Assembly (NCBI RefSeq): GCF_000769405.2
Contig: NZ_CP053440.1
Span: 62,001 to 126,000 of the forward strand
Length of the DNA: 64,000 nucleotides
Source of the DNA: Rhizobium brockwellii
GTDB lineage: Bacteria; Pseudomonadota; Alphaproteobacteria; Rhizobiales; Rhizobiaceae
Direction: 5' to 3'
Shown here: piece by piece, positions 1 through 64,000 of the stretch
How the letters are laid out: each line of letters opens with the position of its first letter
Position numbering within the stretch: position 1 is the stretch's first letter
Translations under genes and position numbers: made by a program
The notes under the pieces: generated by a model
Told to the model about the DNA's origin: nothing
Database searches by the model: none
What the model saw: only the letters and a program-made list of their open reading frames with translations

Positions 1-318
1 CTCGCCGTGACCGCCAGGCTTTTCATTCATCATCATGGTCGACCAGATCTTGTGCGGATCGAGGTTGGTGCCGGCGTCGTTGATCAGGCTGTTCGGGTCT
101 GCCTGCAGGATGCGGTCCTTGAACCGCTCGCGGATCAGGCCGCCCTGGCCATAACGACCGTTCGAGTTGAAGCCATAGCCAACGACACGGCGGCCGTCCC
201 TGACGACATCGGTCACGACAGCAACGAGACTAGCCGTCATCTTCGAAAAGTCGATATAGGCGTTGCGGATGGGCGACGCGATGGGCTTAGTAACTTCGCA
301 GACGTCTAAGATACGCAT
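1..318 (-). CDS. tarD: D(-)-tartrate dehydratase, N-terminal part (runs off left edge)
   Basis: Only the first 106 codons are inside the window. They begin [20 protein letters not shown] and contain [30 protein letters not shown] and [12 protein letters not shown]. This closely resembles my recollection of the TarD-type D-tartrate dehydratase of Bradyrhizobium, a member of the enolase (mandelate racemase) superfamily that dehydrates D-tartrate to oxaloacetate. The start at 318 has a GGAGAG ribosome site 5 to 6 bases upstream. The metal ligands and catalytic lysines lie outside the window, so integrity of the whole enzyme cannot be judged. The upstream neighbour on the same strand is a decayed dicarboxylate transporter, which fits a former tartrate uptake and use operon. 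Confidence 0.85.
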
Positions 319-652
319 TTTGCTCTCCGGTTTCTGAACATTTGGATGTCTGGCTAGTGCTGGGCTTCGTGAGCGACAACAGTGATCCGGTGGGGAACCT
401 CCCCGCTTGTTCGGCGATGACGGCGTCGACGGCGGCCCGGTCAAAAGCCCCTTCCCACTTGGCGATGGCTATTGTTTCAACCCCGTTGCCGATGAGTTTC
501 ATGAAGCGATCGACGCCGAGCAGGAGGATGAGACCTGCGGTGGGAATGGCATGAAAGCTGGGCAGCGTGGCAGCAAGGGTAACGAAGCCTGCGAGGTGAC
601 CGAGATCGATGGTGACTTCATTTCTTCCTCCCATTGCCGTCGTCTCCAACAA
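287..652 (-). pseudogene. dctA: Remnant of a DctA-type C4-dicarboxylate transporter (3' end only)
   Basis: The reading frame from about 616 to 392 reads like the last 75 residues of Dct[21 protein letters not shown], then [10 protein letters not shown], then [19 protein letters not shown]. All earlier transmembrane segments (more than 80 percent of the gene) are missing. Between GVDRFM and KLIGNGV the usual SEARALTN stretch is also deleted, near 498. A good ribosome site and an ATG (621) lie just upstream but out of frame with the remnant, which suggests the original 5' end was deleted in between. It ends 32 bases inside tarD. An intact DctA imports succinate, malate and fumarate; this fragment cannot. 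Confidence 0.72.
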
Positions 653-736
653 CGGCGTTCCTCAACATTCGCGAACAAGCGATTGACGGTCCAATGCCGT
701 TTCGGCTTCAATTGATGCCGTAAGTGAGAGGGTGAG

Positions 737-808
737 ATGGATACTGCCTGGCTTTTGGATTTGCGAGCTATCGCCGAGACCCTTAACTTTTCGAGGGGCC
801 TCGCATAG
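737..808 (+). pseudogene. Remnant N-terminus of a LysR-family regulator
   Basis: The 23 codons from ATG 737 encode MDTAWLLDLRAIAETLNFSR followed by GLA and a stop. LysR regulators commonly start MDTAWLEDFLALAETLNFSR and then continue into the DNA-binding helix, which is missing here. A purine-rich ribosome site (GAGAGGGTGAG) precedes the ATG. The fragment faces away from the dctA remnant, the usual divergent layout of a LysR gene and its target. It is too short to function. Confidence 0.6.
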
Positions 809-946
809 AAGGAAACCGAGCGCAGACCCGTTGTCCCAATCACGTGGGATAACAATGATTTATGGATGCCAGCTCATTTGAGACGCGGTACATTCCTGGC
901 TACATGAACCCGATGCAACTGTGCTTTTGCTCTCAAGCGGCGAGGC

Positions 947-1238
947 CTAACCAGGATCGCCGGCCCAGTCTTCATGTCCATGGCGTATTCGGATCACGAA
1001 AATGGCTCCGTTCTCTTCGATCCGGTAGACAACGAGATGCGCTTTGAACGGATGGATCCTAACGTGCGGCGAAATTATCTCGCTCACGCGCCATTCGCGG
1101 ATTCGCGGCGATCAGGTCAAGCACCGCGAACAGCTCGTCATGATACCTCCTAGCCTGTGCGGATCCGAAAATGCGGACACTTTGCTCGGCGATTGCAATA
1201 ATGTCCTCTTCCGCTTCGACAGAAAGGCTAAAACGCAT
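947..1238 (-). pseudogene. parE: ParE/RelE-type toxin gene broken by a frameshift
   Basis: Starting at ATG 1238, the frame encodes MRFSLSVEAEEDIIAIAEQS, SAQARRYHDELFAVL and ARERDNFAAR, then stops at 1061-1059. In the next frame, from 1063 to 947, the rest of a ParE toxin follows: VRIHPFKAHLVVYRIEENG, then IFVIRIRHGHEDW. Joining the two at position ~1063 (two bases missing, or one extra) restores a roughly 97-residue ParE, the normal size. ParE toxins poison DNA gyrase. The start overlaps the antitoxin stop by one base (TAATG), the usual translational coupling. As written, only a 59-residue truncated peptide is made. Confidence 0.75.
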
Positions 1239-1492
1239 TATCTGCTGCCGCGGGTAGGTTCCGCGCGCGCGACTGCCGCTGCAAAGAGTTCGTCCTTCGA
1301 ACGACCGCCAACACCACTTTTGAGACCGTCGTCGACAAAGCGCTGCATGGCAGCAATCTTATCACTGCGTGCTTGGTCCCTGCGAATCAAGTCGCGCACA
1401 TAGTCACTGGCATTGGAATATCGCCCGGTCCTCGCTTGAGCCTCGACCCAATCTTTCATTGGGTCTGGTAAAGATACGTTCATAGTAGCCAT
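1238..1492 (-). CDS. parD: ParD-type antitoxin (ribbon-helix-helix)
   Basis: This 84-residue protein has an N-terminal ribbon-helix-helix strand (MATMNVSLPDPMKDWVEAQ), then RYSNASDYVRDLIRRD and a C-terminal arm that would wrap the toxin. ParD proteins repress their own promoter and neutralise ParE. ATG 1492 is preferred over further upstream starts because GGAGG lies five bases before it. The downstream toxin gene is frameshifted, so this is an antitoxin without a working partner here; it might still bind other ParE toxins. Confidence 0.85.
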   Translation of the reverse strand: MATMNVSLPDPMKDWVEAQARTGRYSNASDYVRDLIRRDQARSDKIAAMQRFVDDGLKSGVGGRSKDELFAAAVARAEPTRGSR

Positions 1493-1654
1493 TCGAGCCT
1501 CCATACTGCGCACAAGCTAACTGAAATTGGCAAAGTTTGTCAAACTAGTTCCTCATTCTCTATCGGCGAAAAGCGACGCACCTGGTTTGGACCAAAGGAG
1601 ATGTTGGGAGGCTTGATGTGAGATAGCCCCACGAACCGCGCGCGGTTGCATCGA

Positions 1655-1825
1655 CCGATCCTGCCCGAGGAAGGCAGCAAGTTCGGCTTGAAACACGTTG
1701 CACGCAGGCCTCGTCCGGCACGAGCACATGGTTCTTGCTCTCAAGCGGTACGAAGCTCGCGTTCGAAATCGCGGCGGCAAGCTTGCAAGCTTGATCAAAC
1801 GGCAAGCCACGTCACCGCGGCTAGG
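1655..1825 (-). pseudogene. Remnant of an alpha/beta-hydrolase C-terminus, frame-broken
   Basis: Three pieces in different frames line up with the end of alpha/beta-hydrolase domains of the type fused to cyclase or LuxR domains in rhizobia. They are RGDVA (about 1819), PFDQACKLAAAISNASFVPL continuing to ESKNHVLVPDEACVQR (1802-1700), and FQAELAAFLGQD (1693-1658). At least two frameshifts separate them. The His of the catalytic triad would sit in the SKNHVLV motif. No start or upstream domain is present. The match is from memory of the family pattern, so it is tentative. Confidence 0.5.
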
Positions 1826-1965
1826 CAAATCGCGCCGGTCCCTAAGATCACCTTCTCCGACGCATTCCCTCAGAAACTAGTTTCGATCTTAGACCCTGTG
1901 AGATAGACATCCCCGGTCCATACGCGCGTGTTTTGCTTCGACGCGTCAATCCTCGGAGTTGCATC

Positions 1966-3150
1966 ATGAAAATCGCGCCGCAGCAGCGGATCTATGTCTG
2001 CTTCTTTCTCTTCGCTGTTTCGCTGGGGGCGCTGTTGTCGAGGATGCCGGATTTGCAGGTTGCACTTGGCGTCAACAAGTCCGAGCTTGGGTTGACGCTG
2101 ATAGGGGCTGCGATCGGCGCCTTGATTTCGTTGACTTTATCTTCGCCCTTGATCGCCCGGCTCGGCGCGCGTACGACGGCATTCATTACTGTTCTCGGCA
2201 CGTCTGCGCTCCTGTCGCTGGTGCCGTGGATCGGTGCGGCGCCGGTCGTGTTCTGTGTGCTCTTCGTCGAGGGGCTGCTCGCCGGGGCGCTGGAGATCAA
2301 TCTCAATGTTGAGATCGACCGCATCGAAGCGCAGCTAGGACGCGGGGTGATGAACAGGGCGCATGGTTTCTGGAGCCTCGGCTTCTTCGTCACAGCGCTT
2401 GTCTCCTCGGTCGTCCGCCAGGCCGGCATTTCGATGGAAGTCCATCTCGCCGCGACCTTTGTCACGGTTCTTGTCATCGGCATCTGGGCGATTTCCGGCA
2501 TGCGGAATGCACCGGCGCGGATCGCGTTGCATGAAGGCAAGGCACCGCTGGTAGCGCTTCCCACCTGGGGCCTAATGCCGCTCTGCGTGATCGGCATCGC
2601 GGCCTTTCTCGTCGAAGGCGCCGGGATCGACTGGTCGGCGATCTATATGCGCGATGTGTTTTCGGTCGAGCCCTTCATTGGCGGACTGGGATTGACGCTC
2701 TTTACCTTCTGCATGGCGCTGGCGCGCCTGTTCGTCGATCCGCTGGTCGATCGGTTTGGCGCGCGGGCCGTCGCCACGATGTTGCTTGTTCTTTCGGCCA
2801 TCGGCATCTGCGCCGTGTCGGGGGCGCCGCATCCCTATGTCGCGCTGGCGGGCTTTGCCTTGATGGGCGCCGGCTGCAGCGCGGTCTATCCTCTCGCTGT
2901 CTCGGCCGCGGCCCAACGCACAGATCGCGCGGCGTATCTCAACGTCGCCGCCCTCGGCCAAATGAGCTTTGTCGTCTTTTTCCTGGCGCCGCCGCTGCTC
3001 GGTTTCATTGCCGAACATGCTGGCATCCGGACATCCTATCTCGTTTGCCTTCCGCTGATCATTTACGCGCTCTTTTCGGCCAAGGCGCTTGCTTCGCGCC
3101 GGGCTGCCGGCGGCGGTAGCGCTGCGACTGCTCGGAGCGTCAACGGGTAA
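1966..3150 (+). CDS. MFS transporter
   Basis: This 394-residue protein has about 12 hydrophobic segments, beginning RIYVCFFLFAVSLGALLSRM. The loop LIARLGARTTA after helix 2 and VDRFGARAVA in the second half are the typical paired MFS signatures. The overall pattern is closest to the YbjJ/FucP-like group of inner-membrane MFS permeases, so an exporter or sugar-type permease are both possible. ATG 1966 is chosen over an upstream start at 1933 because GGAG lies 7 bases before it. It is a single gene, with remnants upstream and a non-coding stretch downstream, so the substrate cannot be inferred. Confidence 0.85.
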   Translation: MKIAPQQRIYVCFFLFAVSLGALLSRMPDLQVALGVNKSELGLTLIGAAIGALISLTLSSPLIARLGARTTAFITVLGTSALLSLVPWIGAAPVVFCVLFVEGLLAGALEINLNVEIDRIEAQLGRGVMNRAHGFWSLGFFVTALVSSVVRQAGISMEVHLAATFVTVLVIGIWAISGMRNAPARIALHEGKAPLVALPTWGLMPLCVIGIAAFLVEGAGIDWSAIYMRDVFSVEPFIGGLGLTLFTFCMALARLFVDPLVDRFGARAVATMLLVLSAIGICAVSGAPHPYVALAGFALMGAGCSAVYPLAVSAAAQRTDRAAYLNVAALGQMSFVVFFLAPPLLGFIAEHAGIRTSYLVCLPLIIYALFSAKALASRRAAGGGSAATARSVNG

Positions 3151-3616
3151 CGGACCGTGCTGCCGTTTTCCGGCCGCGCGATTGGTTTAGCGAAAAGCCC
3201 AAACGAGCACGTCGTAGCGGCGTGCTTGGTGCTCTCCCTAAGTAATACGGCCGGCTCTGCTGGTCGAAATAGATCGCCTTGCGAGATTGAAGATCGGTCG
3301 CGCGTTCTGGTCGGGACAAATCCGGGCGCAGGGCCGAGGCCACTTGCTTTCCGCCGAGTTCGTTGACGGCAAAGCTATCTGGGCCGGCGGGCTCGACCAC
3401 GTCGATTGGGCGATCGCCCTCGCCATCGTGCCCCATTGATCACCTGTAAAACAGCTTGGCGGTGGCTCCTTGTCGAATTTCAGACGAACGGTGGTCTGAA
3501 CGGGATCGAACGGGCGTTGGCTAATCGTGAAGCACCTGATAGGTCATAGACCGCCGAGTATGAGGTCTTGGCACCATCTTCAGAGACAACCCTCGGACCC
3601 GACAGGAGAGCTTTTG
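3151..3616 (+). other. Stretch without a confident gene
   Basis: A stop-free frame from 3242 to 3439 encodes about 65 residues ending AGGLDHVDWAIALAIVPH, but it has no convincing start or ribosome site and I do not recognise it; it may be a 3' gene remnant. The rest shows no convincing coding, RNA or repeat signal. Confidence 0.4.
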
Positions 3617-3814
3617 ATGGGCTGGAAAACACCGAAGTTCGAATACGTGAACGGCTATAAGATCGTTGAAGTTGAGGGGCCTGCCTTCAAAGTCTACGAT
3701 GGCGACCGTCAGCTCGGGGACGATTTCCCCTACCCCGGCGAAGCTGCCGCTTACGCAACCTCGTTGCCAAGATCATCCACGCAGCTAGGCGAAACGCCAC
3801 GGAAGATCATTTAA
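3617..3814 (+). CDS. Small hypothetical protein
   Basis: This 65-residue protein starts MGWKTPKFEYVNGYKIVEVE and contains YDGDRQLGDDFPYPGEAAAY. ATG 3617 has an AGGAG site nine bases upstream; the frame remains open upstream to 3527, but without a ribosome site. It is soluble and acidic in the middle, with no recognised motif. It lies just upstream of the RsgA-like gene on the same strand (9-base gap), so the two may be cotranscribed. The function is unknown. Confidence 0.6.
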   Translation: MGWKTPKFEYVNGYKIVEVEGPAFKVYDGDRQLGDDFPYPGEAAAYATSLPRSSTQLGETPRKII

Positions 3815-3823
3815 AAACCCTTT

Positions 3824-4876
3824 ATGGCAGCCTTACTGAAAGTGGAACAAGATTTGACCAGCTCCCAACTTTCTTCACCATTGGAACTGCTTGGGTGGTC
3901 TGAATTCTTCGCGGACCAGGTCCAGCCCAGCGAAGCGGATTTGATCCCCCGACGCATCGCTTCAGTTCACCGGGCACGCATCGAGGCAATCGATGTCACC
4001 GGGCCGGTCGGACTCGAATTTCCATCCAATACCAGTACTGGTGATTACGCGGTGGGCGACTGGGTTCTTGCCGATGCACTGACTGACATGCTTATCAGAC
4101 GTCTCGATCGAAAAAGCGTCTTTCAACGACGCCCGGAAGGCGGGCGTGGCCAGCAACTTGTTGCCGCCAACATCGACACCCTGTTGATCGTGACCTCGTG
4201 CAATGCCGATTTTAATCTTGCTCGGCTGGAACGTTACCTGATCATGGCCAACCAGGCCGGGAGCAATCCGGTGATTGTGCTGACGAAGGCTGACACCGCG
4301 GAAGATGCCGGCATATTCCAGGCGCAAGCCGAGGCTTTACAGCGCAACCTGCCTGTCATTGCCTTGAATGGGCGCTCCGCGGACGCCATTTCCCTGTTAA
4401 GGCCCTGGTGCGGCGTTGGCGAGACGGTTGCGCTGGTGGGATCTTCTGGTGTCGGAAAATCAACGCTGGTGAACACCATGACCGGGCCTGAATCTGACAC
4501 ACAGCAAAAGACAGGCACCATCCGCGAATATGACGCGCAGGGCCGACACACCACCACGGCGCGATCCCTGCATGCAATTTCAGGCGGCGGCTGGGTCATC
4601 GATACGCCGGGAATAAGAACGCTTTACGTGAGTGATGGTGCCGACGGTATAGACACCCTCTTTGCTGAAATAACTGAACTGGCGCCGCTTTGCCGCTTTC
4701 GCGATTGCACCCATGCCCATGAACCTGGGTGCGCGGTCCAGGCAGCTGTCGCAAGCGGTGCCCTGGTCGCCGATCGCCTGGAACGCTGGCGGAACCTGCT
4801 TGCAGAAAACCGCGACCGAACACCGGTCGTGAGCGGGCCCCGCGGCAACAAGATCGTTCGCAAGAAGAAATATTGA
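3824..4876 (+). CDS. rsgA: Ribosome small-subunit-dependent GTPase RsgA (YjeQ/EngC)
   Basis: This 350-residue protein has the circularly permuted GTPase order of RsgA. An OB-fold region comes first (about 45-110), then G4 TKAD (154-157), G1 GSSGVGKS (206-213) and G3 DTPG (260-263). A zinc site follows with C290, C295, H297 and C303. RsgA helps mature the 30S subunit, binding near the decoding centre and hydrolysing GTP. No strong ribosome site precedes ATG 3824; an in-frame GTG at 3842 is an alternative. The N-terminus is longer than in E. coli, as in other rhizobial paralogues, and this may be an accessory copy. Confidence 0.9.
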   Translation: MAALLKVEQDLTSSQLSSPLELLGWSEFFADQVQPSEADLIPRRIASVHRARIEAIDVTGPVGLEFPSNTSTGDYAVGDWVLADALTDMLIRRLDRKSVFQRRPEGGRGQQLVAANIDTLLIVTSCNADFNLARLERYLIMANQAGSNPVIVLTKADTAEDAGIFQAQAEALQRNLPVIALNGRSADAISLLRPWCGVGETVALVGSSGVGKSTLVNTMTGPESDTQQKTGTIREYDAQGRHTTTARSLHAISGGGWVIDTPGIRTLYVSDGADGIDTLFAEITELAPLCRFRDCTHAHEPGCAVQAAVASGALVADRLERWRNLLAENRDRTPVVSGPRGNKIVRKKKY

Positions 4877-4962
4877 AAGTGTTGAACGTTTGCGACGGTG
4901 CTCATCGGCGTCAGCCACGATCCGCCACCTGAATTGGCTGGGCTGGGGGATAGCGTGAGCGC

Positions 4963-5211
4963 TCAATGATTGGGATTGCGGTCAAGAAGAAGACCCTGCA
5001 AGCGACCGTTCCCGCCTGTGAGGGATATGTCTTTGAACAACCGCGATATGAGGCGCGGTCGCAATCCTTGCCTCTCATCGATGAGGAGGAATGACATCCT
5101 CTTTATCTCGATCGTGATCACGCCTGCATTGTCATGGCGACGATAATTCCCGGAATCCATCGCATGGAATCCATTTTCCACCGCCCAGGCGGCTATCATA
5201 TCCGCGTTCAT
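4963..5211 (-). CDS. Small hypothetical protein
   Basis: This 82-residue frame starts MNADMIAAWAVENGFHAMDS and includes AGVITIEIKRMSFLLIDERQ and RLISRLFKDISLTGGNGRLQ. ATG 5211 has AGGA five bases upstream. The alternating charged and hydrophobic pattern looks like a real folded protein rather than antisense noise. I cannot assign a family. It converges with rsgA and has no operon partner. Confidence 0.5.
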   Translation of the reverse strand: MNADMIAAWAVENGFHAMDSGNYRRHDNAGVITIEIKRMSFLLIDERQGLRPRLISRLFKDISLTGGNGRLQGLLLDRNPNH

Positions 5212-5614
5212 CAAGGTCCTGCTTTAGGAGATGCGGACGTGCTGTCTCCAGCTGTCCCGCTCGCGCAAATCGCTTCGCAGTCCTACGGATACCGTAACTG
5301 AATCGCTCTAATCCAGCCAAATCCGTCCAAGATTACAGTTCCCGCTCAGGTGTTGCGAGAAAGACTCGAAGCAATCGTTGTAAACCGGTACGACTCAGCC
5401 GAGGCCCCGCCCGTTTAGTGCTCTTGAAGGGATGTGAACCGGTGACGCCACCGCGGGGTCGAGGTGGAAGCAAAACCCTCGAAAATCTACAGACGGTAGC
5501 GCCTGCGCCGAAGGTTGGGGTGTTACCGCGGGTGCTGAACCGCCACAGCCGGTTTCAGAGTGCAGCGTCTAGGACGCAATCGTGGTCACAGTCAACATTG
5601 GCGCGGGGGCCGAG
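5212..5614. other. Intergenic stretch, nothing recognised
   Basis: I see no convincing reading frame, RNA gene or repeat here. The left end probably carries the promoter of the leftward small gene ending at 4963. Confidence 0.5.
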
Positions 5615-5968
5615 CTACTCATCTCGGTTGATTGGCAAACGTGCATCGATGTGATCAGGATGCAAACTTGGCTGACCGATCCCGAAGAACGCACGCGCGG
5701 TCAAGCAAGCGCCGTCCCCTGGGACGCAGGCGCGGCAGACGTCAGACCGAAGATCGTACACTTGACAGGATGTCTCTGAACCGACGCGACCGATCAGTGC
5801 GGAGCAGCGCGCACCGTCGCAACGCATTCCTTGCTGGTTCGCGGCCACGAAATGCGCCGGCAGCAAAGCGAGAGCAGCGTCTGTTTCGGTGGAAAATCTG
5901 GGCCAGGTCGGCGAAAAGGAGCAGCAGCCTCCGCAGCTTCGGCAATCGAAATCGATCGATGATGTCAT
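5615..5968 (-). CDS. YkgJ-type cysteine cluster (zinc/iron-chelating) protein
   Basis: This 117-residue protein has the cysteine pattern of the YkgJ/UPF0153 family: FDCRSCGGCC near the N-terminus, then CDGARCSAL, SCQVYDLRSDVCRACVPGD and a C-terminal CLTARAFFGI. These cysteines are thought to chelate Zn or an Fe-S cluster; the biochemical role is not established. ATG 5968 is chosen because GGAG lies six bases upstream; the frame extends upstream but with unrelated sequence. It lies downstream of a nitroreductase-like gene on the same strand with a gap of about 160 bases. Confidence 0.8.
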   Translation of the reverse strand: MTSSIDFDCRSCGGCCSFSPTWPRFSTETDAALALLPAHFVAANQQGMRCDGARCSALIGRVGSETSCQVYDLRSDVCRACVPGDGACLTARAFFGIGQPSLHPDHIDARLPINRDE

Positions 5969-6129
5969 GACCCGCTCCAACCAGACAGCCTGCCAATGAT
6001 AAAGCTGCCGGCTAACCGCTTCTCTTGGAGCAAGCGCAGCCATTTCATCAGGCTCCTCGTCCTGACGTTGGGTCTCAACGCGATCTTGCCGAGGGTGTCG
6101 AGCGCCGCCGATCGCTCGACGATTGACGC

Positions 6130-7137
6130 CTACCGGAGCGGTGGTTCGTGCGTCAGGACCATGTCGATCGGCTTTCGGGCCGATACCGGCACGCGAAAAT
6201 CCTCGCGCATCTCACCGAAACCGATCAGCGTGATGATGATTTCGTTGTCGGGGATGCCGACGCAGGTCCGCATCTTGATATCCTGCTCGCGCGCCGCACT
6301 CCAGTTCAGCATGCAGGCGCCCAGTCCCTCCGCGTGGAGGCCAAGCGCCAGCGTCATGGCGAACATGCCGCCGTCCACCCATCCCTGGTTTCGTTCGCCG
6401 ACCGTATTCCAGTGCGACAGGTCGACCGTCACGACGAATACGCCGCCGAGCTGCTCGCCGAAGCCGCGATTGCCATCATGATGGGCGAGAACGCGGGCGA
6501 TCGACGGCTTCTCGGTGAAGGCGTAGACGCGGCATGTCTGCCGGTTGCAGCTCGAAGGCGATTGTTGGGCCGCACGGATGGCTCTTTCGATCTTCTCGAA
6601 CGCGACTGTCCTGTTGCCGTCATACTGGCGCACGCTGTGGCGTGCCTCCATGAAGGAGACAAAATCCATCCGCGCGTGCCTGACGATCTCGGCTGCACTG
6701 ACCGCTTCGCTGCCGCCGGGCCGGATATTGTGCCCGGCGCCGGCGACGACGAGCAGATCGTCCAGCAGTGCCTGTGCCTCGCTGACATCGCCCTGCTCCG
6801 CATTGAAGGCGACATAGGCCGAGAGCACGGAAAGGCCGATATCGGCCGAGGCGTCGCGGCCGTGCTGCTCGATATAGCCGCGCGTCTCCGCCGCCAACAG
6901 TCGCACCTTGTCCATGCCGAAGCCATTGCGCGGATTGGAAAGGGACATTCCGTATTCCAGCATATGCGCCAGGAGATGGATATGTGCCCGCCGGTTTTCG
7001 CGCGACTGTGCGCCATCGATGAAGGAGGCGCGGCGGAAACGGCGATAGTCATAGGCGAAATTCGCAAACAGGCGCCACGCCGTTCTGGCGCGGTTCTGGA
7101 AGGATGATGCGGAAGGCGCGGCTTTGGCCGAAGGCAT
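6130..7137 (-). CDS. Nitroreductase-family protein with N-terminal extension
   Basis: This 335-residue protein has a C-terminal nitroreductase domain (about 160-330). FMEARHSVRQYD (162-173) is the usual FMN-phosphate-binding start, followed by SPSSCNRQTCRVY (193-205) and GGMFAMTLALGLHAEGLG. The first 155 residues are rich in Arg and helix-forming segments and resemble the extended nitroreductases found near polysaccharide genes in other bacteria. These enzymes bind FMN and reduce nitro or quinone groups with NAD(P)H; the physiological substrate is unknown. ATG 7137 has GGGGGAA upstream. The gene faces away from the hydantoin-type cluster. Confidence 0.8.
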   Translation of the reverse strand: MPSAKAAPSASSFQNRARTAWRLFANFAYDYRRFRRASFIDGAQSRENRRAHIHLLAHMLEYGMSLSNPRNGFGMDKVRLLAAETRGYIEQHGRDASADIGLSVLSAYVAFNAEQGDVSEAQALLDDLLVVAGAGHNIRPGGSEAVSAAEIVRHARMDFVSFMEARHSVRQYDGNRTVAFEKIERAIRAAQQSPSSCNRQTCRVYAFTEKPSIARVLAHHDGNRGFGEQLGGVFVVTVDLSHWNTVGERNQGWVDGGMFAMTLALGLHAEGLGACMLNWSAAREQDIKMRTCVGIPDNEIIITLIGFGEMREDFRVPVSARKPIDMVLTHEPPLR

Positions 7138-7475
7138 GGCACGATTCCCCCGTGATGAGCAGGCGGTCTTGAATCTGCTGTCGTCGATGCAGGGTTATTC
7201 GTCTGCTCGGCCTCGTCAAACCCCCTGATGGCGGCAGATTTTCACACTGGAATGCGATGCTTCTGGAATCGGTGGGTCGAGAAGTATTTGTTTTAAAATC
7301 ATTTTTTCTAGAGCACCCTATCCATTCGGATTGGTTCGCTGCCATCCGTACCGGCCGATGACCCATCCGAATCACTTCCGCACCTACTCATTTCCGAACT
7401 TCCAAGCCGGGGCGGACTGCGGCACCGTAAGCCCATGAATTGCCCAGAGCGAATTGCGCATCAAGGAGGCCGGCC
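7138..7475. promoter_or_regulatory. Divergent intergenic region upstream of the hydantoin-type cluster
   Basis: These 338 bases separate the leftward nitroreductase from the rightward racemase/ABC/DUF917 operon. The AT-rich stretch around 7287-7312 and the GGTTCG/CGGATT repeats around 7320-7370 are the likely regulatory part. No coding sequence is seen. Confidence 0.35.
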
Positions 7476-8246
7476 GTGCAGGATAGCGTCGTAGAAATTC
7501 GCGTGGTGTCACCGATCGTCACCAAAGGATTTCGCAAAGTCGCCGATCTCCGGGCGTTGGAATATCCCGGCATCAAGGTCAGCCACGCGCAGATTACGGC
7601 CGGACCGGGATCGATCGAGAGCGAATTCGAGGCTGCCCTGTCGGTGCCGGGAACGATCGCCGAAGCGATCAAGGCGCAGAATGAAGGCGTCCATGCCGTC
7701 ATCATCGACTGCATGGGCGATCCGGGTCTCAGGCCGTCGCGGGAAGCCGTGACAATCCCGGTGCTCGGACCCTGCGAGACCGGCATGCATCTTGCGGCGA
7801 TGCTCGGCCATCGATTTTCCGTCCTCACCGTCATGCGCCGGCTGCGGGCATCCTTCGAAAACACCGCGGCAGTCGCCGGCCTTTCGACCAAGCTTGCCTC
7901 GGTGCGCAGCGTCGATATTCCCGTTCTGGAACTCGAGGAAGACCTCGACCGGACGAAGGCGATGCTGATCAAGGAAGGCATCCGGGCCGTCGAGGAAGAT
8001 GGCGCCGAAGCGCTCGTTTTCGGCTGCACCGGCCTGATGGGTTGCGCCTTCGCCCTGCGCGAGGGGCTTCTGGCGCACGGGATCGACGTGCCTGTCATCG
8101 ACCCTATCCCTGCCGCCGTTTCCGTTGCCGCTGCGCTTGTGCGTTCGAACCTTGCCCACAGCAAGCTGACCTTCCCGCAGCCGCCCGAAAAACAGTTGCT
8201 CGGTTACGACTATATTCATCTGCCCATGCCGCTTGCGGCCGAATGA
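7476..8246 (+). CDS. Aspartate/glutamate/hydantoin racemase family protein
   Basis: This 256-residue protein has the two catalytic cysteines of the family at C79 (IIDCMGDPGL) and C184 (VFGCTGLMG), which take and return the alpha proton from opposite faces. Among the family it looks most like hydantoin racemases (about 240-250 residues). GTG 7476 is chosen over ATG 7440 because AAGGAGG sits six bases before it. It is the first gene of a rightward cluster with an ABC importer, a hydantoinase-like protein and two DUF917 proteins, so racemisation of a hydantoin-like ring is a sensible inference; the exact substrate is not shown. Confidence 0.8.
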   Translation: MQDSVVEIRVVSPIVTKGFRKVADLRALEYPGIKVSHAQITAGPGSIESEFEAALSVPGTIAEAIKAQNEGVHAVIIDCMGDPGLRPSREAVTIPVLGPCETGMHLAAMLGHRFSVLTVMRRLRASFENTAAVAGLSTKLASVRSVDIPVLELEEDLDRTKAMLIKEGIRAVEEDGAEALVFGCTGLMGCAFALREGLLAHGIDVPVIDPIPAAVSVAAALVRSNLAHSKLTFPQPPEKQLLGYDYIHLPMPLAAE

Positions 8247-8279
8247 GAGAACGCTGGACGTTCCATTGAGAGGACAGAG

Positions 8280-9197
8280 ATGGCGATTGCGCAAACGGGC
8301 ACCATGACACAAACGGAAAAGCGGAAAGGATCGACCGCCGCCTTTCAGGATTTCCGCCTGTGGTGGCTGGTCATCCCGGCGTTCCTTGTCTTCCTCGTCT
8401 TCTTCGTGATCCCGACCGCATCACTGTTCGGGCTCGCCTTCAACAAGTCCGTCGCCGGCGTCATCGCCCTCAACAGCCAGATCACCTTCGACAATTTCGT
8501 CCGCATCTTCACACGGGCGAGCTATTATGAATCGATCCTGCGCTCGATCTGGATTTCCGCCATCGTTGGCGCCGCCTGCCTGTTCTTCGGCTATCCCCTC
8601 GCCTACGTCATCGCAAAGACGGTGAAGCCGAGCCGCGCCACGCTGTTGATGATCCTCGTGCTGTCCTCGATGCAGCTCGACATGGTCATCCGGATGTACG
8701 GGCTGATGGTGCTGCTCGGCGATAACGGCCTCATCAACGGATTTCTCTTGAGGGTCGGGGCGATAACGACGCCGCTGCCGCTGATGTACAATGTCTTCGG
8801 CGTCATCGTCGGGCTGGTGCAGATCACCCTGCCCTTCATGGTGCTGTCGCTGATCGGCATCATCAAAGCCATCCATCCCTCACTGGAGGAGGCGGCGCGC
8901 AGCCTCGGCGCCTCGCGCTGGCATGCCTTCGTCACCATCGTGCTGCCGCTCTCCATGCCCGGCATCCTCGCCGGCACGCTTCTGGTCTTTGCGCTTTCGA
9001 TCAGCTCCTACGTCGTGCCCGCTTTGATGGGCGGCTGGAAGGTGATGGTGCTGCCTATCCATATCTACCAGCAGATCGCCGAGGTTGGGCGCTGGCAGTT
9101 CGGCGCCGCCATCGCCGTCGTGCTCTTCGTGACGAGCATCGCAGCGGTTGCGATCTATCACCAGGCCGCGGTCAGAACCTCGGGAGGGCGTACCTGA
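8280..9197 (+). CDS. ABC transporter permease (PotB-like)
   Basis: This 305-residue inner-membrane protein has about six helices, beginning WWLVIPAFLVFLVFFVIPTA. The cytoplasmic coupling loop EEAARSLGASRWHAF is the EAA motif that docks on the ATPase. Its type is the spermidine/putrescine (PotB/PotH) branch. A purine-rich AGAGGACAGAG precedes ATG 8280, and its stop overlaps the next permease start (TGATG), so the two are translationally coupled. It pairs with the permease at 9197 to form the channel of the importer. Confidence 0.9.
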   Translation: MAIAQTGTMTQTEKRKGSTAAFQDFRLWWLVIPAFLVFLVFFVIPTASLFGLAFNKSVAGVIALNSQITFDNFVRIFTRASYYESILRSIWISAIVGAACLFFGYPLAYVIAKTVKPSRATLLMILVLSSMQLDMVIRMYGLMVLLGDNGLINGFLLRVGAITTPLPLMYNVFGVIVGLVQITLPFMVLSLIGIIKAIHPSLEEAARSLGASRWHAFVTIVLPLSMPGILAGTLLVFALSISSYVVPALMGGWKVMVLPIHIYQQIAEVGRWQFGAAIAVVLFVTSIAAVAIYHQAAVRTSGGRT

Positions 9198-10000
9198 TGC
9201 GTGAAGAATCCGCCATCCCCATTGCCTTCAAGGGCATTTCGCTGCTGTCGCTGGCGATCCTCCTGGTGCCGGTCTTCATCGTGGTGCTCGCCGGCCTGAA
9301 CTCGGGTGACTACCTGACCTTTCCGCCGGAGGGTCTGTCGCTACGCTGGATACAGGCGTTCCTGACCTCACCGGTGTTCCTCTCGGCCTATGGTGTCAGT
9401 TTCATGATCGCATTGGTCTCGACGCTGATCTCGACCGTGATCGGCACGATGGCGGCGATCTATCTGACACGCTCCCAGAGCCGTACCTCCAGCATCCTGC
9501 GCGGCTTCTTCATGCTGCCGATCGTGCTGCCCGGCGTGGTACTCGGCCTTGCCCTCTATGTCTTCTACGTGACCACCGGCATCGGCCTTGCGCGCACCAT
9601 GCCGGGGCTGATCATCGGCCACGTGATCGTCACCTGCCCCTTCGTCATCGCGACGGTGACGGCGGCGCTGGTCGGCTTCGACCGCTCGCTGGAAGAGGCC
9701 GCCCGCAGCCTTGGCGCGTCGCCCTTCACCGCCTTCCGGCTGGTGACGCTGAAGATCATCGGACCGGCGATCTCGGCGGGCACGATCTTCGCCTTCATCG
9801 TTTCGTTCGGCCAGTTCGAAGTCACGCTGTTCCTGTCGACGCCGAACCTGCAGACGCTGCCGATCGCGATGTATGTTTCCATGCGCTACCAGTTCGAGCC
9901 GACGGCTGCCGCCGCGGGCATCTTCGCCATCGCGCTCGTCATTCTCTCCACCGTCCTAACCTCAAGACTGGTCAACCTGAAACGCACCTTCGGGGGATGA
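9197..10000 (+). CDS. ABC transporter permease (PotC-like)
   Basis: This 267-residue inner-membrane protein carries the EAA coupling loop EEAARSLGASPFTAF and ends in a helix followed by RLVNLKRTFGG. It is the second channel subunit of a polyamine-type importer. It starts one base into the stop of the first permease and is followed 47 bases later by the binding-protein gene. Confidence 0.9.
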   Translation: MREESAIPIAFKGISLLSLAILLVPVFIVVLAGLNSGDYLTFPPEGLSLRWIQAFLTSPVFLSAYGVSFMIALVSTLISTVIGTMAAIYLTRSQSRTSSILRGFFMLPIVLPGVVLGLALYVFYVTTGIGLARTMPGLIIGHVIVTCPFVIATVTAALVGFDRSLEEAARSLGASPFTAFRLVTLKIIGPAISAGTIFAFIVSFGQFEVTLFLSTPNLQTLPIAMYVSMRYQFEPTAAAAGIFAIALVILSTVLTSRLVNLKRTFGG

Positions 10001-10047
10001 ATACCGCTACGCCTTCACATCAATGATAGAGCAAAAAGGGGAACTTC

Positions 10048-11151
10048 ATGACTGAGAAAACGACAGGGCATACCCGCCGCACGATCCTGAAGATGGGCGT
10101 CGCTGCCACAACACTGCCCCTGTTCAACATCAATCACGCCTGGTCGCAGGATGTCGCCTTCGACGGCAAGGTCTTTGATGCCGGCGGCGCGGTGCTGCGC
10201 GTCGGCGAATGGGGTGGCCCCTGGGGTGAGCTGGTCAACAAATATCTGCTGACTGACTTTCAGAAGGAGTTCAACTGCAAGATCGAGTATGACTCGACCT
10301 GGCCCTGGTTCCCGAAATTCGTCGCCGGCGGCGCCGAGAAGCCGCCGCTCGACATCACCAACTGGAACCTGCCGGAGATGTTCAAGACGGCAAAGGCCGG
10401 CGATTTCTTCTTGAAACTCGACGAACTGCTGCCGAACGTACCGAACGCCAAGAACCTGTGGCCCTTCGCCACCGCCAACGGCGTCGGCGTCACCTGGGCC
10501 TTCAACCAGTATGGTTATGCCTATCGCACCGATCTGGTTTCGCCGCCGCCCTCGTCGTTCAAGGATCTCTGGAAGCCGGAATTCGCCGGCAAGCGCGGCA
10601 CCTACATCACCTCGAACACGCTGCAGATGGACTTCTTCCTCGTCGCCTGCGGTATTTTCGGCAAGGATCAGTACGATCTTGACGCCGGCTACGAAGCGAT
10701 GAAGGCACTGATGCCGGCCAAGATCTCCGATTTCACCGGCAACATGCAGACGCTGATGGACCGCGGCGAAGTAATAGTCGCCGTGCTCGACGATGCCGAG
10801 CCGATGCAGGCCCGCGACAAGGGCGCCCCCTTCGCCTTCTGGTATTGGACCGAACAGCAGCCGATCCTGACGCAGACCTATACGATCAGCCGCTACGCCG
10901 AACCGATGCAGAAGAAGCTCGCCTTCGCTCTTCTCGACCGCGCCCTCGATCCGACCTTCATCGGCAATATGGGCAAAGAATTCTACCTGCGCCCGACGGT
11001 CAGCAACGCGGTCCTGCCCGACAACCTCGCCAAGGCCGGCGTCGTCAACAGCGCCGACGCCATCAAGGGTTTCTGGGTGCCGGACTGGAATTCCTACCTC
11101 GAAAACGAAGACGACATCGTCGAAACGGTCAACGGCATTTTCGCCAGCTGA
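10048..11151 (+). CDS. ABC transporter substrate-binding protein, Tat-exported (PotD/F-like)
   Basis: This 367-residue protein has a twin-arginine signal (RRTILKMGVAATTLPLF, Arg 10-11) with cleavage likely near residue 33. The mature part begins with a GEWGGPWGE strand and contains GVTWAFNQYGYAYR and DRGEVIVAVLDDAEPMQARD, typical of the extracellular solute-binding family 1 polyamine branch. It presents the ligand to the two permeases. AGGGGAA precedes ATG 10048. Classic PotD ligands are polyamines, but here the neighbours are hydantoin-type enzymes, so the ligand may be a different small nitrogenous compound. Confidence 0.88.
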   Translation: MTEKTTGHTRRTILKMGVAATTLPLFNINHAWSQDVAFDGKVFDAGGAVLRVGEWGGPWGELVNKYLLTDFQKEFNCKIEYDSTWPWFPKFVAGGAEKPPLDITNWNLPEMFKTAKAGDFFLKLDELLPNVPNAKNLWPFATANGVGVTWAFNQYGYAYRTDLVSPPPSSFKDLWKPEFAGKRGTYITSNTLQMDFFLVACGIFGKDQYDLDAGYEAMKALMPAKISDFTGNMQTLMDRGEVIVAVLDDAEPMQARDKGAPFAFWYWTEQQPILTQTYTISRYAEPMQKKLAFALLDRALDPTFIGNMGKEFYLRPTVSNAVLPDNLAKAGVVNSADAIKGFWVPDWNSYLENEDDIVETVNGIFAS

Positions 11152-11218
11152 TACAGCGGCAGCGGACGGCTTCCACGCCACCCGCTGCTCATCTTCATAA
11201 CAGGAGAGCCTTCGCCGC

Positions 11219-12283
11219 ATGTCCGATATCCATCTGAAAAAGCTCGCCAAATCCTACGGCGACAGCGTCGCGGTCGCCGGCATCGACCTGCACATCGCCG
11301 AAGGAGAGTTCTTTTCTCTTCTCGGCCCATCCGGATGCGGAAAATCGACGACGCTCCGGATGATCGCTGGTTTCGTGCCGCCGAGCGGCGGCGAGATTCT
11401 CATCGGCCGCGACGACGTGACGAGATTGCCGCCGGAGAAACGCGACATCGGCATCGTGTTCCAGAACTATGCGATCTTCCCGCACATGAACGTTGCCGAC
11501 AACATCGCCTTCGGCCTGAAGCTTCGGAAGCTGCCGAAGGAGGAGATCCGCAAGCGTGTCACCGCCGCGCTGCGCCAGGTCGGGCTTTCGGGATATGAAG
11601 AGCGTTTCCAGCGTCAGCTGTCGGGCGGCGAGCAGCAACGCGTCGCCCTTGCCCGCGTGCTGGTGACGGAGCCCCGCATCCTCCTCCTCGACGAGCCGCT
11701 GTCGGCGCTCGACAAAAGCCTCAGGGAGGAAATGAAATACTGGATCAAGGATCTGCAAAAGAAGCTCGGCATCACCACCGTCTATGTGACCCACGACCAG
11801 GACGAGGCCTTGACGATGTCCGACCGCATCGGCGTCATGCAGAAGGCGCACATCGTTCAGGTCGGAACGCCCGAGGAAATCTACGAGCGACCGAAGACGC
11901 TGTTCGTCACCACCTTCATCGGTCATTCGAACGTGATCGATGTCACGGTCGACGCCAATGACGGGCAAGGCATGACGGTGCTGCTGGAGGGAGCCGTGCT
12001 ACCGACGCGCGGTCCTGAAGGCCTTGCCGCCGGACAGGCGGCAAAGCTGGTGGTTCGCCCCGAGAACGTCATCATCGGTCCGGACAGCTCATCCGGCGTC
12101 AGCCTTCCCGCAACCGTTCTCAGCGAGACGTACCAGGGTGCGCTGGTACGCTACCGGCTGGCAGTCGGCTCGCAGGAGATCGTCGCCGAGCGCCAGAACC
12201 AGTCCCGCACCGAACGATTTTCCCCAGGCGCTGCAGTCACGGTCGGGTGGGACCCCGACCGATCCGAGGCGCTTGTCGCCTGA
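11219..12283 (+). CDS. ABC transporter ATP-binding protein (PotA-like)
   Basis: This 354-residue ATPase has Walker A GPSGCGKS (36-43), signature LSGGEQQ (134-140), Walker B ILLLDEP (154-160) and a C-terminal TOBE-like regulatory domain after about residue 240. It powers the importer formed by the three preceding genes. AGGAGA lies upstream of ATG 11219. It completes a standard four-gene importer before the catabolic genes begin. Confidence 0.92.
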   Translation: MSDIHLKKLAKSYGDSVAVAGIDLHIAEGEFFSLLGPSGCGKSTTLRMIAGFVPPSGGEILIGRDDVTRLPPEKRDIGIVFQNYAIFPHMNVADNIAFGLKLRKLPKEEIRKRVTAALRQVGLSGYEERFQRQLSGGEQQRVALARVLVTEPRILLLDEPLSALDKSLREEMKYWIKDLQKKLGITTVYVTHDQDEALTMSDRIGVMQKAHIVQVGTPEEIYERPKTLFVTTFIGHSNVIDVTVDANDGQGMTVLLEGAVLPTRGPEGLAAGQAAKLVVRPENVIIGPDSSSGVSLPATVLSETYQGALVRYRLAVGSQEIVAERQNQSRTERFSPGAAVTVGWDPDRSEALVA

Positions 12284-12367
12284 AGCAACACGGAAACAAC
12301 GATCATCGCCAGCACCGGAGCCATCCGCTCCGGTGCCACGGCCAGGCATATTCTCACGGAGGTCATG

Positions 12368-13909
12368 ATGCGTATTGGAATAGATGTAGGCGGCACGAAT
12401 ACCGATGCTGCCCTGATGGACGGCCCGCTGGTGCTCGGCGCTTGCAAGAGCCCGACCACCAGCGATGTCGGTTCCGGTATTGTCGCCGTGCTGAAGCAAG
12501 TGCTGTCGATGACCGGCGTTTCGGTTGCGGAAATCCAAGCGGTGATGATCGGCACGACGCATTTCACTAATGCCGTCGTCGAGCGCAAGCGGCTGCTCGA
12601 AGTCGCGGCTATCAGGCTTGGCCTGCCGGCGACCAAGGCACTGCCGCCGATGACCGACTGGCCGAAGGATCTGGCCGACACGCTCGGCCGCCACACTTTC
12701 ATGGTGCGCGGCGGCAACGAATTCGACGGCCGCAAGATCGCGCCGCTCGATGAGCCCGAAATCCTGCGCATCGCGGGTGAAATCCGCAGCCGCGGCCTCA
12801 CGGCGGCCTCGATCACCTCGGTATTCTCGCCGGTCACACCCGACATGGAACTGCGGGCTGCCGAGATTCTCGGTAACGAGATCCCCGGTCTGTCGATATC
12901 GCTCAGCCACGAAGTCGGCCGGGTCGGTTTCCTCGAACGCGAAAACGCCTCGGTGATGAATGCATCGCTCGCCGACCTGTCGCGCAAGGTCGTCAACTCC
13001 TTCCGCAACGCGCTGAAGGAGCTTGCGATCAATGCACCCTTCTATATCAGCCAGAACGACGGCACACTGATGGTGCCTGATTACGTCGAGCGTTATCCGG
13101 TGCTGACGTTCGCCTCCGGCCCGACCAATTCGATGCGCGGCGCGGCGATGCTTGCCGGCGAGAAGGAGGCGATGGTCGTCGATATCGGCGGGACCACGTC
13201 GGATGTCGGCATGCTGATGCAGGGCTTCCCGCGCGAATCCGCCGTCGCCGTCGATATTGGCGGGGTCAGAACCAATTTCCGCATGCCCGACGTGCTCGCC
13301 ATCGGTCTCGGCGGCGGCTCGATCGTGCGCGACGACGGCGCCCGCATCGGCCCGGATTCGGTCGGCTACGAAATCACCTCGCGCGCCCTGATCTTCGGCG
13401 GCGATACCCTGACCACGACAGACATCATCGTCGCGGCCGGCCTGGAGGATATCGGCGACCGTTCGCGTGTCGCTCATATCCCGGCAAGGACGATCGAGAC
13501 GGCGCTCGATACCATCCACCGCATGGCCGACGAGGCCGTCGACCGGATGAAGACGAGCGCCGAACCCCTGCCTGTCATTCTGGTTGGTGGTGGCTCGATC
13601 CTGATCTCGCGCGACCTGCCCTCCGCGTCGCGCGTCATCCGTCCTGAGAACGCCTCCGTTGCCAATGCGATCGGCGCTGCGATCGCGCAGGTCGGCGGCG
13701 AGGTCGACCGCATCTTCTCGCTCGAAGGTACCTCCCGCGACATCGTGCTCGGCGGCGCCAAGAGGGAGGCCGAGGAGCGCGCAGTCAAGGCGGGTGCAGA
13801 GGCCGGAACGGTCAAGATCATGGATATCGAGGAGGTGCCGCTCGCCTATCTGCCGGGCAGTGCGACGCGCATCCGCGTCAAAGCCATCGGCGATCTCGTG
13901 ATCGGATGA
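12368..13909 (+). CDS. Short hydantoinase/oxoprolinase (HyuA-like) protein
   Basis: This 513-residue protein starts MRIGIDVGGTNTDAALMDG, the phosphate-1 loop of the ASKHA (actin-like ATPase) fold. A second nucleotide loop, VVDIGGTTSDVGML, lies around 270-283. HyuA and 5-oxoprolinase A subunits use ATP to open hydantoin or oxoproline rings. At 513 residues it is shorter than typical HyuA (about 690), matching the subfamily found next to DUF917 proteins and fused to them in some fungi. No HyuB partner is present. ATG 12368 has GGAGG five bases upstream, better spaced than ATG 12365. It lies 7 bases before the first DUF917 gene. Confidence 0.85.
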   Translation: MRIGIDVGGTNTDAALMDGPLVLGACKSPTTSDVGSGIVAVLKQVLSMTGVSVAEIQAVMIGTTHFTNAVVERKRLLEVAAIRLGLPATKALPPMTDWPKDLADTLGRHTFMVRGGNEFDGRKIAPLDEPEILRIAGEIRSRGLTAASITSVFSPVTPDMELRAAEILGNEIPGLSISLSHEVGRVGFLERENASVMNASLADLSRKVVNSFRNALKELAINAPFYISQNDGTLMVPDYVERYPVLTFASGPTNSMRGAAMLAGEKEAMVVDIGGTTSDVGMLMQGFPRESAVAVDIGGVRTNFRMPDVLAIGLGGGSIVRDDGARIGPDSVGYEITSRALIFGGDTLTTTDIIVAAGLEDIGDRSRVAHIPARTIETALDTIHRMADEAVDRMKTSAEPLPVILVGGGSILISRDLPSASRVIRPENASVANAIGAAIAQVGGEVDRIFSLEGTSRDIVLGGAKREAEERAVKAGAEAGTVKIMDIEEVPLAYLPGSATRIRVKAIGDLVIG

Positions 13910-13916
13910 GGACCCT

Positions 13917-15005
13917 ATGAAGCTCAACAGTCAACAACTCTGCGACCTCGCCGTCGGCGCGGCATTTCTCGGGACCGGCGGCGGCGGCGATCCCTATGTC
14001 GGCCGGCTGATGGTCCAGCAATGCCTCGACGAAGGGCTCGAGGTGAACATCATCGACCCCAAGGAACTGGCCGACGATATGCTGGTCATTCCAACTGCGA
14101 TGATGGGGGCGCCGACCGTGCTGGTCGAGAAGATACCGAGCGGCGAGGAGGCGATGTTTTCGCTACAGCGGCTCGAACGCCATCTCGGTCGCAAGGCGCA
14201 GGCGACCATGCCGATCGAGATCGGCGGCATCAACTCGACGATCCCGCTCGTCGTCGGCGCCCGCCTCGGCCTGCCGATCGTCGATGGAGACGGCATGGGA
14301 CGCGCCTTTCCCTTTCTCGAAATGGAAACCTTCGGCGTCTACGGCGTATCCGGCAGCCCGATGGCCGTCAGCGACGAATATGGCGATTGTGCCGTCATCG
14401 AAGCGGTCGATAACCGCCAGATGGAATGGCTTTCGCGCGCCGTCGCCATCCGCATGGGTGGCTGCGCCTATATCGCCGAATATGCGATGTCGGGCGCCGA
14501 CGTCAAACGCACCGCCATCCCGAACACGCTGAGTCTTGCCATCCGCATCGGCGAAGTCCTGCGCAAGGCGAAGTCCTCGCACGAGAACCCGATCGAGGCG
14601 CTGCTCGGCTTTCTGCCTTCGACGCTCTATCGCTACGGGCGCATCATCTTCGGCGGCAAGATCACCGATGTCATGCGCGCGACCAAGGCAGGATTTTCGA
14701 TCGGCCGCGTCACGATCGGCGGGCTGCCGCCCTTCGGCTCGACGATGGAGATCGAGATCCAGAACGAGAACCTGATCGCCCGCGTCGACGGCAAGGTGAA
14801 GGCGATCGTGCCCGATCTCATCTGCATCATGAACACGGAAACGGCCGAACCCATCACCAGCGAAAACCTGCGCTACGGACAGCGCGTCACCGTGCTTGCC
14901 GTTTCCGTTCCCGAAATCATGCGGACACCGGAGGCGCTCGATGTCTTCGGCCCTGCCTGCTTCGGGCTGAAGGAACCCTTCATTTCCATCGAAGAGATCG
15001 GCTGA
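13917..15005 (+). CDS. DUF917 family protein (S-methyl-thiohydantoin desulfurase-like), copy 1
   Basis: This 362-residue protein has the DUF917 hallmarks: FLGTGGGGDPYVGRLM near residues 18-33, EKIPSGEE, IGGINSTIPL, DGDGMGRAFPFLEMETFGVY, and near the end PITSENLRYGQRV and IMRTPEALDVFGP. DUF917 has more recently been linked in domain databases to S-methyl thiohydantoin desulfurase, a step in breaking down methylated ergothioneine-type compounds; I recall this from the domain name and cannot test it here. It is tightly coupled to the HyuA-like gene upstream and to a paralogue 4 bases downstream. Confidence 0.88.
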   Translation: MKLNSQQLCDLAVGAAFLGTGGGGDPYVGRLMVQQCLDEGLEVNIIDPKELADDMLVIPTAMMGAPTVLVEKIPSGEEAMFSLQRLERHLGRKAQATMPIEIGGINSTIPLVVGARLGLPIVDGDGMGRAFPFLEMETFGVYGVSGSPMAVSDEYGDCAVIEAVDNRQMEWLSRAVAIRMGGCAYIAEYAMSGADVKRTAIPNTLSLAIRIGEVLRKAKSSHENPIEALLGFLPSTLYRYGRIIFGGKITDVMRATKAGFSIGRVTIGGLPPFGSTMEIEIQNENLIARVDGKVKAIVPDLICIMNTETAEPITSENLRYGQRVTVLAVSVPEIMRTPEALDVFGPACFGLKEPFISIEEIG

Positions 15006-15009
15006 ACAC

Positions 15010-16098
15010 ATGGCAATCATCACCAACGAGGATATCGACGATCTGGCGGTCGGCGCGGCCCTTCTCGGCACCGGCGGCGGCGGCGATCCCTATATCGGCA
15101 AACTCATGGCGAAAGCGGCGATCGAACGCCACGGTCCTGTCGATCTTCTGCCGCTCGACGATGTGCCTGATGGCATCGAGGTCGCCGCCTGCGGCGCGAT
15201 GGGGGCGCCAACGATCCTGATCGAGAAGATGCCGAGCGGCGAAGAGATCGGGCTTGCGCTCAGGGCTTACGAGAAGCGTGTCGGCAAGGCGATGGGGGCG
15301 ATCATCCCCTTCGAGGCCGGCGGCATCAACTCAATGGTGCCGATCATGCTGGCGGCGGAATGCCGGCTCCCGGTTATCGACGCGGACGGCATGGGCCGTG
15401 CCTTTCCGCAGCTCGAAATGGAGACCTTCAACGTCTACGGCGTGCCTGCCGCACCCGTGACCGTCGCCGACGAGCAGGGCAACGTCGTCATCATCGAGAC
15501 GGAAAGTGCGGCCAAGGCGGAATGGCTCGCTCGCGGCGTGACGATCCGCATGGGCGGCCAGTCCTACATTGTCAATTACGGCATGGATGGCCGCACGACC
15601 CGTCGCGTATCCGTTCCCGGAACGATGTCGCTTGCCATCGGCATCGGGCGTACCATCCGGCTGGCGCTTGCCGCGCATCGCGATCCGCTCGCCGACCTGA
15701 TCGAATTCTTCTCCGGAACGCATTACGAGACCGCGCGCCTTCTGGCCTCGGGAAAGGTGGTCGACGTCTCGCGGCGCGAGCAGAACGGCTGGTCGGTCGG
15801 CGTCGTGACGATCGAACCTTTCGACACAAGCCGCAGGCCGGTGCGCATCCAGATCCAGAACGAGAATCTGGTAGCTGAGGAAGACGGCAGGGTGCTGGCG
15901 ATCGTGCCGGATCTCATCTGCATCCTCGAAGCCGATACTGCCGAACCGATAACCACCGAACGCCTGCGTTATGGCCAGCGGGTCAACGTGCTTGGCGTCA
16001 AAGTGCCGCCGATCATGCGCACACCGGAGGCATTGGACGTCTTCGGGCCCGCCGCCTTCGGCCTGACGCAGAATTACGCACCGCTCGAAGCCGGTTAG
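15010..16098 (+). CDS. DUF917 family protein (S-methyl-thiohydantoin desulfurase-like), copy 2
   Basis: This protein is exactly as long as copy 1 (362 residues) and aligns with it end to end. Shared motifs include LLGTGGGGDPYIGKLM, EKMPSGEE, EAGGINSMVP, DADGMGRAFPQLEMETFNVY, PITTERLRYGQRV and IMRTPEALDVFGP. The two copies have clearly diverged in the middle (for example 200-250), so this is an old duplication; the pair may form a heteromer or act on two related rings. The start ATG 15010 has only a weak ribosome site and probably depends on coupling from copy 1. Confidence 0.88.
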   Translation: MAIITNEDIDDLAVGAALLGTGGGGDPYIGKLMAKAAIERHGPVDLLPLDDVPDGIEVAACGAMGAPTILIEKMPSGEEIGLALRAYEKRVGKAMGAIIPFEAGGINSMVPIMLAAECRLPVIDADGMGRAFPQLEMETFNVYGVPAAPVTVADEQGNVVIIETESAAKAEWLARGVTIRMGGQSYIVNYGMDGRTTRRVSVPGTMSLAIGIGRTIRLALAAHRDPLADLIEFFSGTHYETARLLASGKVVDVSRREQNGWSVGVVTIEPFDTSRRPVRIQIQNENLVAEEDGRVLAIVPDLICILEADTAEPITTERLRYGQRVNVLGVKVPPIMRTPEALDVFGPAAFGLTQNYAPLEAG

Positions 16099-16170
16099 AT
16101 CTGGGCTGGCACGGGATATGCTTCTTAAAGCTCGCTAGTTAGGATGGTCGAATGAGCGAGGCGTTTTTGG

Positions 16171-18921
16171 ATGCATCACAGTCGTTCCGAAGGCAAAACT
16201 GCAAGTCGCCCCGGCGGCGGCGAACTGAAGACGCTAGGTTCCCGTTTTCGCCCGCCGCGCATGCTGTTCACGGCCATCGATCGTCCCTTTCCCCTTTCGA
16301 AGATCCGTGACGGTCTGGCGCGCCAGATCGTCGTCGTCCATGCACCGTCTGGCTTCGGCAAGACGGCGCTGCTCAAGGCAGGATATGAGGCTGTCACTTC
16401 CGGCTCCGAGTATTTTCAGTCGTTGTTCGATGGTGGCGTCGGGCATTGCGGCTGGATCACGCTGGACCCCTCGCATGGCCGGCCTGCCGAACTGCTAGCC
16501 GATCTTTGCCTGGCGCTCGGCATCCGCGCCCCACAGCCTCCCGCCTCCCTGCGGGAGCTGTTCGACATCGTCGCCGACGGGGAAAGCGGCGCAATCCTGT
16601 TTATCGACGAGCTCGATATCGCTTCCTCACCCGACGTGCAGGCTTTCCTCGACGGATTTTTCTTAGGTGCCCCCGACAATCTGAGGATCGTCTGCGCATC
16701 GCAGCAGAAACTGCCGCTGCCGCTCGCTCGCCTCAGGGTGCGCGGCCTTGTCACGGAGATCAACGCCGTCGACCTCGCCTTCAGCCGCAACGAGATCCGC
16801 AGCTTGTTTCCACGCAACATCAACACCGGTGACGTCGCAAACTTCGTACGCGCTACCCGTGGATGGCCGGCCTTGACGCAGATCGCGCTCGGCGTGATGG
16901 AGAGCGGCGGTACAGACGAGCGCGACAGGCTGCTGGCCGGCGAACATGCCGATCTTTTCCGCCATATCGACGAAGCGATCCTGCGTCCGCTGTCGCCGGC
17001 GCTTCGCCGAACGCTATGCGTCACGTCGATCCTGGAGGAATTCCCGCTGGAGCTGGCAAGCCATCTTTCCGGCACCGATCTGCAGGCAGATGACCTTCGA
17101 CTGCTCGAGGATATGAGCCCGCTGATCGAAAAGAGCCAGACCGGTGCGGCTTGGTACAGGCTTCATCCGATCGTGCGGAAGTGCCTGACGACCGAGCTTG
17201 CCGGTGATCCCCAGACCGACGAGGCAAGGCTGCACTCCATCGCGGCGATCTGGTTTGCCGAGCGCGCGTTCCTGGAAAGGGCCGTTTCGCATGCGGCGCG
17301 TGCCGGCAACTTTTCGCTCGCCGCACAGACGATCCGGCAGGCCGGCGGCGTCAATCTCTTCATCCGGGCCGGCCACACAGTGCTCGAACATCTGATCGAC
17401 GACCTGCCCGCCGGCGTCATCCACGAATCTCCGAGCCTGTCACTGTGTTATGTGCTGGTCCTCGCGAAGAAGGGGCACATCAAGGCGGCTCGCGAGCGGA
17501 TGGAAGCAATCAAGCAAGGCCGGGCCTTGCATGGTGATGAGTTCCTGACGATCGAGGCATCGACGCTCGATCACATCGACGGGCTGGTCGATATCTATGA
17601 GGATCTTCATCTCGACGATGCGCAGATCTTGCATCTCGAACGAATGGCGTCAGGCTTCTCGCCGCAATCGACCTGGGAGCTCGGCTGGATCTACAACCAT
17701 CTGTGCATCGCTTATACCAGGCGCGGCAATCTCGACCTCGCCCGGCTGAGTGCCTTGAAGGCATTGGCCTACTATCGCGAGGAAAAGACGGCCTATGCCC
17801 AGATCTTCATGCTGATCCATCTGGGGCTGGTCAATACGCTCGCCGGCAACTTCTCGGCGTCGCTGACTTTCTGCCGGGAGGCGCAGGACCTGATCCAAAG
17901 CGCGCAGTGGACCGACGTCAATCTCGAAGCGATCTGCCGCGTGGCGACGGCGGATGTTCTCTACCTCCAGGGCGAGATAGCGCTGGTGGAAAGGAGCCTT
18001 GGGGAAGCCGTCAATGCCGTGGTCCAGGGCGAGGGCTGGGTCGATATCTATTCCCGGATGTTTTCGCTGCTGGCCCGCAGCCGGCTGCGGCTGAGCGGTC
18101 TCGATACGGCAATGGCAGCGATCGACAAGGCAGAAGAGGTCGCCGTCGAACGCGCGCTGCCGCGCCTGAAGATTGCGGCCGACATCATGCGCGTCGATAT
18201 CTTCTCGAAGACCGGCCTGATTGAATCGGCGGTGCTTCTCGCCGAGCGGTTGGTTTCATCGTTGCGCGATCCCGAACTCGGGCGCTTCTGGACGTGGCGC
18301 GAGGAAAGCGATTTCCTCGTTGCACAAGCGCGCCTTCTCAAAGCCCAGGGACGACCGGGCGAAGGGCTCGCCAATCTGGAGATCGTGATGGCGCGAAGCC
18401 GCGCGAACGGCAGCGGTTATCACCTGCTGGCGGCGGAAATCCTGGCAACGGTTGCCGCCTGGAACGACGGCCGGCATGCCCAGGCGCTCGAATATTTCCA
18501 GCTGGCGATCGCGCGTGCCCGCTCGCACGAGGTGACCCAGCTTTTCCAGGACGAGGGACTCGAATTCTCCACGGTCGTTCGGGCGATCGTGCGGCGTTTC
18601 GGCCTGAAGGTCTTCAGTGCCGATGCCGTCGACTTCATCGGTCGCATAATTGGCCAGGGTGAAAAAAGCGCCTTCGGCAAACCCGCCGATAACGGCCGCC
18701 GGATCAAGGGTCCTCTTGCCGGCGGCAAAAATCTTCTCAGCCAACGCGAGCAACAGGTCCTGCTCTGCCTGCACGAAGGTAAGAGCAACAAAGAAATCGC
18801 CCGCGCGCTCGGGCTTTCCGAGCCTACGGTGAAATTCCACCTTAAGAATGTGTTTTCTAAACTGGGGGTCAGTCGCCGGGCAATGGCCCTGGCAGTTTCG
18901 GCTAAATTGAACCTTAGATAG
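16171..18921 (+). CDS. MalT-like ATP-dependent LuxR-family regulator
   Basis: This 916-residue regulator has a STAND/AAA-type NTPase near the N-terminus: Walker A APSGFGKT (58-65) and Walker B AILFIDELD (141-149). A long helical-repeat (TPR-like) sensor region follows, and a C-terminal LuxR helix-turn-helix containing LSQREQQVLLCLHEGKSNKE and EPTVKFHLKNVFSKLG. MalT-type proteins oligomerise on ATP and an inducer and activate transcription. It lies 72 bases after DUF917 copy 2 in the same direction, so it is the natural candidate regulator of the whole 7.5-16.1 kb cluster. The inducer is unknown. Confidence 0.88.
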   Translation: MHHSRSEGKTASRPGGGELKTLGSRFRPPRMLFTAIDRPFPLSKIRDGLARQIVVVHAPSGFGKTALLKAGYEAVTSGSEYFQSLFDGGVGHCGWITLDPSHGRPAELLADLCLALGIRAPQPPASLRELFDIVADGESGAILFIDELDIASSPDVQAFLDGFFLGAPDNLRIVCASQQKLPLPLARLRVRGLVTEINAVDLAFSRNEIRSLFPRNINTGDVANFVRATRGWPALTQIALGVMESGGTDERDRLLAGEHADLFRHIDEAILRPLSPALRRTLCVTSILEEFPLELASHLSGTDLQADDLRLLEDMSPLIEKSQTGAAWYRLHPIVRKCLTTELAGDPQTDEARLHSIAAIWFAERAFLERAVSHAARAGNFSLAAQTIRQAGGVNLFIRAGHTVLEHLIDDLPAGVIHESPSLSLCYVLVLAKKGHIKAARERMEAIKQGRALHGDEFLTIEASTLDHIDGLVDIYEDLHLDDAQILHLERMASGFSPQSTWELGWIYNHLCIAYTRRGNLDLARLSALKALAYYREEKTAYAQIFMLIHLGLVNTLAGNFSASLTFCREAQDLIQSAQWTDVNLEAICRVATADVLYLQGEIALVERSLGEAVNAVVQGEGWVDIYSRMFSLLARSRLRLSGLDTAMAAIDKAEEVAVERALPRLKIAADIMRVDIFSKTGLIESAVLLAERLVSSLRDPELGRFWTWREESDFLVAQARLLKAQGRPGEGLANLEIVMARSRANGSGYHLLAAEILATVAAWNDGRHAQALEYFQLAIARARSHEVTQLFQDEGLEFSTVVRAIVRRFGLKVFSADAVDFIGRIIGQGEKSAFGKPADNGRRIKGPLAGGKNLLSQREQQVLLCLHEGKSNKEIARALGLSEPTVKFHLKNVFSKLGVSRRAMALAVSAKLNLR

Positions 18922-19065
18922 CGACGGAATGCCGACACTGTCAGCAGAAACGATCTATAGTTCCACATGAACAATCCGAACCGGGCAATCATGAAATTCT
19001 GCCAGCTGGTGATGGTCGGCCAGTGGTATCGCTGCGTTGAGGGTCACGAGATGCACCCTGCTATA

Positions 19066-20295
19066 TCATGAGGGTGTTAGAACAGCGGCAGCCTGATCGG
19101 CGGCCCGCAACCCGCTTTCCCATGCGCCATGCGCGGTCGAAAAGTCGGACTGGTGCGTCGCCTCGCCGGCGAAAAACAGTCGGTCGCCGACCGGACGGGC
19201 CAGGACTGCACGTGCGTCCGCATGGCCGGGCAGCGCATGGCTGTAGGAGCCGCCTATCCAATCGGTACGACACCAGGAAGAGGCCGCCAGGGGCCGCAGG
19301 TGGCGGCGGATGTTGCTGCCGAGCAGTGATGACAGCTGGTCGAGTGCGAAGGCAAATGCCTCCAGCAAACCCGCGCGTTCGATGACGACAGCGCCGTTTC
19401 CGCCAAAGAAGCCTTCGATGACCGGCCGGCTGAGCGGCCGGATGTAATAGCTGCCGGTCTCGGCATTTTGCGGGTCGCCGAGCAGATGGGTTTCCGGCTC
19501 TAGACCATGATTGCCATGGAGCTCCAAAAACAGCTTGTCTGCGAGGCCGAGCGGCAGCTGACTTGCGGCATGGAGGTGATCGTCGGCCTCCGGGTCGAAG
19601 ATAATGGCTCCGCGGGCCAGAACGGTGGTCGATGCGGTGATGATCGCGGCACCTGATGTGACAGGACCGCGGTCGGTCTCCAGTCGGACGCCGTTTGCGG
19701 TCATTGCCACGCGTCGAACGGGCGTCGAAAGGCGCAAGGCCACGTTCGGAACCGATGCTCCGATCAGACTTCCATAACCTTCGTGCACCCGCCAATTGGC
19801 GTCGGTCGCCGCATTGTCATAGGCAAGAAAGTCAGCGATCGACAATCGATCGAGCGGTACGCCGTTCAGATATCCGCTCAAGGACTGGCAGTAGGCGTTC
19901 CATTTGCCGCCGGGCTCCAGCGCGTCTGACGCCCTGTCGCTGGCGGGGGGGCTGGCCCGCATCCGCTTCTTAAGTGCGTTCCAAGCCGCCGCCGCCGCCG
20001 CGCGCTCATCCTGCGTGAAGCCGAGATCGCGCCACTGCCTTTGCCACGCCGTCGGCCCGCGCTCGATATGGAACCCGGCCCCACGGCCAATGGCGACGAG
20101 AGGATTGCGCTCGGCAGAGTGCAGCCAGCCGCAACCCATATCCAGCGGCATTCCGGCCAGTTCGATTGTCCAGGCCCGTCCACCCACGCGGTTGCTGGCC
20201 TCCAGGATGATGACCGAGCGCCCGGCATCGGCCAGGCTTTTTGCCGCTGCAATCCCGGCTGCGCCAGCGCCGACAATCGCAACCTCGTAGTCCAT
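19066..20295 (-). CDS. Flavin-dependent amine oxidase (NAD(P)/FAD-dependent oxidoreductase)
   Basis: This 409-residue protein has the N-terminal dinucleotide-binding motif VAIVGAGAAGIAAAKSL, the GG-doublet motif ASNRVGGRAW and a C-terminal FAD contact LFFAGEATHQSDFST, all typical of flavin monoamine oxidases. It would oxidise a primary or secondary amine to aldehyde with H2O2 release; the substrate is unknown. ATG 20295 is chosen because GGAGG is upstream; the frame extends 14 codons further without sense. It converges with the MalT-like regulator and diverges from the antiporter with a 100-base shared promoter region. It might degrade amines taken up by the polyamine-type importer, but this is only proximity. 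Confidence 0.85.
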   Translation of the reverse strand: MDYEVAIVGAGAAGIAAAKSLADAGRSVIILEASNRVGGRAWTIELAGMPLDMGCGWLHSAERNPLVAIGRGAGFHIERGPTAWQRQWRDLGFTQDERAAAAAAWNALKKRMRASPPASDRASDALEPGGKWNAYCQSLSGYLNGVPLDRLSIADFLAYDNAATDANWRVHEGYGSLIGASVPNVALRLSTPVRRVAMTANGVRLETDRGPVTSGAAIITASTTVLARGAIIFDPEADDHLHAASQLPLGLADKLFLELHGNHGLEPETHLLGDPQNAETGSYYIRPLSRPVIEGFFGGNGAVVIERAGLLEAFAFALDQLSSLLGSNIRRHLRPLAASSWCRTDWIGGSYSHALPGHADARAVLARPVGDRLFFAGEATHQSDFSTAHGAWESGLRAADQAAAVLTPS

Positions 20296-20395
20296 CGTCG
20301 CCCTCCGCGGCTGCGTCAGCAGCTTGATACGACACAAGCTTTACATCGGGGCTGCACCCGCTTCAATGTGCCCGAAAGCCTGCTAGTATGCTCAA

Positions 20396-21937
20396 ATGAC
20401 GTTCTTCGAGACACTTGTCGCATTGCTGGCGGTTGCCATCCTGTTGCTGCAGGTGACCCGTCGCACGCGCCTGCCCTACCCCGGCATCCTGGCTGCCGCT
20501 GGCGTCGCCGTGGCGATGCTGCCCGGCGCGCCCGCGATCCCGATCGATCCACCGACGGCGCTCGCCTTGTTCATCGCGCCCGTCCTTGTCGACTCGGCCT
20601 ATGACTTCCCGGTGGGTGCGGCGCGGCGCATGCTGCTGCCGCTGTTCTTCTATGCCGTCGTCGCCGTTCTCGTCACGACAGGCGTGGTCGTGTCGATCAG
20701 CATGCTGACTGTCGGGCTTCCAATTGCGGTTGCGGTCACGCTGGGCGCAATCGTTGCGCCGCCCGATGCCGCGGCCGCCACGGCGGTCCTTTCCAATTTG
20801 CCCGTCGCCCGCCGTGTGGATGCCCTGCTCAAGGGAGAAAGCCTGTTCAACGATGCGACCGCACTGCTGCTTTTCGGGGCCGCGCTCACTGTCCAGGCGC
20901 GGGGTGGGCTGGATGCCGGGACGGCACTTCAGGTGGGGTTCGCCGCACCCGGAGGAATCCTGTTCGGTATCGCCTTCGGCTTTGTCGTCTCGCGGCTTCG
21001 ACCGATAACCGAAAACACGGTCGGCGGAACCCTGCTTCAATTCGTCTACGCCTTTTCGACCTGGCTGATCGCCGAGCATCTCCACTTGTCGGCTGTCCTT
21101 GCCACCGTGGCGAGCGCAATGACCATCGCTACTCTTTCTTCGGTCGAGGATTCGCCACGGATGCGGGTGCATTCCTTCGCGGTCTGGACGACGGTCGTCT
21201 TCCTGTTGAACGTGGTGGCTTTCCTGCTGATGGGGCTGCAGGCGCGCCGCATCCTTGAGGGGATGTCGGCTGAAGAGCTTCAGCGGGCGATGGGATTTGC
21301 CGCCATCGTGGTGGTCGGCGTCATCCTGGCGCGTATGGCGATGGCGTTCCTGCTTCACGCCGTCGTCGCGTCTCGCCACCGAAGCGGCCATGAATTGGCG
21401 CCTTTCACATCCGGGGAAACCTTGCTGGTAGGTTGGGCCGGTATGCGCGGCCTCGTTACGCTGGCGACGGCCTTCGCACTCCCCGCCGACTTTCCCGAGC
21501 GAGACCTGGTCGTGCTCACGGCCTTCACGGTGGTGCTCGCGACCCTGGTCATTCAAGGGGCGACCTTGGCGCCGATGATCCATTTCCTGAAACTCGGTCG
21601 GCAGGCAGAAGTCCAGGATGAACTCAAGGCGGCCCGAAAATCGCTCGCCGAAGCGGCCTTTCAGCGGCTCGAGAAGGAAGGCGGCACTGAGGCCGAAGCG
21701 ATCCGGACGATCTGCAAGGATCATTGGACCGCATCAACCGATGCAAACGAGACCTCGCCGCTCGATCGCCGCCGTCACCTGACGATCGCCGCCGTTCTTG
21801 CCCAGCGCCAGCGGCTGGAGGAATTGCGCGACACAGACCAGATCGGCGCGACGCAATATCTCGAGCTGCAGGAAGACCTGGACTGGAAGCAGCTTTCCGT
21901 CGGCTCCGATGAAGATCGCCGCATCACAGAAAGCTAG
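20396..21937 (+). CDS. Sodium/proton antiporter, CPA1 (NhaP) type
   Basis: This 513-residue membrane protein has about 12 helices. The CPA1 core motifs are GAIVAPPDAAAATAVL and GESLFNDATALLLF (about 146-159), the latter bearing the acidic ion-binding residues. A hydrophilic C-terminal tail of about 100 residues follows the last helix. CPA1 antiporters exchange Na+ or K+ for H+ and help with alkaline or salt stress. ATG 20396 has no strong ribosome site. It is a single gene; convergent with the LacI regulator downstream. Confidence 0.88.
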   Translation: MTFFETLVALLAVAILLLQVTRRTRLPYPGILAAAGVAVAMLPGAPAIPIDPPTALALFIAPVLVDSAYDFPVGAARRMLLPLFFYAVVAVLVTTGVVVSISMLTVGLPIAVAVTLGAIVAPPDAAAATAVLSNLPVARRVDALLKGESLFNDATALLLFGAALTVQARGGLDAGTALQVGFAAPGGILFGIAFGFVVSRLRPITENTVGGTLLQFVYAFSTWLIAEHLHLSAVLATVASAMTIATLSSVEDSPRMRVHSFAVWTTVVFLLNVVAFLLMGLQARRILEGMSAEELQRAMGFAAIVVVGVILARMAMAFLLHAVVASRHRSGHELAPFTSGETLLVGWAGMRGLVTLATAFALPADFPERDLVVLTAFTVVLATLVIQGATLAPMIHFLKLGRQAEVQDELKAARKSLAEAAFQRLEKEGGTEAEAIRTICKDHWTASTDANETSPLDRRRHLTIAAVLAQRQRLEELRDTDQIGATQYLELQEDLDWKQLSVGSDEDRRITES

Positions 21938-22027
21938 ATCCGAAAAGGCAGTTGTCGATACCAACGCGATCGGCATGAAAGAGTCTGTTGCTCCGTCAGC
22001 CCAGCTTTTCCAACGAGGCGAGACGCA

Positions 22028-23086
22028 TTACTCGATATCTTTCAGCGCATCGAGTGGGCCGGTCAGCGCCGTGCGCGGTGGGACGAGGGTCGGCCGCACC
22101 AGATGCGTGATTGGCGGTCCGCGGTCCGCATCGAGGATCGCAAACCCCTTGGTGATCATCGCCTCGCTGTCCTGCCGGATCATGAAGACGGGGAAAGGCA
22201 GGAAGGAGCCGAAGGGATCGTAATCGTAACAGCCGACGATGATGTCGGCGAAGGTCTCATGCGGGTGCAGCGCGAGGAAGCGCATCAGCCCTTCGAGATT
22301 GATCGAGGAATTGACGAAGAATGCGCGCGGCAGCTTTCCGTGGCCTTCGTAGAAGGTTTCGAAGGCGCGCGCCGTCATGGCAGGGGAATAGCCGGTCGGC
22401 TGGATGCAGACGTCCGGATCCGCGCCCAGCAATGCGCGCTTTACGTCGCGGAAACCGCGAATTCGCTCATGGCTGGCATGATCGTTGCGGCCGCCGAAGA
22501 GGTACAGATCGTCAGGCGAAAGTGGTCCATCCTTCTGCGCGCGCTCGATGATCGCCTGTGTCAGCATGCGCGCACCTTCATAATTGTCGCTGATGATCGA
22601 CGGCGCCAGCGTGCCGGGCAGATCGATGTTGACGTGTTTCAGCCCTGCCTTTTCGCAGACCTTGTGAACGCCGTCCGGATCGGTTGCGCCAGCGATGAAA
22701 AGTTCGTCGATCGAATAGGAGATCAGTGTCTCGACGACCTGGCGCTCCTCCTCCGGGTCGCGACAGGCGCTGACGACGAGGGGGCACTGGCCGCGGCTTC
22801 TGACCTGCGCCTCGAAAGACTGCGCCATGGAGGAGAAATAACGGTTGTCGTGCACCGGCAGCAGAAGACCGACGAGGCCGGAGCGGGACGAACGCAGGCC
22901 GCGGGCCTGCAGATTTGCCGTATAGCCGTGCTCGTTTGCCAGCTTCTGAATCAGCTGCGCCGTCGCCTCCTTGATACGCCGTTTCCGCCAGCTTCCGTTC
23001 AGCACGGCGCTCACGGTGGAAGGCGACGCACCCGATAGGATCGAGAGATCGTAGATCGTCGCCTTCTTCTTGCTGATGTCGGTCAT
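22028..23086 (-). CDS. LacI-family transcriptional regulator
   Basis: This 352-residue repressor has the N-terminal LacI helix-turn-helix (TIYDLSILSGASPSTVSAVL, about 10-29), a hinge helix with LQARGLRSSRSGLVG, and a periplasmic-binding-protein-like sugar domain. ATG 23086 is chosen over upstream starts because the helix-turn-helix begins right after it. It diverges from a ribose-type sugar importer; the 245-base gap contains a 20-base palindrome (23161-23180) suited to it. It should repress the importer, epimerase and perhaps itself until the sugar is present. Confidence 0.9.
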   Translation of the reverse strand: MTDISKKKATIYDLSILSGASPSTVSAVLNGSWRKRRIKEATAQLIQKLANEHGYTANLQARGLRSSRSGLVGLLLPVHDNRYFSSMAQSFEAQVRSRGQCPLVVSACRDPEEERQVVETLISYSIDELFIAGATDPDGVHKVCEKAGLKHVNIDLPGTLAPSIISDNYEGARMLTQAIIERAQKDGPLSPDDLYLFGGRNDHASHERIRGFRDVKRALLGADPDVCIQPTGYSPAMTARAFETFYEGHGKLPRAFFVNSSINLEGLMRFLALHPHETFADIIVGCYDYDPFGSFLPFPVFMIRQDSEAMITKGFAILDADRGPPITHLVRPTLVPPRTALTGPLDALKDIE

Positions 23087-23160
23087 ATATCGCCTTTCCG
23101 TTGTCGCTTCCCTTAGAAACAAACCCCTCTTGACGAAAGCCCCACCTTGATCGATAGTCA

Positions 23161-23204
23161 TTGCACCATCGATTGTGCAAAAAAGAAAGATCGATTGTGC
23201 AAAA
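23161..23204. promoter_or_regulatory. Probable LacI-family operator with an extra half-site
   Basis: TTGCACCATCGATTGTGCAA at 23161-23180 is a near-perfect 20-base palindrome. The right half, ATCGATTGTGCAAAA, is repeated at 23190-23204 with no matching left arm. It lies between the divergent LacI regulator and the importer genes. Confidence 0.65.
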
Positions 23205-23331
23205 GATGGTTCGCCGGAGGAGGCGGGACGGGAGGCAAGGGTATTCCCTCGCCAAGAAGCAACCAGGAACAACCTGCCGCAAACCGGCCGGTGGTCGTCG
23301 TTCGTATGAGCGACCTTGAGGAGGAGTGAAG

Positions 23332-24316
23332 ATGAGGAGACTTATCGTAGCGGCATTTGCCGCATCGCTGTCGCTTGCCGGGGCGGTGGTCGCGTTTGCA
23401 GAGGACGCACCGAAGGTCGGCGTTGTCGTCAAGATCGGCGGCATTCCATGGTTCAATGCGATGGAAGCTGGCATCAAGGAACAGGGCCAGAAACTGGGCG
23501 TCGATGCCTTCATGATCGGCCCGACCAGTGCCGACCCGGCGCTGCAGGTGCGCGCCATCGAAGATCTGATCGCCCAGGGCGTCAAGGTCATCGGCGTGGT
23601 GCCCAACGATGCCAAGGTGCTCGAGCCCGTGCTCACCAAGGCGCAGGCCGCCGGCATCAAGGTCATTACGCATGAAATCACCCTCGCAGAAGGGCGCCGA
23701 CTGGAATTTCGAACTCGCATCGGCCACCGGCTTCGGTGAAGCGCATGGCAAGCTACTCGCCGAGAAAATGGGCGGCAAAGGCGAATATGCCGTCTTCGTC
23801 GGTTCGCTGACCGTGCCGCTCCACAATGCCTGGGCGGACGCCGCAATCGCCTATATCAAGGCAAACTACCCAGACATGAAACTCGTCGGCGAGCGCTACG
23901 GCGTGGCGGAAGACGTCGACAAGAGCCGCTCGACGGCGCTCGATCTCATCGCTGCGCATCCGGATCTGACCGGCTTCCTCGCCTTCGGCAGCCAGGGTCC
24001 GATCGGCGCCGGGCGCGCTATCGAGGAACGCCGCAAGACGGGCAAGATCTTCGTGCTCGGCCCGTTCTCGCCAGGCCAAGGCCAGAAGCTGATCAAATCA
24101 GGTGCAATATCGGGCGGCTTCATGTGGAATCCGAAACAGGCCGGCGAAGTCTTCGTCACGCTCGCCGATCGCCTGATCAAGGGCGAGAGCGTCAAGGAAG
24201 GTGATGACATTCCGGGTCTCGGCGTGATCAAGCCTGTTGGTAACGACATCATCGTCGATCAACTGCTGCCGATCAACAAGGATACGGTCGACGACCTGGC
24301 AGCAATGGGCCTCTGA
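23332..24316 (+). pseudogene. Ribose-type substrate-binding protein gene with a one-base frameshift
   Basis: The first part encodes a signal peptide (MRRLIVAAFAASLSLAGAVV...) and a periplasmic sugar-binding domain up to AAGIKVITHE. The frame then reads nonsense and stops at 23739. From about 23678 the neighbouring frame continues the same protein: SPSQKGADWNFELASATGFG to the normal end at 24316. One extra A in the run 23675-23677 explains the break; removing it gives an intact protein of about 327 residues. It would be the binding protein of the importer at 24.4-28.0 kb. All downstream genes are intact, so this may be a very recent mutation or a sequencing error. ATG 23332 is preferred over GTG 23326. 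Confidence 0.85.
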
Positions 24317-24335
24317 AGAGGCCCCCTCCCCGGGT

Positions 24336-24365
24336 GTCGGGCCGGTCGACATGGACCGGCCCGAC
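24336..24365 (+). repeat. Strong hairpin between binding-protein and ATPase genes
   Basis: The arms GTCGGGCCGGTC (24336-24347) and GACCGGCCCGAC (24354-24365) are perfect 12-base complements around a 6-base loop. There is no T tract, so a processing or mRNA-stabilising hairpin, or partial attenuator, is more likely than a full terminator. This is the usual place for such elements in importer operons. Confidence 0.7.
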
Positions 24366-24442
24366 GTTCGGGAAAAAGAGCGGTATCCGGCCATGGCTGG
24401 ACCATTGACCTTTCATGGCATTCGACTGGACAGGCAACCGGC

Positions 24443-25957
24443 ATGAGCATGGCATCGGATGATGGTGTGAAGGCCCAGCCGCTTCTTACGCTTCGCGGCA
24501 TCAACATGACATTCGGCGGTGTGAAGGCGCTGAAAAATGTCTCCTTCGAAGTCTTGCCTGGCGAGGTGCATTGCTTGGCCGGCGAGAATGGTTCCGGCAA
24601 GAGCACCCTTATCAAGGTGATATCAGGTGTCTATCGGCCCGCAGACGGCGCCGAGATCGTCTTCGACGGCGAGACGATATCCCACATGACGCCAAGCATG
24701 GCCCAGTCCCGCGGCATCCAGATCATCTGGCAGGACCTCGCGCTCTTTCCGGAGATGAGCGTGGCTGAGAATATCGCCTTCCAGACCCTTTCCGGTTCGC
24801 GCCCGCGCTTCGTCAACTATGCCGCGATCCGCGGAATAGCCGAGGAGGCGCTCGCCCGACTTGGCGTCACACTCGACGTCGACAGACCCCTCAAGGACTT
24901 CGCCATCGCACAGCGCCAGATCGTCGCCATTGCCCGCGCGCTGGTCGGAGAGGCCCGCATCGTCTTCATGGACGAGCCGACCGCCTCGCTCACCCAGTCC
25001 GAGACCGATCATCTGTTGGCGATCGTGCGCACACTGTCGACCTCGGGCGTTGCCGTTGTCTTCGTCAGCCACCGCCTTGCCGAAGTGCTGGACATCTCCT
25101 CTCGCATTACGGTGCTGCGCGATGGCGCGCTGGTCGGGGTCTATCCGGTGGAGGGCATGACCCAGTCTAAGATCACCGAGCTGATGACCGGCCGCACCTT
25201 CGACCAGAACGTTCGCGCCCGCAACGTATCGCAGAACCCGGTCCTGCTCTCCGTCAGCAAGCTTTCCCGGCCTGGCGAGTTCGAGGACATTTCCTTCGAT
25301 CTGCGCCGTGGGGAGACGCTCGGGATCACCGGCTTGCTCGGCGCAGGGCGCACCGAACTTGCGCTGACACTGTTCGGCATGCGCCGGCCCGGGGCCGGAA
25401 CGATCGTGTTGGAGGGAAAGCCGATGCGCTTTGCCTCCAACCGCGAGGCGATCACATCAGGTGTCGCCTATCTCTCCGAAGACCGCCTTTCGCTTGGTCT
25501 CAACCAACCGCAATCCATCGCCGATAATCTGGTCATGGCCTCGCTCAACCGTATCCTGAGTGGCCGGCTCATTTCGCCGGAAAAGAAGCGCTCGCTCGTC
25601 GCGCGCTGGATCGCCGATCTCGGCATCAAGATTGGCAAGCAGGGCGATGCGATCTCGACGCTTTCGGGCGGCAACCAGCAGCGCGTCGCGATCGCCAAAT
25701 GGCTCGCCACCGATCCAAGGGTCTTGATCCTCGATGCGCCCACCGTCGGCGTCGATGTCGGCGCGCGCGCCGGTATCTTCGAAATCGTTGCCCGCCTCGC
25801 TGAGGCGGGGCTTGCGATCATCCTCATCTCGGATGAGGTGCCGGAGGTCTATTTCAACGCCGATCGGATCATCCATATGGAAAAGGGCCGGATCGCCGGC
25901 TGGCACGATCCCCGCGCGACCACACTGAAGGACCTGGAGGCAGCGGTCTATGCGTAA
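24443..25957 (+). CDS. Sugar ABC transporter ATP-binding protein (RbsA-like, two domains)
   Basis: This 504-residue protein has two ATPase domains. The first has Walker A GENGSGKS and Walker B FMDEPTASLT. The second has the degenerate GLLGAGRTE loop and a good signature LSGGNQQRVAIAKW, but its Walker B reads LILDAPTVGVDVG, with Ala at residue 432 where RbsA-type proteins usually have the catalytic Glu. It energises uptake of a ribose-like sugar. It overlaps the first permease gene by 8 bases. Confidence 0.9.
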   Translation: MSMASDDGVKAQPLLTLRGINMTFGGVKALKNVSFEVLPGEVHCLAGENGSGKSTLIKVISGVYRPADGAEIVFDGETISHMTPSMAQSRGIQIIWQDLALFPEMSVAENIAFQTLSGSRPRFVNYAAIRGIAEEALARLGVTLDVDRPLKDFAIAQRQIVAIARALVGEARIVFMDEPTASLTQSETDHLLAIVRTLSTSGVAVVFVSHRLAEVLDISSRITVLRDGALVGVYPVEGMTQSKITELMTGRTFDQNVRARNVSQNPVLLSVSKLSRPGEFEDISFDLRRGETLGITGLLGAGRTELALTLFGMRRPGAGTIVLEGKPMRFASNREAITSGVAYLSEDRLSLGLNQPQSIADNLVMASLNRILSGRLISPEKKRSLVARWIADLGIKIGKQGDAISTLSGGNQQRVAIAKWLATDPRVLILDAPTVGVDVGARAGIFEIVARLAEAGLAIILISDEVPEVYFNADRIIHMEKGRIAGWHDPRATTLKDLEAAVYA

Positions 25958-26978
25958 GCTGTTCCTGGCCTATACGACTGAATTCGTGCTGTTTGCCGTC
26001 ATCATCGCGATGAGTGTTGTCCTCGCTTTTACGACCGACCGTTTCTTCACGCTCGGCAACGCCTTTGACCTGCTCAATATCAGCGCGGTCAACATCATCT
26101 TTGCCGTCGGCCTGCTCGTGGTGCTGATATCAGGCGGGATCGACATCTCCTTCGCCGTCGCCGCCTCGATCGTGCAATATGTCACCGCACTTGCGCTCGA
26201 GCGGATCGGCGGGGGTGGATGGCTATCCGGCTTCCTGATTGCGGCCGGCATCGGCATCGTGCTCGGCATGATCAACGCCTTCCTGATCCATCGCTTCCGC
26301 ATTATCTCGATCGTCGCGACGATCGCCACCTTCAACGTCTATTTCGGCCTGCTGATGTTCTTCACCAAGGGCGTGTCGATCTACAATCTGCCCGACTGGC
26401 TGACGAGCCGCGTCATTATCTACGAGCGCGAAATGGCCGATGGGAGCTGGGCTGAGATCACCTTGCCGGTCGTCGTCATGGCCGTCTGCACGCTCGCCAC
26501 CTGGCTCTTCATTACCCGCACGACGACCGGTCGGCAGCTCTATGCCTTCGGCGACAATCCGGAAGGCGCGCGCCGCTTCGGGATCAATATCGGCGCCATG
26601 CAGTTCATCGCCTTCGGCTGGCTTGGATTGATGGCAGGCATCGCCGGTCTCATGCAGGCGCATTATGCGCAGGAGGTCGTGCCGAACGCACTTTATGGCC
26701 GCGAGCTCGATGTCCTGGCCGCAGTGGTGCTCGGCGGCGCGCGGCTGGGCGGCGGCAAGGGCTCCGTGCTCGGTTGCGTGCTGGGCGTGCTGCTCGTCTC
26801 GATCACCCAGAACGGACTCAACCTGATGGGCGTCTCGCCCTTCGCCTTCAAGATGATCGTCGGCGCGATCATCCTCGTTGCGATCACCTTGTCGAGCGCT
26901 CGCATCGGCAATCTGGTGCCGGTGTTTGCGACCCGCAAATCGACCGGTAACAGGCCCGCAGACAGGGTAGAGGGCTGA
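25950..26978 (+). CDS. Sugar ABC transporter permease (RbsC-like), first
   Basis: This 342-residue membrane protein of the branched-chain amino acid/ribose permease family has about 9-10 helices and the motifs VVLISGGIDISFAVAASIV and LAAVVLGGARLGGGKGS, which contact the ATPase. It overlaps the ATPase gene by 8 bases and the next permease by one, showing tight coupling. Two separate permeases with one double ATPase resembles the rhamnose (RhaPQT) and AI-2 (LsrCD) importers rather than ribose, which uses one. Confidence 0.9.
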   Translation: MRKLFLAYTTEFVLFAVIIAMSVVLAFTTDRFFTLGNAFDLLNISAVNIIFAVGLLVVLISGGIDISFAVAASIVQYVTALALERIGGGGWLSGFLIAAGIGIVLGMINAFLIHRFRIISIVATIATFNVYFGLLMFFTKGVSIYNLPDWLTSRVIIYEREMADGSWAEITLPVVVMAVCTLATWLFITRTTTGRQLYAFGDNPEGARRFGINIGAMQFIAFGWLGLMAGIAGLMQAHYAQEVVPNALYGRELDVLAAVVLGGARLGGGKGSVLGCVLGVLLVSITQNGLNLMGVSPFAFKMIVGAIILVAITLSSARIGNLVPVFATRKSTGNRPADRVEG

Positions 26979-27964
26979 TGAACGCGCTCGCCGCCCGCTT
27001 CAACGCCATCTTCGGGGCCGACATGGCCGGTCCCCTCGCCGCGCTGGCGGCGGTGCTTGTCGTCTTCGGTTTCGCCTCGCCGCATTTTCTGACAGGCGCG
27101 ACCTTCGGATCGGTCGCCTTTCAGCTTCCAGAGCTTGGCGTCCTGACGCTTGCCATGCTGATGCCGATCCTCACCGGCGGCCTCAACCTTGCGATTACCT
27201 TCACCGCCAACATCGCCGGCCTGACGCTCGCCTGGACGCTGCAGGCCAATGGCGGCATCGATGCCGGCCCGGGCGCTTTCCTGCTCGGCTCGGCTCTGGC
27301 GCTCGCCGTCGGCGCGGCAAGCGGCCTGATCATGGGTCTCGTCATCGCCTTTACCCGCGCCCATCCGATCCTCGTTTCGCTGTCGATGATGATCTTCCTG
27401 CGCGGCCTCGGCGAGTTCCTGACGCGCGGCGGCGACATCTCGGGCTTCCCCACCTTCGTCGCTCCGATCGGCCACGGCAGCATCCTCGGCATCCCGGTAC
27501 CTTTGTTGATCCTGATCGCCTGCGTGATCGCCAGCCACATCCTGCTCTCGCGCTCCAAGCTCGGCTTTTCCACCTACATGATCGGCTCCAATATCGAGTC
27601 TGCCCGCTATTCCGGCATCAACACCCGCAAGGTCCTGGTGCTGGTCTACATGCTCTCCGGCGTGGTGGCTGCGGTTGCCGGCATCATCATGCTTGCGCGC
27701 TTCAATTCGGTGCGCGTCGGCCACGGCGAGTCCTATCTGCTGATCACCGTGCTCGCCTGCTTCCTCGGCGGCATCAATCCATTCGGCGGCTTCGGCCGCG
27801 TCCTACCCGTCTTTGTGGCGCTCGTCGTGTTGCAGCTTCTCTCGTCGGGGCTCAACCTGCTCGGCGCCAACCAGCACCTCACCACTGCCGTCTGGGGCAT
27901 CCTGCTCATCGTCGTGATGGTGCTGCGATGGTTCTCGGCCAAGTTCATCAGAATCGTGAAATAG
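26978..27964 (+). CDS. Sugar ABC transporter permease (RbsC-like), second
   Basis: This 328-residue membrane protein has the same family features, with MPILTGGLNLAITFTANIAG and LACFLGGINPFGGFGRVLPV. It forms the channel with the preceding permease, whose stop codon it overlaps by one base. It is followed 11 bases later by the epimerase gene, so transport and first metabolic step share one operon. Confidence 0.9.
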   Translation: MNALAARFNAIFGADMAGPLAALAAVLVVFGFASPHFLTGATFGSVAFQLPELGVLTLAMLMPILTGGLNLAITFTANIAGLTLAWTLQANGGIDAGPGAFLLGSALALAVGAASGLIMGLVIAFTRAHPILVSLSMMIFLRGLGEFLTRGGDISGFPTFVAPIGHGSILGIPVPLLILIACVIASHILLSRSKLGFSTYMIGSNIESARYSGINTRKVLVLVYMLSGVVAAVAGIIMLARFNSVRVGHGESYLLITVLACFLGGINPFGGFGRVLPVFVALVVLQLLSSGLNLLGANQHLTTAVWGILLIVVMVLRWFSAKFIRIVK

Positions 27965-27975
27965 GAGATACGACC

Positions 27976-28824
27976 ATGGAAGGTTTCGGCGTTCACACCA
28001 GCATGTGGACCATGAACTGGGACCGCGCAGGCGCCGAGAAGGCGATTGCCGGAGCCGTGCACTACAAGATGGATTTCATCGAGATCGCGCTGCTGAATGC
28101 GCCTGCCGTCGATGCCAAACACACCCGCGACCTGCTTGAAAAGAACAAGCTGCGCGCCGTCTGCTCGCTCGGCCTGCCGGAACATGCCTGGGCCTCGGTC
28201 CGCCCGGATGCGGCAATCCAGCACCTGAAGGTTGCAATCGAAAAGACCGCAGAAATGAACGCCGAGGCCCTGTCCGGCGTCATCTTCGGCGGCATTGGCG
28301 AGCGCACCGGCGTGCCACCGACGCAGGGCGAATACGACAACATCGCCAAGGTGCTCGATGCCGCGGCAAAGCATGCGAAGAAGCATGGCATCCAACTCGG
28401 CGTCGAGGCCGTGAACCGCTACGAGAACCACCTGATCAACTCGGCGCAGCAGGCCGTCGACATGGTGGAGCGTGTCGGCGCGGACAATATCTTCGTTCAC
28501 CTCGACACCTATCACATGAATATCGAGGAGAAGGGTGCGGCAAACGGCATCCTGATCGCCCGCGATCACCTGAAGTACATCCATCTTTCCGAAAGCGACC
28601 GCGGCACGCCGGGCTACGGCAACATCCCGTGGGATCCGATCTATGCCGCGCTTGCGGCAATCGGCTTCAAGGGCGGACTTGCGATGGAAAGCTTCATCAA
28701 CATGCCGCCTGAGGTCGCCTATGGCCTAGCCGTCTGGCGCCCCGTTGCACGCGATATGGAAGAGGTCATGGACAAAGGCCTGCCGTTCCTGCGCAATAAG
28801 GCGGAACAATATGGTCTCATCTGA
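27976..28824 (+). CDS. Sugar epimerase, D-tagatose/D-allulose 3-epimerase family
   Basis: This 282-residue TIM-barrel protein has the four metal ligands of ketose 3-epimerases: E144 (LGVEAVNRYE), D177 (VHLDTYHMNIEE), H203 (KYIHLSESDRG) and E238 (AMESFIN). These enzymes use Mn or Co to epimerise C3 of free ketohexoses or ketopentoses such as D-tagatose, D-allulose or L-ribulose. ATG 27976 has GGAG upstream. Its position after a ribose-type importer suggests that an imported rare ketose is converted here to a common sugar. No sugar kinase accompanies it in the operon. Confidence 0.87.
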   Translation: MEGFGVHTSMWTMNWDRAGAEKAIAGAVHYKMDFIEIALLNAPAVDAKHTRDLLEKNKLRAVCSLGLPEHAWASVRPDAAIQHLKVAIEKTAEMNAEALSGVIFGGIGERTGVPPTQGEYDNIAKVLDAAAKHAKKHGIQLGVEAVNRYENHLINSAQQAVDMVERVGADNIFVHLDTYHMNIEEKGAANGILIARDHLKYIHLSESDRGTPGYGNIPWDPIYAALAAIGFKGGLAMESFINMPPEVAYGLAVWRPVARDMEEVMDKGLPFLRNKAEQYGLI

Positions 28825-28959
28825 CCCGGTGCCGGATATTCCAAGCGGCCGCACGGGTGTCTGTTGAAGAGTTCTCGCCATCACCGGCAAGGGGCATGAC
28901 GCCTCATCTCTTCAGCATAGGCACTGAATTTCATTCGGCTCGTGCATGCGAAATGACTC

Positions 28960-28988
28960 TTGAGAAATATCATACTGTTTGTGATATT
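28960..28988 (+). promoter_or_regulatory. Probable promoter with inverted repeat upstream of the aldolase
   Basis: Within the 301-base gap 28825-29125, TTGAGA (28960) and TGATAT (28982) are spaced 16 bases apart like sigma-70 -35 and -10 elements. The arms AATATCA (28966-28972) and TGATATT (28982-28988) form an inverted repeat over this promoter, as a repressor site would. The rest of the gap shows nothing coding. Confidence 0.45.
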
Positions 28989-29125
28989 GTTATTGCCGCT
29001 TGTTACATTCCTCCTCCTATGCCATTTTGCCTATTAAAATAAGACGCTTGAACGGCTCACGCCCGGGCTCTAGTTTCGAAAAGATGGCGGCGTTTCGATC
29101 GACCATCGATATGGGGGAATCTTGG

Positions 29126-30190
29126 ATGGCACGCATTACGCTGAGGCAACTGCTCGACCATGCTGCGGAGGAAGGTTACGGCGTTCCCGCTTTCAACATC
29201 AACAACATGGAGCAGGCGCTCGCCATCATGGAGGCCGCGGACGCATGTCAGGCGCCGGTTATCATGCAGGCGTCGCGCGGAGCCCGCGCCTATGCCCATG
29301 ACATCATGCTGAAGCACATGATGGATGCCGTCGTTGAAATCTATCCGCATATTCCGGTCTGCGTGCATCTCGATCACGGCAACGATCCGTCCAACTGCAT
29401 GACGGCGATCCAGGCGGGTTTTACCTCGGTGATGATGGATGGTTCACTGAAGGCGGATGCCAAGACGCCCGCCGACTGGGCGTATAATGTCGGCGTCACC
29501 AAGATGGTGACTGATATGGCGCATTTCGGTGGCATCTCGGTGGAAGGCGAACTCGGCGTTCTCGGTTCTCTCGAGACCGGCATGGGCGAGGCCGAGGACG
29601 GCCACGGCGCCGAGGGCAAGCTTTCGCATGACCAGCTGCTGACCGATCCGGACGAAGCGGTGAAGTTCGTGCGCGAAACCAAGGTCGACGCGCTCGCCAT
29701 CGCGATGGGCACATCGCATGGCGCCTACAAGTTCACCCGCAAGCCGGACGGTTCGGTACTGGCGATGAACGTCATCGAAGAAATTCACCGTAAGCTCCCG
29801 AACACACATCTCGTCATGCATGGCTCGTCGTCGGTCCCGATCGAACTGCAGGAGATCATCAACAAGTATGGCGGGCAGATGAAACCGACATGGGGAGTGC
29901 CGGTCGAGGAAATCCAGCGCGGCATCAAGAACGGTGTTCGCAAGGTCAATATCGATACCGACGGCAGAATGGCGATGACCGGGCAGATCCGCCGCGTGCT
30001 GCAAGAGGACCCAAGCGAGTTCGATCCGCGCAAATATCTGAAGCCGGCGATGACGGCGCTGACCAAGCTCTGCAAGGAGCGCTTCGAACAGTTCGGCACT
30101 GCCGGCATGGCCGGCCGCATCAAGCCCCTTCCCGTTTCGGAAATGGCGAAGCGTTACAAGTCCGGTTCCCTCGATCCGGCTTTCTCCTGA
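29126..30190 (+). CDS. fba: Fructose-bisphosphate aldolase, class II (CbbA/Fba type)
   Basis: This 354-residue protein matches class II, type B aldolases. The zinc site is in HLDHGND (81-87); [12 protein letters not shown] and GTSHGAYKF follow, and VMHGSSSVP and [12 protein letters not shown] complete the phosphate and zinc contacts. It cleaves fructose 1,6-bisphosphate to dihydroxyacetone phosphate and glyceraldehyde 3-phosphate, or runs in reverse. ATG 29126 follows a GGGGGA site; the frame extends upstream to 29000 but without family sequence. It has its own promoter region and ends 7 bases from the convergent dehydrogenase gene. Confidence 0.93.
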
Positions 30191-30197
30191 AACTCGG

Positions 30198-31946
30198 TTA
30201 GCCCGACGCCGGGCGCGGTGTCTTTTCCGGCTCGGCGGCAACCTTGCCTGTCAGCGCTTGGCCGTGGAAGCGGCTCAGCTGGCTGACAACGTCCTGAATT
30301 TCGCTTGCCGTTCGTTCGCCGTCCCAATCGAGCGTTGCCCCGGCAACGCCGGCGATTTCCCGCAGGCCTGCCAGCGTCAACCGCCCCTCGATCGCAAGCG
30401 TCGTGCGGCGCATCACGATGTCCGACAGGTGGACGACGATTTCGTTCCGGACGATCCAGTCGATTTCCCGGAGACTGTAGCGCGGCGCACCCGTCAGGCG
30501 GTGCTCGTCGGTATAGCCTGAAGCAGAAGAAAGCAGGGTTGCGGCCGTCGTGCCGTAGCGGCGGAGCAGTTCGTCGGCACGCTCGGCGGCAACGCCGCTG
30601 CGTGACGCGGTATCCTTGATCCAGGCGCTACGTTGCTGGGCATCAGCCGGAAAGGCCTTACCGCCGCCGATCGCCAGATAGCGTGTCGACTGGCTGCGGC
30701 TGCACTGCAGCCGGGTGAGAACGGTGTCGGCGACCTCTTCCGCAAAGCCGCGGAACGTCGTCCACTTGCCTCCGACCAGCGAAATGATCGGAAACGGTCT
30801 GCTGCTCTCCGGCTCCTTTACCGGCGCAGAGTGATCGCGGCTGATCAGCCCCGGTGCGGCCGCATCCGATGCCGGTAGCGGGCGGATGCCGCTATAGCTG
30901 TAGACGATCTGATCGCGATCGAAGCGAAGCGTCGGCAGCAGCGAGCGCATGCTTTCGAGGAAATACTCCGTTTCCGGCTCCTCGCAGGAGACATTGTCCG
31001 GATCACCTGCCGGAATGTCGGTCGACCCGACCAGTGCCAACCCGAGATAGTCGTAGACCAGGCAGATGCGGCCGTCGTCGGCCTCGAAATAGATCATGTG
31101 GCCGTTGAGGCTTCGCACCAATTCGGGATGGTCAAGCAGGATATGGGAACCCTTCGTGCCGCCGATCAGGTGCGATGGAGCGCCGAGCAAAGTGTTGACC
31201 TGATCGATCCAGGGACCTGCCGCATTGACGACCAGCTTGGGAGCGACGCTGAACTCGCGACCATCGGGCTGCCGGAAGGTCAAGCGCCCTTCTGAAACGG
31301 CAGCCAGTGTCGCGAAATTTGTCGCGAGGCTCGTCGCATTCGCATCGAGACCATCACGCACGAGCTCATAGACGAGCCGCTCCGGCCTGCTGATCTTGGC
31401 ATCGTAATAGATGCCGCCGGCGACGATGGTGGGGGTAATATGCGGCATTTCCCTGCGCGCCTGTTTCTTCAGGATCAACCGGTGGCGCGGCATGACCTGG
31501 TCGCGCGAACCGAAAAAGTCGTAGAGCCGAAGCCCGATCTTGATGAGAACCGCGCCACGGCTGCGTGGCGCCGTCTTCGACCCAAGGAGCGTCCGGATCG
31601 CTGCCCAGATGCCGCGCGTCCAGGAAAAGACCGGAATGAAGGTCGGCAGCGGCTCGACGCAATGCGGCGCGTTCTTGAGCAGGAGGTTGCGCTCAAGCGT
31701 CGACTGCGCAACCAGTCCGAACTCACCCGTTTCCAGATATTTCAGGCCGCCATGAATGAGCCGCGATGGTGCGGCGCTGGTGCCGGAGCCAAAGTCGGCC
31801 TTGTCGACGATCAGGCAGTTGACACCCTGTAGCGAGAGGTCGCGGAACAGGCCGGCACCGTTGATCCCCGCCCCGATGATCAAAACGTCGATATCGTTCT
31901 CGCCGAGGTTCGAGAAGCGCTGCTGCAAATCGGGGGTCATGCTCAT
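30198..31946 (-). CDS. Glycerol-3-phosphate dehydrogenase-like FAD enzyme (second polyol-phosphate dehydrogenase)
   Basis: This 582-residue GlpD-family protein has the N-terminal FAD-binding motif VLIIGAGINGAGLFRDLSLQ, the family signature GTSAAPSRLIHGGLKYLETG, and a C-terminal extension (about 480-575) typical of DAO_C domains. GlpD-type enzymes oxidise polyol phosphates at the membrane and pass electrons to quinone. It is longer than EryB in the same window (503) and clearly divergent. It follows a FGGY kinase by 37 bases, so the pair may phosphorylate and oxidise a second polyol carried by the same importer. ATG 31946 is chosen from AGGA upstream. Confidence 0.85.
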   Translation of the reverse strand: MSMTPDLQQRFSNLGENDIDVLIIGAGINGAGLFRDLSLQGVNCLIVDKADFGSGTSAAPSRLIHGGLKYLETGEFGLVAQSTLERNLLLKNAPHCVEPLPTFIPVFSWTRGIWAAIRTLLGSKTAPRSRGAVLIKIGLRLYDFFGSRDQVMPRHRLILKKQARREMPHITPTIVAGGIYYDAKISRPERLVYELVRDGLDANATSLATNFATLAAVSEGRLTFRQPDGREFSVAPKLVVNAAGPWIDQVNTLLGAPSHLIGGTKGSHILLDHPELVRSLNGHMIYFEADDGRICLVYDYLGLALVGSTDIPAGDPDNVSCEEPETEYFLESMRSLLPTLRFDRDQIVYSYSGIRPLPASDAAAPGLISRDHSAPVKEPESSRPFPIISLVGGKWTTFRGFAEEVADTVLTRLQCSRSQSTRYLAIGGGKAFPADAQQRSAWIKDTASRSGVAAERADELLRRYGTTAATLLSSASGYTDEHRLTGAPRYSLREIDWIVRNEIVVHLSDIVMRRTTLAIEGRLTLAGLREIAGVAGATLDWDGERTASEIQDVVSQLSRFHGQALTGKVAAEPEKTPRPASG

Positions 31947-31983
31947 CGTCCTAAATCGCCCGCCGCAGCAAGCATTTGTTTTT

Positions 31984-33513
31984 TCAGTTTGCCGATTGCT
32001 CCGGCGCAAGCGCGGCAATCCTAGGCCAAAGGGGGATCATCGCGTCGGCAATCTCGCGGAATACCTGGTAACGCTTTTCATAATCCGCGCTACGCGCCGC
32101 ATCCGGCCGGCAAGTCTTCGCAATGGAGGCGGTGTCGCGTGGATCGCTCTGCGGATCGACAAAGATACCGGCGCCCGACCCGGCACAAAGCGCAGCGCCC
32201 CAGGCGGCCGCCTCATCCGTCTCGGTTACCGTGACCGGCATGCCAAGCACATCGGCAAACATCTGCACGACGGCAGGATTGCGCGAGACGCCACCGGCGA
32301 GCCGCGCCTGATCGAAGGCAAAGCCGTCGCGAAGCGCGTCGACATGGATGCGATGATTGAAAGCGATACCCTCTAGCACGGCGCGCAGCATGTCGCCGCG
32401 GTCGTGCCATCCACCGAGCCCGAAGAAGCCGGCGCTGGCTGCTGCGCCATAAGGCGAGCCGAACAGATAGGGATGGAAGAGCGCCGTCGAGGGGCGCTCG
32501 AAGGCGGCGTCGATCTCGGGCGCCAGCAGGGCGTGGATCGAGTTGCCTTGCACCTCGCCATTCGTTCGCTCGGCAGCGCAGAGCGTATCCAGAAACCAGT
32601 CGTAATTCGCTGTCGATGCGGGGGAGATCGACATGCTGTTCCAGATGCCGGGCGCAATCCCGTTGCGGCAGAACCAGCGCCGGTCGACACGCGGTTCCGA
32701 CGAAAGCGTCTCGTTGATCGAATAGGTCCCGGCAATGACCGCGACAACGCCCTTGGCATAGCCCCCCGCCCCGAGCGCCGAGGCCGTGACGTCGTGCAGA
32801 CCGGCAACGACAGGCGTTCCCTCGGCAAGGCCCGTCAGCTGCGCGGCTTCACGGGTCACGCGTCCGACGATCTGGTCGGAGCGCGAGGCCGGCGGCAGGG
32901 CGTGGACGAGATCCTGCAAGCCAAACAGCCGCAGGGCGTCCTCGCTGTAGTTCTGGGTTTTGACATTGGTGAAGGAGGTGCTCGCTTCGGTGCGGTCCGT
33001 ACCGATGATCCCGGTCAGGCAGAACCGCAGCCAGTCCTTGCAGCTGAAGAAATGGCCGATGCGCTTGTAGCGCTCAGGCTCCATGTCGCGAATCCAGGCA
33101 AGTAATGCCGATGGCGCGGAGACGTGCGGGATCTGTCCCGTCAGTTCGATCGACCGGTCGGCGACCTCGTTTTTCGCCCACCGGTCGACGATCGCCGCTG
33201 CCCGGCTGTCCAGCGAGAGAATGGCCCGGCCGAGCGGCTTCCGGGTGTGATCGAGCAGGTAGATGCCGTCTCCATGCGCGGTAGCGGCAATGCCCTCTAT
33301 GTCGCTTGCGGGGCGCCCGCTAAGGGAAATCGCTTCGCGGATGGCATCGGCCGTCGCGTTCCACAATTCATCCATGTCGCGCTCGATATGGCGGGCCTTC
33401 GGAATGAACTGCGTGACGCGGCGCCGAGCGGCTGCAAGCGGCGTGCCGTCGATATCGAAGATGACGGCCTTGGTGACTGTCAGACCACTATCGATCCCGA
33501 GCAGTGTCGGCAT
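31984..33513 (-). CDS. FGGY-family carbohydrate kinase (second polyol kinase)
   Basis: This 509-residue kinase has the N-terminal phosphate loop GIDSGLTVTKAVIFD, a sugar-binding stretch around ATAHGDGIYLLD, and a C-terminal ATP-binding lobe with VLEGIAFNHRIHVDAL and GGVSRNPAVVQMFADVLG. FGGY kinases phosphorylate glycerol, xylulose, erythritol and similar polyols. It resembles EryA in layout but is a distinct paralogue. It sits between the DeoR regulator (36 bases upstream) and a GlpD-like dehydrogenase. The substrate is unknown; another C4-C5 polyol is a reasonable guess. Confidence 0.87.
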   Translation of the reverse strand: MPTLLGIDSGLTVTKAVIFDIDGTPLAAARRRVTQFIPKARHIERDMDELWNATADAIREAISLSGRPASDIEGIAATAHGDGIYLLDHTRKPLGRAILSLDSRAAAIVDRWAKNEVADRSIELTGQIPHVSAPSALLAWIRDMEPERYKRIGHFFSCKDWLRFCLTGIIGTDRTEASTSFTNVKTQNYSEDALRLFGLQDLVHALPPASRSDQIVGRVTREAAQLTGLAEGTPVVAGLHDVTASALGAGGYAKGVVAVIAGTYSINETLSSEPRVDRRWFCRNGIAPGIWNSMSISPASTANYDWFLDTLCAAERTNGEVQGNSIHALLAPEIDAAFERPSTALFHPYLFGSPYGAAASAGFFGLGGWHDRGDMLRAVLEGIAFNHRIHVDALRDGFAFDQARLAGGVSRNPAVVQMFADVLGMPVTVTETDEAAAWGAALCAGSGAGIFVDPQSDPRDTASIAKTCRPDAARSADYEKRYQVFREIADAMIPLWPRIAALAPEQSAN

Positions 33514-33549
33514 TCAGGTTTACCTCACGAGGGCAACGGGCCCGCGCCG

Positions 33550-34392
33550 TCAGGAGCGCCCTCCGGCGCCCTTGGCGATGACCACGTTGATATCTCTGGA
33601 CCGCATGCGGTCGATATGCACCGGCTGGGTCTTTTCGTCGACGATGACGACGTCGAACTCATCCAGTGCTGCGAAACTGTGGAGTGCACGCCGTTCGAAC
33701 TTGGTATGATCGGCAAGCAGGATGCGTTTTACGGAACAATCGAACATGGCGCGCTTGGTATCGACTGTCTCAGGGGACTGGTGCAGCACCGTGCCGTCGC
33801 TGATCGCAGACATCGAGATGAATGCGACATCGGCCCTGAGAGCCTTTATCTCGTTGATGGTCATGCGGCCCATGAAGGCATTGCACCAATTGTAATATTG
33901 GCCGCCGAGGGCGAGCAGCGTCACGTCGTGCAGGCCCGTTAGCGCATTCATCAGCGTCAGGGAATTGGTGATTGCGGTGACCGGCGCCTTCGAAGGCAGA
34001 TGTGCCGCCATCTGAAGAACCGTGGTCGAGTCGTCGAAAAAGATTGCCTGCCCCGGTTCGACGAATTGCATTGCCGCCTCGGCGATCAGCTTCTTTTCGG
34101 CTGACTGACGGTTGGAGCGGTAGACGTCGCTGGATTCGATGAGATTGGTCGCCGCCGCAGTGACGATACCGCGCGTCTTCCTGAAGAGGCCGCGGCTGAC
34201 GAGTTCATCGACATCGCGGTGAGCCGTCATCAGGCTGATCCCAAAGCGGTCCGTCAGGTCTTCAATCCGCATCGAGCCTTCACCCATCACGGCCTCTGCA
34301 ATCATGCGGCGGCGCGCGATCTGGCGCGTCTGCCGGCTGTCGCTGGTGAGCTGGTCCAACAGATCGTCGTCCCGGCTGGTCTTCTGTGTCAC
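33550..34392 (-). CDS. DeoR-family transcriptional regulator
   Basis: This 280-residue regulator has an N-terminal DeoR winged helix (about 27-80: RRRMIAEAVMGEGSMRIEDL, then GISLMTAHRDVDELVSRG) and a sugar-phosphate-sensing domain with DDSTTVLQMAAHLP and TLLALGGQYYNWCNAF. The start is GTG 34392. It is followed by the kinase and dehydrogenase genes, so it probably controls that second module. It differs clearly from the DeoR regulator at 44830. Confidence 0.87.
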   Translation of the reverse strand: MTQKTSRDDDLLDQLTSDSRQTRQIARRRMIAEAVMGEGSMRIEDLTDRFGISLMTAHRDVDELVSRGLFRKTRGIVTAAATNLIESSDVYRSNRQSAEKKLIAEAAMQFVEPGQAIFFDDSTTVLQMAAHLPSKAPVTAITNSLTLMNALTGLHDVTLLALGGQYYNWCNAFMGRMTINEIKALRADVAFISMSAISDGTVLHQSPETVDTKRAMFDCSVKRILLADHTKFERRALHSFAALDEFDVVIVDEKTQPVHIDRMRSRDINVVIAKGAGGRS

Positions 34393-34511
34393 GGGTCACC
34401 CCTGTCGCTGAATTATGGATCCCAGCTTCGTACAGTGATTGCCGCGCCAAGGCAAAAAGGCGAAGCGCAACCGGCGGTGGATCGTCGGCCATCGCTTCCA
34501 GCATGAAAATG

Positions 34512-34533
34512 AGGGCGCTCTTGCGAGCGCCCT
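34512..34533 (-). terminator. Terminator-like hairpin after eryG
   Basis: The arms AGGGCGCTC (34512-34520) and GAGCGCCCT (34525-34533) pair perfectly around TTGC, 7 bases after the eryG stop. Read leftward, it is followed by CATTTTC, a weak T tract. It could end or attenuate the transport transcript before the deoR-kinase-dehydrogenase module and keep EryG mRNA abundant. Confidence 0.65.
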
Positions 34534-34540
34534 TTACCGT

Positions 34541-35488
34541 TTACTGCGCCAGGACGAACGGGCCGGTGTACTTGTCGATGTTGTCCTTGGTGATCAACAG
34601 GCAATCGAAGAGCTGCTTCTCGCTCTTGGCACCCGTGTTACCCGTCTTGATCAGGCTGTCGGCCTGCTTGACGGCTTCTTCGGAGAAGACGGCAACCGGT
34701 TGGAGGACGGTGTATTGGAGTTCGCCCGCCTTGATGGCAGCAACGGCATCCGGCGAACCGTCAAAGCCGCCGACCTTCACATTGGCGAGCTTGCCGGCTT
34801 CCTTGAGTGCGGCGATCGCACCGAGCGCCATTTCGTCATTGCCCGAGATGACGCCGACGATATCCGGGTTGGCCTGCAGCATGGACTGCATCTTGTTGTG
34901 GCCCTGGGTGCGGTCCCAGTTGGCAACTTCCTTGGCGACCTTCTTCAGATCCGGATACTGCGAAAGGACAGTCTCGTAGCCATTCGACCGCGTCGCGGCG
35001 TTGTTGTCGGACGGAGCGCCGAAGAGTTCCGCATAATTGCCCTTGTCGCCGATCGCTTCGACCCATTGCTGCGCGCCGAGGGCGGCACCCTGGGCGTTGT
35101 TGGAAACAAGCTGCGCCTTCGCCAGGCCTTCCTGGTTGATTTCGGCGTTGACGAGGATGACCGGGATGCCGGCAGCAACGGCCTTCTTGACCGCACCGAC
35201 GGAACCGTCGGCATTTGCCGGGTCGAGGATGATCGCCACCGACTTGTTGGTGATCGCCGTATCGATCAGGTTGCTTTCGGTGTTGGTGTCACCCTTGTGG
35301 GCGTTGACCGAGGCCGTGTAGCCCAGCTTTTCGGCAGTTGCCTTGGCGACATTGCCTTCCGTCAGCCAATAGGGATTCGACGGATCGTTGACGATGATCG
35401 TCATCATGCCCGCTGCCCAAGCCGAGCTTGCAAGAAGCGGTGCTACGGCCGCGGCGGCCAGAAGTATGCGCATGCCTTTCTTAAACAT
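34541..35488 (-). CDS. eryG: Erythritol ABC transporter substrate-binding protein
   Basis: This 315-residue RbsB-type protein has a Sec signal peptide (MFKKGMRILLAAAAVAPLLA, cleavage after about residue 25). The binding-domain motifs are NDPSNPYWLTEGNVAKATAE, DPANADGSVGAVKKAVAAGI and ISGNDEMALGAIAALKEAG. It is the periplasmic receptor for the EryE-EryF importer. The assignment to erythritol rests on position next to eryABCD in the arrangement described for R. leguminosarum; related systems also carry adonitol and arabitol. Confidence 0.88.
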   Translation of the reverse strand: MFKKGMRILLAAAAVAPLLASSAWAAGMMTIIVNDPSNPYWLTEGNVAKATAEKLGYTASVNAHKGDTNTESNLIDTAITNKSVAIILDPANADGSVGAVKKAVAAGIPVILVNAEINQEGLAKAQLVSNNAQGAALGAQQWVEAIGDKGNYAELFGAPSDNNAATRSNGYETVLSQYPDLKKVAKEVANWDRTQGHNKMQSMLQANPDIVGVISGNDEMALGAIAALKEAGKLANVKVGGFDGSPDAVAAIKAGELQYTVLQPVAVFSEEAVKQADSLIKTGNTGAKSEKQLFDCLLITKDNIDKYTGPFVLAQ

Positions 35489-35600
35489 AGTCTCTCTCCC
35501 ATTCGTGAGCTCAGTTATTGCCGGTGATCCGGCGTTGCTTTCCCCAATCGGCTTTCCTGGACTCCAGCCTGCCGTCGTGGATAAGTTTCGGTCTCAGCCG

Positions 35601-36653
35601 TCAGGACGATTTGACCCGGCGGCCGTATTGGATGCTGTTCATGAGGACGGCGAGAACGATCACAGCGCCGGTAAATACGGTCTGCCAGTAGGCCGAGACG
35701 CCGATGATCACGAGGCCGTCCGAAAGGAAGCCGATGACGAAGGCGCCGAGCATGGTGCCGCGAACCGTACCGCGGCCGCCGGTCAGCGCCGCGCCGCCGA
35801 TGACCACGGCTGCGATCGCCGTCAGTTCGTAGGTTGTGCCTGCCGTCGGACCGGCGGAGGTCAGCTGCGAGGAGAGGACCAGGCCGGCGATCGCGGCACA
35901 GACGCCCGAAAGCACATAGACGATGATCTTCACGCGCTTGACCGGGACGCCGGAGAGGTCGGCGGCACGCTCGTTGCCACCTGAGGCGTAGAGCCAGCGG
36001 CCGAAGGCGGTGCGGCTCAGCACGATGCCGCAAACGATGGCGAGAACCGCAAGCACGATGACCCCGATCGGAATGCCTGCTAGCCGGTTGAAGCCGAGCC
36101 AGTCGAAGCCGGTATTGCCGAGTTCCGGACGGCCGCCGAGATTATTGTAGGTCAGGCCGTTGGTCATCAGCAGCGCGATACCGCGGGCCACGTAGAGCAC
36201 GCCGAGTGAGGCGACGAAGGCCGGCACCTTGAGATAGGCGATCAGCACGCCGTTGACCGCACCGACCAGCGCACCGAGCGCACATGTGATGACGACGACG
36301 GCCCAGACCGGCGGATAGAGGATGACGCCGAAATAGGTGAGCGTGACGCCGTGCATCAGGAAACCGGCGATGCAACCTGCAAGCCCCAGCGTCGAGCCGA
36401 CCGACAGGTCGATGCCGCCATTCAGGATGACGAGCAGCATGCCGATCGCCAGAATGCCGAAGATCGCGACGTGCGACGCCATGATCAGGAAGTTGTTCAG
36501 CGTGAAGTAATAGGGCGACAGGAACGAGAAGACCGCGATGATGACGATCAGCGCGAAGAAGGCCCGGCCCTCCAGGATGAGACGCACGATATTGGTATTG
36601 CGCTTCGGCCCGCTGGAAACTGATTTCTTTTCGGTGACGTTCGTGACTGACAT
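35601..36653 (-). CDS. eryF: Erythritol ABC transporter permease
   Basis: This 350-residue RbsC-type permease has about 10 helices, with MLLVILNGGIDLSVGSTLGL and AAVVIGGAALTGGRGTVRGT as family contact motifs. A single permease serving a double ATPase implies a homodimer. GGAGC lies upstream of ATG 36653. It is between eryE (22 bases upstream) and eryG. Confidence 0.88.
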   Translation of the reverse strand: MSVTNVTEKKSVSSGPKRNTNIVRLILEGRAFFALIVIIAVFSFLSPYYFTLNNFLIMASHVAIFGILAIGMLLVILNGGIDLSVGSTLGLAGCIAGFLMHGVTLTYFGVILYPPVWAVVVITCALGALVGAVNGVLIAYLKVPAFVASLGVLYVARGIALLMTNGLTYNNLGGRPELGNTGFDWLGFNRLAGIPIGVIVLAVLAIVCGIVLSRTAFGRWLYASGGNERAADLSGVPVKRVKIIVYVLSGVCAAIAGLVLSSQLTSAGPTAGTTYELTAIAAVVIGGAALTGGRGTVRGTMLGAFVIGFLSDGLVIIGVSAYWQTVFTGAVIVLAVLMNSIQYGRRVKSS

Positions 36654-36675
36654 AATCAGTGCTCCATAATCCAGG

Positions 36676-38220
36676 CTAGTGCGCGATCACGGCTTCGCCG
36701 GAGGCGGCCATGATCTTTTCCTTGGTGACATCCGAGCCGAACTCGGCCGATATCCTGCCACGGTGCATGACGATGATGCGGTGTGCGATACTCAGGCATT
36801 CATTGACTTCGGACGTCGAATAGATGACCGCCAATCCCTGCTTGGCGCGCTCCGCGAGCAATTTGAAAACTTCCGCCTTGGCGCCGATGTCGATGCCGCG
36901 GCTTGGCTCATCGAGCAAGATGACCTTCGGCTGGGTTGCCAGCATCTTGCCGATGACGACTTTCTGCTGGTTGCCGCCGGAGAGCGAGCCGATCGAAGCC
37001 GCACCGCCATCGGTTTTCACATGCACCCGCCGGATCGCGTCATTGACGAGATCGCGCTCCCGATGGCCGGAGGTGAAAAGCCCTTTGGTGAAGGCGCGGA
37101 TACTCGCAAGCGACAGATTGGAACCGACCGTCATCGTCTGGACGAGGCCGTCTCGCTGGCGATCTTCGGGAACAAGCACGAGACCGCTGGCAATGCGCCT
37201 GGCGATGCTGAGCCCACTGACGTCCTGTCCTTCGAGCAGAACTTGTCCGCCACTTGCGCGCAAACGTCCGGCAATGCATTCGAGCAATTCCGTGCGCCCG
37301 GCGCCCATCAGCCCGTAGATGCAGACGATCTCACCGGCACGCACCTTGAGAGACAGACGATCGACTGCATTATAGGCAGCGCCGGAGGGGCCGGGGACAC
37401 TGAGGTTTTCGATGGAAAGCGAGACGTCACCGAACGGGTGACCTTGCGGCGGGCTGCCAAGGTCGAAGTTCTCGCCGACCATGTTGCGGACGATCCATTC
37501 GAGATCGATATCCTTGCGCTCGGCATAGGCCGTCATGTTTCCGTCGCGCAGAACGACGGCGTGATTGGTGATCTGCAGCGCCTCTTCCAGATGATGCGAG
37601 ATGTAGACGATCGACACGCCGCGGCTCGTCAGGTCGTGGATGACCTTGAAGAGCACTTCCACTTCCGTCGCACTCAGCGCCGAGGTCGGCTCGTCCATGA
37701 TCAGGATGCGGGAATTGACGGAGAGGGCTCGTGCAATCTCGACGATCTGCTGCTGGCCGAGGCGAAGATCCTCGACGCGCGTCAGCGGATCGATGTCTTC
37801 CTCGAGCTCTTCCATGAGCGCCCGGGTCTGACGCTCCTCTTCAGCGAAGTCGACGACACCGCCCTTGATGATCTCCCGGCCCATGAAAATATTGTCACGA
37901 ACACTGAGATTGGGGGCGAGACTGAGCTCCTGGTGAATGATCGAGATGCCGCACTCGCGCGCATGGGTCGACGAGCTAAAGCTGATCGGCGAGCCGTCGA
38001 GAATGATCTCGCCGGAGCTTGGCTGCGCCACACCCGAAAGGATCTTCATCAAGGTCGACTTGCCCGCGCCGTTCTCTCCGAACAGCGTTGTGACCTGGCC
38101 GCGATGGATGTCGAAGTTCACTCCCTTGAGGGCGTGAACGCTGCCGTAGGATTTTGCGATGTTGCGGGCAGCGAGAACGACCTCGCCTTTCGCCCCGTTG
38201 CTGCGTTGCGGCTGGCTCAT
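36676..38220 (-). CDS. eryE: Erythritol ABC transporter ATP-binding protein
   Basis: This 514-residue protein has two ATPase domains. The first has Walker A GENGAGKS (48-55) and ILIMDEPTSALS. The second has the degenerate loop GLMGAGRTELLE, an intact signature LSGGNQQKVVIGKM and Walker B VILLDEPSRGIDIGAKAE. The start overlaps the DUF2291 stop by four bases. It drives polyol import with EryF and EryG. Confidence 0.9.
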   Translation of the reverse strand: MSQPQRSNGAKGEVVLAARNIAKSYGSVHALKGVNFDIHRGQVTTLFGENGAGKSTLMKILSGVAQPSSGEIILDGSPISFSSSTHARECGISIIHQELSLAPNLSVRDNIFMGREIIKGGVVDFAEEERQTRALMEELEEDIDPLTRVEDLRLGQQQIVEIARALSVNSRILIMDEPTSALSATEVEVLFKVIHDLTSRGVSIVYISHHLEEALQITNHAVVLRDGNMTAYAERKDIDLEWIVRNMVGENFDLGSPPQGHPFGDVSLSIENLSVPGPSGAAYNAVDRLSLKVRAGEIVCIYGLMGAGRTELLECIAGRLRASGGQVLLEGQDVSGLSIARRIASGLVLVPEDRQRDGLVQTMTVGSNLSLASIRAFTKGLFTSGHRERDLVNDAIRRVHVKTDGGAASIGSLSGGNQQKVVIGKMLATQPKVILLDEPSRGIDIGAKAEVFKLLAERAKQGLAVIYSTSEVNECLSIAHRIIVMHRGRISAEFGSDVTKEKIMAASGEAVIAH

Positions 38221-38873
38221 TTGAGCTCGACCTTCACCGGCGTGACGAGCCAGTTCTTCGGGTTGATGAGCTTGAAGACGCCGACCACGGTCGCCTGCTT
38301 TCCGTCCAGGGCGTCAGCATCCAGGCCTGCGAAAACCGCCTTCTTCATCTCGTTATTGATGGCCGAGCCGGCATCCTGATACTGGATCTGGTTGGTAAAC
38401 TGGCCGAATTCGATGGTGCCGGTTGCATCGCGGAGGTCCGTGCCGTTGACCGCAGGGCCGGTCTGGACACGGACCACCGTCTCGGGAGGCAACCCATCGA
38501 TCTTCATTTCGTTGGTGTTCGACTTGCGGGCGCCGAAAACGCCCGTCAGCGTGACGGGAATGACCGGTCCGGTGCTCGTCGCAGTGCCGTATTTCTCGGC
38601 CGCCGCCTTCTTGTCGGCGGCAATGGCGGCCGCGAGATCGGCGGCCGCAACGGCCCGCTCCTCGACATTTGCCTTGATCTTCGGGAACTGCTCGGCGCCG
38701 AAGGTTTCTGGAGAGAATGCCTGCTGGCGGACATCGTTTTCGGAACCGATCTTGACGACCGTCGTATCGAACGCGATCGCTGCAACGACGACCACCGCCA
38801 ACGCCGCGCTGACAAGGAGCCCGCGATTGCCGCTGCTCGGCTTTGATGCTGCATGATCGGGCGAGGTACTCAT
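38217..38873 (-). CDS. DUF2291 family protein, single membrane anchor
   Basis: This 218-residue protein has a short cytoplasmic N-terminus, one transmembrane helix (GLLVSAALAVVVVAAIAFDT, about 18-37) and a periplasmic domain of about 180 residues with FSPETFGAEQFPKIKANVEE and IEFGQFTNQIQYQDAGSAIN. The family is known mainly from sugar-importer operons and has no established biochemical role that I know of. It is the first gene of the leftward transport operon and overlaps eryE by four bases. ATG 38873 has a weak ribosome site. Confidence 0.82.
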   Translation of the reverse strand: MSTSPDHAASKPSSGNRGLLVSAALAVVVVAAIAFDTTVVKIGSENDVRQQAFSPETFGAEQFPKIKANVEERAVAAADLAAAIAADKKAAAEKYGTATSTGPVIPVTLTGVFGARKSNTNEMKIDGLPPETVVRVQTGPAVNGTDLRDATGTIEFGQFTNQIQYQDAGSAINNEMKKAVFAGLDADALDGKQATVVGVFKLINPKNWLVTPVKVELK

Positions 38874-39661
38874 GTCTGGACGGCCTTTGGCTTGGAATGG
38901 CAAGATGGAGAGCGCTAGCGCGATGATGATCGCAGGCGCGCTGAAGCATTGCGCCGCACCGGAACAGAAACCGGCGGGCCACCCGCAAGAGCGCAACTCT
39001 GGACGAAAATTCGCATTGGAAGCCTCCTCAACAAGACCGGCGGGTGTCTCCTCCAACCGCCTGAGCCTGCAAATTCTCCATCAGGAAGCGCACTTCCGTG
39101 ATAGAAGTATGTTACTTATGCCGTAAATGATGTTATATATTTTATAAACTGTCAACGGCACTTTCGCGGCAACTCGACTGAAATGCACGACCTCACATCT
39201 TGTTCATCACGCTGCGGTGCAGCAAAAAGTGACAGCAAATGCAGACGACTTCACGCTTGTCATTCTACCGAATTATGGCAACATCTCTCTGTTTTAAATG
39301 CAAAATTTTACAGATCGAGCATTGCGCGCATTACCGTTTTCGATGCTGCACGCCGATAGCCAGGTGGCGCGGAAGTAAACTCCTCGCTCTCTCATTTTAG
39401 ATGAAAAAAATTACATCGCCAGAAAAATCTTACTGGCATTGTGGTATCTTTATGTTATGTTTTCGAGCGAAGTTAGGGAGGTTTCGGCTGCACGCCAGAT
39501 CTGGGATTTGCCAAAGGCGGCGCGCTTGCCGCTACCCGTTAAAGGACCGAGGTTGGCAGCCGGATGACATCCCAGAGTTTAGGGATCGGGAGGACTTCAG
39601 ATGAATTTGATGTGCGTATTGCCTGCCGCGGCGCTTGTGATGGTGGCGAGATAGGCCTGCA
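38874..39661. promoter_or_regulatory. Divergent regulatory region between the two ery operons
   Basis: These 788 bases have no convincing gene. They are much more AT-rich than the surroundings, especially 39110-39150 and 39290-39470. ATGTT occurs at 39110 and 39131, exactly 21 bases apart, and as a tandem ATGTTATGTT at 39452-39461; AACAT is also present near 39273. The same pentamer recurs in front of the deoR gene at 44.8 kb. These are candidate sites for the DeoR or EryD regulators. Confidence 0.45.
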
Positions 39662-41236
39662 ATGACATCGACCCAGAAGATCATCATTGGCATAGATGCC
39701 GGCACCTCGGTCATCAAGGCCGTCGCCTTCGATCTGTCCGGACGCCAGATTGCCACGGCCTCCGTTCGCAACAGATACACCACCGGAGACGATGGCTCGG
39801 CAACGCAGTCGCTCGATCAGACCTGGCTCGATTGCGCCAGTGCGTTGCGTGGTCTCGGCGAAAATGTCCCTGATCTTGCGTCACGCACCGCAGCCATCGC
39901 CGTCACCGGACAGGGCGACGGCACATGGCTCGTCGGCCGCGGCAATAGGCCGGTTGCCGATGCCTGGCTGTGGCTCGACGCGCGCGCCGCGCCGACAGTC
40001 ACGTCGCTTGCCGGCGGAACCCAGAACCGTGCCCGCTTCGAAGCAACCGGCACCGGCCTCAACACTTGCCAGCAGGGCGCGCAGCTTGCCCATATGGACC
40101 GCTTCACGCCGGATCTTCTCGATCGGGCGGAGACGGCGCTGCACTGCAAGGACTGGCTCTATCTCAACCTCACAGGCGTGCGGGCAACCGATCCATCGGA
40201 GGCGAGTTTCACCTTCGGCAATTTCAGGACGCGCCAGTATGATGCCGTCGTGATCGACGCGCTCGGCCTTGACCACAGACGCAGGCTCCTGCCCGAAATC
40301 ATCGACGGCAGCGAGATCAGCCACCCGCTGGCATCGGAGGCGGCGAAGGCCTGCGGGCTTCTTGCCGGAACGCCGGTCTGTCTCGGCTATGTCGACATGG
40401 TGATGACGGCGCTTGGTGCAGGCGTGCGCAGCGGCGCTCGCAACGCCGCCTGCTCGACGATCGGCTCGACCGGCGTGCACTTGCGCGCCAAGTCCGTTGC
40501 CGACGTTCAGTTCAATCGTGAGGGCACCGGCTATGTGATCGCCCTGCCCATCCCCGGCATCGTCACTCAGGTCCAGACGAATATGGGCGCCACGATCAAC
40601 ATCGACTGGATCCTCGACGTCGCCGCCTATCTGATGGCCGAGGCCGGCAAGCCTGCTTCGCATGCAGACCTCATTGCGCGCATCGACGGCTGGTTTGCAG
40701 AAAGCCGACCGGGGTCGGTACTTTACCATCCCTATATTTCCGAAGCGGGCGAACGTGGGCCTTTCGTCAACGCCAATGCGCGCGCGGGCTTCACCGGGCT
40801 TTCGATGCGTCACGGCTTCCCCGACTTGCTGCGCAGCGTGGTCGAAGGGTTAGGGCTTGCCACGCGCGACTGCTACGCGGCGATGGGTGCGATGCCCGAA
40901 GAGCTGCGGGTCACGGGTGGGGCAACACGCTCCATCGCTCTTCGCCGTTCACTCTCGGCCGCCGTTAACGCACCGATCCGCCAGTCGCGCCGCGAAGAGA
41001 CGGGGGCGGCCGGCGTGGCGATGATGGCCGCGGTGGCTGTCGGCGTCTATTCCAGCATGGACGATTGCATAGCCGACTGGGTGACGCCGCTGCTCGGCGA
41101 TCCGGAGACAACGGACGCCAGCGAGGCCCATCGGTTCGACCGGCTCTTTTCCGCCTATACCGATGTGCGCCAGGCAATGGCGCCCGCCTGGGATAAGCTT
41201 GCCGAAGCCGCGACGACGTCGCCGCTGGGCGCGTAA
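39662..41236 (+). CDS. eryA: Erythritol kinase EryA
   Basis: This 524-residue FGGY kinase starts MTSTQKIIIGIDAGTSVIKA, with the ATP phosphate loop, and has AVTGQGDGTWLVGRGNRPVA and a C-terminal VVEGLGLATRDCYAAMGAMP and LRVTGGATRSIALRRSLSAA. EryA phosphorylates erythritol to L-erythritol 4-phosphate, the first step established in Brucella and rhizobia. It begins the rightward operon eryA-eryB-eryC-eryD-deoR-tpiB-rpiB; the gap to eryB is 31 bases. Confidence 0.93.
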   Translation: MTSTQKIIIGIDAGTSVIKAVAFDLSGRQIATASVRNRYTTGDDGSATQSLDQTWLDCASALRGLGENVPDLASRTAAIAVTGQGDGTWLVGRGNRPVADAWLWLDARAAPTVTSLAGGTQNRARFEATGTGLNTCQQGAQLAHMDRFTPDLLDRAETALHCKDWLYLNLTGVRATDPSEASFTFGNFRTRQYDAVVIDALGLDHRRRLLPEIIDGSEISHPLASEAAKACGLLAGTPVCLGYVDMVMTALGAGVRSGARNAACSTIGSTGVHLRAKSVADVQFNREGTGYVIALPIPGIVTQVQTNMGATINIDWILDVAAYLMAEAGKPASHADLIARIDGWFAESRPGSVLYHPYISEAGERGPFVNANARAGFTGLSMRHGFPDLLRSVVEGLGLATRDCYAAMGAMPEELRVTGGATRSIALRRSLSAAVNAPIRQSRREETGAAGVAMMAAVAVGVYSSMDDCIADWVTPLLGDPETTDASEAHRFDRLFSAYTDVRQAMAPAWDKLAEAATTSPLGA

Positions 41237-41267
41237 TTCTGATGCAGCAGGATCGAAGGAGCATGAC

Positions 41268-42779
41268 ATGACTGAACTCGAACTCCTGGATCTCTTCGTC
41301 ATCGGCGGAGGCATCAACGGCGCGGGGATAGCACGCGATGCTGCCGGCCGCGGCCTGAAGGTCGTGCTGTGCGAAAAGGACGATCTGGCCCAGGGAACCT
41401 CGTCGCGCTCGGGCAAGCTGGTGCATGGCGGCCTGCGTTACCTCGAATATTACGAATTCCGCTTGGTACGTGAGGCGCTGATCGAGCGTGAAGTGCTGCT
41501 CAATGCCGCGCCGCATATCATCTGGCCGATGCGCTTCGTCCTGCCGCACAGCCCTGAGGATCGCCCCGCATGGCTCGTGCGGCTCGGCCTTTTCCTCTAC
41601 GATCATCTCGGCGGCCGCAAGAAGTTGCCTGGGACGCGCACGCTCAACCTGCTCCGCGACCCGGAAGGCACGCCGATCCTCGATCAATACACACGCGGCT
41701 TTGAATATTCCGATTGCTGGGTCGACGACGCCCGCCTCGTGACCTTGAATGCGGTCAGCGCAGCGGAAAACGGCGCTCTGGTACTGACCCGCTCGCCGGC
41801 CGTGTCGGCCCGTCGCGAGAATGGCGGTTGGACCGTGGTCACCAAAAGCAACGCCACGGGAGAGACGCGAACCTTCCGTGCCAAATGTCTAGTGAACTGC
41901 GCCGGCCCCTGGGTGATGGACATCATCAATCGCGTCGCTGGTTCGAACTCCGGCCGCAACGTCCGCCTCGTCAAGGGCAGCCACATCATCGTGCCGAAGT
42001 TCTGGGCGGGCGCCAATGCCTATCTGGTGCAGAACCACGACAAACGCGTCATTTTCATCAATCCCTACGAGGGCGACAAGGCGCTGATTGGGACGACCGA
42101 TATCGCGTACGAAGGCCGGGCCGAGGATGTTGCCGCCGACGAGACGGAGATCGAGTATCTGCTCAAGGCGGTCAATCGCTACTTCAAGGAAAAGCTGCGT
42201 CGGCAGGATGTGCTGCACAGCTTCTCCGGCGTGCGTCCGCTGTTTGACGATGGGAAGGGTAATCCGTCCGCCGTTACCCGCGACTATGTCTTCGATCTCG
42301 ACGAGTCAGGCGGCGCTCCGCTGCTCAACGTCTTCGGCGGCAAGATCACCACATTTCGCGAGCTCGCCGAACGCGGCATGCAGCGCCTGAAGCACATCTT
42401 CCCGAACATGGGAGGCGACTGGACGGAGAAAGCGCCGCTGCCCGGCGGCGAAATTCCGAATGCCGATTACGAGAGCTTTGCCAATAGCCTGCGCGATATC
42501 TATCCCTGGATGCCGCGCAAGCTCGTGCATCACTACGGCCGTCTCTATGGCGCCCGCGCCAGGAATGTGGTTGCCGGCGCGACGGGCTTAGAAGCGCTCG
42601 GGCGGCATTTCGGCGGACAGCTCTACGAGGCCGAGGCCCGCTATCTCGTCGCCACGGAATGGGCCGAAACGGCCGACGACATCCTCTATCGCCGCACCAA
42701 ACACTATCTCCATCTGAACGAAGCGGAGCGCGCGGTCTTTGGCGAGTGGTTTGCTTCCACCCGCCTTGCCGCCGCCTGA
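41268..42779 (+). CDS. eryB: L-erythritol 4-phosphate dehydrogenase EryB
   Basis: This 503-residue GlpD-family FAD enzyme has the N-terminal motif LFVIGGGINGAGIARDAAGR, then GTSSRSGKLVHGGLRYLEYY and FGGKITTFRELAERGMQRL. EryB oxidises L-erythritol 4-phosphate to L-3-tetrulose 4-phosphate, feeding electrons to the quinone pool. ATG 41268 has AAGGAG five bases upstream; the frame is open far upstream into eryA, but that part is antisense-like noise. It is followed 11 bases later by eryC. Confidence 0.93.
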   Translation: MTELELLDLFVIGGGINGAGIARDAAGRGLKVVLCEKDDLAQGTSSRSGKLVHGGLRYLEYYEFRLVREALIEREVLLNAAPHIIWPMRFVLPHSPEDRPAWLVRLGLFLYDHLGGRKKLPGTRTLNLLRDPEGTPILDQYTRGFEYSDCWVDDARLVTLNAVSAAENGALVLTRSPAVSARRENGGWTVVTKSNATGETRTFRAKCLVNCAGPWVMDIINRVAGSNSGRNVRLVKGSHIIVPKFWAGANAYLVQNHDKRVIFINPYEGDKALIGTTDIAYEGRAEDVAADETEIEYLLKAVNRYFKEKLRRQDVLHSFSGVRPLFDDGKGNPSAVTRDYVFDLDESGGAPLLNVFGGKITTFRELAERGMQRLKHIFPNMGGDWTEKAPLPGGEIPNADYESFANSLRDIYPWMPRKLVHHYGRLYGARARNVVAGATGLEALGRHFGGQLYEAEARYLVATEWAETADDILYRRTKHYLHLNEAERAVFGEWFASTRLAAA

Positions 42780-42790
42780 AGGATGCCGCC

Positions 42791-43723
42791 ATGCCGCTGA
42801 CCCTTTCGCTCAATACCAATCCGCTGGTGAATCGCTTCGCCGACCCAGACGACCTCATCGACACGGTGGCGCGTGATTTGCGGATCCGCGACCTCCAGCT
42901 TACCCACGAATTCATCAATCCGAGCTGGCAGGCGCCGATCATCCGCCGCCTGACGCGCACGATGAGCGCTGCGCTGAAGCGCACGGGGGTACGGGTCACC
43001 TCGGGCATGACCGGCCCCTATGGGCGTCTCAACCATTTCGGACATCCGGATGCCGATGTGCGCCGCTACTACATCGATTGGTTTAAGACCTTTGCCGACA
43101 TCACCGCCGATCTCGGCGGCCACTCTGTCGGCACGCAATTTGCGATCTTCACCTATAAGGACTTCGACGATCCGGCCAGACGCGAGGAACTGATCAAGAT
43201 CGCCATCGATTGTTGGGCTGATGTCGCCGAGCACGCGCGCGCCGCAGGCCTCTCCTACATGTTCTGGGAGCCGATGAGCATCGGCCGCGAGTTCGGCGAG
43301 ACGATCGGCGCTTGCCTGTCGCTGCAGGAGCGGCTGACATCGGCCGGCATGGCCATTCCGATGTGGATGATGGCGGATATCGATCATGGCGACATCACCT
43401 CCGCCAATCCCGACGACTACGACCCCTATGCCTGGGCGCGCGCCGTCCCGCCGGTGTCGCCGATCATGCACATCAAGCAGAGCCTGATGGACAAGGGCGG
43501 GCACCGGCCCTTTACCGCCGAATTCAACGCTAAGGGCCGCATCCAGCCGGCACCTCTGTTGCAGGCGCTGGCCGAAGGTGGAGCAAAGGACAATGAGATC
43601 TGCCTGGAACTCTCCTTCAAGGAACGCGAGCCGAACGATCGCCAGGTCATCCCGCAGATTGCCGAAAGCGTCGCCTTCTGGGCGCCGCATATCGACACCG
43701 GCGTCGCCGACTTGAACATCTGA
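42791..43723 (+). CDS. eryC: Tetrulose 4-phosphate racemase EryC
   Basis: This 310-residue protein belongs to the xylose-isomerase-like TIM barrels, with MFWEPMSIGREFGE, MMADIDHGDITSAN and FTAEFNAKGRIQP carrying the likely metal ligands. It was once annotated as a dehydrogenase, but in Brucella EryC was shown to be tetrulose-4-phosphate racemase, turning L-3-tetrulose 4-phosphate into the D form. No nucleotide-binding fold is visible here, in agreement. ATG 42791 has AAGGA upstream. Confidence 0.92.
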   Translation: MPLTLSLNTNPLVNRFADPDDLIDTVARDLRIRDLQLTHEFINPSWQAPIIRRLTRTMSAALKRTGVRVTSGMTGPYGRLNHFGHPDADVRRYYIDWFKTFADITADLGGHSVGTQFAIFTYKDFDDPARREELIKIAIDCWADVAEHARAAGLSYMFWEPMSIGREFGETIGACLSLQERLTSAGMAIPMWMMADIDHGDITSANPDDYDPYAWARAVPPVSPIMHIKQSLMDKGGHRPFTAEFNAKGRIQPAPLLQALAEGGAKDNEICLELSFKEREPNDRQVIPQIAESVAFWAPHIDTGVADLNI

Positions 43724-43793
43724 GGCGGAGATCTTTAAAAGGCAGCACTGCGATACGGCGGAATCGCCGCAGGACCTTCGAAAAGGAGCCGTG

Positions 43794-44729
43794 ATGACGG
43801 ACGCCGATGATACGCTTGCCGTGCGTGCTGCCTGGCTTCACTATGCCGGTGGTCTGACGCAGTCCGACGTTGCGCGCCGCCTCGGCGTGCCGTCGGTGAA
43901 GGCCCATCGCCTGATCGCAAGAGCGGTTGCCGATGGCGTGGTCAAAGTCACCATCGACGGGGATATCGTCGAATGCGTCGAGCTGGAGATGCGGCTTTCG
44001 GAACGGTTTGGGCTTCAATATTGCGAGGTCGCACCCGATCTCGGCGAGGAAGGCTTGCCGCTGCGCGCACTCGGCCATGCCGGCGCCGGTTATCTCAAGC
44101 GCGAGATCGAGCGCGGCGACAATACGGTCATCGGCCTTGGTCATGGCCGCACGCTTTCCGCCGCCGTCCAATATATGCCGAGGGTGAGCGCGAAGAACCT
44201 GCGTTTCGTCTCCTTGCTTGGGGGGCTGACACGAAACTACGGCGCCAATCCCTATGACGTGATGCATCGCATCGCCGAAAAGACCGGCGCCCATGCCTAT
44301 GTCATGCCGGTTCCCTTTTTCGCCAATACCGGCGAGGACCGCGAAGTGCTGAAGGCGCAACGTGCCGTCAAGGAGGTCTTCGACCTTGCCAACAATGCCG
44401 ATCTGAAGCTCGTCGGCCTGGGAACTGTCGATGCCGAGGCGCAGCTCGTCTTGTCCGGCATGGTTGAACCCGGTGAAATCGACGACATTGCCGCGGCAGG
44501 CGGCGTCGGCGAAATCCTCGGACATTTTTTCGACGCCGATGGCCATATCCTTGACACCGCGCTGACGGCGCGCACGCTCTCCGCGTCTTTTCCCAAGACC
44601 AAGAAAGAGCGGCTCGTGGCGCTGGCGGGCGGACAGTCGAAAGTGCCGGCCATCCAGGCAATTCTGAATAGTCGGCGTCTTTTCGGGCTGATCACCGACG
44701 AGCGAACCGCGCAGGCATTATTGAAGTAG
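43794..44729 (+). CDS. eryD: Erythritol operon regulator EryD (SorC/DeoR-like)
   Basis: This 311-residue SorC-family regulator has an N-terminal helix-turn-helix (LTQSDVARRLGVPSVKAHRL, about 21-40) and a sugar-phosphate-binding domain with VIGLGHGRTLSAAVQYMP and KLVGLGTVDAEAQLV. In Brucella, EryD represses the ery operon and is relieved by erythritol. ATG 43794 with AAGGAG five bases upstream is preferred over GTG 43791. Confidence 0.92.
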   Translation: MTDADDTLAVRAAWLHYAGGLTQSDVARRLGVPSVKAHRLIARAVADGVVKVTIDGDIVECVELEMRLSERFGLQYCEVAPDLGEEGLPLRALGHAGAGYLKREIERGDNTVIGLGHGRTLSAAVQYMPRVSAKNLRFVSLLGGLTRNYGANPYDVMHRIAEKTGAHAYVMPVPFFANTGEDREVLKAQRAVKEVFDLANNADLKLVGLGTVDAEAQLVLSGMVEPGEIDDIAAAGGVGEILGHFFDADGHILDTALTARTLSASFPKTKKERLVALAGGQSKVPAIQAILNSRRLFGLITDERTAQALLK

Positions 44730-44761
44730 CGATCGAAAGCAACAATATTTGATCGCAAAAT

Positions 44762-44809
44762 AACATAAGTGATGTTGATTATCACGTGTGTTCCGTTATC
44801 TTAACATCA
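44762..44809 (+). promoter_or_regulatory. Candidate DeoR operator upstream of the internal deoR gene
   Basis: AACATAAGTGATGTT (44762-44776) is an inverted repeat of AACAT/ATGTT, and a further AACATCA (44803-44809) pairs with TGATGTT (44770-44776). The cluster lies in the 100-base gap after eryD. The same pentamer recurs in the divergent ery region. Confidence 0.45.
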
Positions 44810-44829
44810 AACGAGGGTGGAGAGCGGGC

Positions 44830-45606
44830 ATGAGGCGGGAAGAGCGGCAGCAGTTGATCGTCAACCTGCTCGTCGAAAACAAGACCGTCGATCTCGACGA
44901 CCTTGCCGATCGCTTCACCGTGTCAAAGATGACGATCCATCGCGATCTCGACGATCTCGAGCAGGCGGGCGTCCTGCGCAAGGTTCGCGGCGGTGCGACC
45001 ATTGATGCCGGAACGCAGTTCGAAAGCGACTTCCGCATTCGCGAGCGCCAGGGCAACGAGGCCAAGCTGGCCATGGCGCAGACCGCACTGGAACTGGTCG
45101 AGCCGGGGATGACGGTGATGGTAAATGACGGCTCGATGGCGGCCGTGCTTGGCGAAATGCTGCTGCAGAAGCGGCCGCTGACGTTGATCACCAACAATGC
45201 GGCGATCATGGAGCGGCTGAAAGGCGAAGCCGGCATCACCCTGATTGCGCTTGGCGGCATCTACTCGGCGAAATTCAACGCCTATCTCGGCGTCGTCACC
45301 GAGGAGGCATTGTCGCGGCTGAGGGCCGACATTGCCTTCATTTCAACGCCTGCCGTCAGCGGCAGGCTGGCCTATCACATGGACGACAACGTCGTGCGCG
45401 CCAAGCGGGCAATGATCGCGTCCTCGACCAGGACCTGCCTTCTGGTCAATCATCAGCGCATCGGCCACACCGCCCTGCATGTCATGGCGGATCTGGCCGA
45501 TTTGGACGCGATTATCACCGACAGCGCACCCGATGCTGCTGTCTTGGAGGAATTCGAGCAGGCGGGCATCACGCTCACCATTGCATCAACGCAGGATCCG
45601 ACATGA
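44830..45606 (+). CDS. DeoR-family regulator of the erythritol operon
   Basis: This 258-residue regulator has the DeoR winged helix at the N-terminus (MRREERQQLIVNLLVENKTV, then FTVSKMTIHRDLDDLEQAG) and the sensor motifs VNDGSMAAVLGEMLLQ and TLIALGGIYSAKFNAY. In R. leguminosarum a DeoR gene occupies this place between eryD and tpiB. It overlaps tpiB by four bases (ATGA). The 100-base gap before it suggests an additional promoter. Confidence 0.9.
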   Translation: MRREERQQLIVNLLVENKTVDLDDLADRFTVSKMTIHRDLDDLEQAGVLRKVRGGATIDAGTQFESDFRIRERQGNEAKLAMAQTALELVEPGMTVMVNDGSMAAVLGEMLLQKRPLTLITNNAAIMERLKGEAGITLIALGGIYSAKFNAYLGVVTEEALSRLRADIAFISTPAVSGRLAYHMDDNVVRAKRAMIASSTRTCLLVNHQRIGHTALHVMADLADLDAIITDSAPDAAVLEEFEQAGITLTIASTQDPT

Positions 45607-46373
45607 CCGAAACGCCGCGCTTCTGGATTGGCACCAGCTGGAAGATGAACAAGACGCTTGCTGAAGCCGAACACTTCGCCCGCGGTCTCGAAGCTGCCGA
45701 TGCCGCACGCGACCCGCGCATCCAGCGCTTCGTCATTCCGCCCTTCACCGCCGTCCGCGAGGTCAAGGCGATGCTTGCCAAGACCTCGGTGAAGGTCGGC
45801 GCGCAGAACATGCATTGGGCCGACCAGGGTGCCTGGACCGGCGAAGTCTCGCCGGCAATGCTGAAGGACTGCAATCTCGATCTCGTCGAGCTCGGCCATT
45901 CCGAGCGGCGCGAACATTTTGGAGAGACCGACGAGACTGTGGGTCTGAAGACCGAAGCGGCCGTTCGCCACGGTCTCATTCCATTGATCTGCATTGGCGA
46001 GACGCTTTTCGACCGCGAAAGCGGAAAGGCTGCCGACATCCTCGCAACCCAGGTGCGCGGCGCGCTATCGAAACTTTCCAGCGCCCAAAAGGCTGCCGAA
46101 ATCCTACTCGCCTACGAGCCGGTCTGGGCGATCGGCGAGAAGGGCATCCCGGCGACCGCAGATTATGCAGATGCGCGCCAGTCTGAAATCATCGCCGTTG
46201 CCGAAGCTGTGCTGGGCCGGAAGATCCCCTGCCTTTATGGCGGGTCGGTCAACCCGCAGAACTGCGAAGAACTGATCTTGAGCCCGCATATCGACGGGCT
46301 CTTCATCGGCCGTTCGGCCTGGAATGTCGAAGGTTACCTCGACATCCTGGCCAGATGCGCCGCCAAACTCTGA
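45603..46373 (+). CDS. tpiB: D-3-tetrulose 4-phosphate isomerase (TpiB/EryH)
   Basis: This 256-residue triosephosphate-isomerase homologue keeps the catalytic residues: Lys14 in [12 protein letters not shown], His in [15 protein letters not shown] and Glu in [18 protein letters not shown]. Its Brucella counterpart (TpiA2, renamed EryH) converts D-3-tetrulose 4-phosphate to D-erythrulose 4-phosphate. It is distinct from the housekeeping TpiA by context. It is coupled to deoR upstream and 11 bases before rpiB. Confidence 0.92.
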
Positions 46374-46384
46374 GGAGAAAGACA

Positions 46385-46840
46385 ATGAAGCTTGCCATTG
46401 CAGGAGACAGCGCCGGCGAAGGCCTCGCCAAGGTTCTGGCCGACCATCTGAAGGACCGCTTCGACGTGTACGAAGTCTCGCGCACCAGCGCCGGTGCCGA
46501 TCCTTTCTACGCCAACCTCTCGGACCGCGTTGCCTCAGGCGTCATCGACGGCACCTACGACAAGGCGATCCTCGTTTGTGGCACCGGCATCGGCGTCTGC
46601 ATCTCGGCCAACAAGGTTCCGGGCATCCGCGCCGCCCTGACGCACGACACCTATTCTGCCGAGCGTGCCGCGCTTTCCAACAATGCGCAGATCATCACCA
46701 TGGGAGCCCGCGTCATCGGAACGGAGCTTGCAAAGTCGATCGCTGATGCGTTTCTTGCCCAGACCTTCGACGAGAACGGCCGTTCTGCCGGTAACGTCAA
46801 GGCCATGGATGATCTCGACGCGAAGTACAGCGCCCGTTGA
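46385..46840 (+). CDS. rpiB: D-erythrose 4-phosphate isomerase (RpiB/EryI)
   Basis: This 151-residue RpiB-family protein has the catalytic Cys65 in [20 protein letters not shown] and the phosphate-binding [14 protein letters not shown]. Its Brucella counterpart (EryI) makes D-erythrose 4-phosphate, delivering erythritol carbon into the pentose phosphate pathway and aromatic synthesis. ATG 46385 has GAGGAGAAAG upstream. It ends the operon; no clear terminator is seen after it. Confidence 0.93.
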
Positions 46841-47199
46841 GGAATGCTGACGCTGATGCCGGGCCGGAGCGTGTTCGATGCAACTGAGGCCGCACCGGGA
46901 CGACTGCTCGGCCCGATCCAGATCCGGCAGCGAATTCGGGACTTGGAATACGGGAGGCATCTCCGCGTTAAGTCTTTGAATTGAGATTCGTTTCGCCTCG
47001 GAACAATCGGCCGAATGATTCGGTTGAGTCGCGTTGTTGCCATCGAAGCGAAGAAGAAACAGATGAAAAAGCGGTACAGGGCAAAGCCCAAGACCAGCGA
47101 AAAGCAAGGGCCGGCACCGAGCAATGTCATCAGAATCATGAGTGCTCGGCGCAAGCCGGTCGAAGTGGAAAACCGATCGAGGAGGCGTCAGACTTAATC
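46841..47199. other. Intergenic stretch with no confident gene
   Basis: A short lysine/arginine-rich frame (47015-47197, +) and a leftward frame with a hydrophobic N-terminus (below 47140, -) overlap each other and neither has a good ribosome site. One is probably the shadow of the other. AGGAGG at 47180-47185 belongs to the ligase gene or a short leader. Confidence 0.4.
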
Positions 47200-48240
47200 A
47201 TGAAACGTCCGCGCCGCCCACTGCCCTTGCTCGACGAATCTCAGTCAACGCTGCAGTCTCGTCCGATCCGCAAGCGCGATCCGGACCAGCCCAGTCTGCC
47301 CTTCGATCCTATGCCGTCGCGCGTCGAGCCCTGTCTCGCGCTGCTGAAGCCAACTGTGCCCGTTGGGCCGGATTGGCTCTATGAGGTGAAGTTGGATGGC
47401 TATCGATTGGCAATCCACGTTGAGCCGAAGGGCGTGCGGGTCATCACCCGCGGCGGCCATGACTGGACCCACCGCTTCCCCACCATCGCCGCCGCAGCGA
47501 AACGGCTTGGCGTAACGACCGCGATCCTCGATGGCGAGGCCGTTGTGCTCGATGATCATGGCCGCTCGGATTTTGGCGCCCTGCAGCGTTCGCTCGGCGG
47601 GCGGGGCGGCAAGCGAGCATCGACCGAGTCGATCCTCGTCGCCTTCGACCTTCTCTATCTCGATGGACACGATTTGACCGGCACCGAGCTCGACGTACGC
47701 CGGCACCTGCTTGAAGACCTGATACCGGAAGGCGATGATCAGGCGATCCGCATTTCCGAAAAGATAGAGCTGCCGGCCGAAGACCTTCTCGAGCACGCCT
47801 GCCATCATTATCTGGAAGGCATCATCGCCAAGCATCGCGACCGACCCTACGGCAGTGGCCGCACGGGCGACTGGCTGAAGATCAAATGCGTCCAGAGTGA
47901 GAGCTTCATGATCGTCGGTTACGAGCAGTCCGCATCCGCCCGCGGCGGCATCGGCAGGCTGCTGCTGGCCGGCAGACAAGGCCTCGACTGGATTTACGTT
48001 GGCTCCGTCGGAACCGGCTTCAGTGCCAGCGATGCTGAATACCTGAAAAAGACGCTGGACCGGTTGAAGACGAGCCGGCCGGTCGTTCCGCTGAATGGCA
48101 AGCGCCTCGTCCTCGTGCAGCCGACGCTGATCGCCGAGATCGAGTTTCGCGGCTGGACGGATGACGGCAATCTCCGCCATGCCTCGTACAAGGGGCTGCG
48201 CGAGGTTCAAGACAACGCCGCTGTCTTCGATATGACCTAG
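47200..48240 (+). CDS. ligD: LigD-type ATP-dependent DNA ligase (ligase domain only)
   Basis: This 346-residue protein has the nucleotidyltransferase motif K64-LDG in YEVKLDGYRLA, IEGEAVV-like ILDGEAVVLDDHG, AFDLLYLDGHDL, LEGIIAKHRDRPYGSGRTGD and LKIKCVQSESFMIVGY, then an OB-fold. It matches the ligase domain of LigD used in bacterial non-homologous end joining with Ku, but lacks the phosphoesterase and polymerase domains. ATG 47200 is about 14 bases after AGGAGG, so a start slightly upstream is possible. A separate LigD polymerase-domain gene lies at the right edge; no ku gene is seen. Confidence 0.88.
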   Translation: MKRPRRPLPLLDESQSTLQSRPIRKRDPDQPSLPFDPMPSRVEPCLALLKPTVPVGPDWLYEVKLDGYRLAIHVEPKGVRVITRGGHDWTHRFPTIAAAAKRLGVTTAILDGEAVVLDDHGRSDFGALQRSLGGRGGKRASTESILVAFDLLYLDGHDLTGTELDVRRHLLEDLIPEGDDQAIRISEKIELPAEDLLEHACHHYLEGIIAKHRDRPYGSGRTGDWLKIKCVQSESFMIVGYEQSASARGGIGRLLLAGRQGLDWIYVGSVGTGFSASDAEYLKKTLDRLKTSRPVVPLNGKRLVLVQPTLIAEIEFRGWTDDGNLRHASYKGLREVQDNAAVFDMT

Positions 48241-48288
48241 AACAGGATGATTTTAGGCCGAGTCGGCCTAAAATTTGAATCCTGTTCT
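48239..48288. repeat. Rhizobium palindromic intergenic repeat (RIME-like), part 1
   Basis: An outer inverted repeat AGAACAGGAT (48239-48248) / ATCCTGTTCT (48279-48288) encloses a perfect inner stem TTTTAGGCCGA (48251-48261) / TCGGCCTAAAA (48263-48273). Its left arm includes the last bases of the ligase stop codon. It resembles the mosaic palindromes common in rhizobial genomes and may double as a terminator. Confidence 0.75.
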
Positions 48289-48301
48289 AAATTAAAGAGT
48301 T

Positions 48302-48351
48302 AGAGCATGATGTCGTCCGAAAACCGCTCACACTTTTCGGCATCATGCTCT
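48302..48351. repeat. Rhizobium palindromic intergenic repeat (RIME-like), part 2
   Basis: The arms AGAGCATGATG (48302-48312) and CATCATGCTCT (48341-48351) enclose CCGAAAA (48317-48323) / TTTTCGG (48334-48340). Together with part 1 this forms a two-palindrome mosaic between two convergent genes. Confidence 0.75.
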
Positions 48352-48385
48352 GGATCTGATCGCTTTCAGCAGGTTAAAACGCCGA

Positions 48386-48682
48386 TCAGAGACTCTCCAG
48401 AAGAAGCCCAAAACTGGGCCGCCATTCGAATATGTCGACGCTCGCGTAAACGCCGGAGCGGACAAAGGGGTCTCCTGCGCTGAAGGCCTCGAACTCGGCG
48501 AGCGTTTCGACTTGCGCGATTACGATTGCGGTGGAACCCTTGCCTTCCGCCGGCGGTGCAGAAGGTCCGGACAGCAGGATGCGAATCGCCGCGCCATGCA
48601 GATAGGCCCTATGCTCCTCGATCAATCGGGAGCGTTCGGCAGCCTTGCCGCGGTCGGATATCGCGTAGCGGGCGACGATCAT
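48386..48682 (-). CDS. graE: YciI-family protein of the gra operon
   Basis: This 98-residue protein of the YciI ferredoxin-like fold family starts MIVARYAISDRGKAAERSRL and has a conserved HRAYLHGA segment and AFSAGDPFVRSGVYASVDIF. It overlaps the graB stop by four bases and is last in the leftward operon, the position of graE in the gra cluster of Rhizobium sp. MTP-10005. The role is unknown; YciI relatives are often small auxiliary enzymes in aromatic catabolism (for example muconolactone-type lyases or isomerases). Confidence 0.75.
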   Translation of the reverse strand: MIVARYAISDRGKAAERSRLIEEHRAYLHGAAIRILLSGPSAPPAEGKGSTAIVIAQVETLAEFEAFSAGDPFVRSGVYASVDIFEWRPSFGLLLESL

Positions 48683-49527
48683 TGTCTATTCTCCGACGGC
48701 GTCAGCACGAAATCGAAATCGGAGCGCCAGATCGTCGGACGATCGACACGCTCGAAAGGCGCGACCAGGCTGTTTTTGACGCCAAACACCGTATCGGATT
48801 GCAGATAGGGGTCGTTGCCGACAAAAGTGTGGGTGACCAGCTTCCGATAACCTGAAGCCGTGATTAGGTAATGGGTATGGGCAGGACGGTAGGGATGGCG
48901 GCCGAGGGACGTCAACATCTGGCCGACCGGACCATCATCCGGAATCGGATAGGAAACCGGCTTTATGCCGACGAAGCTATAGGCGCCATCTGCGCCGGTG
49001 ACGAAGATGCCCCGGTTGTTCCACTTCGGCTGGATATCCGGCTGCTGGACGTCGTAGAAGCCATCGGAATTATCCGACCATACATCGATCCGGGCTCCCT
49101 CGATCGGATTGCCGTCAAGATCCAGCACCCGCCCGACGAAGAGACAGCTCTCGCCCTTGCCGTCGAGCGAGATGTTTTCACCCATCTGCCGTACGGGCGC
49201 ACCTTCGACATGGAACGGTCCGAACACGGTATTTTCCGTGGCGCCTGGCGGACGCCGGTTGTTGATCGCATCCACCAGCATCGACAAACCCAGCGTATCG
49301 CTGAGCAGGATGAACTCCTGCCGCTCATCATGACAGAGATGGCCGGTACGGGTCAGGAAGCCGATGGCCAGCTCCCATTCCTCCTGGGTCAGGCTGATAT
49401 CCTTGGCAAAGGCATGCAGGTGCTTGACGAGCGACGCCATGACTTCGGCAAGGCGCGGATCAACGCCCTGCCCCATCCGCGAGTTGACTGCTTCCACGGA
49501 TCTCTCTTCGGTGAAATATTCAGGCAC
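48679..49527 (-). CDS. graB: Hydroxyquinol 1,2-dioxygenase
   Basis: This 282-residue intradiol dioxygenase has an N-terminal helical dimer domain, then the catalytic beta-sandwich. The Fe(III) ligands are likely Y158 (DGFYDVQ), Y193 (PVSYPIPDD), H217 and H219 (PYRPAHTHYLI). It opens hydroxyquinol between the two ortho hydroxyls to give maleylacetate. The start is GTG 49527 with GGAGGA upstream. It follows graC by 20 bases. Confidence 0.9.
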   Translation of the reverse strand: MPEYFTEERSVEAVNSRMGQGVDPRLAEVMASLVKHLHAFAKDISLTQEEWELAIGFLTRTGHLCHDERQEFILLSDTLGLSMLVDAINNRRPPGATENTVFGPFHVEGAPVRQMGENISLDGKGESCLFVGRVLDLDGNPIEGARIDVWSDNSDGFYDVQQPDIQPKWNNRGIFVTGADGAYSFVGIKPVSYPIPDDGPVGQMLTSLGRHPYRPAHTHYLITASGYRKLVTHTFVGNDPYLQSDTVFGVKNSLVAPFERVDRPTIWRSDFDFVLTPSENRQ

Positions 49528-49547
49528 GTGGCCATCCTCCTAAAGCA

Positions 49548-50606
49548 CTAACGCGGCCGCGCGCCCTCCCAGGCGCTCTGCAACAAAGCCCGGATCGCTT
49601 TCCGTTCGATCGGGCGCGGGTTCCAGTAGGGGTTCTGCGCGGCGAGTTCCGCTGCATGATCCAGATCGGCTTCCTTCATACCCAGATCTCGCAGCGCCAC
49701 GGGGGCGCCGATCGAAGCGGCAAAATCGTAAAGACTGCTGCCCAGCGAGCCGCCAAAAAGATCGGCAGCGGGCTTTAGCGCATCCGCTGCGGCTTCAGCG
49801 TTGTAGGCAGCAGAATGGGGAAGAATGACCGCATGGGTTTCGGCATGCGGCAGGTCGAAGCTACCGCCCAGCGTATGGCAAAGCTTGTGATGCAGAGCCA
49901 TTCCAACCGCTCCGAGCACCGTGCCGCACAGCCAGGAACCGTAAAGCGCTTCGCTTCGCGGCTCGATGTCCCCAGGGGCATTGACGATTTGAGGCAAAGC
50001 CTGCTTCAGCGCGCGCAAGCCCTCGACCGCCATCATCGACGAAATGGGATTGCGATCCTGTGCATAGAGACCTTCGACCGCATGCGCCATCGCATTGAGC
50101 CCGCTGCTGACGCTGATGTTGACCGGCAATCCTAATGTCAATTCAGGGTCGTAGATCACCACTTCGGGCAGGATGCCGGGCCCGCGGACCGTCGTCTTCT
50201 GCCCGTTCTCTGTCTGGCCGAGGATCGGTGTAACCTCCGACCCCGCATAGGTCGTTGCCACCACGATTTGTGGCGCGTCGTTGCGATAGGCGATTGCCTT
50301 GCCGAGACCGATCGTCGATCCGCCGCCGATCGCGACGACGCAGTCGGCGCCGGCTGCGTTATAGGCCGCCATCGCGCGCTCGGTCACATCGACCGGCGTA
50401 TGCATCGTCGCATCGTGGAATAGTCCCGCCGCAAGCGGACCGAGGGAAGCAGCGATGCGTTCAGCCTCCGCTTTCTGGTGCGGGGTCGAAAGGATCAGGG
50501 CGCGTTTGCCGCCCTGCCCTGCAATCGCCTCGGCGAGACGGTTCAACGAGCCGCTCCCGAAGATCACCTGGGCCGTGCTGACCGTGTATCTGAAAGGTGC
50601 AACCAT
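49548..50606 (-). CDS. graC: Maleylacetate reductase
   Basis: This 352-residue protein belongs to the iron-containing alcohol dehydrogenase fold used by maleylacetate reductases. It has an N-terminal nucleotide-binding region with VIFGSGSLNRLAEAIAGQGG and VVAIGGGSTIGLGKAIAYR, and the C-terminal ALHHKLCHTLGGSFDLPHAE motif with His residues. It reduces maleylacetate to 3-oxoadipate with NAD(P)H. The gap to graF is one base. Confidence 0.9.
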   Translation of the reverse strand: MVAPFRYTVSTAQVIFGSGSLNRLAEAIAGQGGKRALILSTPHQKAEAERIAASLGPLAAGLFHDATMHTPVDVTERAMAAYNAAGADCVVAIGGGSTIGLGKAIAYRNDAPQIVVATTYAGSEVTPILGQTENGQKTTVRGPGILPEVVIYDPELTLGLPVNISVSSGLNAMAHAVEGLYAQDRNPISSMMAVEGLRALKQALPQIVNAPGDIEPRSEALYGSWLCGTVLGAVGMALHHKLCHTLGGSFDLPHAETHAVILPHSAAYNAEAAADALKPAADLFGGSLGSSLYDFAASIGAPVALRDLGMKEADLDHAAELAAQNPYWNPRPIERKAIRALLQSAWEGARPR

Positions 50607-50607
50607 G

Positions 50608-51588
50608 CTATCGATCGAGTTTGAAGAGTGAAACCGCGTTGGTGCGACCGATCTTCAGCCGGTCGGCTTCGGAGATGGTCGTGCTGTCGAACCAGTTTGC
50701 AGCATGGTCGATGTTCTCGAATGGCCAGTCTGTTGAGAACAGAATTCGGTCCGCGCCGATTTCCAGCATAGCATCGATCAGCGATTGCGTGCGGAAGTTC
50801 CCCGACGTCGTGATGTAGAAATTCTCGTTGAAATAATCGGCAATGCGGCGTTTGGCCGGATAGTTCTTTTCCACCTTGACCCACGCATTCCGGTTGTCGA
50901 TGCGCCACATCATATATGGCAGTCCCTCGCCCATGTGGCCAACGATGATCCGCAAAGCCGGATGTTCGTCGAACAGGCCGGATCCCATCAGGCGCAGCGC
51001 ATGGACGGCAGTCTCCTGCGCGAACGCCCATGTCGGACCCATCAACCAGGAATGGCCAGCATAGATCCGGCTATCCTGCGGCAGCGGGTTGCGCGGATGC
51101 AGATAGAAGGGAACATTGAGTTTTTCGACTTCGGCCCAGAACGGTCGGTATTGCGGCAGGTCGTAGTAGAGCGGCGTCGTTCCGTCGCCTTCCTGCGAGA
51201 AGCCGTTGACCAATGCACCGACGAAACCCATCGTCGTCACGCAACGCTGCAATTCCTGTGTTGCGGCATCCGGATCCTGCAGGGGCAATGCTGCAAATCC
51301 CAGGAAGCGGTTCGGGTTCTTGACGCATTGCTCCGCCAGAAAGTCGTTGGCGCGTCGGGAAATCTCCAGGGCCTTTGCCCTATCCGGGATCGCCTGCACG
51401 GCCGGAGCGTTCAGCGACAGGATCATCTTCTCGATGCCGTGGGCATCCATCAGCCGCAAACGCTTTTCCTGGATATCGAGAAGACGGGCGGACAGTTCCG
51501 TCCAGTAGTCGCCCGGCACGAATCCAGCCGAATCCTGCAGCGTCTCGGGAATGGCGAAGTGTTCTTCAAGCGCGATCTTGCCTTGCAC
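50608..51588 (-). CDS. graF: Gamma-resorcylate (2,6-dihydroxybenzoate) decarboxylase
   Basis: This 326-residue amidohydrolase-fold enzyme matches the known Rhizobium gamma-resorcylate decarboxylase closely. The four zinc ligands fall at the same positions: E8 and H10 (ALEEHF), H164 (FYLHPRNPLP) and D287 (FSTDWPFEN). It decarboxylates 2,6-dihydroxybenzoate to resorcinol reversibly and without cofactor. GTG 51588 is chosen because it reproduces the known N-terminus and has GAGAG upstream; the frame continues upstream without family sequence. Confidence 0.93.
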   Translation of the reverse strand: MQGKIALEEHFAIPETLQDSAGFVPGDYWTELSARLLDIQEKRLRLMDAHGIEKMILSLNAPAVQAIPDRAKALEISRRANDFLAEQCVKNPNRFLGFAALPLQDPDAATQELQRCVTTMGFVGALVNGFSQEGDGTTPLYYDLPQYRPFWAEVEKLNVPFYLHPRNPLPQDSRIYAGHSWLMGPTWAFAQETAVHALRLMGSGLFDEHPALRIIVGHMGEGLPYMMWRIDNRNAWVKVEKNYPAKRRIADYFNENFYITTSGNFRTQSLIDAMLEIGADRILFSTDWPFENIDHAANWFDSTTISEADRLKIGRTNAVSLFKLDR

Positions 51589-51635
51589 GATATGCTCTCT
51601 TTCCTGTCTTGAATCGAAATAATGGGGATGGCGGA

Positions 51636-52868
51636 TCAGAATTGGCCCTTGGGCGGAAGACCGAGCAGCTGCTGGCCGGCCATGGTGCCCACGGCATCCC
51701 AGTTCATGGAAATGTGGCGCCCGACGGCATTTGCATCGCGCCATGCACGCTGGACGGGGTTGGACATCTGGAGGCCGAGGCCGCCTGTCGACGCATTGAG
51801 TGCTTCCACGGCTCGAAGGGCCAGGCTGACCGCAAAGGACTGGCTCCGACGGGCGAGAATCCGATCGTCTTCGGTGATCTCGCCGGTGCCATCCTCGCGG
51901 GCCTGGGCTAGTTGCTGCGCCCGGGCAATATCACGCAGAATGATTTCGCGGGCGGCATCCACGGATGCGGAGGCTTCCGCCACGCGAAGCTGGATCGTCG
52001 GAAACTCCGCGATCTTGTTGTTGCCACCGGCAACTGCACCACGTGTCACACGGGTCCCGATCTGGTCGATATAGCTATCCAGTGCGCCCTTCGCCGCACC
52101 GACGGCGGCGCTGCCGAGGCAGAACGGAACCCCCATGAGGAGCGGAATGTTGAAAAGGCCGATACCCTTATAGCCACGTCCGCCCGGCGTTCTGCCGGAG
52201 GTCGCATCCGGAAAGCTCAATATGCGGTATTCCGGCACGAAGACATCCTTGAGGATCAGGCTTTTTGAGCCGGTGCCCGCGAGGCCGACCACGTCCCAAG
52301 TCTCGGCGATGGTATAGTCGTCGGCGGGAACCAGAAGGAACGCCGGCACAGGACGCTCACCCTCGCCGTTTGGCGGAATGATCGCCGCACAGAGCGCCCA
52401 TTGGGCATTTTCGCATCCGCTCGCAAAGGCCCAATCGCCGGATAGCCGGAAGCCACCCTCGACGCGTTCCGCCATGCGGACCGGCGCATAGGAACCGCAT
52501 AGCAGCGCATCCGGATTGCTGCCCCACACCTCCTGCTGAACCCTTTCATCGAACATGGCGAGGAGCCATTGATGCGCGGAAAGCAGGCCGGCAACCCAGC
52601 CGGTGGAGGCGCAGGCCGACGACAGCTCGATATTTGCATCGACAAGCTCGGCAAACGATCCTTGATCGCCGCCGAAACGGGCCGGCTTGACGATATCGAA
52701 ATAGCCGGCGGAGCGCAGCAGATCGACAGAGCGCGCCGGCACACGACCGGATTTTTCGGTATCGCGGGCGCCGGCACGGATTTCGTCCAGCACCGGGGCG
52801 ATGCGATCTGCAAGACATGCTGTCTTGACCCGCGCCGAGGCGGGAAACAGGGCGGCTGTATTGTTCAT
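51636..52868 (-). CDS. graA: Resorcinol hydroxylase, FADH2-dependent oxygenase component
   Basis: This 410-residue protein has the acyl-CoA-dehydrogenase-like fold of group D flavin monooxygenases. Helical N-terminal and C-terminal domains flank a beta region with GFRLSGDWAFASGCENAQWA. It uses reduced FAD from GraD and O2 to hydroxylate resorcinol to hydroxyquinol. It lies 10 bases after graD and 47 before graF in the order D-A-F-C-B-E described for Rhizobium sp. MTP-10005. Confidence 0.88.
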   Translation of the reverse strand: MNNTAALFPASARVKTACLADRIAPVLDEIRAGARDTEKSGRVPARSVDLLRSAGYFDIVKPARFGGDQGSFAELVDANIELSSACASTGWVAGLLSAHQWLLAMFDERVQQEVWGSNPDALLCGSYAPVRMAERVEGGFRLSGDWAFASGCENAQWALCAAIIPPNGEGERPVPAFLLVPADDYTIAETWDVVGLAGTGSKSLILKDVFVPEYRILSFPDATSGRTPGGRGYKGIGLFNIPLLMGVPFCLGSAAVGAAKGALDSYIDQIGTRVTRGAVAGGNNKIAEFPTIQLRVAEASASVDAAREIILRDIARAQQLAQAREDGTGEITEDDRILARRSQSFAVSLALRAVEALNASTGGLGLQMSNPVQRAWRDANAVGRHISMNWDAVGTMAGQQLLGLPPKGQF

Positions 52869-52878
52869 GGAACTACCT

Positions 52879-53418
52879 TCAGTTCTGGGATGCAGGAAGC
52901 GCGTGCTGTGGCGCGCAATATTTCGAATTCTCGTACATCAGCGCGATCGTATTTTCGGAATGGCGTGTATCCACCACCTGCCCGATGAAGATCGTGTGCG
53001 TTCCGTAGGGAACTGCGCCCATGCGGCGGCAGACAACCGAGGCATGAGCGGAGCCCAGCACCATCATGCCGCGCTCATGGCGAACCCAATCGGCAGCGTC
53101 GAAGCGACGCTCAGGCGCAATCTTGCCGCTGAACCCTTCCGATACGGCTGCCTGCCTGTCGGTCAGAACGCTGACTGCGAATTCCGGCACCTCAAGCAGC
53201 ATGTCATGCAGGTAGGTGCGATTGTTCAGGCAGATTATAAGAGATGGCGGATCCATCGAAAGTGATGTGACGGCGGTGGCCGTCATTCCATGATCCGCAC
53301 CGTTGCGACAAGCTGAAATGACCGTCACCGTCGCCGGGAAACGGCGCATGGTCGATCGAAACGCATCGCTGATGGGTGCAGGGGCCGGCGCTATGCCAAG
53401 GGCAGCAGTGGCAGACAT
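52879..53418 (-). CDS. graD: Resorcinol hydroxylase, flavin reductase component
   Basis: This 179-residue protein is a flavin-reductase-like (HpaC family) enzyme: FRSTMRRFPATVTVISACRN, GMTATAVTSLSMDPPSLIIC, and a C-terminal IGQVVDTRHSENTIALMYEN. It reduces FAD with NADH to supply GraA. GGAGG precedes ATG 53418. It opens the leftward operon and diverges from graR over about 200 bases. Confidence 0.87.
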   Translation of the reverse strand: MSATAALGIAPAPAPISDAFRSTMRRFPATVTVISACRNGADHGMTATAVTSLSMDPPSLIICLNNRTYLHDMLLEVPEFAVSVLTDRQAAVSEGFSGKIAPERRFDAADWVRHERGMMVLGSAHASVVCRRMGAVPYGTHTIFIGQVVDTRHSENTIALMYENSKYCAPQHALPASQN

Positions 53419-53452
53419 GATTTCCTCCCGTGTCTCCTCGGCATTTAGATTA

Positions 53453-53464
53453 TTGCATATGCAA
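53453..53464. promoter_or_regulatory. Probable GraR operator at the graD promoter
   Basis: TTGCATATGCAA is a perfect 12-base palindrome in the AT-rich divergent region between graD and graR, the right type of site for a MarR-family dimer. A related palindrome precedes graK. Confidence 0.6.
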
Positions 53465-53619
53465 CTATTGTCAATGCAAGTTTATAAATTGAGCGGGAAA
53501 ATGCTTGCCTTACTCAGCCTTTCTCGACTGCTGAAAGCCAATCGTGTTGTCATTCCGGTAATTTAGGTGCATGTCGGAGAGAGCCCTCAGCAAGCGAAAT
53601 CCCGCCAGCAGACAGAGAC

Positions 53620-54072
53620 ATGTACAAACTTACCGATTCCGTTCCGTATCTTCTCAATCGCGCCGGCGTGCGGATAGCCGAGGTATTCGCGCAGAGAATC
53701 GCCGAAGACAATCTCAGCGTGGCGATGTACCGGGTTCTGGCCATGCTCAAGGAGCGCCGGGAAAGCACCCTTGGAGATCTCGCCGACGTCGTCTCTGTCG
53801 AGATTTCGACGCTTTCGCGCCTCGTCGGCACACTGGCCAAGCGCAAGCTGGTGTCGAGAACACGTCCGGAAGATAATGGCCGTATCGTCATCGTAAGGCT
53901 GACCCCGCAGGGCGAGGCGCTGACCGAAAGGCTCATGCCGCTTGCCGTCGAGCTTGAACGCACCGCGGTTCAGGACATGTCGGACGAGGAGGTCGCAGCA
54001 CTGAAGAAGGCGCTGCGTCGCATGCACAGCAACCTGCCGGCAATGTCCGGAAAGGGAAAAGTTGCGAGCTGA
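53620..54072 (+). CDS. graR: MarR-family regulator of the gra genes
   Basis: This 150-residue MarR protein has a winged helix in the middle (ERRESTLGDLADVVSVEIST, then LSRLVGTLAKRKLVSRTRPE) and flanking dimerisation helices. In Rhizobium sp. MTP-10005 the MarR-type GraR controls gamma-resorcylate genes. Here it diverges from graDAFCBE and is followed by graK, with candidate operators on both sides. Confidence 0.9.
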   Translation: MYKLTDSVPYLLNRAGVRIAEVFAQRIAEDNLSVAMYRVLAMLKERRESTLGDLADVVSVEISTLSRLVGTLAKRKLVSRTRPEDNGRIVIVRLTPQGEALTERLMPLAVELERTAVQDMSDEEVAALKKALRRMHSNLPAMSGKGKVAS

Positions 54073-54076
54073 AAAG

Positions 54077-54090
54077 TTTGCAGTTGCAAA
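54077..54090. promoter_or_regulatory. Probable GraR operator upstream of graK
   Basis: TTTGCAGTTGCAAA consists of the arms TTTGCA and TGCAAA around GT, five bases after the graR stop. It shares the TTGCA/TGCAA half-sites with the palindrome at 53453. Confidence 0.55.
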
Positions 54091-54271
54091 TATTTTATTC
54101 GCAAGTATTTAATAGCGTGTCATCGTTGTCTTGACATGGCCCGTTTGCGGGTGAGTCTGGCGCTGGGAGGAACCACGCCGGCAACGATCCAGGAGGATTT
54201 GTACACGGATCGACGCGGACCTGCCGCTGGCAGGAGCGTACTCCTGTACGCAAATGTATGGGGAGGGAAAA

Positions 54272-55555
54272 TTGGCCATACAAGATCTCGCTATTATCAA
54301 CGAACGCGTTCGCAGCCCGAATATTATCATCGCCCTTTGCGGTCTGCTCATCCTGTTCGACGGCTACGACCTGATCGTTTACGGCGCAGTCGCGCCGGCG
54401 TTGCTCGGTGAAGCCAGTTGGGGCCTGACGCCGGGCATGGTCGGACGCGCTGCTTCCATCACCCTGTTCGGTATGTTGCTGGGCGCACTCGTTGCCGGCA
54501 CACTTGCTGACAGGATAGGTCGTCGCAAGGTCATCATCGGCAGTCTGCTGAGCTTTTCCGTGATGATGATCGGCAGCGGTCTTGCGCCGAACTTTCTCGC
54601 TTTCGAGGGAACACGCTTTCTCGCCGGCCTGGGCCTTGGCGCTCTTTTTCCGACGGTAACCGCTTTGATCATCGAGTTTTCTCCGCCGAAACGGAAGGCA
54701 ATGGCCTATTCGATTGCTCTTCTCGGTTATCTGGCCGGCGGCATCATCTCGGGTATCCTCGGAATGCTGCTGATACAGAAATACGGATGGCGTCCACTGA
54801 TGATTATCGGCGGTGCACCGATCCTGCTTCTGCCTTTCTTCATCCGCCTCATCCCCGAGTCCCCCGAATGGCTGGCAACGAAGAACCGCCAGACCGAAGC
54901 CAACCAGATCGCAAACCAGTACGGGCTGCCCAATCCCGTAGCCAGGCCCGTTGCGTCACGCCAGGTCGGCATCCGCTCGTTGTTTTCCGAAGGTCGCCTG
55001 CTGCCGACATTGAATGCGTGGGGCATCCACTTCTGTTCGCTTCTGCTCACATTCGGCATGGTCAACTGGCTTCCGACCATCATGAACAAGATGGGCTATG
55101 ACATCGGTTCTGCCCTGCTCTTCTCCGTAACGCTCAATCTCGGAGCGGCCGTCGGCCTCCTGATCGGCGCAAGGATTGCCGACCGCGGAAACGTCAAAAT
55201 AGTCGTGGCAGGCATGTTTCTTCTCGGAGCCTGCTCGATCTGGCTGCTGACGCAGGTGGATCAGGGCCTCCAGGTCTATGGTCTCGTCGCACTCGCCGGT
55301 ACGGGAACGATCGGTACGCAGATCCTCGCCAACGTTCTCGTTGGAAACCTCTATCCGGTTGAGATCCGCGGAACCGGCCTTGGCTTCTCGCTCGGCATCG
55401 GCCGTATCGGCGGCATGATAGGACCGGCCATCGGCGGCGCGGTTCTGGGTGCAGGCCTGGCTCCACAGTGGAACTTCTACATCTTCGCATCGGTCGGAGT
55501 CTTGGGATGCGTCCTCGCGCTCATGACATTGCTGTATCGCAAAAAGGCTGATTGA
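54272..55555 (+). CDS. graK: MFS transporter, aromatic acid type, likely gamma-resorcylate importer
   Basis: This 427-residue MFS permease of the aromatic acid:H+ symporter group has about 12 helices. The helix-1 motif LLILFDGYDLIVYGAVAPAL contains the DGYD signature, and GTLADRIGRRKVI is the loop 2-3 signature. TTG 54272 is chosen because GGGGAGG ends seven bases before it; ATG 54254 is an alternative without a ribosome site. Position next to graR matches the gamma-resorcylate transporter gene graK. Confidence 0.85.
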   Translation: MAIQDLAIINERVRSPNIIIALCGLLILFDGYDLIVYGAVAPALLGEASWGLTPGMVGRAASITLFGMLLGALVAGTLADRIGRRKVIIGSLLSFSVMMIGSGLAPNFLAFEGTRFLAGLGLGALFPTVTALIIEFSPPKRKAMAYSIALLGYLAGGIISGILGMLLIQKYGWRPLMIIGGAPILLLPFFIRLIPESPEWLATKNRQTEANQIANQYGLPNPVARPVASRQVGIRSLFSEGRLLPTLNAWGIHFCSLLLTFGMVNWLPTIMNKMGYDIGSALLFSVTLNLGAAVGLLIGARIADRGNVKIVVAGMFLLGACSIWLLTQVDQGLQVYGLVALAGTGTIGTQILANVLVGNLYPVEIRGTGLGFSLGIGRIGGMIGPAIGGAVLGAGLAPQWNFYIFASVGVLGCVLALMTLLYRKKAD

Positions 55556-55567
55556 CGATCAGATTGT

Positions 55568-55595
55568 CGGCAGGTCTGGCATCCAGAACCTGCCG
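55568..55595 (+). terminator. Hairpin after graK
   Basis: The arms CGGCAGGT (55568-55575) and ACCTGCCG (55588-55595) start 12 bases after the graK stop. No T tract follows, so a terminator role is possible but weakly supported. Confidence 0.4.
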
Positions 55596-55826
55596 GCAAT
55601 GCAAACCTTGTGAAGCCGCTTCCCGATCATAGCCGACGGCTTTACGCGGTCACCGAGGCGAACGACCGGAAGCGCAAGGACAAGTGGTTTCTGCCGCCGG
55701 CACGCTGGCGATCGAGCAGGTCGGCTAAATCCCCGTGTCGTAAAACAAGATATATAGTCGACGAAGCGGCCGACATCCCGTATGCCGCTCATATGTCGCT
55801 CCGACAGGCAATAGAAAGTCACATCG

Positions 55827-56060
55827 ATGGCAAACTCTCCCCGCAGACCTGTCAATCCAATGGATGCTGCCGAAGCGTTGTTCAAACCCGCGAAGAAGAA
55901 GCCGGAACAGGCTGTTGAGCGGCCGGCGCTGCCGAATACCAAGGAGTTTGTTTCGCTCAAGATCGACAGTGATGTGCTTGCCTTTTTCCAGGAAGATGGC
56001 CCTGGTTGGCAGGATCGGATCAACGATATATTGCGCGCCGCGATGAAGAAAAGGCTCTGA
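55827..56060 (+). CDS. BrnA-like antitoxin-family protein, orphan
   Basis: This 77-residue protein has a disordered basic N-terminus (PAKKKPEQAVERP) and a C-terminal ribbon-helix-helix-like segment VSLKIDSDVLAFFQEDGPGW followed by QDRINDILRAAMKKRL, the BrnA pattern. BrnA normally follows a BrnT ribonuclease toxin and represses the pair. No BrnT-like frame is seen upstream, so this may be a free-standing DNA-binding protein. The ribosome site is weak. Confidence 0.68.
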   Translation: MANSPRRPVNPMDAAEALFKPAKKKPEQAVERPALPNTKEFVSLKIDSDVLAFFQEDGPGWQDRINDILRAAMKKRL

Positions 56061-56100
56061 CCCTGTTGCGCCATCTTGTGCGCTACGGGTGGTCGATGTG

Positions 56101-56496
56101 ATGCCGAATGCACTCCACCGGCTTCTCAGCAGCGGCGTTGTCCACGTTCTCTTCGCCTTTTTGGCAATGGGCAGCTGGGCGGTTTTCGCCAATCGCGCGC
56201 ACGCCATGCCATTGCCGCTCTATGCCGGCCTAGTGCAGGGTACGATTTCCGCCTGCCTGACGCTTTTCCTGAAATCTGTGATCGACTGGCTTTCAAAGCG
56301 CTTCGTCGGATCCGCACGATTTTGGGCGCCGCCTGTCATTGCTTGTCTCGGCTCAGCCAGCATTCTCGTGGCAATCCATGCGGCGACCGGTACGCCGGAA
56401 ATACTCAAGACCATCGCATTTCCGCTGCTCGTATCGACGAGCTACGCGGCAATTTACAATTATTCGATCTCGGCAAGACGAGGTTTCGATACATGA
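56101..56496 (+). CDS. Small hypothetical membrane protein
   Basis: This 131-residue protein has about four hydrophobic segments: VVHVLFAFLAMGSWAVFANR, a second around GLVQGTISACLTLFLKSVI, APPVIACLGSASILVAIHAA and AFPLLVSTSYAAIYNY. I do not recognise a functional family. ATG 56101 is preferred over GTG 56089. It begins 40 bases after the BrnA-like gene and may be cotranscribed. Confidence 0.6.
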   Translation: MPNALHRLLSSGVVHVLFAFLAMGSWAVFANRAHAMPLPLYAGLVQGTISACLTLFLKSVIDWLSKRFVGSARFWAPPVIACLGSASILVAIHAATGTPEILKTIAFPLLVSTSYAAIYNYSISARRGFDT

Positions 56497-56604
56497 TGGG
56501 ACGGCCGCTGATCCCATTTAAGCTGCGGACACGCCTATCATTGCTACTGCGCACCGGTAGCACCCAGTTGCTGCGGGAAGCAAGGGCGTGTCCGCGGTAG
56601 AATG

Positions 56605-57504
56605 TCACTCCTTCACCGCCCCGGTCATCGATGAGACGTAATAGTCCACGAAGAACGAGTAGAGGATGACCACCGGGAGCGAGCCGAACAATGCGCCCGC
56701 CATCAGTGCCCCCCATTCGAAGACGTCGCCGCGCACCAGTTCGGTCAGGACGCCGACCGGGATGGTTTTGTTTTCCGAGGACTGGATGAAAGTCAGCGCA
56801 TAGATGAATTCGTTCCAGGACAGCGTGAAGGCGAAGATGCCAGCCGAAATCAGCCCCGGCACGGCGAGCGGTAGAATGATCTTGGTGAGAATCTGCCATC
56901 TGTTGGCGCCGTCCACCAGCGCGCTTTCCTCCAGCTCGAATGGAATCGAGCGGAAATAGCCCATCAGCAGCCAGGTGCAGAAGGGAATGAGGAAGGTCGG
57001 ATAGGTGAAGATCAGCGCCAGCCGCGAGTCGTAGATTCCGAGCTTGAAGACGATGAAGGCAAGCGGGATGAAGAGGATCGACGGCGGCACGAGATAGGCG
57101 AGGAAGATGACGAGGCCGACCGAACGGGAGCCTGTGAAGCGGACGCGCTCGATGGCATAGGCCCCGAAGACTGACGCCACCAACGAAAGGAACGTGGAGC
57201 AGACCGCGACCAGCATCGTGTTCCACAGCCAGCCCGGATAGGATGTCTCAAAGAACAGGTATTTGATGTGATCGAGCGTCGCTCCCACGACCCAGAAGGG
57301 GCTGTAGTTGCTGTAGTCGGTCAGCTGATCGTTCGGTTTCACCGCGGTGATCGCCATCCAGTAGAACGGGAAGAGCAGCACGACGACGAAGACGGCCATC
57401 GGCAGGTAGAGCATCACGATCCGCCGCGGCAGGCGGTTCAGATAGCTCATACCTTCGGCATTGTCGGTCACGACCTGATCGGCGGCGTTTGAATTTATCG
57501 ACAT
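56605..57504 (-). CDS. Carbohydrate ABC transporter permease (UgpE/MalG-like)
   Basis: This 299-residue permease has about six helices and the MalG-type coupling loop ELEESALVDGANRWQILTKI. It is the last gene of the leftward sugar-importer operon. ATG 57504 with GGGAGAG upstream is chosen; the frame stays open another 180 codons, but that part is antisense to the preceding permease. Confidence 0.9.
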   Translation of the reverse strand: MSINSNAADQVVTDNAEGMSYLNRLPRRIVMLYLPMAVFVVVLLFPFYWMAITAVKPNDQLTDYSNYSPFWVVGATLDHIKYLFFETSYPGWLWNTMLVAVCSTFLSLVASVFGAYAIERVRFTGSRSVGLVIFLAYLVPPSILFIPLAFIVFKLGIYDSRLALIFTYPTFLIPFCTWLLMGYFRSIPFELEESALVDGANRWQILTKIILPLAVPGLISAGIFAFTLSWNEFIYALTFIQSSENKTIPVGVLTELVRGDVFEWGALMAGALFGSLPVVILYSFFVDYYVSSMTGAVKE

Positions 57505-57527
57505 CGTCACTCTCCCTAACCCTGACC

Positions 57528-58460
57528 CTAATCCTGGCCGCCCTGTTGCCATTTGCGCCGTTGCAGGCCGAAGAAGCTGAACATGATGGCGCCGAGCAGG
57601 AAGGGCACCATGGCGACCGCGATGGCCGCACCCTCGCCGAGCTGACCGCCTGGAATGCCGCGCTGGAAGGATAGCGTCGCCATCAGATGCGTCGCGTTGA
57701 CGGGTCCCCCCTTGGTCAGCACGTAGATGAGCTGGAAATCCGTAAAGGTGAAGAGCACCGAGAAGGTCATCACAACGGCGATGATCGGCGTCAACATCGG
57801 CAGCGTCACATAGCGGAAACGCTGCCAGTTCGTGGCGCCGTCGAGCGAGGCGGCCTCCTGCAGCGACGCCGGAATCGTCTGCAGCCCCGCAAGCAGCGAG
57901 ATCGCCACGAAGGGAATGCCGCGCCAGACATTGGCGACGATGACGGATATGCGCGCATTGATGGGATCGCCGAGGAAGTTGATCGGTCCGCTGATCAGCC
58001 CGAGCTGCATCAGCGACCAGGAGATGATCGAGAACTGGGAATCGTAGATCCACCAGAAGGCCAGCGCCGAAAGCACCGTCGGCACCACCCAGGGAAGCAG
58101 CACGATGGCCCGGAAGAAGGATTTGAACGGCAGATGCTGGTTGAGCAGCATCGCCAGCCAGAGGCCGAGCGCGAATTTCAGCACCGAGGCAACGGAGGTA
58201 TAGAGAATGGTGTTGAAGACCGACAGCCAGAAGACGCTGTCGTCCATCAGGAACTGGTAGTTCTCCAGCCCGATGAAGATGCCGTCGCGGCCGATCCTCG
58301 TATCGGTGAAGCCGAGCCAGACGCCGAGCCCCAGCGGATAGGTGAGAAAGCAGACGAGGAACACCGCCGCCGGCAACATGAACAGGAAGCCGAGCACATT
58401 GTTGTTCTGCAGGAGCGAAGAGATCGGCCCGCGTCTATCCTCCGGATTCACCATCGACAT
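57528..58460 (-). CDS. Carbohydrate ABC transporter permease (UgpA/MalF-like)
   Basis: This 310-residue permease begins with a cytoplasmic tail and GFLFMLPAAVFLVCFLTYPL, and has the coupling loop SLQEAASLDGATNWQRFRYV. It pairs with the permease at 56605 and is typed as carbohydrate uptake family 1. The gap to the next permease is 23 bases. Confidence 0.9.
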   Translation of the reverse strand: MSMVNPEDRRGPISSLLQNNNVLGFLFMLPAAVFLVCFLTYPLGLGVWLGFTDTRIGRDGIFIGLENYQFLMDDSVFWLSVFNTILYTSVASVLKFALGLWLAMLLNQHLPFKSFFRAIVLLPWVVPTVLSALAFWWIYDSQFSIISWSLMQLGLISGPINFLGDPINARISVIVANVWRGIPFVAISLLAGLQTIPASLQEAASLDGATNWQRFRYVTLPMLTPIIAVVMTFSVLFTFTDFQLIYVLTKGGPVNATHLMATLSFQRGIPGGQLGEGAAIAVAMVPFLLGAIMFSFFGLQRRKWQQGGQD

Positions 58461-58543
58461 TGCTTATCTCCAGATTGCGTTTTGAACTCGCAGGGTGCTT
58501 GCGGCACGCCGAAGCCGGCATGCCGCTTGCTTTGAAGCGTGGC

Positions 58544-59848
58544 TCAGACGCGATAGTAGCGGTTTGCCCGGCGTTCAGCTTCCTTCATCGCATCTTCGGG
58601 CGACATCTGGCCGGTGACGGCGGCCGCATACATGTCGACCAGAACGTAATCGGCCATGGTCGCTGCCGAGGCATAACCAAGTGGGCCGGCATAGCCGTTC
58701 GGACGCAGCTTTTCCGAGGCACGTGCATAAGGCGCGTGGATCGGATCGGATGTCCAGATCGGGTTCTTGGCGAAAGCCTTGAGCGGCTGGCAGCAATAGG
58801 CGCTTGAGCCCTGGATCCAGGCATTCATCTGGTCGGCTTCCATCATGAACTTGATGTAGGCCTTCGCCGCTTCCGGATACTTCGTATGCTTGAAGAGAAG
58901 CAGTGAGCTCGTCTGGAAAAGCTCGACGCTCTGGCCAACCGGGCCGACGGGGAAATTCGTCGTGCGGATGTCCTTGGCGATCTCGGCGAGCTTCGGGTCG
59001 TTCTTGGCCGTGTAATAGACCGAGACGCCGTTGGCGATCAGCGACACCTGGCCCGCGAGGAAGGCGCGGTTGTTGTTGACGTCCTGCCAGCTTTCCGTGC
59101 CCGGAATGAAGGTCGCATAGAGCTCCTTGGCATAGTTGATCGACGCCAGCGTTTCCGGGCTGTTGATCGTCACCTTGCCGCCTTCGTCGACCATCTTGCC
59201 GCCGTGGCTCCAAAGCAGCCAATGGGCGTAGTTGTTGCCGTCGCCGACGGCCTTGCCGTGCGGGAAGCCGGCCGGCGTACCCTTGGCTTTCATCGCCTTG
59301 CAAAGCTCGAGGAAGCCCGCCGTGTCTTTCGGGAACTCGCTGAAGCCGGCTGCCTTCACGTGAGTGTCGCGATAGACCACCGCATTGCCGATTGCCGCCA
59401 GCGGCATGGCGATGAAGGTGTCGCCGCGCGCGGCATAGCCCTTCACACCGTCATACCAGCCGCCATACTTGTTGCCGAGATAGTTGGCGAGTTCGGTCAG
59501 GTCGACCAGCTTGTCGGGATACTGGTGGGCGTCATCGAACCAGCACATGATGAGGTCCGGGCCGGAGCCGACATTGGCCGCGACGGCCGCCTTCGGGCGG
59601 ATATCTTCCCAGCTTTCCTTGTCGATGCGCACCTCGACGCCGGTCGCTTCGGTGAACTTCTTGGTGTTGGCAAGCCATGCCTCCTCGTCGCCCTTGACGA
59701 AAGGTGTCCAGCGTAGCAGCCGCAGGCTGGCGCCGCTTTCCGGTGTGTAGGTCGGTTCGGCTTGCGCGAAGGTCGGCCTGATGCCGAGGCCGGCGGCGCC
59801 GGCAACGGCAGCCGAGGCGGCAAGAAAGTCACGTCTCTTAAAACTCAT
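58544..59848 (-). CDS. Carbohydrate ABC transporter substrate-binding protein, Tat-exported
   Basis: This 434-residue UgpB-type protein has a twin-arginine signal (SFKRRDFLAASAAVAGAAGL, Arg 5-6) cleaved near residue 30. Mature motifs include LLRWTPFVKGDEEAW and VEVRIDKESWEDIRPKAAVA. ATG 59848 has GAGGAGG upstream. Position after a D-erythronate-dehydrogenase-like gene suggests a sugar acid or sugar as ligand, but the sequence does not fix it. Confidence 0.88.
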   Translation of the reverse strand: MSFKRRDFLAASAAVAGAAGLGIRPTFAQAEPTYTPESGASLRLLRWTPFVKGDEEAWLANTKKFTEATGVEVRIDKESWEDIRPKAAVAANVGSGPDLIMCWFDDAHQYPDKLVDLTELANYLGNKYGGWYDGVKGYAARGDTFIAMPLAAIGNAVVYRDTHVKAAGFSEFPKDTAGFLELCKAMKAKGTPAGFPHGKAVGDGNNYAHWLLWSHGGKMVDEGGKVTINSPETLASINYAKELYATFIPGTESWQDVNNNRAFLAGQVSLIANGVSVYYTAKNDPKLAEIAKDIRTTNFPVGPVGQSVELFQTSSLLLFKHTKYPEAAKAYIKFMMEADQMNAWIQGSSAYCCQPLKAFAKNPIWTSDPIHAPYARASEKLRPNGYAGPLGYASAATMADYVLVDMYAAAVTGQMSPEDAMKEAERRANRYYRV

Positions 59849-59884
59849 GATATTCCTCCTCTTCAAAAAGCGGGTGCGAACTCC

Positions 59885-59916
59885 CCGACGTTCACCTCCC
59901 GCTTGGTGAACGTCGG
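59885..59916 (-). repeat. Hairpin upstream of the binding-protein gene
   Basis: CCGACGTTCACC (59885-59896) and GGTGAACGTCGG (59905-59916) are perfect 12-base arms around an 8-base loop, 37 bases before the binding-protein start. It may stabilise the 5' end of a processed transcript, or be an operator of an internal promoter. The remaining 78 bases to the ATPase gene are very GC-rich. Confidence 0.65.
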
Positions 59917-59994
59917 TCCTTGCATCCCTGAAACGGGGTGCTGCCGGCCTGCGGGCGACGGGGCTCCTCCGCCCCGCGCAGCCGCTGGACGGCG

Positions 59995-61062
59995 TCAGTC
60001 GGTCAATCTTCGGCCGCTCTCGGCATCGAAGAGATGAACATGCGCGGCGTCGATCGCAACGCGCAGGGTCTCGCCCGGCCGCGCGCTGACGCGTTCGCGG
60101 AAGACGCAGCTGAGGTCGCTGCCGCCGAGCCTGAGGATAAGATGTGTCTCGTAGCCGGTCGGCTCGATCACCACGATTTCGCCGGGCAGCCCGTTGGCAT
60201 CGAGTAAAATGTATTCCGGGCGCAGCCCGTAGACGAGGTCGCGGCCGATGGCGTCGGCTGGCGGATTGGCGACCGGGAGCGCAGTGCCGTCGGATGCCCT
60301 GAAACTTGTGGGGTTTTCGGGATCGAGCCGGCCCTTGATCATGTTCATCGCCGGCGAGCCGATGAACCCGCCAACGAAGAGATTGGCCGGCTTGTCGTAA
60401 AGCTCGAGCGGCGTGCCGATCTGCTCGACAACGCCGTCATGCATGACGACGATCTTGTCGGCCATAGTCATGGCCTCGATCTGGTCGTGGGTGACGTAGA
60501 CCGTCGTCGTTTTCAGCCGCTGGTGCAGTTCCTTGATTTCGGCGCGCATGGCGACGCGCAGCTTCGCATCGAGGTTGGATAGCGGTTCGTCGAACAGGAA
60601 GACTTCCGGATCGCGGACGATCGCCCGCCCCATGGCGACACGCTGGCGCTGACCGCCGGATAGCTGGCGCGGATAACGGTCGAGCAATTTGTCGAGACCG
60701 AGGATGCCGGCGGCATATTTCACCCGCTTCTCGGCTTCCGCCTTCGGCGCCTTGTTCAGCATCAGCGAGAAGCCCATGTTCTCCTGTACCGTCATATGCG
60801 GATAGAGCGCATAGTTCTGGAACACCATGGCGATGTCGCGGTCCTTGGGCGGCAGCGTGTTGACCACGCGCCCGCCGATCTTGATCTCGCCGCCGGAAAT
60901 ATTCTCAAGTCCCGCCAGCATCCGCAGAAGAGTGGATTTTCCACAACCCGACGGGCCGACCAGGATCACGAATTCCCCGTCGGCAATGTCGATATCGACG
61001 CCTTTGATGACCGGAAATGCCCCGAATGATTTCCGCACATCCGCGAATTGAACGCCTGCCAT
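59995..61062 (-). CDS. Sugar ABC transporter ATP-binding protein (UgpC/MalK-like)
   Basis: This 355-residue ATPase has Walker A GPSGCGKS, the signature [15 protein letters not shown], Walker [16 protein letters not shown] and a C-terminal TOBE/OB regulatory domain with [20 protein letters not shown]. It powers the importer. ATG 61062 after GGGAGGAG is preferred over GTG 61068. Unusually, the ATPase gene comes first, before the binding-protein and permease genes. Confidence 0.91.
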
Positions 61063-61228
61063 ACCCACTCCTCCCAGAAATCGAGCGCTACATGCTATGT
61101 ATTCGTAATTTCGTATATCTTGCCGGCGGCCTTATCTTCTCAAGTCCTTCTGCCGCTGCAATCCCGCATATGCGGGTGTGCCCGGGCGATACTCTCCTCC
61201 TATGGGGCGGTTTTAGCCCAGCCCAATC

Positions 61229-62215
61229 TCATCCGGACGCACCCGGAGCATCTTCGGCGAGGTAGACCTCGATCAGCTCGTCCACCGTGGTTTCGGCGAC
61301 GAAACCCAGTTGCGTCGCGCGTTCGGGCGTAAAGGACTTCGGCCATCCGGCGACGATCCCTTCAATGACCTCGTCGCGGCGACGATCGATCAACTCCGCC
61401 GCCTCGGGACCGGCAGCACGGCGCAAGGCGGCAATCTGGTCGGCCACGGTAGCGGCGACGCCCGGCATGGTGAGCGTGCGCCGAACACCCAGCGCCGCCG
61501 TGTCGAGTGTGGCCGCATGGATCAGGAACTTGATGGCGGAACGCGGGCTTGCCAGCCAGTGCTTGACCGTTTCTTCGACCGGAAGAACAGCCCGCTGGCC
61601 TGCGAGCGGTTCACGCAGGATTCCGGAAAAGAAGCCCGATGCGGCGGCATTCGGCGCACCCGGCCGGATGACGATGGTCGGCAACCGGATTCCGACGCCG
61701 TCGATAAAGCCGCGCCGCGAATAGTCGGCAAGCAGAAGCTCGGAAATCGCCTTCTGGACTCCGTAGCTGGTGAGAGGTGCGAGCACATAATCATCGGGAA
61801 TGGGATCGGGAAACGGCGAGCCATAGACCGCGATCGACGAGGAGAATACGAACCGGGGAACATAGGCTTGGCGGCTTCCTTCCCGGCGGATCGCTTCCAA
61901 CAGCAATCGCGTGCCGTCGAGATTGACCTTGTAGCCGAGGTCGAAATTGCGCTCGGCTTCACCGGAAACGATCGCGGCGAGATGGAAGATCACGTCGGCC
62001 CGGCGAGCCGCCAGGGCTTCCGCTGCGCCGCTTTCGGAAATATCGGCAGCCAGTGCCTCCACCGGCACGGAGGCGCCTTCCGGCACCGGCGGAGCCGCGA
62101 CATCCGCGAGCGTCAGGCGGGTGATTGCATGATCGCCGAGGGAACTGCTGCGCCCCAGTGTGGCGGCGAGCTTCCGGCCGATCATTCCTCCTGCTCCGAT
62201 AATGAGAATATGCAT
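61229..62215 (-). CDS. NAD-dependent epimerase/dehydratase, D-erythronate dehydrogenase-like
   Basis: This 328-residue extended SDR has the Rossmann motif IIGAGGMIGRKLAATLG, the catalytic FSSSIAVYG serine and the YGVQK motif (SYGVQKAISELLLADYSRRG). The length and pattern match DenD-type enzymes that oxidise D-erythronate (and similar sugar acids) to the 2-oxo acid. The usual partner genes (OtnK kinase, OtnC aldolase, OtnI isomerase) are not in the window, so the substrate assignment is tentative. It lies 21 bases after the GntR gene. Confidence 0.78.
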   Translation of the reverse strand: MHILIIGAGGMIGRKLAATLGRSSSLGDHAITRLTLADVAAPPVPEGASVPVEALAADISESGAAEALAARRADVIFHLAAIVSGEAERNFDLGYKVNLDGTRLLLEAIRREGSRQAYVPRFVFSSSIAVYGSPFPDPIPDDYVLAPLTSYGVQKAISELLLADYSRRGFIDGVGIRLPTIVIRPGAPNAAASGFFSGILREPLAGQRAVLPVEETVKHWLASPRSAIKFLIHAATLDTAALGVRRTLTMPGVAATVADQIAALRRAAGPEAAELIDRRRDEVIEGIVAGWPKSFTPERATQLGFVAETTVDELIEVYLAEDAPGASG

Positions 62216-62236
62216 CGTGTTTCGCCTCCCTGCGAA

Positions 62237-62971
62237 CTACGAGAAGAGTAATTTGGTCGTCGTATAAATACGGGTTTCGTGGATCGCGAAGGCCGCGCAT
62301 GCGGCATCCGGGTCCCGCGTCTCCAAGCCAGCGAGGATCAACCGGTGATCGGCGATGCTCGTGGCGATCGTTCCGGGCTGCGATACGACGCGCCTTCGGT
62401 GGCTGAGAAGATAGGAATAGAGATCGGCGGCCATGTCGGCCAGCACCGCATTGCCGCTGGAACGGTAGATAGCGGTGTGAAATTCTCGGTCGCAGATCAA
62501 AAAACGGACGGGATCGTCGCAGGCGGCTTCCTGTGCTGCGATCGACTTGCGGAGATAATCAAGGGTCGACGGCTCCATCTTGACCGCCGCGGCCCTGACG
62601 ACCTGTGCTTCGATCAGCAGCCGCGCCTCGTGAACATGGTCAAGACTGTAGGCCGCAATGTCGCGATACCGCGCAGTCTGGACCGCCAATTCGCCGACAT
62701 CCTCTGACGCCACGACCGTTCGCGTCCCTTGTGCAACCGAGAGAATTCCATGCGTAGAAAGGATCAGGATCGCGCCGCGGACGGTCTCGCGGCTGACGGA
62801 AAGCGCGGAAGCGAGCTCCCGTTCGCTGGGCAGCGGGTCGCCGGCTTTGAGGATGCCGGTGGCGATGAAGGTCGCAATCTTCTGGACGACGAAGTCTTTC
62901 ATCGACTTCTTCGGCGCTCCCCCAAGCGTCGCAACGTCGTCTTCGAGCATCGCCCGAACATCCATCGCCAT
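62237..62971 (-). CDS. FadR/GntR-family transcriptional regulator
   Basis: This 244-residue regulator has the GntR winged helix (about 35-90: GDPLPSERELASALSVSRET, then VRGAILILSTHGILSVAQGT) and an all-helical FCD effector domain with DREFHTAIYRSSGN as a likely metal/ligand site. It is first in the leftward cluster with the SDR and sugar importer and should respond to the sugar acid they handle. A 41-base interrupted palindrome lies just upstream. Confidence 0.9.
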   Translation of the reverse strand: MAMDVRAMLEDDVATLGGAPKKSMKDFVVQKIATFIATGILKAGDPLPSERELASALSVSRETVRGAILILSTHGILSVAQGTRTVVASEDVGELAVQTARYRDIAAYSLDHVHEARLLIEAQVVRAAAVKMEPSTLDYLRKSIAAQEAACDDPVRFLICDREFHTAIYRSSGNAVLADMAADLYSYLLSHRRRVVSQPGTIATSIADHRLILAGLETRDPDAACAAFAIHETRIYTTTKLLFS

Positions 62972-62980
62972 CCCCTCCCC

Positions 62981-63021
62981 CTGAGGTCTGCTGGTCCGGT
63001 AAGTGGGCCAGTAGACCTCAG
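62981..63021. promoter_or_regulatory. Long interrupted palindrome upstream of the GntR gene, probable operator
   Basis: CTGAGGTCTGCTGGTCC (62981-62997) and GGGCCAGTAGACCTCAG (63005-63021) are complementary at 15 of 17 positions around a 7-base spacer. It starts 10 bases before the GntR start codon, a natural autoregulatory site, and could also form a hairpin. Confidence 0.6.
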
Positions 63022-63125
63022 GGGCAAGCGATTGTCAACGCTTGGATGTCCTCGATCGATTCCACAGTTATTTGGAGCAATTTCGTGAAGGGCAATATCG
63101 GCACGCAGAGAAATCACTCAGATAC

Positions 63126-64000
63126 TCAAGCCGCCTTGGAAGCCTTGCCGCGCCGTTTGATCGCTTGCTCCAGCGGACGCTTGCCATCGCCGTAATCTTC
63201 CCAGGCAGTGGACTTCGACAGCAGGGTCGGAACGGTGCGGATAGTGAAGCGCTTGGGGTCCAGATCTGATTTGACCTGCGTCCAAGTCAGCGGCATGGAG
63301 ACGGTGGCTCCCGATCGGGCGCGCGGTGACAAAGGCGCCACGGCCGTCGCCATGCGGTCATTGCGCAGATAGTCGAGGAAGATCCGGCCGTTCCTCAGGC
63401 TCTTCGTCATCTTGATCAGATAGAGATCGGGATTGTCGCGCGCCATCTGCTGGCAGACGTCGTGTGCGAAGCTCTTCGCTTCCGCCCACGAAAGCGGCTT
63501 GCGCTTGTTGACTGCGAGTGGCGTGACGACATGCAGACCCTTGCCGCCAGTCGTCTTGCAAAAGCTGATCAGACCCAGCGCGTCGAGACGGTCCCGCATT
63601 TCGCGGGCTGCCGAAACGACCGCGGAGAATGGCACGTCCGGACCTGGATCAAGGTCGAAGACGAGCCGGCCGGGCACCTCAGGCTGATGCGGTTCGCAAT
63701 TCCAGGGGTGCAGCTCGACGGCGCCGATTTGGGCGACGGCAGCCAAGCCTTCGACCCGGTCGATTTGCAGATAGGGCTTTTTATCGCCGAAAACCTTGAC
63801 CAGTTCGAGAAGGTTCGAGGTGCCGGGCATCGCATGGCGCTGGAAAAACTGCTCGCCGCCGATCCCGTCGGGCGCGCGGATGATGGAACATGGCCGTCCC
63901 TTGATGTGCTCGATCAGCCAGGAGCCGACGGCTTCGTAGTAACGGGCCAGCTCTTCCTTGCTGACAGGTTTGCCGTCATTGGCATCCGGCCACAGCGGCT
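63126..64000 (-). CDS. ligD: LigD polymerase-domain protein, C-terminal part (runs off right edge)
   Basis: The last 290 or so residues are inside the window and the frame stays open to the edge. Polymerase (primase-like) motifs are visible: [12 protein letters not shown], with the catalytic aspartates, and [36 protein letters not shown] and a C-terminal basic tail follow. This is the Pol domain that fills and extends ends in non-homologous end joining. The stop at 63126 directly follows the domain, so either a Pol-only protein or a LigD with the domain last; the N-terminus is outside the window. A separate ligase-only gene is at 47200. Confidence 0.87.

Follow-up and report, generated by a model that had tools for sequence, protein, structure and literature searches.

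What is taken up and broken down by the nine genes that occupy positions 7476–18921 on one strand of a 64,000-nucleotide stretch of Rhizobium brockwellii DNA (the window)? They encode a racemase (RAC), a Pot-type ABC importer, a short HyuA-type ATPase (HYU), two DUF917 proteins and a LuxR-type regulator (Table 1). The window ORFs and a Pfam search confirmed every family that the earlier note had named, in reading frames that are all open and co-directional. Intergenic gaps range from −1 to 81 bases, with 7 and 4 bases at the HYU–DUF917–DUF917 junctions, and RAC starts with a GTG codon preceded by AAGGAGG. Judging from sequence, we propose that the cluster imports a small cyclic amide and opens it by HYU/DUF917 chemistry, with a cyclic dipeptide as the likeliest substrate, a proposal whose chances we regard as evenly balanced.

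Table 1 Features of the cluster and of the region upstream of it.
Feature	Position	Strand	Description	Basis
NITRO	6130..7137	-	Flavoprotein of the nitroreductase family (335 aa), transcribed divergently to the operon	PF00881, 6.3e-16
Dyad	7316..7335	.	Imperfect dyad CCCTATCC-ATTC-GGATTGGT, candidate operator	By eye, against dyads of related loci
Half-site	7361..7368	+	Candidate-operator half-site ACCCATCC	ACC[CT]ATCC upstream of RAC
RAC	7476..8246	+	Asp/Glu/hydantoin racemase family	PF01177, 117.7 bits
PERM1	8280..9197	+	PotB-like ABC permease	BPD_transp_1
PERM2	9197..10000	+	PotC-like ABC permease	BPD_transp_1
SBP	10048..11151	+	Solute-binding protein, Tat-like signal (by eye)	Fold of Pot/opine/GABA/iron binders
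ATP	11219..12283	+	PotA-like importer ATPase	PF00005 + PF08402
HYU	12365..13909	+	Core enzyme; short ATPase of HyuA type (514 aa)	PF05378 + PF01968
D917A	13917..15005	+	DUF917 / S-Me-THD-like, proposed hydrolase partner of HYU	PF06032 + PF20906
D917B	15010..16098	+	Second DUF917 protein, 50% identity to D917A	PF06032 + PF20906
MALT	16171..18921	+	Large LuxR-type regulator, MalT-like build	PF00196 (GerE), 67.5 bits

Using HYU alone as query, we retrieved 79 related loci holding 83 HYU genes; a second sample from the same order comprised 25 loci with 28 HYU genes. The cluster recurs in many unrelated bacteria, and the retrieved loci include members of the Chloroflexota. The arrangement is conserved beyond chance, because the six-gene order RAC-PERM1-PERM2-SBP-ATP-HYU is preserved on one strand in 34 of the 79 HYU-retrieved loci. 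HYU and DUF917 form the conserved core: 82/83 HYU genes in the first sample and 28/28 in the second have a same-strand DUF917 gene no more than 334 bases away, and in a Pseudomonadota sample HYU adjoins DUF917 in all six genomes with a DUF917 of at least 177 bits. The earlier note had named a lack of co-conservation between enzymes and importer as grounds for refutation, and this condition did not apply; its view of a dedicated importer and regulator in a conserved, catabolic-looking unit is supported. No description of such a unit emerged from the literature searched.

HYU carries the phosphate motifs DVGGTNTD (from D7) and DIGGT (from D273), which match DxGGTxTD and DxGGT and whose D, GG and T are invariant in 10/10 rows of alignment A1. 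Both ATP-phosphate motifs are also found in CapA, whose B subunit contributes a metal site for lactam opening, according to the part of PMC8453981 available to us. HYU thus resembles the A-type subunits of 5-oxoprolinase (OplAB), caprolactamase (CapAB) and N-methylhydantoinase/HyuAB in its motifs, and HYU–DUF917 resembles these enzymes in its two-part, sometimes fused arrangement and in the cyclic amide substrates proposed for it. It differs in length (514 aa against about 690 aa) and in the adenosine motif GxxPGP of known A subunits, which is replaced by GYEITS in HYU and by the consensus GYxLxx in alignment A1. The partner differs as well, with DUF917 in place of HyuB. HyuB (PF02538) was found in only 1/79 and 0/25 loci, so that the HYU operons lack it; in the single case (L063) it is encoded on the other strand, some 6.8 kb away from HYU. 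In the R. brockwellii genome, a canonical HyuA match begins about 2 kb ahead of HyuB, but the gene after HYU encodes a DUF917 protein. The best reading is that HYU–DUF917 represents a variant of the ATP-dependent cyclic-amidase kind in which DUF917 would replace HyuB, the two proteins probably pairing in one complex.

Alternatively, HYU and DUF917 might not be one enzyme at all. HyuB occurs somewhere in 14/14 genomes tested, and HYU could therefore use it in trans while DUF917 catalyzes a separate, later step. We consider this improbable in view of the near-total HYU–DUF917 adjacency and of single-chain HYU–DUF917 fusions, which exist in both domain orders. Fusions accounted for 93 of the 120 rows listed in a search built to exclude short HYU proteins, a proportion that does not reflect their natural frequency. 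At least four changes were needed to explain them on a quick tree with long branches and midpoint rooting only. Their carriers include many marine animals (amphioxus, echinoderms, molluscs, corals and Trichoplax), where the proteins are labelled ‘uncharacterized’ or ‘hydantoinase’. A joint HYU–DUF917 function predicts a concrete role for a large unnamed group, namely the HYU-linked DUF917 proteins and the marine-animal fusions.

D917A (model pLDDT 93.8) and D917B each match PF06032 and PF20906 at 186–213 bits and share the same letters at all 40 compared positions. No invariant His or Cys that could mark a metal site was found in alignment A4. Those DUF917 relatives that have named activities act on thiohydantoin rings, from which they remove a sulfur group. 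The earlier note had accordingly suggested breakdown of ergothioneine or of a (methylthio)hydantoin, an assignment favored by the shared domain name and by a DUF917 fold that includes the thiohydantoin desulfurases. We rejected ergothioneine as the substrate because the same genome harbors a separate ergothioneine cluster (L106, contig C1), whose DUF917 protein exceeds the desulfurase cut-off (599 against 440 bits). There, thiourocanate hydratase, thiohydantoin desulfurase, ErtD and ErtE all score above their NCBIfam cut-offs, next to an aromatic-lyase gene. D917A and D917B share the two-domain build of the thiohydantoin and S-methyl-thiohydantoin desulfurases but reach only 75–96 bits against cut-offs of 440 and 450 (NF058529, NF058532) and stand beside HYU. 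The lyase, urocanase-like and ErtE homologues are absent from the 79 and the 25 HYU loci (0/79, 0/25), and the one ErtD homologue, in L037, has 30% identity. All five ert genes, by contrast, surround the weak-scoring DUF917 genes of L104, L105, L106 and L107. Ten residues (E71, K72, E101, G104, N106, D125, M127, F131, D251 and R254), picked because HYU-linked DUF917s keep them, differ in 4/4 proteins compared, namely the R. brockwellii member above cut-off and three further weak-scoring DUF917s, with rows L089 and L096 left out. We thus regard ergothioneine or S-methyl-thiohydantoin breakdown as highly improbable. By sequence, two kinds of DUF917 appear to share one Pfam name (S-Me-THD), and both occur in this genome.

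The importer ATPase scores above the PotA subfamily cut-off (TIGR01187, 362.9 against 355.6) and below that of the equivalog (PRK09452, 369.5 against 482), and the permeases are likewise related to those of PotABCD. SBP matched no Pfam family at E 0.001. Its model (pLDDT 89.5) has the fold of PotD and of Pot, opine, GABA and iron binders, yet its sequence is barely similar to the PotD equivalog (21.3 of 582 bits). The acidic residues that serve as polyamine ligand positions in PotD are not acidic in SBP in a profile alignment. The label ‘polyamine-type’ given to the importer holds at the level of family and fold and no further, and the fold of SBP does not tell the ligand.

Importers vary among HYU loci and comprise Pot, Dpp, OPT, NCS1 and TonB types. 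A Pot-type binding protein occurs in 38/79 loci and a Dpp-type one in 20/79, with both in one locus (L070); an OPT importer is present in 1/106 loci (L130). An M19 dipeptidase gene lies in 10/79 loci against 0.72 expected (from 40 M19 places in 14 genomes, one place under the family cut-off), and in two of them it is the genome's only M19; the Poisson figure overstates the certainty because the M19 loci are related to each other, coming in part from related genera. M17 aminopeptidase homologues were found in 2/106 loci, and at the R. brockwellii locus itself M19 is absent. The N-carbamoylase HyuC, which stands beside the ring-opening enzyme in hydantoin utilization operons (HyuA/B/C), was absent from all loci (0/79 and 0/25) in a search with a single query, which detects two paralogues in the R. 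brockwellii genome. We favor a cyclic dipeptide because of the Dpp and OPT importers, the linked dipeptidases and the lack of an N-carbamoylase. Related gene content has been reported for cyclodipeptide-oxidase clusters without CDPS, in which PF06032, PF01177, AroM, dipeptide ABC and OPT genes are enriched and peptidase genes are frequent (PMC11055893, in the part available). HYU loci share these features, some of them only at distant loci. No AlbA/AlbB-type oxidase was identified here, and HYU is unnamed in that part of the source. A Rhizobium isolate cleaves three cyclic dipeptides, with the enzyme responsible left open in the available part of PMC3852281. If cyclic dipeptides are the substrate, the cluster would supply genes for such bacterial degradation and bear on plant–microbe signals and lactam-opening enzymes.

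The hydantoin label of the earlier note rested on family names and fits poorly with loci devoid of HyuC, but it keeps some weight because of NCS1 permeases and the type of racemase. The substrate would then be a hydantoin or another cyclic ureide (a 5-substituted hydantoin, a dihydropyrimidine or an allantoin-like compound), opened by the same HYU/DUF917 chemistry to an N-carbamoyl product that an enzyme encoded elsewhere finishes. Three HyuC-family genes above cut-off do lie elsewhere in the genome, and one locus holds the ErtD-like amidohydrolase mentioned above. Among solved chains, RAC comes closest to ones annotated as putative hydantoin racemase and as allantoin racemase, and Cys79 and Cys184, which we take to be the catalytic cysteines of the family, are kept in 38/38 aligned rows. 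NCS1 permeases, known members of which carry nucleobases, hydantoin and allantoin, occur in 4/79 loci and in L097, and one is joined to HYU in a fusion (P0331). The Dpp and OPT importers and the peptidases are unsuited to such a substrate, which we consider rather unlikely.

Another plant-derived lactam, such as an opine lactam, could be opened in the manner assumed for agropinic acid. In the agropinic acid and mannopine modules (aga, mot), a Pot-type importer likewise adjoins a lactam- or hydantoin-type hydrolase; they are not known to include a DUF917 gene. Opine ligands are not indicated here: the SBP fold matches opine binders no more closely than polyamine, GABA or sugar-phosphate binders, and Chloroflexota loci and animal fusions are hard to reconcile with opines, which makes this substrate improbable.

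For the favored cyclic dipeptide (2,5-diketopiperazine), the ABC importer would take up the cyclic amide, and RAC would make both hand-forms usable by inverting the carbon beside the ring carbonyl. HYU would phosphorylate the ring amide oxygen to give an activated imidate. DUF917, taking the role played by HyuB in 5-oxoprolinase and caprolactamase, would hydrolyze this activated ring and so yield the open acid, here a dipeptide whose breakdown a dipeptidase would complete. A broader possibility, which we hold only tentatively and judge doubtful, is that HyuA-type kinases have in DUF917 a second class of hydrolase partner, independent of the first, and that HYU–DUF917 is the long-missing cyclic-dipeptide opener in bacteria with varied importers and, in single-chain form, in marine animals too.

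The regulator, with a homologue in 41/79 loci, combines weak AAA and TPR matches (TPR_MalT 31.7 bits, cut-off 45) with a terminal GerE domain. Its description as MalT-like stands for a LuxR-type protein of MalT-like build and not for MalT itself (172 against 537 bits for the equivalog). It probably acts at the divergent NITRO/RAC promoter region. Since a NITRO homologue occurs in 28/79 loci, the putative unit should be widened upstream to include this gene; 27 of those 28 loci also have a Pot-type binding protein. None of the 33 chains listed for NITRO, a nitroreductase-family protein, is named cyclodipeptide oxidase. Together with NITRO, an operator-like motif appears to belong with the nine-gene cluster. 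In related loci, dyads resembling ACCTATCC-N4-GGATAGGT precede the racemase gene, and ACC[CT]ATCC, on either strand, is found upstream of RAC in 22/35 loci (near-copies L004, L005, L006 and L039 left out) compared to 106/3500 random stretches from the same loci.

All nine genes named in the earlier note, from the racemase (RAC) through two permeases (PERM1, PERM2), a solute-binding protein (SBP), an importer ATPase (ATP), a short HyuA-type ATPase (HYU) and two DUF917 proteins (D917A, D917B) to a LuxR-type regulator, were found where it had placed them, all on a single strand, neighbouring genes lying -1 to 81 bases apart. The unit is genuine and widely kept, and its core is the HyuA-type/DUF917 pair, of which we found no description in the literature. 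The nearest relatives of the block occur in Rhizobium leguminosarum and kin (HYU identity 99%), where large plasmids carry it; of 53 matching plasmid records, 21 cover at least 80% of positions 7476-16098 in one place.

With HYU as the sole query, a scan of genome contigs recovered 176 relatives, the best 80 of which were kept as 79 loci, the closest HYU relatives by choice, spanning Rhizobiales, Rhodobacteraceae, Gammaproteobacteria and Chloroflexota. A tblastn search of these loci with the window proteins detected DUF917 in 78; the sole exception, L057, stops shortly past HYU. Counted per gene, 82 of 83 HYU genes had a same-strand DUF917 (median gap 36 bases, maximum 334). Homologues of the regulator (41/79), RAC (39/79), the Pot-type binding protein (38/79) and the nitroreductase (28/79) were also detected, as were a Dpp-type binding protein (20/79) and an NCS1 permease (4/79), and the order RAC-PERM1-PERM2-SBP-ATP-HYU was intact in 34 loci. 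Pot-type loci had few further families in common, neighbour clustering yielding mainly nitroreductase and M19 families. More neighbours recurred in Chloroflexota loci (a sulfatase family in 11, FG-GAP proteins in 10), so general synteny may partly underlie co-occurrence among them. In L050, L053, L069 and other Chloroflexota loci, one HYU is surrounded by up to five DUF917 copies.

Because the 79 loci had been picked as closest, a second sample of 297 genomes from the same order was drawn, 24 of which contained HYU at E 1e-100 or better (28 genes in 25 loci; L117, L118, L120 and L121 also belong to the 79). All 28 HYU genes had a same-strand DUF917 within 135 bases. By eye, ABC importer genes lay close by in 23 of the 25 loci (of Pot type in 14, including a Dpp-type binding protein in 8, and two ATPases only in L138), and HyuB, the usual partner of HyuA-type subunits, and the N-carbamoylase HyuC were found in none of the 25. 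Among 299 Pseudomonadota genomes searched for PF06032, 11 had a match, 10 above the cut-off and one, G084, below it; in all six with matches of at least 177 bits, HYU adjoins DUF917. No HYU was detected by tblastn around the weak DUF917s (59-103 bits) of G087, G289, G043 and G253, the four weak-match genomes covered, or around the weak third copies of G000 and G107.

For fusions, the query was lengthened to exclude 513-aa HYU proteins. Both domains were present in 93 of the best 120 of 3011 matches, which is not a natural frequency, with HYU first in 91 and DUF917 first in 2. Named sources among the matches listed included Branchiostoma, echinoderms, molluscs, cnidarians, Trichoplax, Priapulus and the alga Coccomyxa. 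A quick tree placed 87 fusions in one group, its well-supported branches forcing at least four changes. The marine-invertebrate single-chain proteins (P0246-P0249, P0255, P0257, P0268 and others), annotated as uncharacterized or hydantoinase-like, form one large clade in this tree. Further fusions link HYU to uptake, combining it with an NCS1 permease (P0331) or with importer ATPases of the Opp/Dpp type (P0326, P0347).

HYU retains both phosphate motifs of ATP-dependent cyclic amidases, and we infer that the pair acts like such an enzyme. In caprolactamase, as proposed in PMC8453981, the A subunit uses ATP to activate the lactam, which a metal site in the B subunit then hydrolyses; on the simplest reading, DUF917 would fill this B role beside HYU. 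Named DUF917 relatives are thiohydantoin desulfurases, and desulfuration, as a related hydrolysis, would link DUF917 chemically to ring opening. Two features of the family, HyuB and the GxxPGP motif, are absent from the pair, so we set it apart as a variant rather than a member.

Ergothioneine breakdown, which the earlier note had proposed for the window cluster, is better assigned elsewhere in the genome. A third DUF917 on contig C1 is accompanied by aromatic-lyase, urocanase-like, amidohydrolase and M20 genes. NCBIfam models identified thiourocanate hydratase (1053 bits, cut-off 930), thiohydantoin desulfurase (599, cut-off 440), ErtE (637, cut-off 520) and ErtD (780, cut-off 600); the lyase exceeded no NCBIfam cut-off. 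This cluster is the ergothioneine pathway, distinct from that of the window, whose DUF917s score 75-96 bits on desulfurase models. Homologues of all five ergothioneine (ert) genes surround weak DUF917s in L104, L105, L106 and L107, three in L103 and none in L102. No match to the lyase, the urocanase-like protein, the desulfurase-type DUF917 or ErtE turned up across the 79 + 25 HYU loci, and ErtD matched only L037 (30% identity). D917A and D917B are identical to each other at 40 compared positions, as expected from the selection of these positions as kept in HYU-linked DUF917s; the ert type departs from both at E71, K72, E101, G104, N106, D125, M127, F131 and others. Of the genome's two Hydant_A_N proteins, the canonical one has a HyuB match ~2 kb further along, and the other, HYU, is accompanied by DUF917.

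As substrate we tentatively place a cyclic dipeptide first. Dpp importers recur at HYU loci. A scan of 20 chosen neighbours showed that an OPT transporter and an AroM-LuxR gene occur together at L130, that AroM genes accompany a Dpp importer at L127 and that L098 has an M17 aminopeptidase; of 106 loci, 8 have AroM homologues, 1 OPT, 2 M17 and 6 TonB receptors. M19 dipeptidases occurred in 10 of 79 loci vs an expectation of 0.72, based on 40 M19 places across 14 genomes, and in the hosts of L014 and L025 the locus copy is the genome's sole M19 gene (coordinates matched by hand). A largely similar set of partners is described in PMC11055893 around cyclodipeptide-oxidase genes. The RAC type, the NCS1 permeases and an amidohydrolase at L037 would suit a ureide, which we consider rather unlikely, and an opine or other lactam appears less probable still. 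Against hydantoin, the substrate suggested originally, counts the absence of a nearby N-carbamoylase.

Features located in the window and in related loci
Feature	Position	Strand	Context
Nitroreductase-family gene	window 6130-7137	-	divergent, upstream of block
ACC[CT]ATCC dyad, candidate operator of LuxR-type regulator	window 7316-7368 and upstream regions of related loci		between nitroreductase and racemase genes
Complete-looking ergothioneine breakdown cluster with own DUF917 thiohydantoin desulfurase	L106:5813-13329		own genome, contig C1
AroM (racemase-like) domain fused to LuxR DNA-binding domain	L127:7776-8855	-	adjoins HYU-DUF917
AroM (racemase-like) domain fused to LuxR DNA-binding domain	L130:12108-13145	+	adjoins HYU-DUF917

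The regulator is MalT-like, as first described, in its build; the likeness does not extend further. Upstream of RAC, ACC[CT]ATCC (either strand) occurred in 22 of 35 loci vs 106 of 3500 random, mostly coding stretches of the same loci, an enrichment test that is not independent, the motif having been chosen by counting shared 8-mers in a nearly identical sequence set. By hand count, it was present in 21 of 25 among the window and L007-L030 and in 1 of the 10 remaining loci, frequently pairing into a dyad with GGATAGGT. Lying between the nitroreductase and racemase genes, the site could serve both. The AroM-LuxR fusions are possibly regulators sensing a ring compound. The predicted SBP model (pLDDT 89.5) matched the folds of many binding-protein classes. 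Elsewhere in the window, two overlapping frames at 23326-24316 (+) look, by eye, like a single periplasmic sugar-binding protein that a frameshift has interrupted.
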